The position numbers were made by a program, and so were the translations under genes. Below are positions 1-64,000 of a stretch of 64,000 nt of DNA, in pieces. The DNA lies in the NCBI GenBank assembly GCA_022843465.1, contig JALHNO010000002.1, positions 62,001-126,000 of the forward strand. The letters run 5' to 3'. This stretch comes from Pseudomonadota bacterium (GTDB lineage: Bacteria; Pseudomonadota; Gammaproteobacteria; Xanthomonadales; Ahniellaceae). How positions within the stretch are numbered: position 1 is the stretch's first letter; every line of letters starts with the position of its first letter. The notes below the pieces were generated by a model. It did not search any database, was not told the origin of the DNA, and saw only the letters and a program-made list of their open reading frames with translations.

Positions 1-1800
1 GATCGTGTCCTTCCAGGTATTGAGCATGCCCGCGTATTGGCCATCGGTGATTTCCGGTCCGGTCGGTTGTCCGTCCGCGCCCTTTCTGCGCACGCTCTTG
101 ATCTGGAACGGATTGACGTGGATATGGAAGGGGTGCGAGCCCCCCGAAGAAGTCAGCCGCCAGGCCTGTGCCTTGTGCAGGATCAGGGTCTGGTCCATGC
201 GGTCGGGCTTGAAGGGTTTGCCATTGACCATGAAGTCCGAGCCGACGATATTGAAGTCGATGCTGATGTCTTTTAGCCCGGAGCGATCGATTTCTGCCCT
301 GTCGATGCTCCTGTGCGGTACAAAGCGCGTGAGCTGCATATTGCCGATATCGCGAACGATCTGGTCGCGGACATCGGCGGGAAAGGTCCGTGCCGACGCG
401 GTCAATTCGGCCTGCATGAAGGCCTTCTGATCGGTCACCCGACGTCCGCCGGTGGCCTCGATGATTGCCAGCACCTTGGGGTTTTCGGCTGATGCCGAGA
501 TCGAACCCGTGGCCGTGGCTCCATCATCGAACACGCAGTAAGCGCCCGCTTCCGGCAGGCTGAACAGTACGTCGCTGCGGTATCCGGATTGCAGATACAG
601 GGTGTTCTTAGGATAGATGTCGGCACGCGTCAGGCCATCTGCGGCGACTTCAAACAGGCTGACATCGGTACCGGTGCAGGCCTTGGCCACTTCATCGGCG
701 CGCTCTTCGGGGCTGCCGGCCGTGGCCTTCAACAGGGAGGCATCACCGATCTTGCGGATCCGCAGGGCGATGCTCTCGCGCACGCCCGCATGCACAAAGC
801 GCCAGCGATACAGACGGCCCGCCATCATCGGCAAGGTCGGACGGACGTGACCATTGATCGAGGTATAGCGGCCCGATGCCTTCCAGACGCCAGGGGTCAT
901 CTGCTTCTTGAAGTCCTCGATCTTGCCGACCTGTCCGTCCTTGCAGATCCAGCGTTGGGTGACCGGGTCCACCTCGATATTGCCGGCCGCGTCAAAGCAG
1001 GCATAGGGAATCTGCTGGATCAGCATTTCCTCGCTGTAGTCATTTGTCGATCGCGGCGCAAACGGCTTGAGCAGAACATCCAGATCACCATTGCTGCCAT
1101 TGCCCTTGGGCAGTCGATCACCGCGGATGATCAGCATGCCGGCCATGCCGCTGCCGACCTGCATGGAGGTGGAACCATGACGATGCGGGTGATACCAGAA
1201 GGTGCCTGCGGGGTGGTCGTCCGGCACGTTGTACTCGTACTCGAAATTCACGCCCGGATACAGCGACAGCAAAACGTTGTCGCTATTGCCGGTGGGTGAG
1301 ACCCAGAGACCATGCGAGTGCAGGTTGGTGGTATTGAAGCAATGCGGCTCATTGACGCCGCGGCCGACATTGCAGTCGGGCTCGGCCGGCAACTGATTCT
1401 GCAGTCCAATACGCACGGTCTGGCCCGGTTCCATATCGATCGTCGGTGCCACGAACTCGTCCCCGTAGGAACGCAGATTCACGGCATCGAACTTTCCCGT
1501 GGCCGGATTGAAAATCCTGCCCTGGGTGTATTTGATCGGCAGGATGAAATGCTGTTGCCGGCCCTCGCGGATGGCTTCACTTTCCGCGCCCGGTGACAGC
1601 AGATTGGTGCCGGCCCGAAACGATTCGGCCATGGCGCCAGCGCGCTTCGCCTGCGCAGGTTCTGCCGATTGTGCCGGCAAGCGTGGCGGCGGACGAAACA
1701 CTGGTGCCTGCTCGGCCTGTTGAGCAAGGCTCACGCCGCCGTGCAAGGCCATCATCGCGAACAAACAGAATCGAATTTCCCAGCGCGCATGCTTTTGCAT
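1..1800 (-). CDS. Secreted multicopper oxidase (3' end outside window)
   Basis: At least 600 residues are visible from an ATG at 1800 preceded by GGGAAG; the C-terminus lies beyond base 1. The N-terminus is a Sec signal peptide ending near SLAQQ (residues 25-28). Copper motifs are clear: HSHG at 161-164, HPHRHG at 204-209 and HPFHIH at 556-561. The last expected motif (HCHxxxHxxxGM) would lie off the window. The family couples one-electron oxidation of substrates, metals or phenolics to reduction of O2 to water. Here that would happen in the periplasm or outside the cell. The sequence does not show whether the substrate is Cu(I), Mn(II), bilirubin or a phenol. It is transcribed away from the neighbouring operon and stands alone as far as can be seen. 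Confidence 0.9.
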   Translation of the reverse strand, partial: MQKHARWEIRFCLFAMMALHGGVSLAQQAEQAPVFRPPPRLPAQSAEPAQAKRAGAMAESFRAGTNLLSPGAESEAIREGRQQHFILPIKYTQGRIFNPATGKFDAVNLRSYGDEFVAPTIDMEPGQTVRIGLQNQLPAEPDCNVGRGVNEPHCFNTTNLHSHGLWVSPTGNSDNVLLSLYPGVNFEYEYNVPDDHPAGTFWYHPHRHGSTSMQVGSGMAGMLIIRGDRLPKGNGSNGDLDVLLKPFAPRSTNDYSEEMLIQQIPYACFDAAGNIEVDPVTQRWICKDGQVGKIEDFKKQMTPGVWKASGRYTSINGHVRPTLPMMAGRLYRWRFVHAGVRESIALRIRKIGDASLLKATAGSPEERADEVAKACTGTDVSLFEVAADGLTRADIYPKNTLYLQSGYRSDVLFSLPEAGAYCVFDDGATATGSISASAENPKVLAIIEATGGRRVTDQKAFMQAELTASARTFPADVRDQIVRDIGNMQLTRFVPHRSIDRAEIDRSGLKDISIDFNIVGSDFMVNGKPFKPDRMDQTLILHKAQAWRLTSSGGSHPFHIHVNPFQIKSVRRKGADGQPTGPEITDGQYAGMLNTWKDTI

Positions 1801-2133
1801 TGGACTTCCCGTGGATGCTTGTTGACAGTAAATGTCCGGCTCCCAGCGCACAACACAGCGGCGCTGGCCCCCACCAGACAAGCCCGGCCACTATCCGCGC
1901 ACCGACTTGCACAATCAATAGACCGACCCCTGTCGAATCTTCCAGCTGTTCGACCTTGCCATTGAAATCCGATACTCGCAGGGGAAAATCGCAGCATTCT
2001 GCGCAATTCCTCCGGGCAATTGCGCGCGCCCCAGAACAGAGGCACAGGGAAACAGGACGCAATGTCATTGCGCCGAATCGTATTCGCGCAATGCCTGACA
2101 GGGCCGGCGAGCATCCGGCGCAATGCACTTCGG
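1801..2133. other. Intergenic region upstream of the multicopper oxidase
   Basis: These 333 bases lie between the oxidase start and the end of the 209-residue membrane protein gene, both on the minus strand. I find no credible gene. The region holds one complete hairpin (2066-2093) and the first half of a REP-like hairpin (2117-2143). A promoter for the oxidase should lie near 1810-1860, but I could not pick a convincing -35/-10 pair. Confidence 0.6.
2066..2093. repeat. Hairpin with perfect 8-bp arms
   Basis: CATTGCGC (2066-2073) and GCGCAATG (2086-2093) form a perfect 8-bp stem around a 12-nt loop. The arm sequence matches the core of the REP-like elements at 2117-2143 and 9499-9529. It is probably a degenerate or partner copy of the same family. 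No T-tract follows, so it is not a typical intrinsic terminator. Confidence 0.55.
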
Positions 2134-2143
2134 TTATGGCGCC
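2117..2143 (-). repeat. REP-like palindrome overlapping a gene end
   Basis: GGCGCAAT (2117-2124) pairs imperfectly with ATGGCGCC (2136-2143). Most positions match the element at 9499-9529. On the minus strand the flanking head is GCAG instead of GTAG. The stop codon of the neighbouring 209-residue gene (2134-2136) lies inside this palindrome. Confidence 0.65.
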
Positions 2144-2763
2144 CTGCGTACTTCGGTTTGCGACGGGTTGCCTGTGAGCGATTCTTGCCAATCCTCTGGG
2201 CACCCAGGGGCGGAAAGATCGGCCTCCATGCGCGCCTCCAGTTCCAGCGCGATGGCGCGCATGGCCTGCGCATGCAATTGATAGCCGCTGCAGACACCAC
2301 GACCGAGTTCGGGGCAGCCATCGCAGCGGCTGCGTTGTACGCGGGCGCGGGTGCGGCGGTAGAGCCACCAGATCGCGATGAAGACGGGCACGACCGGCCA
2401 TAGTTTCGGTGGGGCGCTGAAGACGGCGTGGCTGGTGCAGACGATCAGCAGGCCGAGGGCGCCGCGCAACAGGTCGCGCACTGTGCGTGGCAGGCGCGGA
2501 TACCAGGTTGGCCAGGACAGGGCGAGCACGATGGGCGCGAGGGCGAGGGCGAGCCATGCGCTTGATACGGCTTCGACTGTGAATACGGCGGCGGTGCCTA
2601 CAGTCAGTCCCACTGCCAGGGACACGCAACCACGGCAGAGGTACATCCGGCCAATGCGCCAGGTTTCGTTGCGATGGCGGGTGCACAGCGGATGATGCGC
2701 AAAGCGCACTGGCCAGGCGTGGCGCCATTCGATCGCGCGGCTGCTCAGTGCCGAGACGTTCAC
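2134..2763 (-). CDS. Cysteine-rich membrane protein of unknown function
   Basis: The product is 209 residues from a GTG at 2763 that overlaps the upstream gene's stop (GTGA), so translational coupling is likely. I do not recognise a named family. Near the N-terminus are HPLCTRH and then YLCRGC. Three or four hydrophobic segments follow. After an arginine-rich stretch comes CDGCPE and then GVCSG. The His/Cys pattern could bind zinc or another metal at the cytoplasmic face; this is inference. It is the third gene of a 4-bp-overlapping operon with a YbjQ-family protein and a small zinc-ribbon membrane protein. Its last residues and stop codon come from a REP-like palindrome, so the C-terminal tail may be an acquired extension. 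Confidence 0.75.
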   Translation of the reverse strand: MNVSALSSRAIEWRHAWPVRFAHHPLCTRHRNETWRIGRMYLCRGCVSLAVGLTVGTAAVFTVEAVSSAWLALALAPIVLALSWPTWYPRLPRTVRDLLRGALGLLIVCTSHAVFSAPPKLWPVVPVFIAIWWLYRRTRARVQRSRCDGCPELGRGVCSGYQLHAQAMRAIALELEARMEADLSAPGCPEDWQESLTGNPSQTEVRRAP

Positions 2764-3287
2764 GATTTCTGGGCGTCGAGCCGGTCGGCGATATCGCGCA
2801 GGATGGCACCGGTGGCGCCGACCGGGATGTAGTCCGGAATCGGCTGGATCACCACGGCGGTGCCGTATGCCACCACCGAGCCGGTGGCGCCGGGCATCTG
2901 CACGCTGTACTCGAAACGGAAATTGATCACCGCATTGGCGCGCTGGCGGCGGGCGGCGATGAACATCTTGTCGAGCGCGCGTTGCCGCGCCTCGTCGCCG
3001 AGTTCGGCATAGCTTTGCAGCTCGCCACCGGTCAGGTTCTTGCAGCCCATCAGACAATCCTGGCCGAGATCCTTGGCGCGTACCGAAATGCCCCAGCAGA
3101 TGCCCTGGTAACTCATGATCTCGTAGCCATCGAAACCATCCGCAGCGGTGACCAGCACGCGGCCACTGGCGACTTCCGGGCGGGTACCGCCGAGCAGCTC
3201 CGGCCGCGTCGGATCGACGGGCGGTCCGGGTTCCGGCGGGACATCGTCGGAGAGTTTGAATTTTGCGCGCTCGCGCGGTGTGTTCAT
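2760..3287 (-). CDS. YbjQ/UPF0145-family protein
   Basis: The 175-residue protein has a YbjQ-type core (PF01906) after a proline-rich N-terminal extension of about 40 residues. The core shows GYEIMSYQGICWGISVRAKD near the start. A conserved-looking helix with ARQRALDKMFIAARRQRANA follows, then NFRFEY and the final strands around GTAVVIQPI. Bacterial YbjQ proteins are usually near 107 residues, form oligomeric barrels and have no proven enzymatic activity. The heavy-metal-binding label is a domain name only. The start ATG overlaps the upstream stop (ATGA), and its own stop overlaps the next GTG. This places it in the middle of a tightly coupled trio. Confidence 0.85.
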   Translation of the reverse strand: MNTPRERAKFKLSDDVPPEPGPPVDPTRPELLGGTRPEVASGRVLVTAADGFDGYEIMSYQGICWGISVRAKDLGQDCLMGCKNLTGGELQSYAELGDEARQRALDKMFIAARRQRANAVINFRFEYSVQMPGATGSVVAYGTAVVIQPIPDYIPVGATGAILRDIADRLDAQKS

Positions 3288-3478
3288 GGCAGCTGTGTTC
3301 CACAGGAAGGGCAGCTCTGTATCGAATCGTGCTCGGTGCGTACGCGCTCGCCGCAGCTGCGACAGGTCGTCTGGCGTCGCGTGGATACCGCGTAGATGTA
3401 GGTAAGGGCCGCGATGATCGCAAGCAGCGACCAGAGCACGACATGAAACAACACGGGGGTCATGACCGAGCCGCTCAT
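3284..3478 (-). CDS. Small membrane-anchored zinc-ribbon protein
   Basis: The product has 64 residues. Residues 8-29 form a single hydrophobic helix. A ribbon with two CxxC knuckles (CRSC and CPSC, 15 residues apart) fills the C-terminal half. Such ribbons usually hold structural zinc. It is the first gene of the trio, and its stop overlaps the start of the YbjQ-family gene by four bases. The function is unknown. The context suggests a membrane adaptor working with the YbjQ-like protein, which is inference. Confidence 0.75.
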   Translation of the reverse strand: MSGSVMTPVLFHVVLWSLLAIIAALTYIYAVSTRRQTTCRSCGERVRTEHDSIQSCPSCGTQLP

Positions 3479-3890
3479 CGCTGCGATCTCCTGCCAGGGG
3501 GTGTGCTCGATATTAGCGCAGCGCGCACACTGTGGATTGCACGCGTCTTTCAGCCAGGGGCGTGATTTGTTTCTGAGCCTCGGCTTGCGCTGGCCGCGGT
3601 GAGCCGCTGGCTGCAGGCATGGTCGAATGATTGCGAGCCTTGCAGGATCGGGAGCGCTCGTGCGTCACCGCACGATGAATTTCACCTGGGGCAGCGGACG
3701 GCGCGAAACACCGTGGCGCTGTGCCGGCCCTCCACCGGGCAGCAGCGGTCAGCACTCATCGCGATCTGTCGATCCCAGGGGCGCGGGCCGGACGATCCGA
3801 ATGGGGCGACGGCAGTTCGATTGACACTGATCTCGGGCCCGGTGGAGAATCGCCCAAGGGGTCGACCTTTGGTTGGCGGGGGGCGCATCG
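3479..3890. other. Divergent intergenic region
   Basis: About 410 bases separate the zinc-ribbon trio (minus) from the large secreted protein (plus). I see no gene with credible composition. A sigma70-like site (3821-3850) points towards the secreted protein. Promoters for the trio should lie around 3480-3560 but are not obvious. Confidence 0.55.
3821..3850 (+). promoter_or_regulatory. Candidate sigma70 promoter
   Basis: A perfect -35 hexamer TTGACA (3821-3826) is followed after 18 bp by GAGAAT (3845-3850; 4 of 6 matches to TATAAT). Transcription would begin near 3857, about 34 bases before the ATG at 3891. Confidence 0.45.
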
Positions 3891-5726
3891 ATGCTTTCGA
3901 TTTGCCGATGGTTGTTGACTGCGGCGATCCTGGGATCGGGGTCCGTGTCTGCCTCGCAACCGGTCGTATCAGCCGAAACCCGGTCGACCAGCCTGGCCGG
4001 CGAGCGTCTGCATGCCGAGCGGGCCAGCGGCCCGGTGTCGCTGTTTCCGCCGATGCTTGAGCTTGCGCCTGATCGTCCCGTCCGTGCCCACAAGGGGCCA
4101 GTGCTGGAGCAACTCGACCTGCCCATCAGCCATAGCGCAAATGCCGCCACTGCACCCAGGGATCTCGACCACGCGCGCGCGCCCGGTACCTTCAATCTGG
4201 TACAGCGCACCCTGCTGACGCCCGTCTTGATGCACAGCGAGGTCGCCGAGCCGAGCATGGGCGGGCAGGCGCGCGCCTGGCTGGAGACCTACAATTCATA
4301 CGCGGCGATCACCCTGGACAATGGGCTCACGCGCGCCTACGTGGATCCGGACAATGTGTTTGCAACCAGCCCTGCAGAGTTCGGATCGGGCCTCTGCTGC
4401 GATCAGCGCGTGGCCCAGGACCCCACGCGCGATCTGGTGTTCTGGTATCTGCAATACAGACAAACGTTCAACGGAAGAAATGGTGTGCGCCTGGCGATGG
4501 CGCGCGGCAGTGCCGATCTCGCTGCCAACAGCTGGCTCTACTACAATTTTGTGCCCGAGAACTTCGGCCTGGGTGCCGTCTGGATCGATTTTCCACACCT
4601 GCAGGTCAGTGCCAATCATCTGTATTTCACCAGCAACCTGTTCCAGATTTCCGATGACGCCTTTTACGGCTCGGTGATTGTCCGGATTTCGCTGGACGAA
4701 CTGGCAGCCGGCGGAAGCATCAACTACCGTTATCTGGTCAGTGGTCGCGGGTCGGTGATGGTGATTCCGGGCTACGGATCGATCGGCAACCGACCCGGCG
4801 TGAATTTCGTCCACTTCGCCAATGTCGTCAATTCCAATACGGTGGAAGTCACGGCCTGGGCAGAAAATTCCAATGACCTGACGCATCGCACGATCGGCGG
4901 CTTGGCAACCACCGGGCTCACCGATTTCGTCTGTACTTCGCCAAGCGGCAGCAATCCCTGTGCTCGCACCAGTTCACGCATGCAAAGTGGCTGGATCAAC
5001 GACTCCGAGATTGGTCTGGCGTGGTCCTCTTCAGCGGTGGGCAGTCGGACCAAGCCCTTCACCAGGATCCTGGTGCTCAATCGCAGCAATCTTGCTGTGC
5101 TCTCGCAACTCGATATCTGGAGCAACGACATCGCCTGGTTGTACCCGGCGTTTGCCATCAATGCCCGCGGGCATATGGTAGGCACGATCAATCTGCTCGG
5201 TGGCGACGTGCACAACTCCCTGGTGGCTGTCATCCGTGACGACTTCACGCCCGACATCATGACCAATGGCTGGGAGGGCTACACCATCTGGTCGGGTGAT
5301 CGCTCTGGTACGGCTTGGGGCGACTACAACGGCGCGGCACCGCACGAGCACTATCCGAATACCTGGCGCGGCATCGGACACAGCAGGAGTTTTTCGCAAG
5401 CCAATCCCGTCAGTTTCTGGGTGGGTCGCGAACGCGATGTCCAGTTGCCAGTGGCCGTCACCCGCAGTGGTTCCGCGGCGGCACTCGGAAGCGTGCAGAG
5501 CAATGTCGGCGGCATTGTCTGTGGCAATCAATGTGGCGCAACCCTGCTGGTTGGTACGCAACTCGTGCTTACCGCGACGACGCCTGCGGATGTCGGTTTT
5601 GCCGGCTGGTCCGGCGCCTGCAGTGGACTTGGCCCCTGCGCACTGGATATCGCCAGCGCGGCAACGGTTGACGCGCATTTCGTGACGCTGGGTCCATTGC
5701 TGGTGGACGGTTTCGAGGGACCCTAG
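3891..5726 (+). CDS. Large secreted protein of unknown function
   Basis: The product is 611 residues from the ATG at 3891, with a G-rich stretch upstream. This start gives a clean signal peptide (hydrophobic LLTAAILGSG, cleavage near SVSAS). A TTG 18 bases upstream would add only six residues. The body is beta-rich and polar. It includes paired cysteines such as GLCCDQR and FVCTSPSGSNPCART, as in exported proteins. No catalytic motif was recognised. Near the C-terminus is a small module resembling the bacterial-repeat/Ig-like folds seen in surface proteins (GFAGWSGACSGLGPCALDI). The protein ends in LVDGFEGP, close to a short D-G-F-E tail I recall from many secreted xanthomonad proteins. It is probably extracellular and stands alone. 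Confidence 0.8.
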   Translation: MLSICRWLLTAAILGSGSVSASQPVVSAETRSTSLAGERLHAERASGPVSLFPPMLELAPDRPVRAHKGPVLEQLDLPISHSANAATAPRDLDHARAPGTFNLVQRTLLTPVLMHSEVAEPSMGGQARAWLETYNSYAAITLDNGLTRAYVDPDNVFATSPAEFGSGLCCDQRVAQDPTRDLVFWYLQYRQTFNGRNGVRLAMARGSADLAANSWLYYNFVPENFGLGAVWIDFPHLQVSANHLYFTSNLFQISDDAFYGSVIVRISLDELAAGGSINYRYLVSGRGSVMVIPGYGSIGNRPGVNFVHFANVVNSNTVEVTAWAENSNDLTHRTIGGLATTGLTDFVCTSPSGSNPCARTSSRMQSGWINDSEIGLAWSSSAVGSRTKPFTRILVLNRSNLAVLSQLDIWSNDIAWLYPAFAINARGHMVGTINLLGGDVHNSLVAVIRDDFTPDIMTNGWEGYTIWSGDRSGTAWGDYNGAAPHEHYPNTWRGIGHSRSFSQANPVSFWVGRERDVQLPVAVTRSGSAAALGSVQSNVGGIVCGNQCGATLLVGTQLVLTATTPADVGFAGWSGACSGLGPCALDIASAATVDAHFVTLGPLLVDGFEGP

Positions 5727-5926
5727 GCTGCGCGCCGATCCGGCCGGACTCGTGGGGTTGCCAGATGGAATGCCTGTGGACGAGTTCGGGCAGACGACGC
5801 TGTGCTATCCAAGGTCTGTGCCGGAATCGCTTTCCGGATGAACCAGTCAAGTCTCCTCTTCAGCGAGCGGCAGAGCCGACTGATCAGGCTGCTCGCCGGG
5901 CTGGCGACAATTCGAAGCGAGGTCCG

Positions 5927-6340
5927 ATGAGCATCCAGGCAACAGTGGCAGCAGCCGATTCGACCAGGTTCGAGGTGGTGATCTCGGCCTGGGAAGCGCG
6001 CATGTCGCTTTGGGTGGAGACGCCGTCCATTGTCGAGCGGGCAAGTGGGCAAACCCTGCTCAGCTTCGAGGACGGCAACTGGTCGTTGAACTCGGCGCAC
6101 TGGATCGACGATCACCGGGTCGAGCTGCGCCTGCGCAAGTACCCCGGTGCGCATCATCCGTCCGAACTCCGGGTCAGCCTGGACTGCATCGCCAGGACCG
6201 CCACGCTCGATGGGCGCACGCTCGGATTTGACGGATTGGAACGCGCGCTGGAGGCCGCGCTGTCCTGGCCCGCAGCAGTGAGGGCGCCGGTTTCATCCGG
6301 ATGGATCGAGCGGATCCGGCGCCTGTTCGCGGGCCGCTAG
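5927..6340 (+). CDS. Hypothetical protein, 137 residues
   Basis: I chose the ATG at 5927 because GAGG lies just upstream with good spacing. Upstream in-frame codons read as non-coding, arginine-rich sequence. There is no signal peptide or membrane helix. The predicted product is soluble and beta-rich (FEVVISAWEA, LLSFEDGNWSLNSAHW) with a short basic C-terminal helix (WIERIRRLFAGR). I do not recognise a family. It lies downstream of the secreted 611-residue protein on the same strand after a 200-bp gap, and converges with the peroxiredoxin-like gene. No function can be proposed. Confidence 0.6.
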   Translation: MSIQATVAAADSTRFEVVISAWEARMSLWVETPSIVERASGQTLLSFEDGNWSLNSAHWIDDHRVELRLRKYPGAHHPSELRVSLDCIARTATLDGRTLGFDGLERALEAALSWPAAVRAPVSSGWIERIRRLFAGR

Positions 6341-6452
6341 CGCGTGGTTCGGCAAGCGCGTCCAAGGTCCGTGCTGCGCGCGGAGCAGCTGGGCACGGCG
6401 CGACCGACCGGACGCCTTCGCGTCCCGGCCATCTGCAGAGTAGGACCGTGAA

Positions 6453-7061
6453 TCAGGAATCGTACTTGACCGAGCAACCATAGGGCTGCGAGGTCGGGAC
6501 GCTGACCGGCTTGCCGTTCTTCAGTTCGGCCAGCGCCTGGCTGACGTACTGGGTGGCCTTGGGAATATCCGAGACGTCGGCGCTCGGAATGGAATCGATA
6601 CCACCCATGTAGCGCAGCACACCCTGACCATCGACGATGAACATATGCGGCGTGGTCTTGGCGCCGTAGTCCTTGCCGACGCTGCCGCTGCTGTCGATCA
6701 GATAGGCGGTGGCTGCGGCTGAATTGGCCTTGATGATGGCATTGGCACCGGCGCCATCCACCGCACCTTGCTTGCCCGGTGCGCCGGAGTTGATGGACAG
6801 CCAGACCACGCCGTCGGCAACTGCGGCCTTTTGCTGGGCCTGCATATTGCCGCTGTAGTGCTTCTTGACGAAGGGACACTCGCTATTGGTCCATTCGAGC
6901 ACCACGGTCTTGCCCTTGAACTCCGCCAGGCTGCGCAACTTGCCCTGGCTGTCGGTGAGGGTAAACGCCGGCGCCGCTTCGCCGACGACGGCGCGTGCGT
7001 CCAGGCTGGAGCTGGCGCTGAAGATCAAGGCGGAGGAAAAAAGTGTACTGAGCAGTTTCAT
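6453..7061 (-). CDS. Exported peroxiredoxin-like (AhpC/TSA fold) protein
   Basis: The 202-residue product has an N-terminal signal peptide (MKLLSTLFSSALIFSASS, cleavage near DARA) followed by a thioredoxin-fold redoxin domain. The active-site segment is WTNSECPFVKKHY, with a single cysteine (C62) and no CxxC. A second conserved-looking cysteine, C196 in YGCSVKY, sits near the C-terminus. This pairing fits the PRX-like group within AhpC/TSA proteins. Peroxide reduction or thiol exchange in the periplasm is plausible but unproven. Its ATG overlaps the stop of the DsbD-like gene (ATGA), and that gene's last codons supply an AGGAG ribosome-binding site. Co-expression and electron supply from the DsbD-like protein are therefore likely. 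Confidence 0.85.
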   Translation of the reverse strand: MKLLSTLFSSALIFSASSSLDARAVVGEAAPAFTLTDSQGKLRSLAEFKGKTVVLEWTNSECPFVKKHYSGNMQAQQKAAVADGVVWLSINSGAPGKQGAVDGAGANAIIKANSAAATAYLIDSSGSVGKDYGAKTTPHMFIVDGQGVLRYMGGIDSIPSADVSDIPKATQYVSQALAELKNGKPVSVPTSQPYGCSVKYDS

Positions 7062-9250
7062 GGATGGCTCCTTGTGTCAGTGGCAGAAGTTTCTGATCCA
7101 GCGCGGCTCAGGGCCGCCGAGACCAGGGCAGGTGTCAGCAGTTGCGGCAGCAGCTCGGGTTCACCGCCACCTCTCGGATAGACCAGATACAGCGGCACGC
7201 CGCTGCGCCCAAACTGTGCCAGGTAGGCGGTGATGGCCGGGTCACGGCGGGTCCAGTCTCCCTTCAGATAGCGCACATCGTGGTCGCGAAGCTGATTGAA
7301 AAATGCATCCGAAGACAGTGCCATACGTTCATTGGCCAGGCAGGTGATGCACCAGGCGGCGGTCAGATTGACGAACACGGGCTTGCCCTCAGCGCGCAGT
7401 TCATCAAGTTGCTGCATCGACCAGGCCTGGTGCGTGGATGTCGTCGCCCCTGGTGCCGGATCATGGGCCCTGATCACTGCGATCATTGGCGAAAGACCGA
7501 GCAGGCACAGGCCGAGCAGGGCCAGACGTTGCAGCGGGGCGGGAGATTGCAACTGCAGTCGTCCGTAGCCGTGCAGCGCAGCGATGAACACGACCAGGCC
7601 TGCCAGCAGCAGGGCGCTGGCGTCGGCTCCGACCTGCAGCATCAGCACCCAGAGCAACCAGACTGCGGTCAGATAAAGCGGCCAGGCGAGCACCTGCTTC
7701 AGTGTATTCATCCACGGCCCGGGCCGCGGCAGGACGCGTCGCAGGCCGGGAAGCCAACCCAGAATGAAAATCGGAAACGCCAATCCCAGTCCGAGTGCGG
7801 CGAAGACCGCGAGTGCCGCGCCGGCTGATTGCGTTAGTGCGAATCCGAGCGCCGGCCCCATCAGCGGAGCGGTGCAGGGACTGGCGACGACGCAGGCCAG
7901 CACGCCAGTGAAAAATGCCGAGCGCATGCCCTGGCCTTCGGTCAGTGACTGGCCGAGCCCGGTCAGCCCGGCGCCGAGCAGGTAAACGCCCGACAAGGCC
8001 AGGCCCAGCGCCACCATCACATAGATCAGCGCGCCTACGACCAGCGGCGACTGCAACTGGAATCCCCAACCCAGTTGCTGGCCCATCCCGCGCAGAATGA
8101 GCAGCACCGAGGCAAGCGCCACAAAACTCAGCACACAGCCGAGCAGGTAGGCCAGGCCATCGCGGCGCGCGGCCTTCGGTGCGTGCGCGGATTCGGCGAT
8201 GCTCAGTGCCTTCAGCGACAGCACCGGAAATACGCAGGGCATCAGATTGAGCAGGATGCCGCCGAGAAAAGCGAACAGCAGGGAAAGCGCGAGTGAATGC
8301 ATCGTGTAGCCGTTCGCTACCGGTGTGCTGCTGTTGCCAGCTGCGTCTGCGCTGGCAGCTTGTGTGCCGGCTTCCTGCCAGGACACGGTCGTCGACCAGG
8401 CGCGCCGTGATGCGCCCTGGCCTTGCGTCAACACCACGTCCATGGTCGAGGGCGCAGCGGAGAAATATTCATTGCGTACGGCCTGGATCAGCAAGTCCGC
8501 GCCGTCGCGTTGAAACTGCACATCGCCATTGGAGAGCAGCTGAGTCTGGATCGGGAACGCATCGAGGCCTTCGATGTCGGGGAGACTGCTCCCTTCGATG
8601 CGGATGCTGACGTCGTTGCCCGTGGCCAGTGCATGGCCTTGCCAGGACATGGCAAGCGGTTGCCCGGCCTCGGCCTGTTCGAACAGCGTGTGCCAGCGTG
8701 CATCGGCGACGGCCTGATCGGTGACCGGCAGATCGATCGCCAGCGTCGCCTTGTCGGGAATGCACTCTTCCTTGCAGATCAGCCAGTCGGCATCGAGCGA
8801 GATCGAAACCTGCGATCCAGCTGGCAGATTGTCCGGCACCTCGATGCGCACCGGTAGCACCATCTCGCCTTCATAGCCAAAATTGCGCAGGTCGCCGAGG
8901 CGGATGCGATCCGGCGCCGGCCACTGAATCTCCGAAGCGGTGATGCCATCGGGCAGCTGCCAGCGCAATTTGGTCGGCAGTCCGGAGTCTCCGGGATTCC
9001 TCCAATAGGTATGCCAGTGCGGCTCATGCACGAGACGCAGACCGAGCCAGGCGGATGCTCCAGGAACCACGGTGCTGTGCTTCGCGATCAACTCGACCGT
9101 GAGGTGTTCGCGCGACAGCGGCGCTGCGCTGATGCCCGCGGACAGCAGGGCGCAGCCGATGAGCGCGGTGCCGGCGCCAATGGCACGACCCAGGCTCAGC
9201 ACCGCACCCCGAACGCCAGAGATGGCGCGTATTGCTGTCAGCCACTGCAA
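7058..9250 (-). CDS. DsbD/ScsB-like thiol:disulfide interchange protein
   Basis: This inner-membrane protein passes electrons from cytoplasmic thioredoxin to periplasmic thiol proteins. I chose the TTG at 9250 (730 residues), which has GGGAG upstream and precedes the signal sequence; no better ATG is in frame. The periplasmic N-terminal domain carries C159-x3-C163 (CKEEC). A multi-helix DsbD transmembrane core has the exchange cysteines C339 (LMPCVFP) and C459 (ASPCTAPL). The C-terminal thioredoxin domain has WCITC (C634, C637). All three cysteine pairs are present, so it should be active. The long N-terminal domain is more like ScsB-type proteins than classic DsbD. Likely clients are the peroxiredoxin-like product of the next gene and CcmG from the nearby ccm operon. 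Confidence 0.9.
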   Translation of the reverse strand: MQWLTAIRAISGVRGAVLSLGRAIGAGTALIGCALLSAGISAAPLSREHLTVELIAKHSTVVPGASAWLGLRLVHEPHWHTYWRNPGDSGLPTKLRWQLPDGITASEIQWPAPDRIRLGDLRNFGYEGEMVLPVRIEVPDNLPAGSQVSISLDADWLICKEECIPDKATLAIDLPVTDQAVADARWHTLFEQAEAGQPLAMSWQGHALATGNDVSIRIEGSSLPDIEGLDAFPIQTQLLSNGDVQFQRDGADLLIQAVRNEYFSAAPSTMDVVLTQGQGASRRAWSTTVSWQEAGTQAASADAAGNSSTPVANGYTMHSLALSLLFAFLGGILLNLMPCVFPVLSLKALSIAESAHAPKAARRDGLAYLLGCVLSFVALASVLLILRGMGQQLGWGFQLQSPLVVGALIYVMVALGLALSGVYLLGAGLTGLGQSLTEGQGMRSAFFTGVLACVVASPCTAPLMGPALGFALTQSAGAALAVFAALGLGLAFPIFILGWLPGLRRVLPRPGPWMNTLKQVLAWPLYLTAVWLLWVLMLQVGADASALLLAGLVVFIAALHGYGRLQLQSPAPLQRLALLGLCLLGLSPMIAVIRAHDPAPGATTSTHQAWSMQQLDELRAEGKPVFVNLTAAWCITCLANERMALSSDAFFNQLRDHDVRYLKGDWTRRDPAITAYLAQFGRSGVPLYLVYPRGGGEPELLPQLLTPALVSAALSRAGSETSATDTRSHP

Positions 9251-9383
9251 GGATTGACTCCCGAACTCAGAATGTTCATCAGTCCTGGACCGGCCGAACG
9301 GCGGATTGCGTTCGGCGCGCTGGACGTATCGCAAACTTCGACGGGTCAGAGTCGGCAAAGTTCCCGCAGCAGCCCGGCCTTGT

Positions 9384-9401
9384 CGCGGAGCGCGCTCCGC
9401 G
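9384..9401. repeat. Perfect 18-bp palindrome
   Basis: CGCGGAGCGCGCTCCGCG reads the same on both strands. It has no T-tract and no recognised operator identity. It could be a dimeric regulator site for the dsbD-like gene or a remnant of a repeat element. Confidence 0.5.
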
Positions 9402-9498
9402 GACTGTGTCCCTGGTTCGCTGTCGCTCCCAGTCGTGCACCGAACGCAGGCCCCGGTCATGGATTGCCGTGGTCAGGCGGGGCGGGTCGCAGGCATTC

Positions 9499-9529
9499 GG
9501 CGCAATGCCCTTCGGTTATTGCGCCCTAC
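9499..9529 (-). repeat. GTAG-headed REP palindrome
   Basis: On the minus strand a GTAG tetranucleotide (9526-9529) is followed directly by GGCGCAAT, an 11-nt loop and ATTGCGCC. The 8-bp arms are perfect. GTAG (or GTGG) head plus imperfect palindrome is the established structure of REP elements mobilised by RAYT transposases, including the SMAG elements of Stenotrophomonas. A degenerate copy lies at 2117-2143. It sits 20 bases past the ccmI stop. Confidence 0.75.
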
Positions 9530-9548
9530 TGGCAGGTCTGCGCCGGCC

Positions 9549-10796
9549 TTACTCGGAGACGATTTCGTCGATGCTGAGTTGGACGTGGTCCTTGATATCG
9601 GACTGACGCATCGCGGCGCTCAGAGTCTGCAGATCGCCAGGACTAGCGCTGGCGTTGCCGGAACGTGAGATGCGTGCGCCGATCACGATCTCGGGAAACT
9701 TGGACAGGGTCATCGCCGGCATCATGCTCATGCTGTCGTCGAGGCGCACGGTCGCCGGCAACTGGCTGGCGGTCAGGCGCTGGATCGCGAGCGGCATGCG
9801 CGGTCCTTCGGCAGCGCGGGCGAATACAAACAGGGTGTCGCTGGGCAGCACCTTGTCCTGCAGTGATGGGTCGAGCTGCACGGTGACTGTGATGCTGGCG
9901 GCGCTGCTGCCCGCGCTGCCTGTTGCCGGAGCAGCATCGGGTGCAGCGGGTTCGCTGCTGTCGGTTTGTCCGGCTTCGCTCGCGCCCTCGCCATTGCCAT
10001 TGGACTCGGCACTGCGGATCTGCGCGGCCAGGGAATTGCGAATGTCCGAACCTTCCGGCAGCAGGCCTTCGAGCCTGCGCCAGTGATTCAGTGCCGCCGC
10101 CGAGTCGCCGCGTTGCATCGCCGCGATGCCGGAGAGCCAGAGTCCGCGCTGCTGATCGGGATCGCGGCGCAGGGCGTCGGCGATCAGCTCGGCGGCCTCG
10201 CCGTCGATCGTGCGTGTCGGTGACGCCAGCGCCAGCGCCTCGGCATAGCTGACCTGGACGTCGAGGTCCTCGGGCAGCAGGGCGCGCACCTTGCTCATCG
10301 CGGTCAGCGCTTCGTCAAAGCGCTGCGCGCTCTGATAGCCACGGGCGAGCAGGGCCCAGCCCTGGGCATCGTCGGGATTGGCTTGCAGCTTGGCTTCGAG
10401 ACCGCTGATCGCGGTGGCCAGGTCGGGCGCATCGGCTGCGTCAGCCGCAGGTGCCGTCATCTTGATGTGGTTGGCCGGATCCAGTGCCAGCGGTGCACCG
10501 AATTTTGCGTACAGGGCAAGCGCGCCCAGCGGCAACAGCACGGCAATCGCGATCGCGAGGCCCGCTGCGATCGGGGCTGCGGGCTTGCTGGTGTCTGCTG
10601 GCATCGCGGCCAGCTTGGCCTCGTACTCCTGCTGGCTGATCACATCGGCGGCACGGGCGGCCGCGAGCGCATTGCGCGCGCGCTGGGCTTCGCGTTCCGA
10701 CGCACTGACCGGGCTGCGGCCAAGCAGGGTCAGCAACAGCGGCGCCGCCGCTGCGATGGCGAGCAGGCAGGCGGCAACAACAAAACTGGTCGTCAA
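9549..10796 (-). CDS. ccmI: Cytochrome c biogenesis protein CcmI
   Basis: The 415-residue product has two N-terminal membrane helices (residues about 4-26 and 75-95) flanking a loop with the typical SEREAQRARNALAAARAADV pattern. A TPR region follows (GWALLARGYQSAQRFDEALT), then a C-terminal periplasmic domain after an Ala/Ser-rich linker. CcmI chaperones apocytochrome c to the CcmFH haem ligase. It is the last gene of the ccm operon, and its ATG overlaps the ccmH stop by 4 bp. A REP hairpin lies just after its stop codon. Confidence 0.9.
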   Translation of the reverse strand: MTTSFVVAACLLAIAAAAPLLLTLLGRSPVSASEREAQRARNALAAARAADVISQQEYEAKLAAMPADTSKPAAPIAAGLAIAIAVLLPLGALALYAKFGAPLALDPANHIKMTAPAADAADAPDLATAISGLEAKLQANPDDAQGWALLARGYQSAQRFDEALTAMSKVRALLPEDLDVQVSYAEALALASPTRTIDGEAAELIADALRRDPDQQRGLWLSGIAAMQRGDSAAALNHWRRLEGLLPEGSDIRNSLAAQIRSAESNGNGEGASEAGQTDSSEPAAPDAAPATGSAGSSAASITVTVQLDPSLQDKVLPSDTLFVFARAAEGPRMPLAIQRLTASQLPATVRLDDSMSMMPAMTLSKFPEIVIGARISRSGNASASPGDLQTLSAAMRQSDIKDHVQLSIDEIVSE

Positions 10797-11236
10797 GAGA
10801 ACTCTCCATCTTCGTCGCGGCCCGACTCGGTCGTGGCCGGATCACTGCGCCTGAGCTGACGTCGTGCAATCAGGATGCCGATCGCGAGGATCAGCAGGGG
10901 GCCGAACCAGAGCACCCAGGTGCCGGGTTTGACGGGTGGCTTGTACAGGACGAAATCGCCGTAGCGATCGGTCAGGAACGACTTGATCTCGGCGTCGGTC
11001 TTGCCTGAGCGCATCAGTTCGAACACTTCGGCGCGCAGATCCTTGGCGAGGAAGGCATCGGAGTCGGCGAGATTCTGGTTCTGGCAGACCAGGCAGCGCA
11101 ATTCACGCACCAGATGCTGGAAGCGTTGCTCCTCTTTGGCATCGGCGAACGGTAGCGGATCAATGGCCAGTGCCGAGCAGGCCGCGAAGCCGAGCATCAG
11201 CAGCAGCAACAGGCGTGCGAGCGGATGTCGGATCAT
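10793..11236 (-). CDS. ccmH: Cytochrome c-type biogenesis protein CcmH
   Basis: This 147-residue protein carries a signal peptide, a thioredoxin-like three-helix domain with the hallmark LRCLVCQNQNL (active CxxC), and a C-terminal membrane helix (WVLWFGPLLILAIGILI). It reduces the CXXCH disulfide of apocytochrome c in concert with CcmG before haem ligation by CcmF. The length matches the short, non-fused form; the TPR part is in the separate ccmI. It overlaps both neighbours by 4 bp. Confidence 0.95.
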   Translation of the reverse strand: MIRHPLARLLLLLMLGFAACSALAIDPLPFADAKEEQRFQHLVRELRCLVCQNQNLADSDAFLAKDLRAEVFELMRSGKTDAEIKSFLTDRYGDFVLYKPPVKPGTWVLWFGPLLILAIGILIARRQLRRSDPATTESGRDEDGEFS

Positions 11237-11763
11237 GGCTGCCGGCCCTCAAGCCGCGTGAACAGCTGGCTCTCCACCGAGGCCCAGTCGATCGGGCCGG
11301 TATGCTTGTAGATGATCTGGCCCTTGCCATCGATCAGAAAGCTTTCCGGTGCTGCAATCACGCCGAAGTCGATCGCGGTGCGACCGCTGGCATCGACGGC
11401 GATCGCCGTATAGGGATCGCCACCCCGGCGCAGCATGGCGACCGCGGCTTCCGGCTCGTCCTTCCAGTTCAGTCCGATGATCGGCAGGCGACCACTGGCG
11501 GCCAGCCGCATCAGTACCGGATGTTCCTGGGCGCAGGCGACACACCAGCTGCCCCAGACATTGAGCAGATAGGTTTGCCCGCGCAGCGATTCGGCGGTGA
11601 CGCGCTGGCTGGGATCGAGCAGATCGGGCAGGTCGAAGGCCGGTGCCGGCTTGCCCACCAGGGGCGAGGGAACAAAACGGGTGTCCTTGCCGAGACCGCT
11701 GTACAGCAGTACCGCGAGCGCGACAAACAGCAGCAGCGGAATTGCGTAATGCCATGCCTTCAT
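11233..11763 (-). CDS. ccmG: Thiol:disulfide interchange protein CcmG (DsbE)
   Basis: This 176-residue membrane-anchored thioredoxin has one N-terminal helix, then a thioredoxin fold with GSWCVACAQEHP (WCxxC active site). The conserved acidic context of periplasmic DsbE proteins follows, and a cis-proline loop lies around VIAAPESFLID. It hands electrons to CcmH or apocytochrome c. It must be re-reduced by a DsbD/CcdA-type protein, for which the gene at 7058-9250 is the candidate in this window. It overlaps ccmF and ccmH by 4 bp. Confidence 0.95.
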   Translation of the reverse strand: MKAWHYAIPLLLFVALAVLLYSGLGKDTRFVPSPLVGKPAPAFDLPDLLDPSQRVTAESLRGQTYLLNVWGSWCVACAQEHPVLMRLAASGRLPIIGLNWKDEPEAAVAMLRRGGDPYTAIAVDASGRTAIDFGVIAAPESFLIDGKGQIIYKHTGPIDWASVESQLFTRLEGRQP

Positions 11764-13736
11764 GCGACGGCTCCGAGCGCGGCTGCTTCGGCGGCGGAGG
11801 CGCCGGTCAGTTCCTGGCTGCGACGCTCACGCAGGCGACGGTCGGCGGCGGCGATCAGGCCGCCGGCCATCATGAACAGGGCGCCCAGCCAGATCCAGCG
11901 GATGAAGGGCTTGTGATAGACGCGCACCGCCCAGGCCTGTCCGCCATTGAGCGGCTCGCCGAGTGCGACATAAAGGTCGCGGGTGAATCCGGGGTCGATG
12001 GCGGCCTCGGTCATCACCTGGCCGCCGCGATAGGCACGCTTCTGTGGGTGCATGGTGGCGACAATCCGGTCGCCGCTGCGCACCACGACGACGCCGTGAT
12101 CGGCGCGGTAGTTCGGGCCCTCGAGCGGCTCGATGTTCTCGAAGGTGAAGCTCAGTCCGCGCAGTTCGATCGACTCGCCGCGTGCCAGGCGCACATCCTT
12201 CTCGATGCTGGTCGATTCGACCAGCATCACGCCGATGACGAAGACGCCGAGGCCGGCGTGCGCCAGCAGCATGCCGATCGATTCCCGGCTGAGTCCGCGC
12301 GCACGGCGTTCCGGGTCGGCGCGATGACGGCGGACATAGATCAGGCAGCCGGCGATGACCCAGATGCCGAGCACAAGACCGACCACGGCCTTGAAGGGCA
12401 AGCCGCGGGTCAGTGCGAAGATCACTGCGGTCAGCACCAGGGCCGCGATCAAGGCGCTGCGCAGCGGCGTGGCAATGCGTGCGAACTGATCCTGGCGCCA
12501 GCGCGCCAGTGGCCCGAACGGCACCAGCACGAACAGCGGCGCGGTCAGGATCGGGAACAGCAGGCCGAAGTAGGGCGGGCCGACCGAAACCTTGCCCCAA
12601 CCCAGGGACTCGGCCAGCAGCGGATACAGGGTGCCGAGCAGCACCATCGCGCAGGCAGCGATCAGGAACACATTGTTGATCAGCAGCAGGCTCTCGCGAG
12701 ACACCGTCGCGAAGCCATGATCGACACCGAACTTCGGCGCGCGCCAAGTGTACAGCGCGAGGGCACCGCCGGTGACACAGCCGAGAAACGCGAGGATGAA
12801 GACGCCGCGGGTCGGGTCGCTGGCGAAGGCATGCACCGACGTCAACACGCCGGAGCGGACCAGGAAGGTGCCAAGCAGACTCAACGAGAACGCGAGGATC
12901 GACAGCAGCAGGGTCCAGCGCAACAATTGACCGCGCTTTTCGGTCACGGCCTGGGAATGGATCAGGGCGGTACCAACCAGCCAGGGCATGAAGGAGGCGT
13001 TCTCGACCGGGTCCCAGAACCACCAGCCGCCCCAGCCGAGTTCGTAGTAGGCCCACCAGCTGCCGAGCGCAATTCCGAGTGTGAGGAATGCCCAGGCGAC
13101 CAGGGTCCACGGCCGCGACCAGCGCACCCAGCGCGCATCCACGCGTCCCTCGATCAGGGCGGCGACGGCAAACGCGAACGCAACGGCAAACCCGACATAG
13201 CCCATGTACAGCATCGGCGGATGCACGATCAGACCAAAATCCTGCAGCAACGGATTGAGGTCGGCACCATCGGCAAGCGCCGGCAGATGGCGCAGGAAGG
13301 GGTTGGAGGTGAAGACCGTAAACATCAGGAAGCCGAGCGAGATCAGCCCGAGCACCGAGAGCACACGGGCGACAAAGGTGTCCGGCAGGCCGCGGCTGAA
13401 GCGTGCAACCAGGGCCGTCCAGGCGGCCAAGATGAAGGCCCAGAGCAGCAGGGAACCCTCATGTGCGCCCCATACCGCCGAGATGCGATAGCGCATGGGC
13501 AGCACCGAGTTGGAATTCTGCGCCACGTAGGCAACGCTGAAATCCTGGGTGACGAAGGCATGCGCAAGCAGGGCCATCGCCAGCGCCAGCAGACCAAATT
13601 GCACGTAGGCCGCTGGACGTGCCAGCGCAATCCAGCGCGTCTGTCCGCGCTGTGCGCCGACCAGGGGTACCACACCCAGCACTACCGACATCAGCAGCGC
13701 CAGGATCAGGGCGAATTGACCAAGCTCAGGAATCAT
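11760..13736 (-). CDS. ccmF: Haem lyase subunit CcmF
   Basis: The 658-residue polytopic membrane protein has about 15 hydrophobic segments. It contains the tryptophan-rich WWD signature ELGWGGWWFWDPVENASFMP and conserved histidines (SAVWGAHEGS, DFGLIVHPPMLYMG). With CcmH and CcmI it ligates haem from holo-CcmE to CXXCH motifs of apocytochromes c in the periplasm. The length is normal for the family. The start ATG overlaps the ccmE stop (ATGA), and its own stop overlaps ccmG. Confidence 0.97.
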   Translation of the reverse strand: MIPELGQFALILALLMSVVLGVVPLVGAQRGQTRWIALARPAAYVQFGLLALAMALLAHAFVTQDFSVAYVAQNSNSVLPMRYRISAVWGAHEGSLLLWAFILAAWTALVARFSRGLPDTFVARVLSVLGLISLGFLMFTVFTSNPFLRHLPALADGADLNPLLQDFGLIVHPPMLYMGYVGFAVAFAFAVAALIEGRVDARWVRWSRPWTLVAWAFLTLGIALGSWWAYYELGWGGWWFWDPVENASFMPWLVGTALIHSQAVTEKRGQLLRWTLLLSILAFSLSLLGTFLVRSGVLTSVHAFASDPTRGVFILAFLGCVTGGALALYTWRAPKFGVDHGFATVSRESLLLINNVFLIAACAMVLLGTLYPLLAESLGWGKVSVGPPYFGLLFPILTAPLFVLVPFGPLARWRQDQFARIATPLRSALIAALVLTAVIFALTRGLPFKAVVGLVLGIWVIAGCLIYVRRHRADPERRARGLSRESIGMLLAHAGLGVFVIGVMLVESTSIEKDVRLARGESIELRGLSFTFENIEPLEGPNYRADHGVVVVRSGDRIVATMHPQKRAYRGGQVMTEAAIDPGFTRDLYVALGEPLNGGQAWAVRVYHKPFIRWIWLGALFMMAGGLIAAADRRLRERRSQELTGASAAEAAALGAVA

Positions 13737-14182
13737 TGCTGTGCCTCCGCCTGTTTGGCCTTGCCGCGCGCAATGGCATCGGCGACTTCGGCCGGAATAT
13801 AGTTCTCATCGTGCTTGGCCAGAACTTCCTCGGCCTCGAACAGTTGACGATCGCGCAGCACGCCGGTGGCGACGACACTCTGACCCTCGCGGAACAGATC
13901 CGGCAGGATGCCGCGAAAATGCACCGGCAGGGTCTTGAAGCGGTCGGTGACCACGAAGTGCACATCCAGTGAGTCGCTGGCGCGGCGCAGGGAACCTTCC
14001 TCGACGATACCGCCGATGCGGATGCGGCGGCCGGCTTCAGCCAGGCCGGCATCGACATCGCTGGGGCTGACGAAATGCTGGATATTCTGGCGCAGCGCCA
14101 GCAGGACCAGGGCGGAGGCGATGCCGACTGCGGACAGGCCGAGCAGGATCAGGATCAGGCGACGACGTCGGATCGGGTTCAT
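13733..14182 (-). CDS. ccmE: Haem chaperone CcmE
   Basis: I start this 149-residue gene at the ATG at 14182, which begins the typical MNPIRRRRL sequence and overlaps the ccmD stop. An N-terminal membrane anchor (LILILLGLSAVGIASALVLL) precedes an OB-fold periplasmic domain. The haem-binding site is AKHDENYIP. Its His forms the covalent bond to haem vinyl and its Tyr is the axial ligand in this family. CcmE receives haem from CcmABCD and delivers it to CcmF. The last residues are Lys/Ala/Gln-rich, as is common. Confidence 0.96.
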   Translation of the reverse strand: MNPIRRRRLILILLGLSAVGIASALVLLALRQNIQHFVSPSDVDAGLAEAGRRIRIGGIVEEGSLRRASDSLDVHFVVTDRFKTLPVHFRGILPDLFREGQSVVATGVLRDRQLFEAEEVLAKHDENYIPAEVADAIARGKAKQAEAQQ

Positions 14183-14328
14183 GGATTGCTCCGGGTTTTC
14201 TGGCGGCGCAGACGCTGCGCGAGACCGCGCATCAGACGGCGCCGCTTGAGCATCGGCAACAGCACATCGAGGCCGAGAAAAATGGCGAAGGCAAGATACG
14301 ATGCCAGGATGAAGGGCGTGTGATTCAT
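14179..14328 (-). CDS. ccmD: Haem exporter protein CcmD (49 residues)
   Basis: This small gene reads MNHTPFILASYLAFAIFLGL at its start. It has one membrane helix followed by a strongly basic tail (KRRRLMRGLAQRLRRQK). Length, topology and position between ccmC and ccmE are diagnostic for CcmD, which stabilises CcmC-CcmE and helps release holo-CcmE. It overlaps ccmC and ccmE by 4 bp each. Confidence 0.93.
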   Translation of the reverse strand: MNHTPFILASYLAFAIFLGLDVLLPMLKRRRLMRGLAQRLRRQKTRSNP

Positions 14329-15101
14329 GGCGCTTTACCGTCGGCGGATTCGGCGGCGCCCGGCAACATCTGCTGCACCCAGTCCTTGCCCGATTCCATC
14401 TCCAGCACATCGCCGCGGGCGCGGTGGAGCAGACTGGCGACAAACCAGAACTTGGTCGCGATCGCCATCAGCAGCAGCGGCCACAGCATGCTCGGATGGA
14501 TCGTGCTCTTGCCGGACAGCAATTTGATCGAGCTGCCCTGGTGCAGGGTGTTCCACCACTCGACCGAGTAATGGATGATCGGCAGATTGACCAGGCCGAT
14601 CAGCGCAAGTATCGCCGCGGCGCGGGCGCCCTTGCGGCGGTCATCGAAGGCGCTGTACAGCCCCTGCACGCCGAAGTACAGAAACAGCAGGACCAGTTCC
14701 GAGGTCATCCGGGCGTCCCACTCCCAATACGTGCCCCAGGTCGGACGACCCCAGAGCGAGCCGGTGATCAGGGTGACAACGGTAAAGCCCATGCCGATCG
14801 GTGCCGCCGAAATCATCAGCACTTCGCTGATCTTCACGTGCCAGATCAGGGCGAGCGCACCGCAGAAGGCCATGAAGGCAAAGATGAACATCGACATCCA
14901 GGCGCTCGGCACATGGATGTACATGATGCGTGCGCTTTCGCCCTGCAGATAATCCGCCGGTGCCCGCACCAGGCCGAGGTACAGCCCGATGACACCGATG
15001 ATCACGGCCAGTGCCCAGAACCAGGGCATCAGCTTTCCTGCCAGCCGATAGAACATCGGCGGCGAGCCCGTCTTGTGAAACCAGAGCCAGAGTGGGTGCA
15101 T
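14325..15101 (-). CDS. ccmC: Haem transport protein CcmC
   Basis: The 258-residue product has six membrane helices and the WWD-family signature WGTYWEWDARMTS in a periplasmic loop, with flanking conserved histidines (MYIHVPSAWMS and INLP-type IIHYSVEWWNTLHQG). CcmC loads haem onto CcmE. The N-terminus includes a short extension (MHPLWLWFHKTGSPP) common to many proteobacterial CcmC proteins. It starts 4 bp after the ccmB stop and overlaps ccmD. Confidence 0.96.
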   Translation of the reverse strand: MHPLWLWFHKTGSPPMFYRLAGKLMPWFWALAVIIGVIGLYLGLVRAPADYLQGESARIMYIHVPSAWMSMFIFAFMAFCGALALIWHVKISEVLMISAAPIGMGFTVVTLITGSLWGRPTWGTYWEWDARMTSELVLLFLYFGVQGLYSAFDDRRKGARAAAILALIGLVNLPIIHYSVEWWNTLHQGSSIKLLSGKSTIHPSMLWPLLLMAIATKFWFVASLLHRARGDVLEMESGKDWVQQMLPGAAESADGKAP

Positions 15102-15105
15102 GCAA

Positions 15106-15789
15106 TCAGCTCGCGCTCATGCGCATCGCGGATGCGCAAACCAGGGGACCGAACGCCAGGCTCAGTACGGCCCCGGCTGCGAGCAGCAACAGGGCCTGAC
15201 TGGCCTGGCCTCCGACGAGGACGGCTTCCACTGCACCGGCGCCAAAGATCAGCACCGGAACTGCCAGTGGCAGCACGATCAAGGCCAGCAAAATACCAGA
15301 GCGGCGCAGACTTGCCGTGAGTGCGGCAGCACAGGCGCCGAGGACGCTCAGCTGCGGCGTGCCCAGCAGCAGGGCCAGCATCAGGGTGGTGACACCGAAC
15401 TTGGGCATGCCCAGCGCCAGCGCAATCGCCGGCGCCACCAGCAGCAAGGGCAATCCAGTCGTCAGCCAGTGCAGCAGAATCTTGGCCAGTGCCAGCAGAT
15501 ACAGCGACTGCCCGCTGACCAGCATCGCATCCAGACTGCCATCTTCTGCGTCACTGCGAAACAGCGCGTCCAGCGAGAGCTGTCCTGCGAGCAGCACGAT
15601 CACCCAGCAGACCCCGCCGGCCACGCTGGACAGCCGCGCCGCTTCCGGGCCCAGCGCGAGCGGAAACAGGGTCGCCACCATCACCGCGAACATCAGCGGG
15701 CTGAGCAGTTCGCCGCGCCGGCGCCACAAGCCCATGCCATCGCGCGCCAGCAATCCGACGAAGGCCGCACGGGCGCTGCCATTACGCAT
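15106..15789 (-). CDS. ccmB: Haem exporter ABC permease CcmB
   Basis: The 227-residue integral membrane protein has six predicted helices and the usual CcmB start with FVGLLARD followed by LLSPLMFAVMVATLFPLALG. It forms the CcmAB(CD) ABC complex, whose ATP hydrolysis releases holo-CcmE from CcmC. Its ATG overlaps the ccmA stop by 8 bp. Confidence 0.95.
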   Translation of the reverse strand: MRNGSARAAFVGLLARDGMGLWRRRGELLSPLMFAVMVATLFPLALGPEAARLSSVAGGVCWVIVLLAGQLSLDALFRSDAEDGSLDAMLVSGQSLYLLALAKILLHWLTTGLPLLLVAPAIALALGMPKFGVTTLMLALLLGTPQLSVLGACAAALTASLRRSGILLALIVLPLAVPVLIFGAGAVEAVLVGGQASQALLLLAAGAVLSLAFGPLVCASAMRMSAS

Positions 15790-16429
15790 GGACGCACTCC
15801 ATCCGGACCCGCGAAAGCCGCGCGACCGCAGGTTGGATCAGGCCATGCGAGGTGATCAGGGCAGCGCCACCGCGGCTGCTGTGGGTTTCCAGCAGGCGAT
15901 TGACCAGGACATGGCCGCTGTGATCGAGATTGGCATAGGGCTCATCGAGCAGCCACAGCGCTGCCGGTGCGATCAGCACGCCAGCGAGGGCGGCGCGCTT
16001 GCGCTGGCCGGCAGAGAGAAATCGCAGCGGCGTGTCCTCAAAGCCTTCGAGGCCGACGCTTTTCAGGCTGGACGCAATCGAAGTGCCCTTGCGCAGACCA
16101 TTGAGGCGCGCGGCAAAGCGCAGATTCTCGCGGGCACTGAGGTCAAACTTCAGCCCGCCATTGTGACCGAGATAGGCCAGCGCGCCGGGGCCGGCTTCGG
16201 CACGATCACTCCTGCTGATGCTGCCGGCGCTGGGCTCAAGCAGACCGGCCAGCACGCGCAGCAGGCTGGTCTTGCCACTGCCGTTGTCGCCTTCGACCAT
16301 CAGCACATCACCCGGATTCAGGCTGAGGTTCATCGGCCCAAACACCGGCTCATCGCCGCGCTGAAAGCACAGCGCCTCGGCGACGAGCAGGGGTGGAGCC
16401 AGAGCGTGGTCGGGATCGGACGCGTTCAC
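15782..16429 (-). CDS. ccmA: Haem exporter ATPase CcmA
   Basis: I choose the GTG at 16429 (215 residues), since sequence upstream in frame is arginine-rich and non-coding in character. The ribosome-binding site is weak, so the start is uncertain. All ABC ATPase motifs are present: Walker A GDNGSGKTS, the signature LSAGQRKRAALAG, Walker B LWLLDEPYANLD and a switch histidine (ITSHG). It powers release of holo-CcmE. It is the first gene of the nine-gene ccm operon and is divergent from the subtilase gene, so the operon promoter should lie in 16430-16650. Confidence 0.93.
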   Translation of the reverse strand: MNASDPDHALAPPLLVAEALCFQRGDEPVFGPMNLSLNPGDVLMVEGDNGSGKTSLLRVLAGLLEPSAGSISRSDRAEAGPGALAYLGHNGGLKFDLSARENLRFAARLNGLRKGTSIASSLKSVGLEGFEDTPLRFLSAGQRKRAALAGVLIAPAALWLLDEPYANLDHSGHVLVNRLLETHSSRGGAALITSHGLIQPAVARLSRVRMECVHA

Positions 16430-16653
16430 TGGTTCGAGCAGGCTGGCGCCGCAGGGCAGGGCGCACTCAAGTCCGCAATCGTATCGGCTTGCGCGGGCAA
16501 GCGTCCATGATCTTCGGCCCCCGCATTGGCGCAGACGACGCGCAAGCCTGCGTGCCGCCTGAATTTTTGCCATCGCGTGCGCCAGCAGGCTGAGCCACGC
16601 CGGCCTGCTGTGCGATCATCGGGCTTCGGATGGGAAAGTGCAGGAGCGGCAAG

Positions 16654-19600
16654 ATGCGCATCACAAGTATTTTTCCGGGGCTGGTTGCCTCCTTGCTTTC
16701 GGTGGTGCCGGTCGGAACCATGGCGGAGACGCCGGACGCGGTCTATATCGTCAATCTGATCGATCCCCCTGCGGTTCGTTTCGACTCGGTCGATCAGGTT
16801 GCCAAAGCAAAATCCCTCAAGCTCAGACCGACGTCGCGCACGGCCACCGGCGCGCGCCGATTCGACGCTGCGGCCGCCGATTCGGTGCGCTATGCCGAAT
16901 ATCTGCAGGCTGAGCAGGATGCCGTACTGACACAGGCACAAGTCCGATTCAAACGCACTCTGCAGCCGCGTCATCGCTACCAGTGGCTGAGCAATGGCTT
17001 TGCGCTGGAGATGAGCGCTGATGAGGCGCAGGCGATGGCGGCGCTGCCGGGTGTTGCCGGCGTTCAGAAGGATTACAAGCAGAAGTTGCATACCGATGCC
17101 GGCCCGCAGTGGATCGGTGCCGAGGCGCTGTGGAATGGCACCGTGCCGGGCAGTCTGGTGCGCACCCGCGGTGAGGGCATCATCGTCGGTGTGATCGATA
17201 CCGGCATCAATGCTGCTCATCCCGCATTCGCCGATGTCGCCAGCGACGGCTACAACCACAGCAATCCGCGCGGCAGCCGGCTTGGCCTGTGTCTGAATTC
17301 AGGCGAGACCCGCTGCAACGACAAGCTGATCGGGATCTACGACTTCGTCAATGAGCCCAATAGTCAGACCGGCGCCGATATCGATGGCCACGGTTCGCAT
17401 GTGGCGAGCACGGTGGTGGGCAATCCCTATCCCGCGATCGGCGCCAATGGGCCGCTGCCGATCAATCTTTCCGGTGTTGCGCCGCGCGCCAATCTGGTCA
17501 GCTACAAGGGCTGCGGTACCGATGATATCCAGTGCCCGTTTTCGGCTACCAATGCAGCGCTCGATCGTGCCGTGGCCGATGGCGTAGACGTCGTCAATTA
17601 TTCGATCGGCGGGCCTGAGCGGGGCGCCTGGGATGGCATCCAGAGCGCGGGATCGGTGGACGGAGAGGAACTGTTCCTCAATCTGCGTGAGGCCGGCATC
17701 GTCGGCGTAGTGTCGGCAGGCAATGAAGGACCCGTCGCGGGCAGCATGACCTCGCCGTCAGCCGCGCCCTGGGTAATCTCGGCCGCCAATATCACCAGCA
17801 ACCGCAGCTTCCGCAATGTACTTGAAAATGTGACGGGAACTGGCGTTGCAACACCGCAACAGTTTGCCGGTGTCGGTCTTACCGATGCGCTGCCGCAGCG
17901 CCCGATCGTGCATGCCAAGGATTTTGGTGATGCCGATTGCGGGTCCGGCACGCTGGAGAATCCAATCAATCCATTTCCGCCGGGCACCTTCAGCGGCCAG
18001 ATCGTGATCTGCGTCCGCGGCACCTATGCCCGGGTCGACAAGGGCAAGCATGTGCAGCAGTCCGGCGCCGGCGGCATGATCCTGGTCAATACTGCGCTGG
18101 AGGGCGAGTCCGTTGTTGCTGATGAGCACTTCCTGCCGGCGGTGCATCTGGGCGAGCAGGCCGGCGCTCAGCTCCAGACAATCGTGGAATCGGCGCGACT
18201 TGCCAGTGGCCAGGTCACTGGCAACATCAGTGGCGCCACCCGCGTGCTCGGAGCCGGTGATGCATTGAACTCCAGTTCCAGTCGCGGCCCGACCCTGCGC
18301 TACGACGGTGTGCTGAAACCGTCGATTGCGGCGCCCGGTACCGGCATCCTGGCCGCTTCGCACCAGCAGAATCGTTATGCGATCTTGACCGGTACCTCGA
18401 TGGCTGCGCCGCATATCGCCGGTGCCGCGGCCCTGCTGCTGGCGGCGCATCCGAGCTGGAGCGTCGATCATGTCGAGACGGCTCTGCTCGGAACCGCTTC
18501 GCCCACCCTGGTGCTGCCCGGTGGCACGACGCCCGCAGGAATTGTGCAGGGTGGTGCCGGCCGCGTCGATCTGGTGGCGGCGGTTCGTGCCGGCCTGCAT
18601 CTTCGCAATACCCGCGCCAGTTTTGTCGCGGCCAATCCGCAACTGGGCGGCGATCCGCGTACCTTGAATCTGCCGGGTATCCAGACTGCGCAGTGCAACG
18701 AGATCTGCACCTTCACGCGCACCGTCCATGACAATGGCACGGGTGGCAGCTGGCAGGCCAGTGGCGAGGCCAATCACGGCGCCGTGGTCAGCGTCTCGCC
18801 CAGCCAGTTCACGCTGGCTCCGGGTGGCAACCAGGTGCTGCAGATCTCGGTCGATGTGCGGGCTTCCAGCGCGGTCGGTTACTGGATCGATGGTGGTGTG
18901 CGCCTGCGCGCCAGTCACGCCTCCGATCTGGTGCTGCCGGTTTCGGTATTTGCGCGTCCGGGCGCCGTGCCCGAGGTGCTGAGCATCGATACCGATGCCG
19001 ATGCCGGAAAATCGACCTTGGTGCTCAGTGGCCTGGTCGCCTTGCCGGATGCCAGTTTCCTGGATACCACGGTGGCCATCGTGACGCCGGAATCGGTGAC
19101 TCTGCAGGTCGATACCGATGATCGCAACGATGCCTTCAACAACAGCGGCGGCTTTCAGAATTTCCGTCTGCTCAGCAAACCGGCAGGTGCCGGCAGCAGC
19201 GGCCGGATCTATGCCGAGTCCACTGCGATCGGCGCGCGCGTATACATCGGCCGCGATACCGATGGCAGCGGCAGTCCGCAGTCCTACGAGATGCTCTGTC
19301 GCAGTGCCGATTCGCTGACCGCTTCGCGCTGTGCCCTCGATGCCGACTGGTCAGGGGCTGCAACGCGTTACTGGGTACTCGTGCACAACGAACGCGGCAG
19401 CCTGACCAACACCACGATCAGCGTGATGAACGTGATGAAGGAAGGCGATGCGGATACTTCGCTGGTGGTCTCCGGACCGCGCCGGATTGCGCGTCAGACC
19501 AATATCCCGATCCAGGTCGGCTGGAAACTGCCGCAATTGCGCGTTGGCGATATCGCAATGGCCTCGATCCGGATCGGTGCTGATCGCAACAATATCGGTG

Positions 19601-20775
19601 CGGTCGGTGACATTCCGCTGATCATCAGGCGCACCGCCGCCAGTACGCCCAAACCCATCGTGCTGGACGGTCGTGGCGAGACGCTGAAGCTGCGGCTCGA
19701 GCCCGGTCAGGCACACGAGCGCATGGTGATCGATATTCCACCCAATGCCGAGTCGCTGACGGTGACCACATCGGGCACCAGCGGTGAGATCGACCTCTAT
19801 GTTGCCAAGGCCACCGCTGGCCCAACGCCGCCGGAGTTCGCGCCGGCGCCGGCGCGCGGACTGGCTCAGGGCACGTCAATTCATCCCGGTGTCGCCGGGC
19901 AAGTCGTGCTGCTGTTCTCCGGATCGCCGGGTCTGCCGGCGGGTCGCTGGTATGTCACCCCGGTCAACAACGGACCAGGCTCAACCGAATTCACACTCAG
20001 TGTCAGCATGACCAGCGCGGGCGCAATTACCCAGCCCGGCGACAATGCCTATCGCAATCCCACGCGCAGCGGCCATGGCGTCTACCTCGCCAAGGCCGAT
20101 AGCGTCTGGGTGGCGACCTGGTACACCTATGAGGCCAATGGGGCGCCGGTCTGGTATCTCGCCAGCGGCGCGCCGCCGGCACCCAACGACGGCGTCTGGT
20201 CGGCGCCGCTGCTGCGCTTCGGCTGGAACGGCACCACGGTCGGCAATGGCTCGTTCGCCAATTCCGTGGGCAAGGTGATCCTCACCTTTGATGGCAATGG
20301 CGGCTACACGTACTCCTGGCTGCTCAATGGCGAGTACGGCAGTGAGCCGATGAGCACGATTGCGGCGCTGGGTTGCCCAGGCACCGGCGCGGCACAGCGT
20401 TCGATCAGTGGTGCCTGGTACGCCCCCGACAATGGCGGCTGGGGCCTGTTCCTGTTTGCCTTTCCGAGCGGCAATGATTTCATCGATGCCAATGCGATCT
20501 ATGTCTACGATGATCTCGGCAATCCGCGCTGGCTGCTCGCCGGCGGCCTGATCAGCGAGCCGCAGCTGACCGTGCAGCAGTACACCGGCTTCTGTCCGAC
20601 TTGCGCGTTTGCGCCGGTCAGTCCGACCGCGGTGGGCACGCTCGGCCGAACCTATGCGACCTCGGCCACCGGCACCCATACGATCAGCGCCAACTATGTC
20701 AATCAGATTCCCGGTGGCTGGAGCGCCGCGAAAAATACCTTCAAGCTGACGCGCGATATTCCCTGTCCAGAGTAA
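16654..20775 (+). CDS. Secreted subtilisin-like serine protease (S8) with duplicated C-terminal module
   Basis: The product is 1373 residues from the ATG at 16654, which has AGGAG seven bases upstream and gives a signal peptide ending near GTMAE. Domains in order are: I9-type propeptide (about 93-148); catalytic domain with D182 (VIDTG), H246 (DGHGSH) and S582 (GTSMAAPH); an inserted PA domain (about 443-512, GQIVICVRGTYARV); beta-sandwich regions; a PPC-like domain (about 1005-1125); then two copies of a Trp/Tyr-rich module. Module 1 (about 1130-1235) contains SGHGVYLAKADSVWVATWYT, and module 2 (about 1250-1373) contains GAWYAPDNGGWGLFLFAF. The protease is probably self-processed and extracellular, degrading protein for nutrition. 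It stands alone between ccmA and a convergent kynurenine monooxygenase gene. Confidence 0.93.
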   Translation: MRITSIFPGLVASLLSVVPVGTMAETPDAVYIVNLIDPPAVRFDSVDQVAKAKSLKLRPTSRTATGARRFDAAAADSVRYAEYLQAEQDAVLTQAQVRFKRTLQPRHRYQWLSNGFALEMSADEAQAMAALPGVAGVQKDYKQKLHTDAGPQWIGAEALWNGTVPGSLVRTRGEGIIVGVIDTGINAAHPAFADVASDGYNHSNPRGSRLGLCLNSGETRCNDKLIGIYDFVNEPNSQTGADIDGHGSHVASTVVGNPYPAIGANGPLPINLSGVAPRANLVSYKGCGTDDIQCPFSATNAALDRAVADGVDVVNYSIGGPERGAWDGIQSAGSVDGEELFLNLREAGIVGVVSAGNEGPVAGSMTSPSAAPWVISAANITSNRSFRNVLENVTGTGVATPQQFAGVGLTDALPQRPIVHAKDFGDADCGSGTLENPINPFPPGTFSGQIVICVRGTYARVDKGKHVQQSGAGGMILVNTALEGESVVADEHFLPAVHLGEQAGAQLQTIVESARLASGQVTGNISGATRVLGAGDALNSSSSRGPTLRYDGVLKPSIAAPGTGILAASHQQNRYAILTGTSMAAPHIAGAAALLLAAHPSWSVDHVETALLGTASPTLVLPGGTTPAGIVQGGAGRVDLVAAVRAGLHLRNTRASFVAANPQLGGDPRTLNLPGIQTAQCNEICTFTRTVHDNGTGGSWQASGEANHGAVVSVSPSQFTLAPGGNQVLQISVDVRASSAVGYWIDGGVRLRASHASDLVLPVSVFARPGAVPEVLSIDTDADAGKSTLVLSGLVALPDASFLDTTVAIVTPESVTLQVDTDDRNDAFNNSGGFQNFRLLSKPAGAGSSGRIYAESTAIGARVYIGRDTDGSGSPQSYEMLCRSADSLTASRCALDADWSGAATRYWVLVHNERGSLTNTTISVMNVMKEGDADTSLVVSGPRRIARQTNIPIQVGWKLPQLRVGDIAMASIRIGADRNNIGAVGDIPLIIRRTAASTPKPIVLDGRGETLKLRLEPGQAHERMVIDIPPNAESLTVTTSGTSGEIDLYVAKATAGPTPPEFAPAPARGLAQGTSIHPGVAGQVVLLFSGSPGLPAGRWYVTPVNNGPGSTEFTLSVSMTSAGAITQPGDNAYRNPTRSGHGVYLAKADSVWVATWYTYEANGAPVWYLASGAPPAPNDGVWSAPLLRFGWNGTTVGNGSFANSVGKVILTFDGNGGYTYSWLLNGEYGSEPMSTIAALGCPGTGAAQRSISGAWYAPDNGGWGLFLFAFPSGNDFIDANAIYVYDDLGNPRWLLAGGLISEPQLTVQQYTGFCPTCAFAPVSPTAVGTLGRTYATSATGTHTISANYVNQIPGGWSAAKNTFKLTRDIPCPE

Positions 20776-20780
20776 GTACG

Positions 20781-20849
20781 CGCCGGCCGAGTGCCGGCGG
20801 CAGCCCTCGAGATCGCCTGTCGAATCGGGGCGCGCGCCGCGCGTGCCCC
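20781..20849. terminator. Two GC-rich hairpins between convergent genes
   Basis: CGCCGGC (20781-20787) pairs perfectly with GCCGGCG (20793-20799). A second hairpin spans 20827-20849 with outer arms GGGGC and GCCCC. Neither is followed by a T-run. Their place between the convergent subtilase and kynurenine monooxygenase genes suggests transcript 3' ends, but they are not canonical intrinsic terminators. Confidence 0.4.
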
Positions 20850-20854
20850 TGCGG

Positions 20855-22195
20855 CTAGATCTCGCTGAGTTCGCTGCGGATGCGTTGATCGGCCAGTGCA
20901 AGATCAATCCTGTCGACCCCGGTCACCACCTCGGTCAGATCATGCAGCAGGCGCGACTGCACCAGGCCGCGGGCCTGTGCCTGGGCATACGGAATGCGGC
21001 GGAAGCTGACCATGGCATAGCGCGGCACGAATCGCGTCGGATGGCGATCAGCGAGCAGGCGTTCGACTTTTTTCATCAGTTGATAGCGGTCATCGGCGAC
21101 GGCATCGCGCATCTCGATGTAGTTCTCCAGCGCCATGTCGGCGATGGCCTGGGCATTGGGCTTGCGGCGGGCCTCGAATTCGCCGAACACCCAGGCGAGA
21201 TCGTCGGACTGGCCGAGCAGGGCATCGAGTTCGACGCAGTCCTCGAAGGCGCAGTTCATGCCCTGGCCGTGAAAGGGCACCAGGGCATGCGCGGCATCGC
21301 CGATCAGCACGGCCTCGCCACCGCGATGCCAATGCTCCAGACGCAGGGTGCCGAGCATGCCGGTCGGGTTGTCGGCGAAGTCGGCTTCCAGATCGGCCAA
21401 TAGCGGCACCGCATCGGGGAAGTCACGGGCAAAGAAATCACGCACCGCAGCGGCGTCGGTCAGCTGATCGAAGCCGGGATCGCCTTCGTTGGGCAGGAAC
21501 AGGGTGACCGTGAACGAGCCATCGACATTGGGGAGGGCGATCAGCATGTAGCCGCCACGCGGCCAGATATGCAGGGCATTGCGCTCGATCCGGAAGCCGC
21601 CGCCGGCTTTGGCCGGAATCGACAATTCCTTGTAGCCATGGCCCAGGGGTTCGAAGTGCTCGCCCAGCGGACGCGCGGCATTCATCGCGGCGCGCAGTGC
21701 CGATCCGGCACCATCCGCGCCGATCAGGGCACGAAATCCATGCTCGCTGGTCTGACCTGTGCCGGAGATCGTGCGATAGCGGCGTCCGGCCCAATCGACC
21801 TGGTCGAGCCGTTCATCAAAGCGGATACGCGCGCCCGCGGCTTCCGCGGCATCAAGCAGGCTGATATTGAGGCCGCCGCGACTGACCGACCAGATCACCT
21901 CGCTGTCGTCGCGGCCGTAGCGCTGCAGGAAGGGCGGGTCCATGCCCTCGTGGATCATCCGGCCGCGCATCATCACGGCCTGTGCCATCACCACCGGTTC
22001 CAGTCCGGCCAGGCGCAGTCCATGCAGACCACGCTCGGCCAGGGCCAGATTGATCGAACGGCCGCCCTCGTAGCCGGTCCTGCGCGGATCGGGCCGGCGT
22101 TCGAACACCTCGACCGCCAGGCCGCGACGGGCCAGCAGGGTGGCGAGCAGGGCGCCGGCCAGCCCGGCGCCGGCAATCGTGATGGGCTGGGTCAT
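20855..22195 (-). CDS. kmo: Kynurenine 3-monooxygenase
   Basis: The 446-residue FAD-dependent hydroxylase starts at an ATG with GAGG upstream. It has the Rossmann motif GAGLAGALLATLLARRG, the ribose-binding EVFERRPDPR, the family signature GRSINLALAERG and the second FAD motif LIGDAAHALVPFHGQGMN. The C-terminal region has the conserved FVPRYAMVSF. It converts L-kynurenine, NADPH and O2 to 3-hydroxykynurenine in tryptophan degradation or de novo NAD synthesis. A hydrophobic C-terminal anchor, as in mitochondrial forms, is absent. No other kynurenine-pathway gene is in the window. It follows queF on the same strand after 52 bp, so co-transcription is possible. Confidence 0.92.
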   Translation of the reverse strand: MTQPITIAGAGLAGALLATLLARRGLAVEVFERRPDPRRTGYEGGRSINLALAERGLHGLRLAGLEPVVMAQAVMMRGRMIHEGMDPPFLQRYGRDDSEVIWSVSRGGLNISLLDAAEAAGARIRFDERLDQVDWAGRRYRTISGTGQTSEHGFRALIGADGAGSALRAAMNAARPLGEHFEPLGHGYKELSIPAKAGGGFRIERNALHIWPRGGYMLIALPNVDGSFTVTLFLPNEGDPGFDQLTDAAAVRDFFARDFPDAVPLLADLEADFADNPTGMLGTLRLEHWHRGGEAVLIGDAAHALVPFHGQGMNCAFEDCVELDALLGQSDDLAWVFGEFEARRKPNAQAIADMALENYIEMRDAVADDRYQLMKKVERLLADRHPTRFVPRYAMVSFRRIPYAQAQARGLVQSRLLHDLTEVVTGVDRIDLALADQRIRSELSEI

Positions 22196-22247
22196 GGCAG
22201 TCCTCGGGGTTCGGGGCGCGGGCGGGATCAGGGCAACAGGCGCGGGA

Positions 22248-22637
22248 TCAGGGCAGGGTAACCGCTGCGGGCGGTTTCCAGCCCTTCTTGCGGTGATCCG
22301 CGACCACGGTGGTGTAGATGCCGCCGCGCACGTACCACTCGGCGGTCAGCCGCATATAGCGCGGTTTGGTGGCCTTTACCAGGTCGTTCAGGATCCGGTT
22401 GGTGACTGCCTCGTGGAAGGCGCCCTCGTCCCGGTAGCTCCACATATAGAGCTTCAGTGACTTCAGCTCGACACAGGTCCGGTCGGCCACGTAGTCGATA
22501 TGCAGGGTGGCAAAGTCGGGCTGGCCGGTCTTCGGGCAGATGCAGCTGAACTCGGGAATCCGCATCCGGATGGTATAGTCGCGGCCCGGCTCCGGGTTCG
22601 GGAACGTTTCCAGCGTCTTCGACGGCTTGGTGCTCAC
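22248..22637 (-). CDS. queF: NADPH-dependent 7-cyano-7-deazaguanine reductase (QueF, short type)
   Basis: The 129-residue product starts at a GTG preceded by AAGGA with 8-bp spacing. It is a short T-fold QueF with the catalytic cysteine in [14 protein letters not shown] and the substrate-binding [20 protein letters not shown]. It reduces preQ0 to preQ1 in queuosine tRNA modification. The length fits the unimodular (Bacillus-type) form and not the longer bimodular E. coli form. No preQ1 riboswitch was recognised upstream. It is divergent from smc and upstream of the kynurenine monooxygenase gene. Confidence 0.95.
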
Positions 22638-22748
22638 AGTCGAAATCCTTATTCATAAGTGGGGGCCGCGCAAGTTAGCGGATGCCTCCTCAGGCGGCAA
22701 TGTGCCCCGTCGGGGCAACCTTCACCCTGGCTTACCCATCGAGTCAAG

Positions 22749-25700
22749 ATGCGTCTCTCAACGATAAAACTCTCGGGCTTCAAGTCCTTTGTCGATCCGA
22801 CCACCCTGCACCTGCCGACCAATATGACCGGCATTGTCGGTCCCAATGGCTGCGGCAAGTCCAACATCATCGACGCCATCCGCTGGGTGATGGGCGAGAG
22901 CGCGGCCAGCCGGCTGCGCGGCGATGCCATCACCGACGTGATCTTCTCCGGCTCGGGCAATCGCAAGCCGGTCGGTTCGGCCCAGGTCGAGCTGATCTTC
23001 GACAACAGCGATGGCACGATCCAGGGCGAGTACGCCAGCTTCAACGAGATCTCGATCAAGCGCGCGGTCAGTCGCGATGGTCAGTCCAATTATTTCCTGA
23101 ACAACGGCCGCTGCCGGCGTCGCGATATCGTCGATGTGTTCCTCGGTACCGGCTTGGGCGCGCGCAGCTACTCGATCATCGAGCAGGGCATGATCTCGCA
23201 GATCGTCGAGGCGCGACCGGAGGACCTGCGTACCCATCTGGAGGAAGCCGCCGGCATCTCCAAGTACAAGGAACGCCGCAAGGAAACCGAATCGCGGATC
23301 AAGGCCACCCGCGAGAATCTGGCGCGCCTGAGCGATGTCCGCCAGGAAATCGACAAGCAGCTCGATCACTTGAACCGCCAGGCCAAGCAGGCCGAGCGCT
23401 ACCAGAAGCTCAAGGCCGATGCAGTGCGCGTCGAAGCCGAACTCAAGACCCTGCATCTGAATGCGCTGCGCAGCGAACTGGAGCAGCGCACCGAGGGGCT
23501 GAAAACCTTCGAGCTGCGCATCGAGGAGCTGACCGCCGGGCAACGCGCCGTCGAGGCACGCATCGAGTCCGAGCGCGCCACCCAGTTGGCGGCCAGCGAG
23601 CATTTCAACAGCATCCAGGCCGAGCTGTACCGGGTCGGCGGCGAGGTCGCGCGGGTCGAGCAGCAGATCAACTACAACCGTGATCTGGGCGAACGCCTGC
23701 AGCGCGCCGCGCGTGAAACCGACACTGCGATCGCCGAGCTCAACGAACATATCCACGCCGATCAGTCGCAGATCGAGGCCCTGCAGTTGTCGCTGGCCGA
23801 GTCCGAGCCGCAGATGGAAACCTACGAGTCCGAAGCCGAGGCCCGTGGCGAGGCCCTGCGCACGGCCGAGCAGGCGATCATCGACTGGCAGTCGCGCTGG
23901 GATGCCTATGCGCGCTCCAGCAGCGAGTCGGCGCAGGCCGCCGAGGTGGAACGCACGCGCCTGAACTTCATCGACAAGCAGAGTCTCGATGCTTCGCGTC
24001 GTCTTGAACAATTGCAGGATGAGCGCAAGCGCGCCGACGTCGATGCGATCCACGCCGCCGCCGAAGCCCTGCTGCTGCGCCAGGAAGAATTCAGGGAGCG
24101 CGTCGAAACCCTGACCGGCCTGCTCGACGAGCGCAAGCTGGCGCTCAGCGCCCTGCAGGATGAGTCACGCCTGAGCCAGACCCGGCTCAGCGAATCGCGC
24201 CAGCAATTGCAGGCGGCGCGCGGTCGGCTGGCCTCGCTCGAAGCCCTGCAGCATGCTGCCCTGGGTCAGGAAAAATCGCGCGCAGCCGAATGGCTGGCCA
24301 GTATCGATCTCGACAAGGGCGCCCGCCTCGGCGAAATACTCGAAGTCGACGAGGGCTGGGAAGCCGCCGTCGAGACCGTGCTCTCCGGCTGGCTGGATGC
24401 CGTGCTCAATGAGTCACCGTTGTCGGTGCTGTCCGAGCTTGAATCGCTCGGCGAAGCCAATGTCGCCCTGATGCATCCGGCCTCGGGTGGTACGCGGCCG
24501 AGCGGCAGTCTGGCCGACAAGGTACGCGGCCCGGCCGTGGTGTCTTCGCTGCTGGCACGCGTGCGCACCGCCGGATCGCTGGCCGAGGCCGAACGCATGG
24601 CGCCGGATCTCGCGCCCGATGAATCGGTGATCACCGCTGCCGGCGAGTGGATCGGGCGCGACTGGGTGCGGGTACTGCGTGCCAAGACCGCTCAGATGGG
24701 CGTGCTGGCGCGTGAACGCGAGATCCACGCGCTGCAGCAGAGCATCGCCGAACTCGAAAGCGCAATCGCCGATGTCGCCGCGCGCCAGGACACGCTGAAG
24801 CAGCAGATGCTCGACGCCGAACGCGAGCGTGACGATGCCCAGCGCGATCTCTATTCCAGCCATCGCCAGCTCGCCGAAATCGGCGGCCAAATCTCAAGCG
24901 AGCGCGGCAAGGTGGAATCCCTGCAGGCGCGCATGGGCAAGATATCCATCGAAATCGATGAACTGCACGCGCGTATCGATCAGGTCGAGACCGAGGCCCG
25001 CGAGGCCCGCGGCAAGCTCGATTTTGCCGTCGAGCGGATGGGTGATCTCGAAGAAGAACGCGCCCGTCTCGATCAGGAGCGCAGGCAATTGCTCGAGCGG
25101 CGCGAGGACGCCCGCGCGAACCAGCGCGAGGCCAGCGAAGCCGCGCATCAACTGGCCTTGCGGATGGAGTCCAAACGTTCGGCGCTGACCTCGCTGACGC
25201 AGTCGATCGGTCGCCTCAGCGGTCAGCTCGGCACGCTCGAGGCGCGCCGCGGCGAAATCGCCCAGCAGTTGGCCAACAGCAATGATCCCGGTGTGCAACT
25301 GGAAGCCGAGCTGCGCACCTACCTCGATCAACGCCTGCTGGTCGACCGCCAACTGGTGGAAGCGCGCAAGGCGCTGGAGGCGCGCGATCTCGCCTATCGC
25401 GAGATGGAAGCCGAACGCCACCGCATCGATCGCGACCTGAACGGCGTGCGCGAACGCGTCTCGGCACTGCGTCTGGAGGCGCAGGGTCTGGCGATGCGGG
25501 CGCAGACCCATGAGGAATCCATTGTCGCCGCCGGCTTTGACGCCAGTGCAGTTGCGACCGAGTTGCCGGCCGAGGCCAATGTCACGGATTGGCAGAGCCG
25601 ACTGGAAGATCTCGAGCAGAAGGCGCGACGTCTGGAACCGGTGAATCTGGCCGCGATCCAGGAATTCGCCGAGCAGTCGACCCGCAAGCAGTATCTGGAT

Positions 25701-26249
25701 GCCCAGAATGCCGATCTGAGCAGCGCGCTGGAAACCCTGGAAGGCGCCATCAAGAAGATCGACAAGGAAACCCGGACCCGCTTCAAGGAGACCTTTGATC
25801 GCGTCAACACCGGATTGCAGGAGTTGTTCCCGCGCCTGTTCGGCGGCGGGCATGCCTATCTGGAGCTGACCGGCGAAGATCTGCTCGACACCGGTGTCTC
25901 GATCATGGCGCGCCCACCGGGCAAGCGGGTTACCAGCATCAGTCTGCTCTCGGGCGGCGAGAAGGCGCTGACCGCAGTCGCCCTGGTGTTCTCCATCTTC
26001 CGGCTCAACCCGGCGCCATTCTGCCTGCTTGATGAGGTCGACGCGCCGCTTGATGAGGCCAATGTCGGGCGTTTCTGCAGCATGGTCAACGACATGTCAG
26101 AGAAGGTTCAGTTCCTGTTTGTTACTCATAACAAGGCGACCATGGAGGCGGCCAGCCAGCTCTGCGGCGTCACCATGCGCGAACCCGGCGTGTCGCGCCT
26201 GGTCTCGGTGGATCTGGCGGAAGCGGCCAAACTGGTCGGCGCGGCCTGA
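22749..26249 (+). CDS. smc: Chromosome segregation ATPase SMC
   Basis: The 1166-residue protein starts at an ATG giving the canonical MRLSTIKLSGFKSFVDPT. Walker A is GPNGCGKSN near residue 32. Long coiled coils (about 170-500 and 660-1000) flank a hinge domain around residues 515-640 (GARLGEILEVDEGWEAAVET). The C-terminal head has the signature SLLSGGEKALTAVAL and Walker B FCLLDEVDAPLDEANV. SMC organises and segregates the chromosome with ScpA/ScpB. It is followed 10 bp later by zipA, an arrangement I recall from xanthomonads. This lineage uses SMC in place of MukB. Confidence 0.97.
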   Translation: MRLSTIKLSGFKSFVDPTTLHLPTNMTGIVGPNGCGKSNIIDAIRWVMGESAASRLRGDAITDVIFSGSGNRKPVGSAQVELIFDNSDGTIQGEYASFNEISIKRAVSRDGQSNYFLNNGRCRRRDIVDVFLGTGLGARSYSIIEQGMISQIVEARPEDLRTHLEEAAGISKYKERRKETESRIKATRENLARLSDVRQEIDKQLDHLNRQAKQAERYQKLKADAVRVEAELKTLHLNALRSELEQRTEGLKTFELRIEELTAGQRAVEARIESERATQLAASEHFNSIQAELYRVGGEVARVEQQINYNRDLGERLQRAARETDTAIAELNEHIHADQSQIEALQLSLAESEPQMETYESEAEARGEALRTAEQAIIDWQSRWDAYARSSSESAQAAEVERTRLNFIDKQSLDASRRLEQLQDERKRADVDAIHAAAEALLLRQEEFRERVETLTGLLDERKLALSALQDESRLSQTRLSESRQQLQAARGRLASLEALQHAALGQEKSRAAEWLASIDLDKGARLGEILEVDEGWEAAVETVLSGWLDAVLNESPLSVLSELESLGEANVALMHPASGGTRPSGSLADKVRGPAVVSSLLARVRTAGSLAEAERMAPDLAPDESVITAAGEWIGRDWVRVLRAKTAQMGVLAREREIHALQQSIAELESAIADVAARQDTLKQQMLDAERERDDAQRDLYSSHRQLAEIGGQISSERGKVESLQARMGKISIEIDELHARIDQVETEAREARGKLDFAVERMGDLEEERARLDQERRQLLERREDARANQREASEAAHQLALRMESKRSALTSLTQSIGRLSGQLGTLEARRGEIAQQLANSNDPGVQLEAELRTYLDQRLLVDRQLVEARKALEARDLAYREMEAERHRIDRDLNGVRERVSALRLEAQGLAMRAQTHEESIVAAGFDASAVATELPAEANVTDWQSRLEDLEQKARRLEPVNLAAIQEFAEQSTRKQYLDAQNADLSSALETLEGAIKKIDKETRTRFKETFDRVNTGLQELFPRLFGGGHAYLELTGEDLLDTGVSIMARPPGKRVTSISLLSGGEKALTAVALVFSIFRLNPAPFCLLDEVDAPLDEANVGRFCSMVNDMSEKVQFLFVTHNKATMEAASQLCGVTMREPGVSRLVSVDLAEAAKLVGAA

Positions 26250-26259
26250 GGACGACGAG

Positions 26260-27057
26260 ATGGATGCCTGGACACTGCGTGCGGTCATCGCCGCCATCGG
26301 ATTGGTGCTGCTGGCGCTGATCTACTACACCGGCCGCCCGAGCGGTGCGCAGGGCCGTCGGCTTTCGACCCGCAAGCCCGAGCGCGTCGAGCCTCAGATC
26401 GGCGGCGGCGCGGCGCACCATGACCGGCATGAACATGATGCCGACCTCAGTGCCGAGATCGATCGCCTCGGTCGCGAGATCAATGGCGATCTCGCCGATG
26501 CCGATCGCGTGATGACGGCGAGCGAGGGTGCGGCCGTTGCCTCCGACAAGCGAACGCCGGTGGATGGTCTCAGTCCGCTGCGCTCGCCGGTCGGCCTGCG
26601 CCAGCAGGAACGCATCGATCGCATCGTGACGCTGTACGTGATGGCCCACGAGGGGCGCAGTTTCAACGGCGCCGATATTGTGGTGGCGGCAGAGAAGACC
26701 GGTCTCGAATTTGGCGACATGAGCGTGTTTCACCGTCTGGTCGAAAGCCGTGTCGACAAGGGCCCGGTCTTCAGCATGGCCAATCTGCTGAAGCCCGGCA
26801 GCTTCGACATGCAGAGTGTGCATACCCTGCAGACCGAGGGTCTGACCCTGTTCATGACCCTGCCGGGTCCGCTGAGTGCGCTCGATGCCTGGGATGCCAT
26901 GCTGCCGACCGCGCAGCGACTCGCCGAATTGCTTGATGGGGTGGTGCTCGACGAAGAGCGCAATGCCATCGGCCGTCAGCGTATCCAGTTCATGCGCGAT
27001 GAATTGCGCGCCTACGACCGCGCCCAGGACAAGAACACCATCCGCAAGCCCTGGTGA
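26260..27057 (+). CDS. zipA: Cell division protein ZipA
   Basis: The 265-residue product starts at the ATG 10 bp after the smc stop (GAGGACGACGAG upstream). It has an N-terminal membrane anchor (residues 7-26), a charged and His/Asp-containing linker, and a C-terminal FtsZ-binding ZipA domain (about 125-255) with RIVTLYVMAHEGRSFNGADI and TLFMTLPGPLSALDAWDAML. ZipA tethers FtsZ to the inner membrane at the division site. In related genomes ligA often comes next. Here the next gene is a convergent M23 peptidase. Confidence 0.92.
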   Translation: MDAWTLRAVIAAIGLVLLALIYYTGRPSGAQGRRLSTRKPERVEPQIGGGAAHHDRHEHDADLSAEIDRLGREINGDLADADRVMTASEGAAVASDKRTPVDGLSPLRSPVGLRQQERIDRIVTLYVMAHEGRSFNGADIVVAAEKTGLEFGDMSVFHRLVESRVDKGPVFSMANLLKPGSFDMQSVHTLQTEGLTLFMTLPGPLSALDAWDAMLPTAQRLAELLDGVVLDEERNAIGRQRIQFMRDELRAYDRAQDKNTIRKPW

Positions 27058-27081
27058 ACGCGGACGCGCGGCGGGGTTGGC

Positions 27082-28045
27082 TCACTGCAGCGGTGCGCCA
27101 AACTCGATCGGCACCGAACGCAGTTCCATATCGCGATTGACCTGCACCACGAAGTGCAGATGCGGGCCGCTGGAAAATCCGGTATTGCCGGACAGCGCGA
27201 TCTGTTGCCCGACACGGATACGCTGACCGGGCGAGACCATCGCGCTCTCCCATTGCAGATGCGCGTACACGGCCATGCTGCCGTCATCATGGAGGATGCG
27301 TACGCTGTTGGCGCGGTCACCGAAGCGTTCCATGTCCAGGCCATTGCCGTAGTAGTCGCGTTCCACCTGCATCACCACGCCGGCCCGCGCCGCCAGCACC
27401 GGCGTGCCCTCGTCGGCTGCCAGATCGTAGGCGTGGCGCGATTGCGGATCGGTATGCGAAAACTTGCCGCCGGGGCCCTGCGCCAGGGTGAACTTGCCGG
27501 CCGGCATCGGCAGGGCGTAACGCTGCGCATCGTCGTGCTGGGCCGTGGGATCGCCCGGCACGGCGCGATAGGCGACGTTGAAGCGTGAAGACTGGCGACG
27601 GTCGTACGGAAACACCAGGGCGACCTGGCGCCGTTCCTGCGACTTGAGCAGGGCGCGCATCGGCATCGCCGGATCGCTGGCGGCATTCTCGGAGTCGGGC
27701 ATGGTCAACTCCACCGAGACCGGACCGAGCCAGCGATTCTGCAGGGTGACCGAATGCGAGATGGTGACATTGCCGGTGTCGCGTTCCTCGAACAGGAACA
27801 TCTCGACGATGTTCTGCTTCTCGGGCTTTACCACAGTCTCCTTGAGACCGGTGACGGCCGTGGTATCCGCCGGCTTCTTGTCGGTGAAATGGCGGATGCC
27901 ATTGGCGTCGCGGTACTCGTAGATGCGCTTGGCAAGGACGTCACCACTCGCCAGTGCCAGACTGGCCATCAGCAACATGAAGGCAGGGCTCAGTGCGGCC
28001 CGCAGACCCGGCTGCGGGCGTACCGGTCGCGCCGGCGTTGTGGCC

Positions 28046-28062
<17 letters not shown>
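27082..28062 (-). CDS. Exported M23-family peptidase with DUF4124 domain
   Basis: The product is 326 residues from an ATG at 28062 that lies inside the serine dehydratase 3' end (17-base overlap). A basic N-terminus and hydrophobic segment ([13 protein letters not shown]) form a signal or anchor. Next comes a DUF4124-type stretch ([17 protein letters not shown]), a central beta region, and a C-terminal M23 (LytM-like) domain with [13 protein letters not shown] and [11 protein letters not shown]. The zinc ligands of M23 (HxxxD and HxH) appear present, so it could cut peptidoglycan cross-links. Adjacent zipA (convergent) hints at a cell-envelope role, but a link is unproven. Confidence 0.85.
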
Positions 28063-29428
<1,366 letters not shown>

Positions 29429-29567
29429 TACGCTGCTCCGTCCGGGGCCGCCATTGTAGCCGGTACTCCGAGCCAGGCTGGCAAGCCGCAGGGGTGCAAC
29501 TCCGGATCTGACGCGACTCCGCCATACTGTTACGGATGCCAACGCCCCCATCGCACAGGACGCCTTG

Positions 29568-29792
29568 ATGCCGATTCGCCTTTACCGCCGAGAAACCTGT
29601 TCGCTGTGCGCAATCGCCGATGCACTTCTGTGCGAGGCTGGCGTGCACGCGGAGACTCTGTATCTGGAAGACGACGCCGAATGGGAGCACCGCTACGGCT
29701 GGCGCATCCCTGTGCTGCAGCGAACCGATACCGGCGCCGAGCTCGACTGGCCCTTTGACGCGGTGAAGCTCGGGCGCTTTCTGGCCGGCTGA
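29568..29792 (+). CDS. Glutaredoxin-like small protein
   Basis: The 74-residue product (ATG at 29568) has a glutaredoxin/thioredoxin-fold pattern: a beta strand, then [15 protein letters not shown] with CxxC at the start of a helix, and later the cis-proline segment WRIPVLQR. It fits the small glutaredoxin-like DUF836 family. A cytoplasmic disulfide reductase role is plausible, but the substrate is unknown. It is divergent from sdaA. Confidence 0.8.
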
Positions 29793-29823
29793 CCGGGCCG
29801 CTGTGGCAGGTGGCGGCTCAGCG

Positions 29824-30390
29824 CTACGCTGCCGGTTTCAGCAGCAGGCGCACCATCACTACGACCTTGTGGCCGACGCTGTCGGCATCTTCCCAGTCAC
29901 CGGTGCCGATGTCGAAATCGAGGCGGTTCAGTTCGACCTCGGCACGTAGTTCGGCGCCATCGGCCGCCGCCGTCCAGCTGAAGGGGAATTTCAGCGCGAC
30001 CGATTTGTCGCGGATCCGCAGGGTCGCCTCGGCTTCGTAGCGGCCGGGGGCGATCTCGCGAAATGTGCCGGTACTGAACTGCGCCTTCGGGAAGCGTGCG
30101 CTGTCGAAGAAGTCGGCGCCGAGCATGGTTTCATCACGCTCGCTGTTGGCGGTGTCGGCGCTGGTGATATCGATGCTGACATCGAACTTCGCCGTCTCGA
30201 GCGCCGCCGGATCGAAGCTGATCTTCGACTCGAAGCGCCCGAAGCCGCCTTCGAAGGCCTCGCCCTGCTGTTCGCCCCGGAACTTCAGGGTACTTCCCGT
30301 CTGCTGGGTCCAGTCCGCTGCCTCGACCGAAAATCCGACCAGCAAAGCGCAGGCGAAGCCCAGCGAAACAACAATGGGCAAGCGCTTCAT
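29824..30390 (-). CDS. YceI-family periplasmic lipid-binding protein (copy 1)
   Basis: The 188-residue product has a signal peptide (cleavage near VEAADWTQ) and the YceI lipocalin-like barrel: FEGGFGRFESKISFDPAALE, then MLGADFFDSARFPKAQFST and a C-terminal DIGTGDWEDADSVGHKVVV. Family members bind isoprenoid lipids such as polyprenyl chains in the periplasm. It is the last gene of a three-gene operon with cytochrome b561 and a second YceI, overlapping the b561 stop by 4 bp (ATGA). It is more divergent from the standard YceI consensus than copy 2. Confidence 0.9.
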   Translation of the reverse strand: MKRLPIVVSLGFACALLVGFSVEAADWTQQTGSTLKFRGEQQGEAFEGGFGRFESKISFDPAALETAKFDVSIDITSADTANSERDETMLGADFFDSARFPKAQFSTGTFREIAPGRYEAEATLRIRDKSVALKFPFSWTAAADGAELRAEVELNRLDFDIGTGDWEDADSVGHKVVVMVRLLLKPAA

Positions 30391-30956
30391 CGCGTGTCTC
30401 CGGAGCGGGGGCGGACAAAGGGCAGCATCCGGCGCAGTACCGAATCGCGGTCGATGAAGTGGTGCTTCAGCGCGGCCGCGACATGCAGAACCAGAACGCC
30501 AAGGATGATCAGGAACACGGTCTCGTGTACCTCATGGGCGAAGTGCTTGAGTTCCTTGTCGGGCCCGGAGAGCGCCGGCACGCTGAACAGTCCGAACCAC
30601 TTCAGCGGAAAGTTGGATGCCGAGTTGTACAACCAACCGGAAATCGGCATCACGATCAACAGCACATAGAACGAGGCATGCACTGTTCGCGATGCGGTCC
30701 TGGCCAGCTTGCCGAGCCCCGGTGGAGCGGCAGGCCGCGGGTCGAACAGGCGCCAGACCAGGCGCAGCAGCATCAGCGCCAGGATGGTCAGCCCCATCGA
30801 CTTGTGCATCGAATAGACCCACATCTTGTCGGGGCCATTGGGCAGGTCGCCCATGGTCTTGCCTCCGATCATCATCAGGATCACCAGGATGGCAATGCTC
30901 CAGTGCAGAAACTTGGCCACGCTGCCCCACACTTCAGCGGTAGTTTTCAATTGCAT
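30387..30956 (-). CDS. Cytochrome b561
   Basis: The 189-residue four-helix membrane cytochrome has histidine haem ligands: VAKFLHWSIAILVILMMI in helix 1, YSMHKSMGLTI before helix 2, and KHFAHEVHETVFL with VLHVAAALKHHF in helices 3-4. It probably transfers electrons between the quinone pool and a periplasmic acceptor. Its ATG shares one base with the stop of the upstream YceI gene (TAATG) and its stop overlaps the downstream YceI gene. An association of b561 with YceI is known from E. coli yceJ-yceI. Confidence 0.93.
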   Translation of the reverse strand: MQLKTTAEVWGSVAKFLHWSIAILVILMMIGGKTMGDLPNGPDKMWVYSMHKSMGLTILALMLLRLVWRLFDPRPAAPPGLGKLARTASRTVHASFYVLLIVMPISGWLYNSASNFPLKWFGLFSVPALSGPDKELKHFAHEVHETVFLIILGVLVLHVAAALKHHFIDRDSVLRRMLPFVRPRSGDTR

Positions 30957-31540
30957 TACTTTCTGCTCCGGGTGGCTTCGACTTCGATCCGAATCTGTAT
31001 GTTGTCACCAATATCGGGAATGTGGCGGGTCATGCCGAATTCGCTGCGCCGAAGTTCGCCGCGCGCGCTGAATCCGGCGACATACTGCAGCGCGAACTTG
31101 TGCATGCCGGCCCGGTTGAAGTTGAAATCCAGGCGCACTGGACGGGTGACGCCGAGCAGGGTCAGTTCGCCTTCCAGTACACCGCGGCGCGCGTCGATCT
31201 GCTCCAGTCGGGTGCAGACGAAGCGCATGTCGGGATGGCGCTCGACATCGAACCAGGACTTTCCGAGCATGGTCTTGCGCCAGCCGGCATCGCCCATGTC
31301 GAGCGAGGCGACATCGATGCGGACATCGCAACGCGCCGACTGCCAGTTCCTGGGATTGAAGCTGAATCCGCCACTGAGGCCGCGAAAGGTGCCAAGGGCC
31401 ATCGAGAAGTCCAGATGCGAGACTTCGAAGCTGACCCGGGAGTGCACGGTGTCGAAAACGTAGTCGCGTGCCCCGGCTTCTCCTGCCAGCGCAACCAGGC
31501 CGAGCGTCAGGCCCGACAGTGTTCGTCTGAGTGCATTCAT
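30956..31540 (-). CDS. YceI-family periplasmic protein (copy 2)
   Basis: The 194-residue product starts at the ATG at 31540 with a signal peptide (MNALRRTLSGLTLGLVALAG, cleavage near EAGARD). The mature domain begins with DYVFDTVHSRVSFEVSHLDF, the classic YceI opening. It continues with SLDMGDAGWRKTMLGKSWFD and ends in the barrel strand IQIRIEVEATR. It should bind a lipid in the periplasm. It is the first gene of the YceI-b561-YceI operon, divergent from the hybrid kinase gene across 84 bp. Confidence 0.93.
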   Translation of the reverse strand: MNALRRTLSGLTLGLVALAGEAGARDYVFDTVHSRVSFEVSHLDFSMALGTFRGLSGGFSFNPRNWQSARCDVRIDVASLDMGDAGWRKTMLGKSWFDVERHPDMRFVCTRLEQIDARRGVLEGELTLLGVTRPVRLDFNFNRAGMHKFALQYVAGFSARGELRRSEFGMTRHIPDIGDNIQIRIEVEATRSRK

Positions 31541-31624
31541 CGGTTTCTCGGCAAGAGGCGAAAAATCTGCGCGCAAAGCTGCGGATGTCGGCATCATACG
31601 CCGGGTGGTCGGACGAGGGCAGGC

Positions 31625-34600
31625 ATGGGCATCGGCAGATCTTCGGCAATTCTTGCAGTTCTGGTTTGCGCGACTGCAAACGCGCAGGTCGAACCGGCGT
31701 TCCGTACTTACGGCGCCAGCCACGGACTGCCGTCCAATCACGTTGTCGATACCATGCAGGATCGCCATGGTCTGCTCTGGTTTGCGACGCCCGATGGTAT
31801 TGCGCGTTTCGATGGTGTCGACTTCGACGTCTTCCGCAACGAGCCGGGCAATCCGGCGTCGATCCACTGCAATGATGTCCAGACCGTGTTCGAGGACAGT
31901 CGCGAACGGCTCTGGTTTGGCTGCGCCGAGCACGGATTCGGTCTGTTGCGTGATCGCGAACGCGGCCAGTTCGATGCAATGGAGGGTCTGCGGGCGCCGC
32001 TGGGTTACGAGAGTCTGGATGTATTTGCGTTTGCCGAAAGCGCTGCCGGCCATCTCTGGCTGGGCACCTACCGGCGTGGCCTGCTGCGTCTGAATGCCGA
32101 TGCCAGCGCGCTGCAGCGGCTGGAAGACTGGATGACCATTCCGGACGCGCTGAAGAACGCGGATGTGCTGGATCTGAACCATGACCGCCTCGGCGATCTC
32201 TGGTTGGCCACCACCGCGGGGCTCTGGCGCATCCGTCAGATCGATACACCTGAGCGGGCCCGCGTCGAGCAACTGCTCAGCGGCGCCATGGCGCTTACGC
32301 TGTTCACGGCGCGTGACGGCACGATGTGGATCGGCAGTGCCAATGGCGTGCATCGGCTCGCCGTTGGCGGCGCCGCCGACGCGATCGAGCCGGTGGACAC
32401 CGGAACCCAGCCGCGGCTGGTCGATGCGATCACCGAAGACCGTGCCGGTCTGATGTGGATCGGCAGCGGCGCCGAGTTGATCCTGCTGGCGCCGGGCCAG
32501 ACCGGGGTCAGCATCCGGGCGCGCGCCGCGGTGCCCGGCAGTTTTCCGGGCAGCCTGGTGATGGATGCGCTGCTCGATCACGAGGGAGGGATCTGGATTG
32601 CCACCCGTTCACATGGCGTCAGCTACGTCCGCCCAGACCGCAGCAACTTCGAATTGATCCGCCACGACGCACTGGACGACACCAGTCTGCCGGGCGCGGT
32701 CGCCGCGATCGAGGCCTGCCGAGACGGAACGACCTATGTAGTTTCCGGCACCGGGGCATTGGCCGAGCTGGCTGCCGATGGTCGTGTTCGACGAATCGGA
32801 CCGGCGCCGCGCACCGTCGCCGAGGGACGCAGCACGCACAGTCTGGTCTGTGACGACAACAACCAGCTGTGGCTCGGACTGCTTGGCGCGGTGGTGCGAC
32901 TGGACCCGGTCACGGGCGCAGAGCGTCACTGGGGTGAAGCCGAGGGCATCGTGCCTGGCTATGTCGTGCTGCTGGCAGCGGGTCGCTCCGGGGAAGTCTG
33001 GATGAGTTCGCAGGGCAGTGGCATCAGCCGCATCGATGCCGACGGTCATGTCACCGCCTGGCAGACGGCGGAGGCGGGGATTGCCATTGCCGACTTCGAG
33101 CAGCTTGACGTTGCCCCGGATGGCAGTGTCTGGCTGGCCGACGCCCTTGGGCTGCGCCGACTGGATCCGCAGAGCCAGAAATTTGTCGCGCCTGCGGGTG
33201 GACCCGGGCAGCGGGTTACCGCGCTCAGCTTTACCCAAGATGGCGAGATCTGGACCGCCAGCAGCGAGGGCCTGCAGCGCTGGCGCAGGGTCGCTGATGC
33301 CCTGCTGCTCAATGCCCGCATTGGTGTCGAAGAGGGGCTGCCCGCGGTCGCGATCCATTCTCTGGTGGCGGCCGATGGCGGCGAGTTGTGGATGACCAGC
33401 CCGCGCGGGCTCTGGCGTGCGCGGCTGGAACCGCCCAGTGTGGAGTTGGTGGATACCCGGCGCGGCTTGCCGGACGTGCAGTTCTCGCCGCGTCCGACCA
33501 CGCGGCTGATCGGCAACCGGATCGTCGCGGTGGCCAACGAGGGGGTGCTGCGTTTCGATCCCCATCGATTGACCCGCATCGACACGCCGCCTCCGATCTG
33601 GCTTGAATCGGCATCGTTTCGACGCGGCGATCATCGGGTCACCCTGGACCCGGCCGACACCCATTGGCAACTGCGCTGGAATGATCGCGATCTGCAGGTT
33701 TCGGCCCGCGTGCTGTCGTTTGCCCAGACCAGCGCCAATCAGTATCGATTCCTGCTGGAAGGGCACGATGGCGACTGGGTGGACGCCGGCGCCCGGCCCG
33801 AACGCGAGTTCAGCAGCATCGCGCCCGGAACCTATCGCCTGCGCATCGGCGCCAGCAATCTGGTCGGTGTTGCGGCAGACAGCGAATTGCAGCGTACCCT
33901 CAGTGTTTCCTCTCCTCCCTGGTTCAGCTGGCAGGCCTGGCTGGCCTATGCGCTCGCCCTGGTGACCCTGGTGTGGACCGTCGTCGCGCAGTGGCGACAA
34001 CGCATCGAACGCCGGCATCGGCTGGCCATCGCCGAAGAGCGGCGCGCCTCAGCGGAACGCGCGAACAGCGCCAAGAGCGATTTTCTGGCTGATATCGGAC
34101 ACGAGATCCGCACCCCGATGGCGGGTCTGCTCGGCATGACCGATCTGCTGGCGGGCTCTTCGCTGCGGGCCGAGCAGCTGCGCTGGACGATCAGCATCAA
34201 GCGCTCGGGCGAGCACATGCTGCGCCTGATCAACGATCTGCTCGATCTCTCGCGGATCGAGGCAGGCCGCCTGGAGATCAATCCGCAGGCGACCGAACTG
34301 GCCGCGCTGATCGATGAAGTGCGCACCCTGGAGGCACCGATTGCCGAGGCGCGCGGCATGAGTTTTGATACCGAACTCGATCCCGAGCTTTCACCCTGGC
34401 TGCTGCTGGATGGTCGCCGCGTGCGTCAGATCCTGTTGAACCTGGTCAACAATGCCTTGAAATTCACTGAACACGGCAGCGTGTGCGTATCCGTGCAGTC
34501 CGTCGGCGCAGGTTGGATGCGCCTGCGGGTGGCCGATACCGGACCAGGGATGAGCGCGGATCAGGTCGCGGTGCTGTTCGAGCGCTTTCGTCAAACCCGG

Positions 34601-35176
34601 GCGGGTCAGCAGAAGGGCGGTAGCGGCTTGGGACTCGCGATCAGCGCGCAACTCGCGCACCTGCTTGGCGGACGCATCGAAGTTGCCAGCACGCCGGGCG
34701 TCGGCAGTCAGTTCGACGTCTGGCTACCGGCGATCGCCTGCGCGCCCTTGCCGGTTGCCGAAGCGATCCCGGCCGCGGATTCGATCAGGATGCCGCTCAG
34801 CGGGATTCATGCCCTGCTGGTCGAGGACGATCCGGCGCTCCGTGAGATCAATACCCACCTGCTGCAGGCGCTCGGTGCCGAGGTGGATGTTTCGCAGCAT
34901 GCGCTGGATGCGCTCTCGCGCTTCGACGCCTCGCGTCACCGCCTGCTGCTGATCGACCTGGATTTGCCCGGCATCGATGGCCTGCAATTGCTTGCGATCC
35001 TGAAAAGCAAGTCACCCGGCACCCAGCTATTCGCCGTCGCGGTGACTGCGCGCAGTGAAGCCGGCACCGAGCAACACTGCCGTCAGGCCGGATTTGATGA
35101 CTTCATGCGCAAGCCGGTGTCGGCCGAGCAGTTGGCCGCCGCGGCGCTGTCGTGGCAGCGCGCACTGCAGTCCTGA
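31625..35176 (+). CDS. Hybrid sensor histidine kinase/response regulator with propeller sensor
   Basis: The 1183-residue protein starts at an ATG giving a signal peptide (MGIGRSSAILAVLVCATANA). Residues about 25-690 are two-component-regulator propeller repeats (for example GLPSNHVVDTMQDRHGLLWF). A Y_Y_Y-like Ig domain follows (about 690-760), then one membrane helix (about 768-790). HisKA has H826 in GHEIRTPM. The HATPase carries the N box LVNNALKF, the G1 box ADTGPGM and the G2 box GSGLGLAI. A C-terminal receiver domain carries D1111 (LIDLDLPGIDG) and a conserved Lys (MRKP). All catalytic residues are present. The sensor would face the periplasm, as in carbohydrate-sensing HTCS proteins, but there is no AraC output domain. 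No partner regulator or transport genes adjoin it, so signal and target are unknown. Confidence 0.93.
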   Translation: MGIGRSSAILAVLVCATANAQVEPAFRTYGASHGLPSNHVVDTMQDRHGLLWFATPDGIARFDGVDFDVFRNEPGNPASIHCNDVQTVFEDSRERLWFGCAEHGFGLLRDRERGQFDAMEGLRAPLGYESLDVFAFAESAAGHLWLGTYRRGLLRLNADASALQRLEDWMTIPDALKNADVLDLNHDRLGDLWLATTAGLWRIRQIDTPERARVEQLLSGAMALTLFTARDGTMWIGSANGVHRLAVGGAADAIEPVDTGTQPRLVDAITEDRAGLMWIGSGAELILLAPGQTGVSIRARAAVPGSFPGSLVMDALLDHEGGIWIATRSHGVSYVRPDRSNFELIRHDALDDTSLPGAVAAIEACRDGTTYVVSGTGALAELAADGRVRRIGPAPRTVAEGRSTHSLVCDDNNQLWLGLLGAVVRLDPVTGAERHWGEAEGIVPGYVVLLAAGRSGEVWMSSQGSGISRIDADGHVTAWQTAEAGIAIADFEQLDVAPDGSVWLADALGLRRLDPQSQKFVAPAGGPGQRVTALSFTQDGEIWTASSEGLQRWRRVADALLLNARIGVEEGLPAVAIHSLVAADGGELWMTSPRGLWRARLEPPSVELVDTRRGLPDVQFSPRPTTRLIGNRIVAVANEGVLRFDPHRLTRIDTPPPIWLESASFRRGDHRVTLDPADTHWQLRWNDRDLQVSARVLSFAQTSANQYRFLLEGHDGDWVDAGARPEREFSSIAPGTYRLRIGASNLVGVAADSELQRTLSVSSPPWFSWQAWLAYALALVTLVWTVVAQWRQRIERRHRLAIAEERRASAERANSAKSDFLADIGHEIRTPMAGLLGMTDLLAGSSLRAEQLRWTISIKRSGEHMLRLINDLLDLSRIEAGRLEINPQATELAALIDEVRTLEAPIAEARGMSFDTELDPELSPWLLLDGRRVRQILLNLVNNALKFTEHGSVCVSVQSVGAGWMRLRVADTGPGMSADQVAVLFERFRQTRAGQQKGGSGLGLAISAQLAHLLGGRIEVASTPGVGSQFDVWLPAIACAPLPVAEAIPAADSIRMPLSGIHALLVEDDPALREINTHLLQALGAEVDVSQHALDALSRFDASRHRLLLIDLDLPGIDGLQLLAILKSKSPGTQLFAVAVTARSEAGTEQHCRQAGFDDFMRKPVSAEQLAAAALSWQRALQS

Positions 35177-35221
35177 GCGAAGCAGCTGCCGGCTGGGATC
35201 GCCGCCAGCGGCCGAAAATCG

Positions 35222-36418
35222 CTAGCGCAGGCGCAGGTCGAGCCAGACCATATGATGATCGCTGGCGCTGGCGAGATCGCCATCCGGGCTGTCTGGCGCC
35301 GGCCAGAACACGCCGCCATCGAGTACTTCGAATTCGCTCGAGGGCAGTACGTAGTCGATCCGCAGATTGCCCGAGGCCGGTTCGAAAAAATCCCCGGTGT
35401 CTGCGGCCGGATCGCCGCGATGTTCTGCATTGGGCGCGCCGTCAGCCAGCGCCTTGGCGCGCGCGCCCGGACTGCGCGGTACAAAACCGCCATTGATCCG
35501 CGGGTGCTGCAGCAACTGTGCGATTGCACCGGGGCGGCTCTCACCATCCGCCGGGTCGGCGTTGAGGTCACCCAGGATGACGAATCCGCCGTCATCGGCA
35601 ATGGCACCGCGACGGCCCTGGTCATCGATCAGATAGGTGGCCCGCTGCGGGTCGATGTAGTCGGCGAACAGGCGGATCTCGTCATGATTGCGCCGGCCAT
35701 GGCGATCCTCGGGGCCGTCGAACACCGGAGGCGTCGGATGCATCGCCAGCACATGCAGTGCGCCGAGCGGTGTCTGCACCGGAACGTCCCAGTGGCTCTT
35801 GCTGGACAGGCGCAGCTGCGACCAGATCGCATCCGGGTAGAACGATGCGTCTGTGGTCCCGGGCCGCAGTGCGCCCGGCATCTGGCTCCAGCGAAAATGC
35901 TGGAAGCTGCGCACTGCCTTCGCATCGATCGGATAGCGCGACAGCAGCAGCATGCCGTATTGACCCGGATAAGCGCCAAAGCCCCAGGCATCGGCCGGAC
36001 TGCCGACGCGACCATCGTGATCAAGATCGAGTCCGCTCTGGATGCCGGTGTTCACCTCAGCGCGGTACCAGTGCGAGTAGTCGATACCCGCTTGATCGTC
36101 TCCGGGCTCGCGCAACAGTTCGAGAAACAACGCGACCGCCGTCGGCTCATGCTCGTAGTCGAATTCGTTGAGCAGCATGATGTCCGGACGCACCTGTCGA
36201 ATGACTTCGGCGACTTTCAACTTGTCCGGATCGCGTGCGCGCAGCGAGTGCTCAAGCGTGCCCGCCTCGTGGGCAAAGAACGAGACATTGAAGGTCGCGA
36301 CGCGCAGCGTGTGCGGTGAGCTCTCGCTCTTGCTGGTCGCTGTTGTGGAGGCGGGTTCATTCATCGCGCAGGCCGACGCCAGCAAGCACACAACGAGCAA
36401 CCAGCAGCGCTGACGCAT
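35222..36418 (-). CDS. Endonuclease/exonuclease/phosphatase-family lipoprotein
   Basis: The 398-residue product has a lipoprotein signal with a lipobox-like LASAC (Cys at residue 17). The mature part is an EEP domain: RVATFNVSFFAHE at the start, a metal-binding glutamate in IMLLNEFDYEHE, GDLNADPADGE, and the final SASDHHMVWLDL with the catalytic Asp-His. The domain cleaves phosphodiesters in DNA, phospholipids or related molecules. An internal DLDHDGRVGSPADAWG segment resembles a calcium-binding loop. It is converging on the hybrid kinase gene and isolated on its strand. Confidence 0.87.
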   Translation of the reverse strand: MRQRCWLLVVCLLASACAMNEPASTTATSKSESSPHTLRVATFNVSFFAHEAGTLEHSLRARDPDKLKVAEVIRQVRPDIMLLNEFDYEHEPTAVALFLELLREPGDDQAGIDYSHWYRAEVNTGIQSGLDLDHDGRVGSPADAWGFGAYPGQYGMLLLSRYPIDAKAVRSFQHFRWSQMPGALRPGTTDASFYPDAIWSQLRLSSKSHWDVPVQTPLGALHVLAMHPTPPVFDGPEDRHGRRNHDEIRLFADYIDPQRATYLIDDQGRRGAIADDGGFVILGDLNADPADGESRPGAIAQLLQHPRINGGFVPRSPGARAKALADGAPNAEHRGDPAADTGDFFEPASGNLRIDYVLPSSEFEVLDGGVFWPAPDSPDGDLASASDHHMVWLDLRLR

Positions 36419-36482
36419 GACGGATCATCCCCGGTTCGCCTGACCAAGGAGCTTAGTGCAACGATGTTGCCCGTGCGCGCGG

Positions 36483-37604
36483 CTATTCGACTTCCGGGTG
36501 GCCGACGTAGCGGGCATGATCGCGCTTGCGCTGGAACGGCATCAGGGTCTGCGGCAGGAAGCCGGCGGGCACCGATTCCAGCTTGAGCACACCGTATTCA
36601 CCCGGCCATTCGCCCGCCGGCGGCCGCTTGAACGTGCCCATCAGCATATCGACCAGGGGCAGGTGGATGGCGTAGTTGACATCCACGTACGCCGGCTCAC
36701 GGGCGTGATGCCAGTGGTGGTAGCGTGGGGTGACGATCAGATATTCGAGCCAGCCGAAATTGATCCTGAGGTTGGCATGTGCCAGCACCGCCTGGATACC
36801 GACCAGGATCACATAGGCGTTGACCGCCGCCGGGGCAAAGCCGACGATGACCAGGGGCAGCAGTACGGCACTGCGCGTGAGCAGGATCTCGACCAGGTGC
36901 ACACGCGAGCCGGCGAGCCAGTCCATGTGCCGGCTGGAATGATGCACGGCGTGGAATTTCCAGAGCCAGGGAATGTTGTGATAGGCACGGTGCAGCATGG
37001 CCTGGGCGAGATCAGCACAGAACACCGCGAGCAGAAACTGCAGCCACAGCGGCAGCGCCTGGATATCGGACTTGAGGCCGGGAAATGCGGCCATGCTGGC
37101 GACGGTCGAGGTTGAAGCGGTGACCGCGATCAGCACGAACTGCACCAGCACATGGCTCATGAAGAAATACGCGAGATCCGTGCGCCATTCCGGCCGTAGC
37201 GGCGACTGCGGTCGCACCGCGAGTGCGCGCTCGATCGGAACGAACACGATGGCGGAGAAGAACAGGGCGATGACGAACCAGTCCAGCCCAAGCGAAAACG
37301 GTGTCTGCGCAATCGCGCCAAACTCGACCTTGGCACCGCCCAGCAGTACCGCCAGGGCCGCACTGCAGACGCCGGTCAGCGCGACCCGACGATCGCGATC
37401 GCGCAGGATGGCGATCGTGCCCATGATGAAGGCGGCGACCAGGCCGCTCAGCAGTGTGTTGCGGGCAAAGGTTTCGGTGTAGACGCTGCGGAAATCCCGG
37501 CTGGTCAGCAGGTCCGGGAAATGGAAGCACAGTACGCCCAGCAGAGACAGCAGTCCGAGCCCGGCGGACATGTAGGCGAACCATGATCTGCGTTGCTTGC
37601 TCAT
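36483..37604 (-). CDS. Fatty acid hydroxylase/sterol desaturase-family membrane protein
   Basis: I start at the ATG at 37604 (373 residues); an ATG 45 bases upstream is possible. About seven hydrophobic segments surround histidine clusters typical of the di-iron hydroxylase superfamily: HRAYH, FHAVHHSSRH, and RYHHWHHAREP. The family inserts hydroxyl groups or double bonds into lipids, using O2. Substrate cannot be deduced. It lies alone between the EEP lipoprotein and hemE genes, on the same strand as both but with about 64- and 100-bp gaps. Confidence 0.88.
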   Translation of the reverse strand: MSKQRRSWFAYMSAGLGLLSLLGVLCFHFPDLLTSRDFRSVYTETFARNTLLSGLVAAFIMGTIAILRDRDRRVALTGVCSAALAVLLGGAKVEFGAIAQTPFSLGLDWFVIALFFSAIVFVPIERALAVRPQSPLRPEWRTDLAYFFMSHVLVQFVLIAVTASTSTVASMAAFPGLKSDIQALPLWLQFLLAVFCADLAQAMLHRAYHNIPWLWKFHAVHHSSRHMDWLAGSRVHLVEILLTRSAVLLPLVIVGFAPAAVNAYVILVGIQAVLAHANLRINFGWLEYLIVTPRYHHWHHAREPAYVDVNYAIHLPLVDMLMGTFKRPPAGEWPGEYGVLKLESVPAGFLPQTLMPFQRKRDHARYVGHPEVE

Positions 37605-37706
37605 TGCAGGTAACCGGTGGCTGGCGATGTTGCGCGGTGGTTGGACCATGTGCAGTTGTGATCGTGTGCGACCATCCGCCGCGATGAAGCCGGCGTCGGC
37701 GCAGGG

Positions 37707-38801
37707 CTAGCTCGCGCCTTTCTGGGCCGAGAATAGCGCGCGACTTTCGGCGTGGACACTGTCGATCAGGGCGCCCAGGCGCTCCGGCGCCACGCCCGGA
37801 TGAATGCCATGACCGAGGTTGAAGACATGGCCCGGATGCGGCCCGAACGCCTGGACCGCGCGCCGGCCTTCGGCACGTACGGCGGCCTCCGAGGAATACA
37901 GTACGACCGGATCGACATTGCCCTGCAGCGCAACGCGATCACCGACGCGGGCACGCGCGCTGGCCAGATCGATGGTCCAGTCGAGGCCCACGCCATCGGC
38001 GCCACAGTCGGCCTGCTGTTCCAGTGAGTGTGCGCAGCCCTTGCTGAAAACGATCAGCGGCACCCGGGCATCGCCTTCGCCGCGTGGCAGCGATTGCGCA
38101 ATCTGGCTGAGGTAACGCAGTGAGAACTCGCGATAGTGGGCCACCGACAGTGCGCCGCCCCAGGTATCGAAAATCATGACCGCCTGCGCGCCAGCGGCGA
38201 TCTGGGCAGCCAGATAAGCGGTAACCGTGCGTGCCAGCAGATCGAGCAGCTGGTGTGCGCTCTGCGGGTCATCCCAGAGCAGGGACTTGGCGCGTGCGAA
38301 ATGATCCGAGCCGCTGCCTTCGATCATGTAGCAGGCCAGGGTCCAGGGGCTGCCGGAAAAGCCGATCAGGGGCACCTGGCCGTGCAGTTCGCGGCGGATC
38401 AGAGTCACCGCGTCAGTGACATAACGCAGCGAGCTGGCGATATCGGGGACGCCGAGCGCGTCGATGTCGGCGCGCGAGCGCAGCGGCCTGGCCAGCCGCG
38501 GGCCTTCGCCTTCAGCGAATGAGAGCCCCAGACCCATCGCGTCAGGAATCGTCAGGATGTCGGAAAACAGGATGGCCGCGTCCAGAGGGAAACGTGCCAG
38601 CGGCTGCAGGGTCACCTCGCAGGCGAGCTCCGGTGCTTGGCAGAGGTCCATGAATGAGCCGGCACGCGCGCGCGTGGCGCGATACTCGGGCAGGTAGCGA
38701 CCGGCCTGGCGCATGATCCATACCGGCGTCTGGTCGACTGGTTGGCGTTTCAGCGCGCGCAGGAAGCGGTCATTGCTCAGGGGTGGGAACGCAGCATTCA
38801 T
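37707..38801 (-). CDS. hemE: Uroporphyrinogen decarboxylase
   Basis: The 364-residue enzyme has the N-terminal signature [16 protein letters not shown], with the arginines that bind substrate carboxylates. Further conserved segments are [13 protein letters not shown] (catalytic Asp), [17 protein letters not shown] and [10 protein letters not shown]. It decarboxylates uroporphyrinogen III to coproporphyrinogen III in haem synthesis. Haem demand fits the ccm and cytochrome genes in the window. It follows a SPOR-domain gene on the same strand, an arrangement I recall near aroB-hemE in xanthomonads. Confidence 0.96.
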
Positions 38802-38877
38802 CGGAATCCTCGGGTGTTGGTCAGGACGACGGCGGCAGACGCGATGCGTGCCGCCCAGGTCGCTCCGGCAGTGCGGC

Positions 38878-40494
38878 TCAGGGCCGGAATTCGCCCTGCA
38901 GATAGCCGATTCGGCGCGGCCATACGGCTGCCATGCCGGGCGCCGGGCGAATTTTCATCAGCGCTGCCTTCGCGCTTTCGACGCTCTCGAAACTGCCATA
39001 GGCGAGTACCCACCAGTCGCCGCCATCACGGCGCACGCGGAGCAGGTAACACTGGGCTGGATCGATGGCGAGGAGGTCGATCAGGGTCGGCAGCGCCTCT
39101 GGCGTTTTGGCATAGGCCAGTTGCAAGGTGAAGTTGCTCGGTTCAAGGCGGCTGAAGGCGCGCGCACCCTGCAGGCTGGCCAAGCGCAGACGCCCCGGCG
39201 CAGCCGGGGCTGCGCCGGCCTGCGGTGCCGGGCTCGTCGAAGCGGTGGACGCCAAGCCTGCCCCCGCGGCGGGTGCCGTCGCCACCGGAGGTTGGGCGAC
39301 CGCGACTGCGGGCGCCTCTTCGGCAGCTGTCGAATTCTGCGATGCATCGGATGTTGTCGCGATGGCCGGGACTGTCTGGTCAGGCTGCGCCGCGTCTTCT
39401 TTCTCTTCCCGGGCCCGGGCTTCAGCGAGGGCGCGCGCATCGGCTCTTTCCCGGGCCTCTGCGTCCATCTGCTGTTGAGCCAGAGCAGCGTCGTCTGCCC
39501 GCCGCTTTGCCTGTGCTGCCTCGGCATCCGCCTGTGCCTGAGCGCTGGCTTGCGCCTGCTCCCGGGCTGCCTCGGCTTCCATCCGCCCTTGAGCCAGGGC
39601 CGCGTCGTCCGCCTGACGTTTTGCCTGTGCCGCATCGGCATCCGCCTGTGCCTGAGCGGCGGCGTGCGCCTGCTCCCGGGCTGCCTCGGCTTCCGCCGCG
39701 GCTTGCTTGTCGGCGCGCGCCTTGGCTCGAGCCAGGGCCTTCGCTTGCGCTTCTGCATCTTCGGCAGCCTTCGCCAAGGCCTTCGCCTCTGCTTCTGCCT
39801 GCTTGCGGGCCGCTGCGTCGGCGCGCGCTTTGGCTTTGGCTTGCGCCCTTGCCAGCGACGCTGCTTCGGCTTCGGCCTTGGCCTGTGCCCGCGCCTGGGC
39901 CTTGTCTCGTGCCTTGGCCTCAGCTGCAGCCTGGACGGCTGCTTCCTCGCGCTGCCGGAGTTCGCGCCTGGCCAGTGCCTCAGCCTCCGCGTCGGCCTTT
40001 TTCCTGGCCTTGGCTGCGGCCTTCGCCTCGGCCCGCTGCTGTCGGGCATCGGTGGTCACGGCTGGTGCGCTGGCCACTTCAGATTCGGCTGCGGCTGTGC
40101 GCTCGGGTTCGGCTTCGGCTTCGGCTTCGGCCAGCGTTTCCACTGCTGGGGGCGCTTGCTCGGGCAGGGCGATCGGTACGCTGGCTGCAGGCGCGGTTGC
40201 GCTGTCAGTCGTAACGTCGCCGGTCTCGATCGGCGCTGTAACCGTGGCAGTGGCCGCGGGCCTATCCGGATCCATCAGAAACGGCGGCGGAGCCGGCACA
40301 GGCTCATCAGGCCCGGACTCGGCGATGGTCGGCTTGGGTGGGTTGTCGACGGTGCCGCAATCCCAGCCGTCGCCGGCAGCATTGGGGACGCAGACATGCT
40401 GGACGCCAGGCTTGAAATCCTCGGCAGGCAGCGCGCGCACCATCAGCAGCGCAATCGCGGTGCCCACCAGAATGGTTCGAACATCAACCTTCAT
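38878..40494 (-). CDS. SPOR-domain membrane protein with Ala/Glu-rich coiled coil
   Basis: The 538-residue product starts at the ATG at 40494, overlapping the end of the WGR gene by 11 bases. It has an N-terminal membrane helix ([18 protein letters not shown]) and a two-cysteine segment ([18 protein letters not shown]). A very long Ala/Glu/Gln/Arg coiled coil (about 120-400) and a Pro/Ala-rich linker follow. The C-terminal SPOR domain (last 85 residues) contains [20 protein letters not shown] and [13 protein letters not shown] domains bind denuded septal peptidoglycan, so a division role like that of DamX or FtsN is likely. A 38-residue tandem duplication lies in the coiled coil. Confidence 0.85.
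39475..39694 (-). repeat. 114-bp tandem duplication within the SPOR gene
   Basis: Segments 39475-39580 and 39589-39694 align with a constant 114-bp offset and are nearly identical over long runs (for example at 39551 and 39665). The offset equals 38 codons, so the coiled coil gains a 38-residue repeat ending in [14 protein letters not shown]. Confidence 0.8.
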
Positions 40495-40756
40495 AGCGCG
40501 ATCCCGTAGGGGCATCCATACCCTGAAAGAACATGACCTGGAAGCCCTTGCCCAACTGCTGGTCGCGCGCGGCAACCAGGGCGGACTCGGCCTTGTCGCG
40601 TTCGCTGAAGAAATCACGACGTCCGCTGGCGCGCCCACCCTGTTGCCCCCACTCGCGGATGAGCGTCCAGCCGCCAAGCAGGTCCTGCTGCAGGATCAGA
40701 TGGTAGTAGCGCGGGGCTTCCTTCGAAGCGGGTCGGGTCTGCATGAAGATTCGCAT
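40484..40756 (-). CDS. WGR-domain protein
   Basis: This 90-residue stand-alone WGR domain has the diagnostic core GGWTLIREWGQQGGR (WGR-like W-G-x-x-G-G-R), a following strand with RRDFFSERDKAESAL and a helix ending KGFQVMFF. WGR domains occur in PARPs and MolR-type proteins and can bind nucleic acids. The stand-alone bacterial form has no defined role. It precedes and overlaps the SPOR-domain gene, with hemE next. Confidence 0.85.
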   Translation of the reverse strand: MRIFMQTRPASKEAPRYYHLILQQDLLGGWTLIREWGQQGGRASGRRDFFSERDKAESALVAARDQQLGKGFQVMFFQGMDAPTGSRYEG

Positions 40757-40837
40757 GCCGCGAAGTCTAGCCGAGTGCCTGCCTGCGCAGTAACTCGGCC
40801 CCGGTGACGAATGGATACCGGCATCAGGCCTGTGCCT

Positions 40838-42862
40838 TCACCAGATATGGACGCGATCGTCGACGGCCCGGACCATCGCATCGCCCTCCTGGCAACCGAA
40901 CGCATCATGGAAGATCGCCAGATTGCTGAAGGGGCCCAGCACGCGAAAATGCGCCGGCGCATGAGAATCCGTGTTCAGCCGCAATTTCAGGTTCTCATCG
41001 GTGTGCTGACGGCGCCAGGCGCGCGCCCAGGCATGGAAGAAGCGTTGGGTCGGGGTCAGTCCGTCGATCGGCGCCAGCCGCTGGTTGGCGGTCGCCTGCT
41101 GGAACGCGTCGTAGGCCACCAGCAGGCCGCCGAGGTCGGCGATGTTCTCGCCGAGCGTCAGCTTGCCATTGACATGCAGGTCGTCGATCGCGACGAAATT
41201 GTCGAATTGCGCCACCAGCCGATCGGTCCGCGCGTTGAACTGGCTGCGATCGGTTTCCGTCCACCACATGCGCAGATTGCCCTGGGCATCGAAGCGGCTG
41301 CCGCGATCATCGTAGCCGTGCATCAGCTCGTGCCCGATCACCGCGCCGATCGCCCCGTAGTTGAGGGCGGCATCCGCCTCGGGATCGAAGAACGGCGGTT
41401 GCAGGATGGCGGCCGGGAACGCAATCTCGTTCTTGACCGGGTTGTAGTAGGCATTCACCTGCTGGGGCAGCATGCTCCACTCGCCGCGATCGACCGCTTT
41501 GCCGATCGTTGCGTAGCGTCGGCGTACTTCGAATGCCGCGGCCTTTTTGACGTTCTCGTAGTAGCTGCTGCGGCCGACCACGAGCGCGCTGTAGTCGCGC
41601 CACTGATCCGGGTAGCCGATCTTCGGCGTGAAGGTGGCGAATTTCTCGAGCGCCTGGCGCTTGGTTTCCGCGCCCATCCAGTCAAGTTTCTGGATGCGCT
41701 CTTTCAGTGCGGCCTGCAGGTTCTGCACGATGGCCAGGACCTGGGCCTTGGCTTCGGGCGGGAACACCTCGGCGACAAACTGCTCGCCCAGCAACTCGCC
41801 AAGGTCGCCATTGACCTGATCGATCACGCGTTTCCAGCGTGGTCGCAGTTCCTTGGCGCCATTGAGGGTCTTGCCATAGAAATCGAACTCGGCGTTGACG
41901 AAGTCTCTGGAAAGATACGCGGCGTTCTGGCGAATCAGATGCCAGCGCAGATAGGCCTTCCAGGTTTCGATCGGGGTGTCGTCGAAGGCGCGGTTGATCT
42001 CGTCGAAGAAGGCCGGCTGCGCCATCGAGAACTGCTTCAAGGTCGGCTGCCCGATCGCGGCAAACAGTTTCGACCACGGGAAGTTTGGCGTCTGCTTCTC
42101 GGCCTCGTCGACGCTGACCAGGCGGTAGCTCTTGTCGGGATCGCGCAATTCGACGCGGGTCAGCGCGACTTTGGCCAGTCGTGTCTCGAATTCCACAATG
42201 GCATCGGCCTGGGTCTTTGCGGCATCGGCCTTGACTCCGGCGAGGCCGAGCATACGGGTGATGTGCGCCCGGTATTGCTGGCGCAGAGTCTCGGCATCAT
42301 CGCCCTCGCGCGTGTAGTAGTCGCGATCCGGCAAACCCAGGCCGCCCTGGGTGGCATAGGCCAGATTGGTCGAGCTGTCTTTAAGGTCGGGCTGCACGCG
42401 AAATCCGAACAGCGGGATATTGCCTTCGCTGGCGAACTCGATCAGCAGTTGCGCGACATCCTCGCCATCCTCGATGCGGTCAATGCGTCGCAGGGCTTTG
42501 TGCAGCGGACGCGCACCCGCCCTTTCGATGCGGGCTTCGTCCATCGCTGCGGCATAGTAATCGCCGAGCTTGCGCAGCTTGCTGCCCCTGGCGGCCTTGC
42601 TGGCTGCTGCCGAGTCCAGCAGGCGACGCAGCACCTCGTTGTGCGACTCGGCCAGTTCGTTGAATACGCCCCAGCTGCTGTAGGCATCGGGGACCGGGTT
42701 GTCGCGCAACCAGCCACCATTGGCATGTTGGTAGAAGTCGTCGCAGGCGGCGGTGCTGTGGTCGAATCCGGCCGGGTCCAGTTTGGGCGCCGCCGGCGCG
42801 GCAGCGATTCCGGAGCCTGCGGCGGTGAGGCTCAACAGCAGAAATTGCAATGGCAGGCGCAT
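40838..42862 (-). CDS. M13-family zinc metallopeptidase (PepO/neprilysin type)
   Basis: The 674-residue product starts at the ATG at 42862 with a signal peptide (MRLPLQFLLLSLTAAG, cleavage near IAAAP). The mature protein opens with the M13_N pattern DPAGFDHSTAACDDFYQHAN. Catalytic motifs are VIGHELMHGYDD (HExxH) and GENIADLGGL (third zinc ligand Glu), preceded by the substrate-binding VNAYYNPVKNEIAFPAAIL. It is an exported oligopeptidase of the M13 family, probably periplasmic. It is divergent from the beta-CASP nuclease gene. Confidence 0.94.
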   Translation of the reverse strand: MRLPLQFLLLSLTAAGSGIAAAPAAPKLDPAGFDHSTAACDDFYQHANGGWLRDNPVPDAYSSWGVFNELAESHNEVLRRLLDSAAASKAARGSKLRKLGDYYAAAMDEARIERAGARPLHKALRRIDRIEDGEDVAQLLIEFASEGNIPLFGFRVQPDLKDSSTNLAYATQGGLGLPDRDYYTREGDDAETLRQQYRAHITRMLGLAGVKADAAKTQADAIVEFETRLAKVALTRVELRDPDKSYRLVSVDEAEKQTPNFPWSKLFAAIGQPTLKQFSMAQPAFFDEINRAFDDTPIETWKAYLRWHLIRQNAAYLSRDFVNAEFDFYGKTLNGAKELRPRWKRVIDQVNGDLGELLGEQFVAEVFPPEAKAQVLAIVQNLQAALKERIQKLDWMGAETKRQALEKFATFTPKIGYPDQWRDYSALVVGRSSYYENVKKAAAFEVRRRYATIGKAVDRGEWSMLPQQVNAYYNPVKNEIAFPAAILQPPFFDPEADAALNYGAIGAVIGHELMHGYDDRGSRFDAQGNLRMWWTETDRSQFNARTDRLVAQFDNFVAIDDLHVNGKLTLGENIADLGGLLVAYDAFQQATANQRLAPIDGLTPTQRFFHAWARAWRRQHTDENLKLRLNTDSHAPAHFRVLGPFSNLAIFHDAFGCQEGDAMVRAVDDRVHIW

Positions 42863-42966
42863 GTCAGGTCTGGCTCCGCGGAAAACCTGCGACCCTAGCC
42901 GGCTTGGGCGCAGTGCTACAGTGTGTAAGGTCATGGCAGCGGCCGGATGGTCGCAGGGAGCGGGCG

Positions 42967-44355
42967 ATGCGTGTCGCGTTTTTCGGTGCAGCCGGTGAGG
43001 TCACCGGTTCCTGTCATCTGGTACACGCCGCAGGGCAGACGATCCTGCTTGATTGCGGACTGATCCAGGGCGGGCGTGAAGAACACCAGCGCAATGCGGA
43101 GGAATTCGCCTTCGATCTGCGCGCGATCGATGCGATGGTGCTCTCGCATGCGCATATCGATCATGTCGGTCGCCTGCCGCTGCTGGCAAAGCGCGGTTAT
43201 CGTGGGCCGATCTACACACAGCACGCCACGGCTTCGCTGTCGCGCATCATGTTGGAGGACTCGGCCCGGCTCGCCGCCTCGGACGTGGCGCATGTCAACA
43301 AGCGCCGGGCCAAGGCTGGGCAGTCCCCGCTCGAGCCGCTGTATGGGCTGGATGATGTCCACGATGTACTCGGCCAGCTCGAGCCGATCTCCTACGATAT
43401 CTGGGAGGAAATCCTCCCCGGCGTGCGCCTGCGCCTGAGCGATGCCGGGCACATCATTGGTGCCGCCATCGTCGAATTGCACGCCGATGAAGCGGGCGGC
43501 ACCCGCAAGCTGGTGTTCTCTGGCGACATCGGCCCCAAGGGCACTCCGATCCTGCGTGATCCGACGCCAATCCGCGAAGCCGATCTGGTCATGCTGGAGA
43601 GCACCTACGGTGATCGTCTGCACCGCCGTCGTGGCGACACCCTGAGCGAACTCGGCGAGATCTTCGACCAGGTACAGCGCGAGCGCGGCAATGTGCTGAT
43701 TCCGGCGTTTGCGGTCGGGCGCACCCAGGAATTGCTGTACTGGTTTGCCCAGTATTTTGACGAATGGGGTCTCGGCAAGTTCCGCATCCTGCTTGACAGC
43801 CCGATGGCGACCAAGGTGCTGCGTGTCTACGACCAGCATCAGAGCCTGTTCGATGAAGCGGCGCGGAAAGTCTGGAAGAGCAGCCCGCATCCGTTTCGCC
43901 TGCCCAATCTGCGCATGGTCGACAGCATCGAGGAGTCGCGTTCGCTCAATGACATCGGCGGCGGCTTGATCATCATTGCCGGCTCCGGCATGTGCAATGG
44001 CGGGCGCATCAAGCACCATCTCAAGCATCACCTCTGGCGCGAGAATACCCATGTGATCTTTCCGGGTTTCCAGGCGCAGGGCACCCTCGGTCGACGACTG
44101 GTCGATGGCGCCGAGTCGGTGCGGATATTCGGCGACGAGGTCAAGGTCAATGCGCGCCGGCACACGATCGGCGGACTTTCCGCGCATGCCGATCAGGCTG
44201 GCCTGATCGAGTGGTACAGCCATTTTGAAGGCAGGCCACCGGTCTATCTGGTGCACGGCGAGGACACCCCGCGCAAGGTGCTGTCGGGGCTGCTCAATGA
44301 GCGCTTCAATGCGCAGGTCGGCCTGGCGGTGCCTGGGATGGAGGTCGAGGTATGA
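42967..44355 (+). CDS. Beta-CASP metallo-beta-lactamase-fold RNase-like protein
   Basis: The 462-residue protein starts at an ATG with AGGGAG upstream. It has MBL motif 2 as SHAHIDHVGRLP, followed by motif 3 (SDAGHIIGAA) and motif 4 (VFSGDIGPKG). The beta-CASP insert begins at ESTYGDRLH, and the C-terminal Zn ligands are in TIGGLSAHADQ. These are hallmarks of CPSF73/RNase J-like nucleases; bacterial relatives of this short, KH-less form act on RNA ends or rRNA. It lacks the C-terminal domain of RNase J. It is followed 55 bp later by the DUF1569 gene, with no obvious functional link. Confidence 0.92.
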   Translation: MRVAFFGAAGEVTGSCHLVHAAGQTILLDCGLIQGGREEHQRNAEEFAFDLRAIDAMVLSHAHIDHVGRLPLLAKRGYRGPIYTQHATASLSRIMLEDSARLAASDVAHVNKRRAKAGQSPLEPLYGLDDVHDVLGQLEPISYDIWEEILPGVRLRLSDAGHIIGAAIVELHADEAGGTRKLVFSGDIGPKGTPILRDPTPIREADLVMLESTYGDRLHRRRGDTLSELGEIFDQVQRERGNVLIPAFAVGRTQELLYWFAQYFDEWGLGKFRILLDSPMATKVLRVYDQHQSLFDEAARKVWKSSPHPFRLPNLRMVDSIEESRSLNDIGGGLIIIAGSGMCNGGRIKHHLKHHLWRENTHVIFPGFQAQGTLGRRLVDGAESVRIFGDEVKVNARRHTIGGLSAHADQAGLIEWYSHFEGRPPVYLVHGEDTPRKVLSGLLNERFNAQVGLAVPGMEVEV

Positions 44356-44410
44356 GTTGTGCCGCCGTGTGCGCCACGCCCTGTCCCAGCCTGGCCCGGA
44401 AGCTCCAGTG

Positions 44411-44926
44411 GTGAAGCGTCGCACGCTGCTGCTCTCCGGCGGGGCGCTGGTCGTCGCCGGTGCGGCCGTCCGCTGGTCGCGCAGTAGTCAGCCGCCGCCG
44501 GAACTAGCGCCTCTGCTGGCGCGACTCGACGTTCTGCGCGCGCAGACGCTGACGAGCACCGGCATCTGGTCGGCGTTCCGGATCTTCAGCCATCTGGCGC
44601 AGAGTGTGGACTATTCGATCAGCGGCTACCCCGAACCCAAACCTGCCTGGTTCCGCGCCTCGCTCGGTACCGCTGCGTTTTTTGCCTTTGAGACGGCGGG
44701 TGCCATGCGGCACGGCCTGGCCGAACCGATTCCGGGCGCCGCGCCGATTGCCGAAGACGGCGATCCTGCGATCGCGATCTCCGGTCTCGTCGAATCCCTG
44801 CAGCGCTTTGAAGCGCATGAAGGACCTTTGCAGCCACACTTCGCCTATGGCGCCCTGAGCAAGTCGCAGTACCGCAATGCGCACAGGATGCACGTCGAAA
44901 ACCACCTGAGCGAAATCCGCGGTTAG
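44411..44926 (+). CDS. DUF1569-family exported protein
   Basis: The best start is a GTG at 44411 (171 residues), which gives a short basic N-terminus with twin arginines (KRRTLLLSGGALVVAGAAV), a weak Tat-like signal. The mature part matches the DUF1569 pattern (DinB superfamily): LAQSVDYSISGYPEP near the start, and PHFAYGALSKSQYRNAHRMH with HxxxH near the end. The scattered histidines could bind a metal. The function is unknown. The ribosome-binding site is weak, so the start is uncertain. Confidence 0.75.
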   Translation: MKRRTLLLSGGALVVAGAAVRWSRSSQPPPELAPLLARLDVLRAQTLTSTGIWSAFRIFSHLAQSVDYSISGYPEPKPAWFRASLGTAAFFAFETAGAMRHGLAEPIPGAAPIAEDGDPAIAISGLVESLQRFEAHEGPLQPHFAYGALSKSQYRNAHRMHVENHLSEIRG

Positions 44927-45098
44927 CCTGCCGGGTTCACACTGCACGATGGCTGCTCTATCGGCGGCAGAATTTCGCGGGGTGTGGCGGACCCCGGCTG
45001 GCCAGCGTATCCATTGCGAAAAGTCTTCAGATGTCCGCTGGGCCCACCGTGCGGTTCGCAGACGGGGGAGCTGCACGGCCCTCGCGCTGCGGATGCGG

Positions 45099-45914
45099 TC
45101 AGTCCTGCACCCGGAAATCCTTGGAGCGCTTGACGATCAACCACAGCGCCAACCGGTCCGGCAGGTGCTTGATGACAAAGGCGATCAGCCGATTGACAGC
45201 ACCGCTGACGTGCACGATGCGGCCGGCTTCCAGCAGGCGCAGGCCTTCTTCGGCGACGGATTCCGAGGTCTGGAACATGAAGCGCGGCAATCGGTTCATC
45301 AGATGGCGGGCGCCGCTGATGTCATGGAACTCGGACCAGGTGAAGCCCGGACACAGCGCTTGCACGGCAATTCCGTGCGGCCGGTTTTCCAGCGCCAGGG
45401 ATTGCGAGAACTTGATCATGTACGCCTTGCTGGCCCCATACAGGGTGTTGCCAGCGGAGCCCGGAATGATGCCGGCCAAGGAAGCCACATTGATGATCCG
45501 GCCCCAGCCGCGGCGGCGCATGCCCGGCAGCAGATGATGCGCCAGTTCAGTTGGCGCCTCGATCATCACCCGCAAGAAGCGCGCATGCGCCGCCCACTGG
45601 TGCCGATGAAAATGGCCGGGCATGCCATAGCCGGCATTGTTGATCAGCATGTCGATTTCGATGCCGGCGGCGCCGGTGCGTGCCATCAGGTCAGCGACCG
45701 CGGCCGGATCGCCCAGATCCGCCTCGATACACAGCGTCTGCACGCCGTGCTGCGCGGTCAGATCGCCGGCCAGGTTGTGCAGGCGGTCGAGTCGGCGCGC
45801 CATCATGATCAGGTTGGCACCGCGCGCAGCAAGCTCGCGTGCGAACGCCTCGCCGATTCCGCTCGACGCCCCGGTCACCAGGGCCCAGCGGCCGCTGTAG
45901 GTCTGTGTCTTCAT
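45099..45914 (-). CDS. Short-chain dehydrogenase/reductase
   Basis: The 271-residue classical SDR starts at an ATG at 45914. The cofactor motif is VTGASSGIGEAFARELAARG, NNAG occurs in MLINNAGYGM, the catalytic Ser lies in INVASLAG and Tyr/Lys in YGASKAYM. The C-terminal extension with IAFVIKHLPDRLALWLIVK may contact membrane. Substrate cannot be told; the length and tail resemble SDR proteins of lipid metabolism. It is divergent from tpiA across 68 bp. Confidence 0.9.
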   Translation of the reverse strand: MKTQTYSGRWALVTGASSGIGEAFARELAARGANLIMMARRLDRLHNLAGDLTAQHGVQTLCIEADLGDPAAVADLMARTGAAGIEIDMLINNAGYGMPGHFHRHQWAAHARFLRVMIEAPTELAHHLLPGMRRRGWGRIINVASLAGIIPGSAGNTLYGASKAYMIKFSQSLALENRPHGIAVQALCPGFTWSEFHDISGARHLMNRLPRFMFQTSESVAEEGLRLLEAGRIVHVSGAVNRLIAFVIKHLPDRLALWLIVKRSKDFRVQD

Positions 45915-45982
45915 CGCTCGCCTGGTTTGCTGCGGACTGTGGCCCTGAGTATCCTTGGTGATCCACTGCAACGGTATCCCCC

Positions 45983-46726
45983 ATGCGACGCAAACTCGTG
46001 GCAGGCAATTGGAAGATGAATGCCAGTCTGGCCCAGAGCCGCGCGCTGCTTGCGGCGCTGCGGTCAGCAGGCAGTGCCTGCGATATTGCCGTGATGCCGC
46101 CATTCCCGTATCTGCCGCTGGCGCTGGGCGAACTGACAGGCTCGGCCATCATGGTCGGTGGCCAGGATTGCAGCGCCCATGCCAGTGGCGCGTACACCGG
46201 TGATGTTTCTGCGGCCATGCTGGCGGATATCGGTTGCCGGATGGTGATTGTCGGACATTCGGAGCGGCGCCAGGGTCATGGCGAATCCGATGCGGTGGTC
46301 GCGGCCAAGTTCGCCCAGGTCCTTGCCGCCGGTCTGACGCCCGTGCTCTGTGTCGGCGAGACCCTCGACGAGCGTGATGGCGGCCAGACCCTGGCGGTCG
46401 TTAAGCGGCAACTCGATGCGGTGATTGGCCAGGCAGGTATCGGGGCTTTCGCCAATGCGGTGCTGGCCTACGAGCCGGTTTGGGCGATCGGGACCGGGCG
46501 TACCGCCAGTCCGGCCCAGGCGCAGGAGGTCCATGCCGGACTGCGTAGCCATCTGGCCGGATTCGATGCTACGATTGGCGGCTCGCTACGTATTCTCTAC
46601 GGCGGCAGTGTCAAAGGCAGCAATGCCAGCCTGCTGTTTGCCGAACCGGATATCGATGGCGGCCTGATCGGAGGCGCGTCCCTGCTGGCCGAGGAATTCC
46701 TCGCCATCGCCGCAGCCACCGCATAA
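45983..46726 (+). CDS. tpiA: Triosephosphate isomerase
   Basis: The 247-residue glycolytic enzyme has KLVAGNWKMNASLA with the active-site Asn and Lys, the electrophilic His in VIVGHSERR, the catalytic Glu in LAYEPVWAIGTGR, and the phosphate-binding loop ILYGGSVKG. It interconverts dihydroxyacetone phosphate and glyceraldehyde 3-phosphate. It is followed 15 bp later by secG, a common pairing. Confidence 0.98.
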   Translation: MRRKLVAGNWKMNASLAQSRALLAALRSAGSACDIAVMPPFPYLPLALGELTGSAIMVGGQDCSAHASGAYTGDVSAAMLADIGCRMVIVGHSERRQGHGESDAVVAAKFAQVLAAGLTPVLCVGETLDERDGGQTLAVVKRQLDAVIGQAGIGAFANAVLAYEPVWAIGTGRTASPAQAQEVHAGLRSHLAGFDATIGGSLRILYGGSVKGSNASLLFAEPDIDGGLIGGASLLAEEFLAIAAATA

Positions 46727-46741
46727 CTTTCTGGAACTGTC

Positions 46742-47212
46742 ATGGCATTCAAGATTCTGCTCGCGCTTTACCTGGTTGTGGCCGTGGCCATGATCTTTTT
46801 CATTCTGATGCAGCGTGGCGCCGGTGCGCAGGCGGGATCGGGATTCGGTGGCGGCGCCTCGGGCACCGTATTCGGCTCCAGCGGTGCCGGCAACTTCCTC
46901 AGCATCTCGACCAAGTGGCTGGCGATCGCGTTTTTCGCCATCAGCATTGGCATGGGTGTTTACGTCAGTCACACATCAAGGAGTGGCCAGCAGTCCGAGG
47001 GCGGCGTGATGGCCAAGCGGGCGGCCGATTCGTCGGCAGCGACCGATGCCGCGGTGGCCCCCGAGGTTCCTGCGGCCGACTCCGAAGTTCCGGCAGCACC
47101 GATCGACGAGCCGGCCGATGCAGCGCCCGCGGCCGATGCCGCGACCGCAGTGCCCGCGGCTCCGGTCGAGGTGGAAAAAGACAAGCAGGATTCCGACAAT
47201 CCCCAGGGTTGA
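46742..47212 (+). CDS. secG: Preprotein translocase subunit SecG
   Basis: This 156-residue protein has two membrane helices (residues about 3-20 and 55-74) with the conserved loop LMQRGAGAQAGSGFGGGASG between them. It aids SecYE-mediated protein export. The C-terminal tail is a long Ala/Pro/Asp-rich stretch of about 75 residues, longer than in E. coli SecG (110 residues overall). It is followed closely by tRNA-Leu and nuoA. Confidence 0.95.
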   Translation: MAFKILLALYLVVAVAMIFFILMQRGAGAQAGSGFGGGASGTVFGSSGAGNFLSISTKWLAIAFFAISIGMGVYVSHTSRSGQQSEGGVMAKRAADSSAATDAAVAPEVPAADSEVPAAPIDEPADAAPAADAATAVPAAPVEVEKDKQDSDNPQG

Positions 47213-47217
47213 TCGGC

Positions 47218-47223
47218 TACAAT
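47218..47223 (+). promoter_or_regulatory. Candidate -10 box for tRNA-Leu
   Basis: TACAAT (5 of 6 matches to the consensus) lies 10 bases before the tRNA 5' end. The -35 region (about 47194-47199, CGACAA) is weak. The tRNA may also be read from the tpiA-secG transcript. Confidence 0.4.
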
Positions 47224-47233
47224 GTTCGGCGTT

Positions 47234-47318
47234 GCCCAGGTGGTGGAATTGGTAGACACACTACCTTGAGGTGGTAGCGGCTTCGGTCGTGGGGGTTCGA
47301 GTCCCCCCTTGGGCACCA
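47234..47318 (+). tRNA. tRNA-Leu (anticodon GAG)
   Basis: The 85-nt gene forms a 7-bp acceptor stem (GCCCAGG with CTTGGGC), a long variable arm as in class II tRNAs, and an anticodon stem CTACC/GGTAG around a loop with GAG at positions 34-36. It also has the T-loop sequence GGTTCGAGTCC. The CCA end is encoded. It reads CUC and CUU. It sits between secG and nuoA, a placement shared by many gammaproteobacteria. Confidence 0.97.
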
Positions 47319-47329
47319 ACACGCATTCA

Positions 47330-47358
47330 TGAAGCCGCTCAGCGGCTTCAGTTTTTTT
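47330..47358 (+). terminator. Strong intrinsic terminator after tRNA-Leu
   Basis: TGAAGCCGC (47330-47338) pairs perfectly with GCGGCTTCA (47342-47350) over a 3-nt loop, followed by G and seven Ts (47352-47358). It ends the tpiA-secG-tRNA transcript just 48 bases before nuoA. Confidence 0.9.
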
Positions 47359-47406
47359 GGCGTTTCAACTGCGACGCCGTACCAACGCAATCTTGGTGGA
47401 AAGCAC

Positions 47407-47766
47407 ATGGATCTGTCCGAATACCTGCCGGTGCTGTTGTTCCTGGGTATAGCAACGATCATCGGCGTCGCCTTGCTGACCATCGGAACCGTTCTCGGGC
47501 CGAAGCGCGCCAGCGTGGAAAAAGCCGCGCCCTACGAGTGCGGCTTTCCGGCATTCGAGGACGCGCGCATGAAGTTCGATGTGCGCTATTACCTGATGGC
47601 GATCCTGTTCATCGTGTTCGACCTCGAAATCGCCTTCATCCTGCCGTGGTCGGTCGTGTTTCGCGATATCGGCGTCATCGCCATGGTCGAGATGGCCATG
47701 TTCATCGGCTTGCTGGTGGTCGGTTTCGTCTACGTCTGGAAGAAAGGGGCGCTGGAATGGGAGTGA
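47407..47766 (+). CDS. nuoA: NADH-quinone oxidoreductase subunit A
   Basis: The 119-residue product (ATG at 47407, with GGTGGAAAG upstream) is a three-helix membrane subunit of complex I. Conserved features are [20 protein letters not shown] in the loop and [11 protein letters not shown] in helix 2. It is the first gene of the nuo operon. Its stop overlaps the nuoB start. A terminator ends 48 bases upstream, so the operon promoter must be short-range, or the terminator must be read through. Confidence 0.97.
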
Positions 47767-48302
47767 AGGGCAGTTTCTTCCACAATCCTGATCCGATCGG
47801 CGAAGTTGACGACATCCTTCGACCCGGCGGCGACAATCCCTTGCTGGAGCGCGGCTGGGCAGTTACCTCAGCCGATACCCTGATCAACTGGGCGCGCACC
47901 GGTTCGATGTGGCCGATGACGTTTGGACTTGCCTGTTGCGCCGTCGAAATGATGCATTCGGGTGCAGCGCGGCTGGACCTGGACCGCTACGGTGTGGTGT
48001 TTCGGCCCAGCCCACGACAATCCGACGTGATGATTGTGGCCGGTACCCTGGTCAACAAGATGGCGCCGGCGTTGCGCCGGGTCTATGACCAGATGCCCGA
48101 GCCAAAATGGGTGATCTCGATGGGCAGTTGCGCCAATGGCGGCGGCTACTATCACTATTCCTACTCGGTGGTGCGTGGCTGTGATCGCATCGTCCCGGTG
48201 GATATCTATGTTCCCGGCTGTCCGCCGACGGCCGAGGCCCTGATCTGGGGCATTCTGCAACTGCAGAAAAAAATCCGTCGCACCCACACGATTGCGCGCT
48301 GA
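47757..48302 (+). CDS. nuoB: NADH-quinone oxidoreductase subunit B
   Basis: The 181-residue product starts inside the nuoA end (ATG at 47757). It carries the N2 [4Fe-4S] cluster ligands: the adjacent cysteines in [23 protein letters not shown], and [13 protein letters not shown]. This cluster passes electrons to quinone at the junction of the peripheral and membrane arms. Confidence 0.98.
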
Positions 48303-48308
48303 GGCCCC

Positions 48309-49034
48309 ATGAGCGAATCGGTCGCCACACTTCGAGAACTTCTGCAGCAGCGCTTCGGCGCCCGACTCGGCGATTTCAGCGAGCACGCCGGCGCCTTGCG
48401 TGTCGACGTCAGCCTCGCGGCCTGGGTTGAAGTAGCGCGTGCGCTGCGCGACGAAGCCGCTTTCCGCTTCGAGCAGGCGATCGATCTCTGCGTGGTCGAT
48501 TATCTCAGCTACGGCGAAGCCGAGTGGGATACCGGCAATGTCAGCAATGAAGGCTTCTCGCGCGGCGTCGAAGGCGAGGGCGCCGGCCGTTTCAACTGGG
48601 CGGATCGACCCGCGGCAGCCCATATCAGCAACCGTTTTGCCGTCGTCGTCCAGCTGTTGTCGATCAGCAACAACCAGCGCCTGCGCCTTCGTTGTTTCGC
48701 ACCGGATGACGGTTTGCCGGTGGTGCCTACTCTGGTCGATGTCTGGCGGGGACTCAACTGGTTCGAGCGCGAGGCGTTTGACCTGTTCGGCGTACTCTTC
48801 GAGGGCCATCCGGACCTGCGCCGCATCCTCACCGATTACGGCTTCGTCGGTCATCCGTTCCGCAAGGATTTTCCGCTGGTCGGCAACGTCGAAGTGCGCT
48901 ACGACGAAGCCCGTCGTCGTGTCGTCTACGAACCGGTCTCGATCGAACCGCGCGTGGGCGTTCCGCGTACCGTGCGCGATGACGCGCGCCTCGAACAAGC
49001 TGCTGCCGAAAGCGCAGCGCGCGCAGCCAGGTAA
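48309..49034 (+). CDS. nuoC: NADH-quinone oxidoreductase subunit C
   Basis: The 241-residue 30-kDa subunit has the conserved [20 protein letters not shown] and [20 protein letters not shown]. It is a separate gene from nuoD, unlike the fused nuoCD of E. coli. It helps hold the N2 cluster and quinone site. It starts 6 bp after nuoB. Confidence 0.97.
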
Positions 49035-49040
49035 GCCAGC

Positions 49041-50294
49041 ATGCAGGAAATTCGCAACTACACGATCAATTTCGGCCCTCAGCATCCGGCCGCGCATGGC
49101 GTGCTGCGCCTGGTGCTCGAGATGGACGGCGAAGTGGTACAGCGGGCCGATCCGCATGTCGGCCTGCTGCATCGCGGTACCGAAAAGCTGGTCGAGTCCA
49201 AGCCCTACAACCAGTCGATCGGCTATATGGATCGCCTCGACTACGTGTCGATGATGTGCAACGAGCATGCCTACGTACGCGCGGTCGAGCGCCTGCTCGG
49301 CGTCGAGGCGCCCGAGCGCGCCCAGGTGATCCGGACCATGTTCGACGAGATCACCCGCATCCTCAATCATCTGATGTGGATCGGCTCCAACGGCATCGAT
49401 CTTGGTGCGATGACAGTGTTCCTCTATGCGTTCCGCGAGCGTGAGGAATTGATGGACTGTTACGAAGCGGTCAGTGGCGCCCGCATGCACGCGACCTACT
49501 ATCGTCCCGGCGGCGTCTACCGGGATCTGCCCGATCGCATGCCGCAGTATCGCGAGTCGCCCTGGCGCAAGGCTGCCGATGCGCGCCGGATGAACCAGTG
49601 GCGTGAGGGCTCGATGCTCGACTTCCTCGATGCCTTCACCGAGGATTTCCCGCGCCGGGTCGACGAATACGAAACCCTGTTGACCGACAACCGGATCTGG
49701 AAACAGCGCACCGTAGGAATTGGTGTGGTCAGCCCGGAGCAGGCCCTGGCCTGGGGCATGAGCGGTCCGATGCTGCGTGGTTCCGGCATCGAGTGGGATC
49801 TGCGCCGCAAGCAGCCCTATGCCGCCTATGACAAGTTCGACTTCAAGATTCCGGTCGGTGTCCAGGGCGACTGCTACGACCGTTACCTGATTCGCGTCGA
49901 GGAGATGCGTCAGTCCAATCACATCATCAGGCAGTGCGTAGCCTGGCTGCGCCAGAACCCTGGCGAAGTGATGCTGAAGAACTTCAAGGTCGCGCCGCCC
50001 TCGCGCACCGAGATGAAGGACGACATGGAAGCCCTGATCCACCATTTCAAGCTGTTCACCGAGGGTTATTCGGTGCCGGCGGGTGAGGTCTACAGCGCTG
50101 TGGAGGCGCCCAAGGGCGAGTTCGGCGTGTACATGATTTCGGACGGCGCCAACAAGCCGTTCCGGGTCAAATTGCGCGCACCGGGCTTCGCCCATCTGTC
50201 GGCCATGGATGAAATTGCACGTGGTCATATGCTGCCCGACGTGGTGGCCCTGATCGGAACGTTCGACATCGTCTTCGGCGAAGTGGATCGCTGA
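49041..50294 (+). CDS. nuoD: NADH-quinone oxidoreductase subunit D
   Basis: The 417-residue 49-kDa subunit opens with [20 protein letters not shown], which contains the quinone-site histidine. It continues with [11 protein letters not shown] and [14 protein letters not shown], and ends in the conserved DIVFGEVDR. It forms the quinone chamber with NuoB and starts 6 bp after nuoC. Confidence 0.98.
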
Positions 50295-50308
50295 GGCGGG
50301 AGCAGGCA

Positions 50309-50836
50309 ATGAAGGCATCAGGAAATTTCGACAAGGTTCGCAACGTTGATCCGCTCGTGGTGCTCAGCGCTGCGACGCGCACGCATATTGACCACTGGCT
50401 GGCCAAGTTTCCGCCCGAGCGCAAACGCGCTGCGCTGTTGCAGGCGCTATGGGCGGCACAGGAGCAGAACACCGGTTTTCTGACCGACGAACTGGTTGCG
50501 GCAGTGGCGCAGTATCTCGATGTCCCGAGCGTCTGGGCGTATGAAGTGGCCAATTTCTACTCGATGTTCGAGCTCAAGCCGGTCGGTCGCAACAATGTCG
50601 CCATCTGCACCAATATTTCCTGCTGGCTCAATGGTGCCGAGGACATTGTGCGCCATTGCGAGCGCCGTCTTGGGGTCAAGCTCGGCGAGAGCACCGCTGA
50701 TGGCCGCGTCTATCTGAAGCGCGAAGAAGAATGTCTGGCCGCCTGCGCCGGCGCGCCGATGATGGTGGTCAATGGTCACTACCACGAGAACCTGACGCAC
50801 GAATCGTGCGACCAGATCCTCGATGGACTGAAGTAA
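50309..50836 (+). CDS. nuoE: NADH-quinone oxidoreductase subunit E
   Basis: The 175-residue 24-kDa subunit has the N1a [2Fe-2S] ligands as CTNISC and CLAAC, in a thioredoxin-like fold. The N-terminal helical region contains LLQALWAAQEQNTGFLTDEL and the conserved ANFYSMFELKPVG. It partners with NuoF in the NADH dehydrogenase module. Confidence 0.97.
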   Translation: MKASGNFDKVRNVDPLVVLSAATRTHIDHWLAKFPPERKRAALLQALWAAQEQNTGFLTDELVAAVAQYLDVPSVWAYEVANFYSMFELKPVGRNNVAICTNISCWLNGAEDIVRHCERRLGVKLGESTADGRVYLKREEECLAACAGAPMMVVNGHYHENLTHESCDQILDGLK

Positions 50837-50851
50837 GGCAGGGAGCAGACT

Positions 50852-52165
50852 ATGGCCATCGGACCCGTCCCACAGGAACACAACGTGGTCTTCACGACCT
50901 TGCACTTTGATACGCCGTGGAGCTACGACAGCTATCTCAAGGCCGGTGGCTACCAGGCCTGGCGCAAGATCCTCAGCGAGAAGATGCCGCGTGAACAGGT
51001 CATCGACATGGTCAAGCAGAGTGGTCTGCGTGGCCGTGGCGGCGCCGGTTTCCCGACCGGCCTGAAGTGGAGTTTCATGCCACGCAATGCGCCGGGGCAG
51101 AAATACATCCTGTGCAATTCCGATGAATCCGAGCCCGGCACCTGCAAGGACCGCGACATCCTGCGCTTCAACCCGCATGCGGTGATCGAAGGCATGGCGA
51201 TCGCCTGCTACGCGACCAATTCCACGGTGGCCTACAACTATCTGCGTGGCGAGTTCCACCACGAGCCCTTCGAGCATTTCGAAGCTGCGCTTGAGGATGC
51301 CTACCGGCATGGCTGGCTTGGCAAGAACGTGCTGGATTCCGGCGTCGATGTCGATATCCACTCTGCGCTCGGCGCCGGTGCCTACATCTGCGGCGAAGAG
51401 ACCGCGCTGATGGAATCGCTCGAGGGCAAGAAGGGCCAGCCGCGTTTCAAGCCACCGTTTCCGGCAAATTTCGGCCTGTTCGGCAAGCCGACCACGATCA
51501 ACAACACCGAGACCTATGCCTCGGTGCCGGCGATCATCCGCAATGGCGCCGAGTGGTTCCTCAATCTGGGCAAGCCCAACAACGGCGGCCCCAAGGTGTT
51601 CTCGGTTTCCGGGCATGTTGCCAGGCCAGGCAACTTCGAGATCCGCCTGGGGACACCGTTCAAGGACCTGCTCGAAATGGCCGGCGGCATGCGCAAGGGG
51701 CACGCTCTGAAGGCGGTGATCCCGGGGGGCTCGTCGATGCCGGTACTGCCCGCCGAGACGATGATGGCCTGCACGATGGACTACGACAGTCTGCAGAAGG
51801 CCGGGTCCGGACTGGGCTCGGGCGCTGTCATCGTGATGGACGAGTCGACCTGCATGGTGCGCGCCTGCCGCCGCATCAGCCAGTTCTATTACGCCGAATC
51901 CTGCGGGCAGTGCACGCCCTGCCGCGAAGGTACCGGCTGGATGTATCGCATGCTTACGCGAATCACCGAGGGACAGGCGGTGATGGACGATCTGCACATG
52001 CTCAAGCAGGCCGCCGGACAGATTGAAGGGCACACCATCTGTGCCTTCGGTGAGGCCGCCGCCTGGCCGGTGCAGGGCTTTCTGCGCCACTACTGGCACG
52101 AATTCGAGTACTTCATCATCAACAAGCGATCCCTGGTGGACGTCCAGCTTGGAGTAGCGGCATGA
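50852..52165 (+). CDS. nuoF: NADH-quinone oxidoreductase subunit F
   Basis: The 437-residue 51-kDa subunit binds NADH and FMN through RGRGGAGFPTGLKWSF, NSDESEPGTCKDRDI and GAGAYICGEETAL. The [4Fe-4S] N3 cluster is bound by ESCGQCTPCREGTGW and a later cysteine in HTICAFGEA. It is the electron entry site of complex I. Its stop overlaps the nuoG ATG by 4 bp. Confidence 0.98.
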   Translation: MAIGPVPQEHNVVFTTLHFDTPWSYDSYLKAGGYQAWRKILSEKMPREQVIDMVKQSGLRGRGGAGFPTGLKWSFMPRNAPGQKYILCNSDESEPGTCKDRDILRFNPHAVIEGMAIACYATNSTVAYNYLRGEFHHEPFEHFEAALEDAYRHGWLGKNVLDSGVDVDIHSALGAGAYICGEETALMESLEGKKGQPRFKPPFPANFGLFGKPTTINNTETYASVPAIIRNGAEWFLNLGKPNNGGPKVFSVSGHVARPGNFEIRLGTPFKDLLEMAGGMRKGHALKAVIPGGSSMPVLPAETMMACTMDYDSLQKAGSGLGSGAVIVMDESTCMVRACRRISQFYYAESCGQCTPCREGTGWMYRMLTRITEGQAVMDDLHMLKQAAGQIEGHTICAFGEAAAWPVQGFLRHYWHEFEYFIINKRSLVDVQLGVAA

Positions 52166-54534
52166 GCGCCCAGCCGGTGGCACCCCCTGCACCAGACATG
52201 GTGAATATCGAAGTCGATGGCAAGCCGATCCAGATCGCCAAGGGTTCGATGATCATCCAGGCGACCGATAGCGCCAAAGTCGCCGTGCCGCGCTTCTGCT
52301 ACCACGAGAAGTTGCCGATCGCGGCCAACTGCCGCATGTGTCTGGTCGACGTCGAGAAGTCGCCCAAGCCGGTGCCAGCCTGTGCGACGCCGGTGATGGA
52401 AGGCATGAAGATCTACACCCGCAGCGAGCGTGCGCTCGGTGCCCAGCGCAATGTGATGGAGTTCCTGCTGATCAACCATCCGCTCGACTGTCCGATCTGC
52501 GATCAGGGCGGCGAGTGCGAACTGCAGGATGTCGCGATGGGCTATGGCCGTTCGGTCTCGCGGTTCTCCGAGCGCAAGCGCGTGGTAGCCGACGAGGATA
52601 TCGGTCCGCTGATTGCCACCGACATGACCCGCTGCATCCATTGCACGCGTTGCGTCCGCTTCATGTCCGAGATTGCCGGAACCACCGAACTGGGCGGCAT
52701 GGGCCGTGGTGAGCATCTCGAGATCGGAACCTATATCGGCAAGTCCATCGAGTCCGAACTCGGCGGCAATATCATCGATGTCTGCCCGGTGGGTGCGTTG
52801 ACCAACAAGCCTTTCCGGTTCCGCGCGCGGGCGTGGGAGCTGACTGCACGCGCATCGATCGGTTACCACGACGCGCTCGGATCGAATCTCTACCTGCATA
52901 CACGCCGTGGCGAAGTCCTGCGGACGGTTCCGCGCGACAATGAAGCGATCAATGAGAACTGGCTGTCCGACCGCGATCGCTACAGCCACCAGGGTCTGTA
53001 TGCCGCTGATCGGGCCACCGAACCGATGTTGCGTGGTGCCGACGGTGTGCTGCATCCGGTCGCCTGGGAAGATGCGATCGCTGCTGTGGTCGAAGGTCTG
53101 CGCAAGGCAATCGACCAGCATGGCGGTGACCAGGTCGGCGCCCTGGTCCATCCGGCCACGACCACCGAAGAGGGCATGCTGCTGGCCGATATCGTGCGCG
53201 GGCTGGGCAGCCGCAATATCGATCACCGTCTGCGCCTGAGCGACTCCGTATTGGCGCCGGCAGACAATGCTTTCGAGATGCCACTGGCCGACATTGAACG
53301 CGCTGATGTGATCGTGCTGGTCGGCAGCAACCCGCGCTTCGATCAGCCTCTGCTTGGACACCGCATCCGCAAGGCCTGGAAATCGGGTGCCCGCGTGCAT
53401 GCCTTCAATCCGGTCGCGCACGAATTCAATTTCGAGTTGGCGGATCAGTGGCTGAGCGATCCCTGGAGCTTGGTCGATCAACTGTGCGCGCTGGCCAAGG
53501 CCTGCATGCAGCCGGCGGTCGAGTACGCCCGCGGCGACCTGCTCAACATGATTCTTGCGGCCGAACCGGATGCGCGCCTGGCAGCTTTGGCAACATCCCT
53601 GCGCGAGGCGCCGGGCAAGGTGCTGGTAGTCGGCGACTTCGCCCTCCAGCATCCGGCAGCCGCGACGTTGCGCAGCCTGGCCCGGTTCATCGCCAAGTGC
53701 ACCGGCGCCGCAGTCAACGAATTGCCGGCGGGCGCCAATGGTCTGGGGTTGTCGGCCGCCGGGGTGATTCCGCTGGCAGGTGACGGCGCTGCGCTGTCAG
53801 TGCCAGAGATGCTGGCGACACCGCGCAAGGCGCTGTTGCTCTACGGCGTGGACGTCCCCAACGACCTGGCCTACGGCGCGGCCGCGAATAGCGCACTGAT
53901 GGCATCGGATTTCACGGTCGCGTGTACAGGCTTCCTGTCGGACGCCCTGCGCGCACGGGCGCATGTGATTCTGCCGATTGGCCTGCTGCCGGAGATCGCT
54001 GGCAGTCTGGTCAATGTTGATGGCATGTACCAGTCCGTAGCTGCTGGCGCCAAATTGCCCGCTGAGGCACGTCCTGGCTGGCGGGTATTGCGCGCGCTGG
54101 GCTCGGCACTGGGTCTGAGCGGATTCGAATTCACCGAAATTGCCGAGTTGCAGTCGCGATTGCCCGTGATCGGCAGGCTCAATCCCAATCCGGTAAGCGC
54201 GGTTTCTGCAGCGCGCCGTCCAGAGCAAATCGGCCTGCTTCGTGTTGCCGAGGTGCCGATCTACGCAGTCGATGCCGTGGTCCGGCGCAGTGAGGCACTG
54301 CAGAAGACGCCGCTGGCTGCCACTGCCTTCGTCGGTCTGCACCCAGGCGACGTCGAGCGACTGAAGCTTGCCGCAGGCGACACTGTGCAGGTGTCTGATG
54401 GCCGGGTCCGCGTCGAACTGCCGTTGGCTGTCAACGCGGCCATTGCGCCCGGCACCGCCTGGATTCCGGCTGGCCTGGATGCAACCCAGTCGCTGCTGCC
54501 GACCGGCCACCTGATCTCGGTCGGAAAGGCCTGA
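52162..54534 (+). CDS. nuoG: NADH-quinone oxidoreductase subunit G
   Basis: The 790-residue subunit has an N-terminal ferredoxin domain: [19 protein letters not shown] binds N1b, then [34 protein letters not shown] and [10 protein letters not shown] bind N4/N5-type clusters. A molybdopterin-oxidoreductase-like domain without the cofactor follows (about 220-700), and a final beta region resembles a molydopterin dinucleotide-binding fold. It wires electrons from NuoF towards NuoI. Confidence 0.96.
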
Positions 54535-54544
54535 GGACCACCCG

Positions 54545-55600
54545 ATGATCGATCAAATCCAACATGCCTGGACCTGGCTGCACAGCGACGCAGCCAGCGC
54601 GGTGCTGATCTTCACCACGATCAAGATCCTGTTGATCACTGTGCCGCTGATTCTCTGTGTCGCCTTCTTCACCCTGTGGGAGCGCAAGGTGATCGGCTGG
54701 ATGCAGGTGCGCAAGGGGCCGACCTATATCGGCAAGGGTATCCTGCAGCCGTTCGCTGACGTATTCAAACTGCTGTTCAAGGAACTGATCATTCCTTCCG
54801 AGGCCAATCGCGTACTCTTCTATCTGGCACCCTTGCTGGCCCTGGTACCGGCGTTCGCGGCCTGGTCGGTGATTCCGTTTGATGCCCAGGTCGTCTTGTC
54901 CAACAGCAATGCCGGCCTGTTGTTCCTGCTCGCGATGACCTCGATGGGTGTCTACGGCATCATCCTGGCCGGTTGGGCATCCAACTCCAAGTACGCGTTT
55001 CTGGGTGCGATGCGCGCCGCGGCGCAGATGGTTTCGTATGAGATCGCAATGGGCTTCTCGATCGTCGGCGTCCTGATCGCTGCCGGCTCGCTGAACCTGA
55101 CGCGCATCGTGGAGGCGCAGGCTGGCAACGGCGGCATGTTCGAGTGGTTCTGGCTGCCCCTGCTGCCACTCTTCGTCATCTACTTCATCTCGGGTGTCGC
55201 CGAAACCAATCGCGCACCCTTCGACGTATCCGAGGGTGAATCGGAAATCGTTGCCGGGTTCCATGTCGAGTACGCGGGGTCGGCGTTCGCGCTGTTCTTC
55301 CTGGCTGAATACGCCAACATGATCCTGATCTGTTTCCTGGCCTCGATCCTGTTTCTCGGCGGCTGGCTGTCGCCTTTCCCGGAGAGCTGGGGTCTGGTCG
55401 GCACGGCAGGATGGTGGTGGCTGCTTCTCAAAGCCAATTTCTTCGCCTTTCTGTATCTGTGGTTCCGCGCGACGTTCCCGCGCTATCGCTATGACCAGAT
55501 CATGCGGCTGGGTTGGAAGGTATTCATTCCGATCACGATTGTCTGGGTGCTGGTGACCGGCATCATGGTCTACTGCGGCTGGCTGCTGCCGGGCGAATGA
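54545..55600 (+). CDS. nuoH: NADH-quinone oxidoreductase subunit H
   Basis: The 351-residue subunit has eight or more membrane helices. Conserved features include [20 protein letters not shown] at the quinone-channel entry, [20 protein letters not shown], and [19 protein letters not shown]. It links the quinone chamber to the antiporter-like subunits. It starts 10 bp after nuoG. Confidence 0.98.
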
Positions 55601-55610
55601 GGAAAAGCCG

Positions 55611-56099
55611 ATGACTGCGATCACCCGATACCTGAAGTCCCTGATGCTGCTTGAACTGCTCAAGGGCATGAGCATTACCGGCCGCTACTTCACCCGCCCG
55701 AAGTACACCGTGCACTACCCCGAGGAAACGATTCCCAAGTCCAATCGTTTCCGTGGTCTGCATGCATTGCGCCGCTACGCCAATGGCGAAGAGCGCTGCA
55801 TTGCCTGCAAGCTCTGCGAAGCAGTCTGCCCGGCGCTGGCGATCACCATTGATTCGGAGCCGCGCGCAGATGGTTCGCGCCGGACCACGCGTTATGACAT
55901 TGATCTTTTCAAGTGCATCTTCTGCGGCTTCTGCGAAGAGAGCTGCCCGGTTGATTCGATCGTCGAAACGCATATCCACGAATATCATTTCGAGGCGCGT
56001 GGCGAGAACATCGTCAACAAGCAGCAACTGCTCGCCATCGGCGACCGCTATGAAGCCGAGATCGCTGCCGCCCGCGCCCAGGATGCGGCGTTCCGCTGA
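55611..56099 (+). CDS. nuoI: NADH-quinone oxidoreductase subunit I
   Basis: The 162-residue subunit has two [4Fe-4S] ferredoxin motifs: [16 protein letters not shown] and [16 protein letters not shown], which bind N6a and N6b. The N-terminal helix ([18 protein letters not shown]) lies along the membrane. The final [18 protein letters not shown] is typical. Confidence 0.98.
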
Positions 56100-56111
56100 C
56101 GGATACCTGCC

Positions 56112-56723
56112 ATGACCTTGCCTCTCATACTGTTTTACGCCTTCGGCGCGATCCTGATCGGCTCGGCGCTGGCTGTGGTAACCGCGCGCAACTCGGTGCA
56201 TGCGGCGCTCTGGCTGGTACTGACGTTTTTCACCAGCGCCTGCATCTGGTTGCTGCTGCACGCCGAATTTCTGGCCATCGTGCTGGTGCTGGTCTACGTT
56301 GGCGCCGTGATGGTGCTGTTCCTGTTCGTGGTGATGATGCTCGACGTCAAGGTGGCGCCGCTGCGCGAGGGCTTTGTGCGCCATCTGCCGGTCGGCCTGC
56401 TGGTCGCCGGCGTGATGCTGGCCGAAATGCTGGGCCTGATCGGTTTCGGCAAGCTCAATGAGGGTGGTGCCCTGGTGGATGCCGCAGCAGCACAAGGCCT
56501 TTCCAATACCGAGTGGTTGGGCCGGACGCTGTTCAGCGATTACATCCTGCCGTTCGAGATTGCTGCGGTGATTCTTACTGTGGCGATCATTGCTGCGGTT
56601 GCACTGACACTGAGGCATCGGCCGAATGTGCGAAGCCAGGATCCCTCGGCGCAGGCCGCCGTGCGCAGCCAGGACCGTATCCGCATTGTCGAGATCGCGT
56701 CCGCGAACAAGGAGACGCCATGA
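56112..56723 (+). CDS. nuoJ: NADH-quinone oxidoreductase subunit J
   Basis: The 203-residue subunit has five membrane helices, with the conserved helix-3 segment [20 protein letters not shown] that undergoes a pi-bulge in complex I. A short polar C-terminal tail follows. Its stop overlaps nuoK by 4 bp. Confidence 0.96.
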
Positions 56724-57025
56724 TTACCCTGGGCCATACCATTGCGCTCGGCGCCATTCTTTTCTGCATCAGCGTTGCCGGCATCTTCATCAATCGCAAG
56801 AACGTAATCACCCTGTTGATGGCGATTGAATTGATGCTGTTGTCGGTTAATTTCAATTTCGTCGCGTTCTCGAGTTTTCTTGGTGACCCTGCGGGACAGA
56901 TCTTTGTGTTCTTTATCCTGACCGTCGCAGCGGCCGAGGCGGCCATCGGTCTGGCCATCCTCGTCGTGCTGTTCCGCAATCGGGCCACCATCAATATCGA
57001 ACAACTCGGAGACCTGAAGGGGTGA
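56720..57025 (+). CDS. nuoK: NADH-quinone oxidoreductase subunit K
   Basis: The 101-residue subunit starts at the ATG at 56720 (GGAGACGCC upstream). Its three helices carry the conserved glutamates in [19 protein letters not shown] and [18 protein letters not shown], part of the proton pathway. A large inverted repeat begins two bases after its stop codon. Confidence 0.97.
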
Positions 57026-57026
57026 G

Positions 57027-57068
57027 ATCCGGCTTGGCATGCGTCGAATCGCATGCCAAGCCGGATCG
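57027..57068 (+). repeat. 18-bp perfect inverted repeat after nuoK
   Basis: GATCCGGCTTGGCATGCG (57027-57044) and its exact complement (57051-57068) flank a 6-nt loop (TCGAAT). The hairpin would be very stable. No T-run follows, so it is not a standard terminator; it may shape mRNA processing between nuoK and nuoL. Confidence 0.9.
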
Positions 57069-57077
57069 AACGCCCGT

Positions 57078-57176
57078 GTAGGTGCGGGGCTTGCCCCGCA
57101 CGCTCTGAATGTAAGTGCGGGGCCTGCCCCGAAAGCGTTACCTGTAGATGCGGGGCTTGCCCCGCATGTTTTCCCG
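57078..57176 (+). repeat. Three tandem 33-bp GTAG-headed REP palindromes
   Basis: Copies start at 57078, 57111 and 57144, exactly 33 bp apart, each opening with TGTAG or TGTAA. Each carries a hairpin with a GCGGGGC arm: GTGCGGGGC/GCCCCGCAC in copy 1, a broken right arm in copy 2, and ATGCGGGGC/GCCCCGCAT with compensated ends in copy 3. The GTAG head plus palindrome is the REP architecture known from RAYT-mobilised repeats, such as the SMAG elements of Stenotrophomonas. Confidence 0.88.
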
Positions 57177-57246
57177 GTCGCGGTTGGAACGCACTCCATG
57201 GCGCGTGGGTCTGGACCCGCAGCCACAACGAAGAAGAGATGTGAAC

Positions 57247-59343
57247 ATGCAATCGATGCTTCTCACCATTGCGCTGGCCCCCTTGTTCGGTGCAGTCGTT
57301 GCCGGCTTGTTCGGCCGCCAGATCGGTCGGGTTGGTGCCCACACCGTCACGATTGCGGGTGTCGCCCTTTCACTGGTGCTGTCCCTGGTGGTGTTCAAAC
57401 GCCTCGCGTTTGACGGTGCGCCGGTCTTCAACGAGAACATCTATACCTGGTACCAGATCGGTTCGTACAGCGCGCACGTCGGTTTCCTGATCGATCGCTT
57501 GACCGCGGTGATGATGGTCGTGGTGACCTTCGTATCGCTGATGGTGCATGTCTACACGATCGGCTACATGAAGGACGATCCGGGCTACCAGCGCTTCTTC
57601 AGCTACATCGCTTTGTTCACGTTCTCGATGCTGATGCTGGTGATGAGCAATAATTTCCTCCAGCTTTTCTTCGGCTGGGAAGCGGTCGGTCTGGTGTCCT
57701 ACCTGCTGATCGGATTCTGGTTCAAGCGGCCGACGGCGATCTTCGCCAACCTGAAGGCGTTCCTGGTCAACCGTGTCGGCGACTTCGGCTTTCTGCTCGG
57801 CATCGCCGCGGTACTGATGTATTTCGGCAGCCTCGATTACGCCACGGTGTTTGCGAATCGCGAGTCCATCGTTGGCAAGGAGATCGAGATCTTCTCCGGC
57901 TACGCCTGGGCAGTTCCGACGGTGATCGGCATCCTGCTGTTCATTGGTGCCATGGGCAAATCGGCACAGGTTCCCCTGCATGTCTGGCTGCCGGATTCAA
58001 TGGAAGGCCCGACGCCAATCTCGGCACTGATCCACGCGGCGACCATGGTCACCGCCGGCATCTTCATGGTGGCGCGGATGTCGCCGCTGTACGAGCTCTC
58101 GGAGACAGCGCTCGCTTTCGTGGTCGTCATCGGTGCCACCACGGCGCTGTTCACCGGACTGATCGGTCTGGTACAGAACGACATCAAGCGCGTGGTCGCC
58201 TATTCGACCCTCTCGCAACTCGGTTACATGACCGTCGCCCTGGGTGCTTCAGCCTACGGTGCTGCGATCTTCCATCTGATGACCCATGCCTTCTTCAAGG
58301 CCTTGCTGTTCCTTGGTGCCGGCTCGGTGATCATTGCCATGCATCACGAGCAGGACATGCGTTACATGGGCGGACTGCGCAAGTACATGCCGATCACCTA
58401 CTGGACCGCCGTTCTCGGTACCCTGGCTTTGGTCGGTACCCCGCTGTTTTCCGGCTTCTATTCGAAGGACGCGATCATCGAAGCGGTGCACCACGCGTCG
58501 GCGCAGGGTGGCGCGGCCTATACCTACGCGTACTGGTGCGTTCTGCTGGGCGTGTTCGTGACGGCGCTGTACAGCTTCCGTCTGCTCTACATGACCTTCC
58601 ATGGCAGGGAGCGCTTTGTGGTCGCCGACCATGGAAGCGATCATGCCCCGCTCGCGGGTTCGGCGCCTGCGCCGGCAGTGAGCAGTCACGGCAACGATCA
58701 TCACGCCAACGACAAGGCCGACGCGCACGACCACCACCATGGGCATCAGCCAGGTCATCTCGAGCACGCGCCACACGAGTCGCCGTGGGTGGTCACCCTG
58801 CCGCTGATCCTGCTGGCGATTCCCTCGGTGTGCATCGCCTGGTTCTTCGTCGAGCCGATGCTGTTCGGCGGCTTTTTCGACGGTGCCATCGTGGTGGCAC
58901 CTGCGCATGATGTGCTGGCGGAAATGGGCAAGGACTTCCATGGCGTGCTTGCCTTTGCACTGCACGGTATCCAGACGCCGCCGTTCTGGTTCGCCTTTGC
59001 CGGCTTCGCGGTGGCGACCTATGTCTATCTGTTCAATCCGGCCATGGCAGATCGTGCCGCCCGCCTGTTTGCGCCCCTGGTCCGCCTGCTCGAGCGCAAG
59101 TACGGGTTTGACGAGCTCTATCAGGCGGTGTTCGCGCGCGGCAGCCTGTTGCTGGGTCGCGGCCTCTGGAAGTGGGGCGATGCGCGCCTGATCGATGGCT
59201 GGATCGTCAATGGCTCGGCCGCCCTGGTCGATCGCAGCTCCGGCATTCTGCGCTGGATGCAGTCCGGCTACCTGTACCACTACGCCTTCGCGATGATCCT
59301 GGGGTTGATAGCGCTGCTTGGCGCCTTCCTCTGGCTGAAATAA
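57247..59343 (+). CDS. nuoL: NADH-quinone oxidoreductase subunit L
   Basis: The 698-residue antiporter-like proton pump starts at the ATG at 57247, preceded by AAGAAGAG. Key features are FGWEAVGLVSYLLIGFWF and the charged helix segments GAMGKSAQVPLHVWLPDSME and STLSQLGYMTVALG. A long lateral helix and the last membrane helix lie at the C-terminus. Unusually, a loop at about 461-511 holds 13 histidines. A 221-bp gap with repeats separates it from nuoK, while other nuo gaps are at most about 20 bp. Confidence 0.96.
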   Translation: MQSMLLTIALAPLFGAVVAGLFGRQIGRVGAHTVTIAGVALSLVLSLVVFKRLAFDGAPVFNENIYTWYQIGSYSAHVGFLIDRLTAVMMVVVTFVSLMVHVYTIGYMKDDPGYQRFFSYIALFTFSMLMLVMSNNFLQLFFGWEAVGLVSYLLIGFWFKRPTAIFANLKAFLVNRVGDFGFLLGIAAVLMYFGSLDYATVFANRESIVGKEIEIFSGYAWAVPTVIGILLFIGAMGKSAQVPLHVWLPDSMEGPTPISALIHAATMVTAGIFMVARMSPLYELSETALAFVVVIGATTALFTGLIGLVQNDIKRVVAYSTLSQLGYMTVALGASAYGAAIFHLMTHAFFKALLFLGAGSVIIAMHHEQDMRYMGGLRKYMPITYWTAVLGTLALVGTPLFSGFYSKDAIIEAVHHASAQGGAAYTYAYWCVLLGVFVTALYSFRLLYMTFHGRERFVVADHGSDHAPLAGSAPAPAVSSHGNDHHANDKADAHDHHHGHQPGHLEHAPHESPWVVTLPLILLAIPSVCIAWFFVEPMLFGGFFDGAIVVAPAHDVLAEMGKDFHGVLAFALHGIQTPPFWFAFAGFAVATYVYLFNPAMADRAARLFAPLVRLLERKYGFDELYQAVFARGSLLLGRGLWKWGDARLIDGWIVNGSAALVDRSSGILRWMQSGYLYHYAFAMILGLIALLGAFLWLK

Positions 59344-59364
59344 GAAGAACGGGAATCCTGAATC

Positions 59365-60873
59365 ATGTCGCATCATCTTCTCAGTTGGTTGATCTGGCTG
59401 CCGGTACTCGGCGCGGTCGCCGCCGTCGTGCTCGGTCACAGCAATGCGCAGCGCGCGCGCTGGATTGCGCTGGCGACCGCCATAGCCACCTTCGTCCTCA
59501 GCATCGGTCTGTACTGTGGCTATTCGGCCGAGGCTGGCTCTCTGCAGTTCGTCGAGAAGTACCTGTGGCTGGGCGTGCTGAATGTGCACTATCACCTGGC
59601 AGTAGACGGCATCTCGGTCGCTCTGATCGTGTTGACCAGTTTCACCACGGTGCTGGTACTGATCGGTGCCTGGTCGGCGATCGAGGAGAAGGTGCATCAG
59701 TACGTCGCCTGCTTCCTGTTGCTGGAAGCCTTGATGATCGGCGTCTTCTGTGCCCGCGATGCCTTGCTGTTCTACATGTTCTTCGAGGCGATGCTGATCC
59801 CGATGTTCATCATCATCGGCATCTGGGGCGGGCCACGCCGCGTCTACGCCACCATCAAGTTCTTCCTGTACACGTTCTTCGGCTCGATCTTCATGCTGAT
59901 CGGCCTGATCTACCTCTATCTGAAGACCGGAAGCTTCGATCTGGATTATCTGGCGCGCTATCCGCTGTCGCTGACCGAGCAGATCTGGTTGTTCCTGTCC
60001 TTCCTGCTGGCGTTCTCGGTCAAGGTACCGATGTTCCCGGTGCACACCTGGTTGCCGGACGCGCACGTCGAGGCGCCCACGGGTGGCTCGGTCATTCTGG
60101 CCGCGATCATGCTGAAGATCGGCGGCTATGGCTTCCTGCGCTTCTCACTGCCGATCACGCCGGATGCGTCGCACGAACTGGCCTGGCTGGTGATCGCGAT
60201 GTCGCTGATCGCGGTGGTCTATATCGGCTTCGTCGCCCTCGTCCAGGAAGACATGAAGAAGCTGATCGCCTATTCGTCGATTTCACACATGGGTTTCGTC
60301 ACCCTGGGTGCCTTCGTGGCGTTCGAACTCGCGCGGGAAGTGGGTGCCGGTGATGCCGCGCGTCTGGCCCTGCAGGGTTCGATGGTGCAGATGATCTCGC
60401 ATGGATTCATTTCGGCAGCAATGTTCAGCTGCGTCGGTGTCGTCTACGACCGCATGCACAGCCGGATGATCAAGGACTATGGTGGGGTCGCCAATACCAT
60501 GCCCTGGTTCGCCGCCTTCATGGTGTTCTTTGCGATGGCCAACAGCGGATTGCCGGGTACCTCCGGGTTTGTTGGCGAGTTCATGGTCATCGTCGCCAGC
60601 TTCCAGGCCAGTCCACTGATTGCGGCGACCGCAGCCATCACGCTGGTTGTGGGTGCCGCCTATACGCTGTGGCTGGTGAAGCGTGTGCTGTTTGGCGAGG
60701 TGGCCAATCCGCAGGTGGCAGCGCTGACCGATATCAATGCCCGCGAGGCGATCGTTCTCGGCGGTTTTGCCGCGGCCACCCTGTTGTTCGGCGTCTGGCC
60801 GGCCCCACTGACTGAGCTGATGGATGCATCGCTGCAGCAAGTGGTCCAGCAACTGATGCACGTCAAGGTTTGA
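59365..60873 (+). CDS. nuoM: NADH-quinone oxidoreductase subunit M
   Basis: The 502-residue antiporter-like subunit has about 14 helices. Conserved features are EAMLIPMFIIIGIWGGPRR, FSVKVPMFPVHTWLPDAHVE and AYSSISHMGFVTLGAF. It pumps protons in complex I. It starts 21 bp after nuoL and is followed 11 bp later by nuoN. Confidence 0.97.
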   Translation: MSHHLLSWLIWLPVLGAVAAVVLGHSNAQRARWIALATAIATFVLSIGLYCGYSAEAGSLQFVEKYLWLGVLNVHYHLAVDGISVALIVLTSFTTVLVLIGAWSAIEEKVHQYVACFLLLEALMIGVFCARDALLFYMFFEAMLIPMFIIIGIWGGPRRVYATIKFFLYTFFGSIFMLIGLIYLYLKTGSFDLDYLARYPLSLTEQIWLFLSFLLAFSVKVPMFPVHTWLPDAHVEAPTGGSVILAAIMLKIGGYGFLRFSLPITPDASHELAWLVIAMSLIAVVYIGFVALVQEDMKKLIAYSSISHMGFVTLGAFVAFELAREVGAGDAARLALQGSMVQMISHGFISAAMFSCVGVVYDRMHSRMIKDYGGVANTMPWFAAFMVFFAMANSGLPGTSGFVGEFMVIVASFQASPLIAATAAITLVVGAAYTLWLVKRVLFGEVANPQVAALTDINAREAIVLGGFAAATLLFGVWPAPLTELMDASLQQVVQQLMHVKV

Positions 60874-60884
60874 GGAGATTGACC

Positions 60885-62339
60885 ATGGGTCCGATTTCAA
60901 TGGCCGATCTGCTGCCCCTGGTGCCGGAGAGCTTCCTGCTCGGCTCCCTGTGCATCCTGTTGCTGGCTGACCTGTTTATCCGCCAGAGTCAACGCGCGGT
61001 CACTCACTGGCTGGCGATCGCCATGCTGTTGCTGACTGCCGGTCTGGTCTGGCGGGCGAGTGGCGACAGTGCACTGGCGAGCACGGCTTTTGGTGGCATG
61101 TTCGTCAACGACGGGGTCGCGGCGATCTGCAAGATCTTCATCCTGATCAGCACGGCCCTGGTGTTCGTGTACGCCAAGCCCTACCTGATTCCGCGGCGCC
61201 TGTTTCAGGGCGAGTTCTACACCCTGGTGCTGTTCGCGGTGCTCGGCATGATGTTTCTGGCCTCTGCGGGCAACATGCTGACGGCCTATCTGGGGCTGGA
61301 GTTGCTGGCTCTGCCGTCCTACGCCCTGGTTGCGCTCGATCGCGACAATGGTCGCTCGTCGGAAGCAGCAATGAAGTATTTCGTGCTCGGTGCGCTGGCA
61401 TCCGGCATGCTGCTGTACGGAATCAGCATGATCTACGGCGCGACGGGTTCGCTCGACTTCGCCAGCATCCGCGGTGCTCTGGTCAGCAACGCGCCGCATC
61501 CCTGGCTGCTGAGCTTCGGACTGGTCTTCATCGTGATCGGCATTGCCTTCAAGCTTGGTGCGGTGCCGTTCCACATGTGGGTGCCCGACGTCTATCAGGG
61601 TTCGCCGACAGCCGTCACCATGTTCATCGGCAGTGCGCCAAAGATCGCCGGCTTTGTGCTCGCCTATAGACTGCTCGAGGATGCCCTGGCGCCCTTGTTT
61701 GCCGACTGGCGCGGCATGCTGGCGGTGCTGGCGCTGCTGTCGCTCGCGATCGGCAATCTGGTGGCAATTGCCCAGACCAATCTGAAGCGCATGCTGGCCT
61801 ACTCGACCATCTCACATGTCGGCTTTCTGCTGCTCGGGCTGATGGCGGGCACGATCGAAGGCTACGCCGCATCGCTGTTCTATGCCGTCACCTATGCGAT
61901 CACGGCGACCGCCGCTTTCGGCATGATCGTCTACATGTCGCGCGCCGGCTTTGAGGCCGAGGAGATCGACGATTTCCGCGGGCTCAACCAGCGCAACGGC
62001 TGGTATGCCCTGCTGGTCCTTCTGGTCATGGCATCGCTGGCCGGTATTCCGCTGTTCGTGGGTTTCCTGGCGAAATTGCAGGTACTCAAGGCTGCCGTCG
62101 ACTCCGGGATGCTGTGGTTGGCCGTGGTCGCTGGCGCCTTCGCGGTGATCGGTGCGTTCTACTATCTGCGCGTCATCAAGGTGGTCTATTTTGACGACCC
62201 GCCCGCGGAAGCGTTGCCTGCTGCGCCGGCGGACCTTCCGTTCAATCTGGTGCTGGGAGCCAACGCGCTGGCGCTGGTTGGATTGGGCGTGCTGGGTGGT
62301 CCGCTGATGGCCTGGTGTGTGCGCGCAGTGGCCGGCTGA
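60885..62339 (+). CDS. nuoN: NADH-quinone oxidoreductase subunit N
   Basis: The 484-residue third antiporter-like subunit starts at an ATG with AGGAG upstream. It has GLELLALPSYALVALDRDN, AFKLGAVPFHMWVPDVYQGS and AYSTISHVGFLLLGLM. It is the last gene of the 14-gene nuo operon, upstream of tRNA-fMet and rimP. No strong terminator was seen directly after its stop, so read-through into the tRNA is possible. Confidence 0.97.
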   Translation: MGPISMADLLPLVPESFLLGSLCILLLADLFIRQSQRAVTHWLAIAMLLLTAGLVWRASGDSALASTAFGGMFVNDGVAAICKIFILISTALVFVYAKPYLIPRRLFQGEFYTLVLFAVLGMMFLASAGNMLTAYLGLELLALPSYALVALDRDNGRSSEAAMKYFVLGALASGMLLYGISMIYGATGSLDFASIRGALVSNAPHPWLLSFGLVFIVIGIAFKLGAVPFHMWVPDVYQGSPTAVTMFIGSAPKIAGFVLAYRLLEDALAPLFADWRGMLAVLALLSLAIGNLVAIAQTNLKRMLAYSTISHVGFLLLGLMAGTIEGYAASLFYAVTYAITATAAFGMIVYMSRAGFEAEEIDDFRGLNQRNGWYALLVLLVMASLAGIPLFVGFLAKLQVLKAAVDSGMLWLAVVAGAFAVIGAFYYLRVIKVVYFDDPPAEALPAAPADLPFNLVLGANALALVGLGVLGGPLMAWCVRAVAG

Positions 62340-62520
62340 TGCGCTGCGCTGCGGGTGGCGGGCAAGTGCTGCGCCGCCTCGGTTGCCTGGTCACCCGTGC
62401 GGACGGGTTCATTGGGGTTCAGTATCGCCGAGACTGCGCGGCATCAGCCTCTGCGCATCAGTGCGGGAGATTTTTCGCACTGGATTGCGTCGCTGATTAT
62501 CGCTGCGCCGCCAAATAAAG

Positions 62521-62549
62521 TTGCTTTGCAGGTACGCACTGATTACACT
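62521..62549 (+). promoter_or_regulatory. Candidate promoter for tRNA-fMet
   Basis: TTGCTT (62521-62526), a 17-bp spacer and TACACT (62544-62549) precede the tRNA by 13 bases. Matches to consensus are moderate (3 and 4 of 6). The 223-bp gap before the tRNA (62340-62562) holds no gene. Confidence 0.4.
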
Positions 62550-62562
62550 GCGCGCCGGCTGA

Positions 62563-62639
62563 TGCGGGGTGGAGCAGTCTGGCAGCTCGTCGGGCTCATA
62601 ACCCGAAGGTCGCAGGTTCAAATCCTGCCCCCGCTACCA
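62563..62639 (+). tRNA. Initiator tRNA-fMet (anticodon CAT)
   Basis: The 77-nt gene has the anticodon arm with three consecutive G-C pairs (GGGCTCATAACCC) and an unpaired 1-72 position (U1 opposite U72). Both are hallmarks of the bacterial initiator. The CCA end is encoded. Its position before rimP-nusA matches metY in E. coli. Confidence 0.97.
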
Positions 62640-62651
62640 TCGGTACCTGGG

Positions 62652-62680
62652 AAAAGCCTCTACTGGAGGCTTTTTTCTTT
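62652..62680 (+). terminator. Intrinsic terminator after tRNA-fMet
   Basis: AAAAGCCTC (62652-62660) pairs with GAGGCTTTT (62666-62674) over a 5-nt loop and runs into a T-rich tract. It lies 12 bases beyond the tRNA end. Confidence 0.88.
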
Positions 62681-62746
62681 TGAGTCGAATGGATTCCGGA
62701 GCAATCCGGCATTCACGCGCAGGGACGCAAGGCCCAAGCGCGAACG

Positions 62747-62773
62747 AACGGGCCGGTGCGCCCGTTTTTTTTT
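62747..62773 (+). terminator. Second intrinsic terminator upstream of rimP
   Basis: AACGGGC (62747-62753) pairs with GCCCGTT (62760-62766) over a 6-nt loop. The T-run covers 62765-62773 (nine Ts). It ends 49 bases before the rimP start, so it may act as an attenuator of rimP-nusA. Confidence 0.85.
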
Positions 62774-62822
62774 GGTTCTTGTTCATTGTCGATCTGTTTC
62801 AACAGGTGATCTGGATTTTCCC

Positions 62823-63359
62823 GTGAATGCTCAGCAACTGACCCAATTGATCTCGCCCATAGTCACGACACTCGGTCTCGAGTGCCTGGGAGTCGAGTAT
62901 GGGCAACACAGCAGCAACAGCCTGCTGCGCATCTACATCGATGTTGCGGATCGTCCGGTGACCGTCGAGGATTGTGAAATCGTCAGCCGTGAGGTCAGTG
63001 CGCTGATGGATGTCAACGATCCGATCAGCGGTCACTACACGCTGGAAGTCTCGTCGCCGGGACTCGATCGGCCCCTGTTCACTGCGGCGCAGTTCGAGCG
63101 CTTTGTCGGTTCGGTGGCAAAAGTGAGCGTCAGCCTGCCGATTTCGGGGCGCAAACGTTTCCAAGGGCGTATCCTGCGAGTTGCAGACCAGTCGATCGTG
63201 CTCGACCAGGATGGTCTGGAGGTGACAATCGGCCACGACAACGTCGAAAAGGCGCGACTGGTCCCTGATTTTGGTCCCGCTGCCCCGGTCCGGCCGCGCT
63301 CTCCGTCGAAGGCGGGCGCGCCAGCAAAGGGCAAGCGGAGCAATGCAAAGAAGAAGTAG
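62823..63359 (+). CDS. rimP: Ribosome maturation factor RimP
   Basis: The 178-residue product starts at a GTG at 62823, giving MNAQQLTQLISPIVTTLGLE. The N-terminal domain has VEDCEIVSREVSALMDVNDP, and the conserved VSSPGLDRPLFTAAQFERFVG leads into the SH3-like C-terminal domain. RimP assists 30S subunit assembly. The Lys/Pro/Ala-rich tail (about 25 residues) makes it longer than the usual 150. It is followed by nusA, as in most proteobacteria. Confidence 0.95.
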   Translation: MNAQQLTQLISPIVTTLGLECLGVEYGQHSSNSLLRIYIDVADRPVTVEDCEIVSREVSALMDVNDPISGHYTLEVSSPGLDRPLFTAAQFERFVGSVAKVSVSLPISGRKRFQGRILRVADQSIVLDQDGLEVTIGHDNVEKARLVPDFGPAAPVRPRSPSKAGAPAKGKRSNAKKK

Positions 63360-63404
63360 TTTCATGAATCTGTCGTGCCTGCGGGTGCGGTTTCTGGAGT
63401 TGAT

Positions 63405-64000
63405 ATGAGCAAAGAGCTGCTGCTGGTTGTTGATGCCGTCGCCAATGAAAAGGGCGTCGACGAGGGCGTCATTTTCGAGGCGATGGAAGCGGCTCTCGCT
63501 TCGGCTGCCAAGAAGCGCTATCACGAGCAGGACGTGGCGATCCGCGTGCAGATCGACCGTCAGACCGGCGAGTACGAGACCTATCGTCGCTGGGAAGTGA
63601 TTGCCGATGACATCGTCATGGAATCGCCCGAGCGGATGATGCGGATGATGGACGCAGTCGACGAAAAGGCTGATGTGGAGATCGGCGATTTCATCGAAGA
63701 GCGCGTCGACAACGCCGAGTTCGGTCGCATCTCGGCGCAGGCAGCCAAGCAGGTGATCGTGCAGCGGGTGCGCGAGGCAGAGCGCGCGCAAGTCGTCGAT
63801 GCCTACGCCGACCGGATCGGCGATCTGGTCACCGGCATCGTCAAGCGCGTCGAGCGCGGCAGTGTATTTCTGGATCTTGGCGGCAATGCCGAGGCCTTCA
63901 TCCCGCGCGACAAGGCGATCCCGCGCGAGAATGTGCGTGCCGGTGACCGCGTTCGCGGCTATCTGTACGAGGTCCGCACCGAAGCACGCGGACCCCAGCT
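63405..64000 (+). CDS. nusA: Transcription termination/antitermination factor NusA (3' end outside window)
   Basis: The first 198 residues are visible from the ATG at 63405 (TGGAGT upstream). The N-terminal RNA-polymerase-binding domain covers MSKELLLVVDAVANEKGVDE through about residue 125, with AKKRYHEQDVAIRVQIDRQT. An S1 domain begins near residue 135 (DLVTGIVKRVERGSVFLDLG). The KH domains and any acidic C-terminal repeats lie off the window. NusA modulates pausing, termination and antitermination. Confidence 0.97.
   Translation, partial: MSKELLLVVDAVANEKGVDEGVIFEAMEAALASAAKKRYHEQDVAIRVQIDRQTGEYETYRRWEVIADDIVMESPERMMRMMDAVDEKADVEIGDFIEERVDNAEFGRISAQAAKQVIVQRVREAERAQVVDAYADRIGDLVTGIVKRVERGSVFLDLGGNAEAFIPRDKAIPRENVRAGDRVRGYLYEVRTEARGPQ

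Follow-up and report, generated by a model that had tools for sequence, protein, structure and literature searches.

The nuoK-nuoL junction

In the 64,000-nucleotide stretch of DNA analysed here (the window), the complex I genes nuoK and nuoL are separated by 221 nt, and the gap holds a head-to-tail array of three 33-nt units (57077-57175, with spacings of 33 and 33), preceded by a long stem and followed by a small one. The features of the junction are as follows.

56720-57025, forward strand: nuoK, ending in CTGAAGGGG TGA (stop codon 57023-57025), the end holding a Shine-Dalgarno-like stretch
57026-57067, forward strand: perfect 18-bp stem with a 6-nt loop, predicted at -38.8 kcal/mol, beginning 0 nt after the nuoK stop codon
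57077-57109, forward strand: unit 1, GTAG head, TT centre, 9-bp stem GTGCGGGGC/GCCCCGCAC
57110-57142, forward strand: unit 2, GTAA head, CT centre, two outer pairs broken, a degenerate copy
57143-57175, forward strand: unit 3, GTAG head, 9-bp stem ATGCGGGGC/GCCCCGCAT, intact around TT
57205-57220, forward strand: small stem-loop GTGGGT CTGG ACCCGC, predicted by folding
57225-57246, forward strand: nuoL leader with a weak purine-rich Shine-Dalgarno-like stretch, -2.9 kcal/mol
57247-59343, forward strand: nuoL, ATG start placed by homology

Three palindromic units with an exact 33-bp spacing had been reported between nuoK and nuoL in the initial annotation of this DNA, and this was borne out, the real frame starting one base earlier, at 57077. 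Three places in the window match the array consensus when up to 3 mismatches are allowed, where 0.01 is expected, and none of 100 shuffled sequences reached three. Pairwise identity among the units is 24, 26 and 25 of 33 positions. The GTAG tetranucleotide stands beside a short stem-loop, as in GTAG-type REPs, in two of the three units, the other having GTAA, and the stems were predicted by folding; the location is likewise that of such elements, extragenic and downstream of a gene.

According to the available parts of the description of the GTAG-tagged REP superfamily, most of these repeats are found between genes that are co-directional or convergent, close to 3' ends, and complementary stem variants are common among them (Di Nocera et al., 2013, PMC3733652). 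The nuo units share with them the GTAG at one end, the TT loop, a stem that falls in or close to their usual range of 6-9 bp, and alternative complementary stem residues, and the array shares the position downstream of a gene and between co-directional genes; unlike them, the exact nuo unit occurs at one locus only, in a head-to-tail period of 33 and with one GTAA copy (PMC3733652, same parts). For the S. maltophilia enzyme, the accessible text of another study states that changes at positions 3 and 4 of GTAG abolish cleavage (PMC8266576), and if this rule holds here, the GTAA copy (unit 2) would be inert. A narrow search over titles and the beginnings of abstracts found no report of a REP or palindromic intergenic sequence in a nuo operon. 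The array is genuine and, as an element, ordinary: its kind is already known, and its sequence is private to this locus.

Folding of the gap

The 18-bp stem directly behind nuoK was absent from the initial annotation, is a stronger palindrome than the array units and has the longest arms among the 17 inverted repeats that were listed for the window and whose arms are no more than 60 bases apart. A genome search with its 18-mer arm gave 28 further places, one with 2 mismatches and the others with 3, against 3 for the reversed control. On inspection, all 28 lacked a long palindrome of this sequence, so that a second copy of the stem was not found; four of the places hold unrelated hairpins of 8-9 bp. 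The stem was accordingly rejected as a repeat family in spite of the excess of arm matches over the control (28 versus 3).

The predicted folding energy of 57023-57245 was -121.3 kcal/mol, compared with -89.6 on average for shuffles (z -6.4). The segment 57176-57246 folded no better than shuffles and unit 2, folded alone, did little better (23 of 200 shuffles were as good). An Rfam scan at gathering scores returned two tRNAs and nothing else. The strength of the predicted hairpins and the length of the untranslated stretch that holds them might suggest that transcription is terminated or attenuated between nuoK and nuoL, but neither a terminator-like site with a T run nor a promoter-like site was found in 56900-57400 by a simple consensus scan, which makes this reading very improbable.

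The position of the 18-bp stem raises the question of control at the level of translation. By analogy, a stem of -38.8 kcal/mol starting 0 nt after the nuoK stop codon could stall ribosomes, leading to mRNA cleavage and a lower output of nuoK. In E. coli, REPs lying no more than 15 nt from a stop codon can cause ribosomes to stall, a finding relayed second-hand in the consulted portion of PMC12306157. Against this stand the lack of a second copy of the 18-bp stem, which is hence not a REP, and the distance of 52 nt from the stop codon to the GTAG of unit 1, which exceeds the 15-nt range. We consider such control unlikely.

Covariation and constraint in the stems

Copy 3 had been described as carrying compensatory changes in both arms, and these paired changes as suggesting selection on RNA hairpins. 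The first statement holds in part, since one pair does change from G-C in unit 1 to A-T in unit 3; this is the single covarying position among nine pairs, unit 2 breaks two pairs, and the covariation score of the three units was equalled by 170 of 500 shuffles. The second is not supported, as one pair in nine is not above shuffles and complementary stem alternatives are usual in GTAG families, as far as the available parts of PMC3733652 describe them. Variable columns are fewer in the stems (3 of 18) than in the spacers (6 of 8; p 0.008, for a division of columns chosen after seeing the data and for three copies only), a weak hint of constraint.

Repeats related to the units elsewhere in the genome

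With the unit consensus, a genome-wide search at up to 3 mismatches gave eight places, three of them the nuo units, and the reversed control gave six. The five other places (1-3 mismatches) are thus not above the controls, and no clear copy of the exact unit was found outside the array. When the stem was left free in a wider pattern, 43 matches were obtained, compared with 25 for the reversed controls, and the mismatch-free matches were three: units 1 and 3 and one non-palindrome.

The 16-bp core GCGGGGCTTGCCCCGC gave a different picture. With up to 1 mismatch allowed, it is present at 91 genomic sites, including two in the array, with none in the reversed control, and 45 copies are exact, the two array units included. 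Of the many copies that a GTAG-type REP would show, the genome has the core at these sites and the full unit at this locus only. Among the sequence contexts retrieved, 129 core sites fall within 2 mismatches, 126 of them outside nuo; GTAG directly precedes the flanking base in 43 of the 126, and the flanking pair is A/T in 90 and T/A, the nuo type, in none. The commonest form, GTAGA-GCGGGGCTTGCCCCGC-TGC, is like the nuo units in its 16-bp core, its GTAG head and its tandem arrays, and differs from them in the A/T flanking pair, in a stem one pair shorter and in its commonest tandem period of 40 (14 neighbour pairs). One site (C20:69858 of the same genome, G000) combines the head spacing of the nuo unit with the common tail and is a partial candidate for an intermediate. 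Comparison of the end of nuoK with that of the gap gave no exact common word of at least 6 nt, as a target duplication would leave.

To judge from these sequences, the nuo units seem to be a GTAG-type REP variant that is private and was multiplied locally; it has the common core without being an ordinary copy. The differences in head spacing and tail, together with the 0 of 126 core sites with T/A flanks, would also suit a tandem repeat of unrelated kind whose likeness to REPs is accidental; the exact 16-bp core in two of the three units, its 45 exact genomic copies set against a reversed control of 0 at up to 1 mismatch, and the GTAG head all speak against such a coincidence, which we regard as improbable.

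The common core is also found repeatedly joined to inverted ends similar to AGGCGTTAACCT (L006/L017, L007/L018, L200, L212 and L214). In contigs C3 and C12, such inverted ends flank an IS200-like gene on both sides, which suggests a composite element.

RAYT and other Y1_Tnp genes

The GTAG-headed palindromes had further been taken for REPs mobilised by RAYT enzymes, and the genome does hold RAYT genes. Sixteen Y1_Tnp matches were found, 15 of them over the Pfam cut-off. Among the six proteins that were scanned, two passed the NCBIfam RAYT cut-off (C16:14314 and C16:385), three matched below it and one was IS200-like. The RAYT at C16:14314 (L022) sits among GGCGTCGC/GGCCGCGC palindromes, and the RAYT-like gene at C28:31829 (L024), which scored 74.9 bits (cut-off 80) and is also the one Y1_Tnp match under the Pfam cut-off, lies among 17 GGGCATCTC sites. 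Related core was found near six IS200-like loci (L017-L021 and L023), whose genes have 47-74% identity to the intact IS200-like protein of C25 and are in two pieces in four cases.

In the whole-genome search and in the locus contexts, the surroundings of all 16 Y1_Tnp loci lacked a nuo-type unit, and no cognate RAYT flanked by the same units was found. The reading as REPs is partly supported, by the REP-like architecture, the core at 91 sites and the presence of RAYT genes, and falls short in that no RAYT lies beside the unit; the search proposed for the unit and a RAYT gene likewise found the gene and no other clear copy of the exact unit.

Occurrence of the unit and core in other genomes

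The unit was found in none of 368 other genomes of the class at up to 1 mismatch. Among 100 relatives, matches with no more than 2 mismatches were found in six, of which one has 1 mismatch and a GTGG head. The GTGGGTGCGGGGC-TGCCCCGCACGC elements of four genomes of the same order (L138-L141) have the stem of the nuo units, with its GTGC/GCAC base, and a similar tail; they differ from the nuo units in their GTGG head and in their occurrence, each genome having a single match at up to 2 mismatches, outside nuo. The core was found in four of the nine other family genomes, with nine matches in G005, ten in G007 and none in the congener. One match in a family member (G005 C8, L136), seemingly a compensated copy, was set aside as lying inside a long open frame, presumably that of an undecaprenyl diphosphate synthase.

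Spacing of nuoK and nuoL in relatives and the start of nuoL

The proposed comparison of the gap in relatives was carried out, and it set the 221 nt of this genome against the gaps of seven other family members in which nuoK was found: 3-4 nt in six, among them the single congener compared, with 4 nt, and 123 nt in the seventh; two more family members gave no nuoK match and stand outside this count. Over 110 loci, the present one included, which are not independent (some are near-identical and many are from Burkholderiales) and to which 30 of the 57 genomes with a nuoK match in one search contributed, the gap is at most 20 nt in 66 and at least 80 nt in 16. In a check of other junctions, made to see whether nuoK-nuoL is a hot spot, gaps reaching 80 nt are as frequent at nuoI-J (16 of 108 versus 16 of 110 at nuoK-nuoL, p 1.0) and rarer at nuoH-I (4 of 106, p 0.009) and nuoJ-K (3 of 109, p 0.003); at nuoL-M they are 4 of 27. 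Values near 2000 nt for nuoK-L in one of two measurements are artefacts of the choice of alignment pieces, and the figures for this junction come from the other.

A perfect hairpin of at least 7 bp is present in six of the 16 long nuoK-nuoL gaps and absent from ten, so a long gap does not imply hairpins. Other long gaps are filled by unrelated sequence, in which heptamer-like repeats (L154 and L034), several hairpins (L160) and a repeat common to the gaps of L057, L082 and L087 were seen by eye. The junction could be one that tolerates additions, with extra and often repetitive sequence (GTAG palindromes here, heptamer-like repeats or hairpins elsewhere) gained independently in unrelated lineages, uncoupling the antiporter subunits nuoL-N from nuoA-K and tuning the stoichiometry of complex I; we give this broader idea little credence.

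Within 11 nt of the stop codon, 36 of 42 nuoK ends hold AAGGG and the other six AAAGG (own genome included), and in the genomes with a short gap nuoL probably starts from this Shine-Dalgarno-like site inside nuoK. In the present genome the nuoK-end stretch lies 221 nt from nuoL and pairs with an anti-Shine-Dalgarno string at -8.0 kcal/mol, in a segment that includes the stop codon, and the site just upstream of nuoL at -2.9, against a median of -4.5 kcal/mol over the 66 short-gap loci. Because of the wider gap, nuoL has lost its close link to the Shine-Dalgarno-like stretch of nuoK, and the close arrangement is lost in this genome.

The G-to-A change in unit 3 creates an ATG at 57148 in frame with nuoL, which would add 33 codons. 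No Shine-Dalgarno-like pairing was found at this ATG; gene callers may set the start of nuoL there.

Origin and possible function of the array

We infer, with a probability of roughly 0.7, that this lineage acquired a GTAG-type REP in its nuoK-nuoL gap and that the REP was then multiplied in tandem. The palindrome would most likely have entered through a REP-processing (RAYT-like) enzyme and would have been copied head to tail, probably by slippage, to give the 33-bp period. For this explanation we count the array above shuffles, the core at 91 sites, the GTAG at 43 of 126, the period-40 tandem arrays, the RAYT-like genes (two of them in palindrome arrays), the short gaps in the family, the gap folding (z -6.4) and the less variable stem columns. 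Counted against it are the five weaker places versus six controls, the T/A flanks (0 of 126), the 0 of 368 class genomes and 6 of 100 relatives, as well as the absence of a RAYT beside the units, the degenerate unit 2, the lack of a target duplication and the 10 of 16 long gaps free of hairpins.

Whether such a landing does anything for the cell is a separate matter. The E. coli malEFG intercistronic structure is a REP. It provides a model for intergenic hairpins that protect the upstream mRNA, and the accessible text of PMC5927463 describes internal 3' structures protecting operon segments in E. coli and the differential decay of malEFG. In comparison, the gap that holds the nuo array is nearly absent from relatives. 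Under the mechanism modelled on this case, the array and the unrelated 18-bp stem would have widened a gap that is 3-4 nt in most family members, and nuoL, deprived of the stretch at the nuoK end, would start from its own weaker one; the mRNA hairpins would probably keep 3'-5' exonucleases away from the nuoA-K 3' end and probably lower the translation of nuoL-N relative to nuoA-K. A regulatory role of the array is possible, and the RNA roles put forward in the initial annotation, protection of nuoA-K and tuning of nuoL-N, are compatible with the layout of the junction. The RNA effect taken by itself, as protection of nuoA-K mRNA and lowering of nuoL-N, is a tentative proposal, which we would put at about one chance in three.

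Odds a little short of even are given to the reading that landing and multiplication were merely tolerated, leaving a neutral relic without a selected RNA role. The array is not seen in the congener or in most family members, unit 2 is broken, covariation does not exceed shuffles, and the same gap is filled by unrelated sequence in other lineages; the lower variability of stem than of spacer columns and the intact 18-bp stem adjoining the array point the other way.

The locus is a small natural example of palindromic repeats placed where the genes of a respiratory operon normally lie close together, for which near relatives offer short-gap comparisons, and the uncoupling of nuoL is the part that merits an experiment. 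If the RNA effect is true, it would show how repeat landings can retune the subunit ratios of a protein complex.
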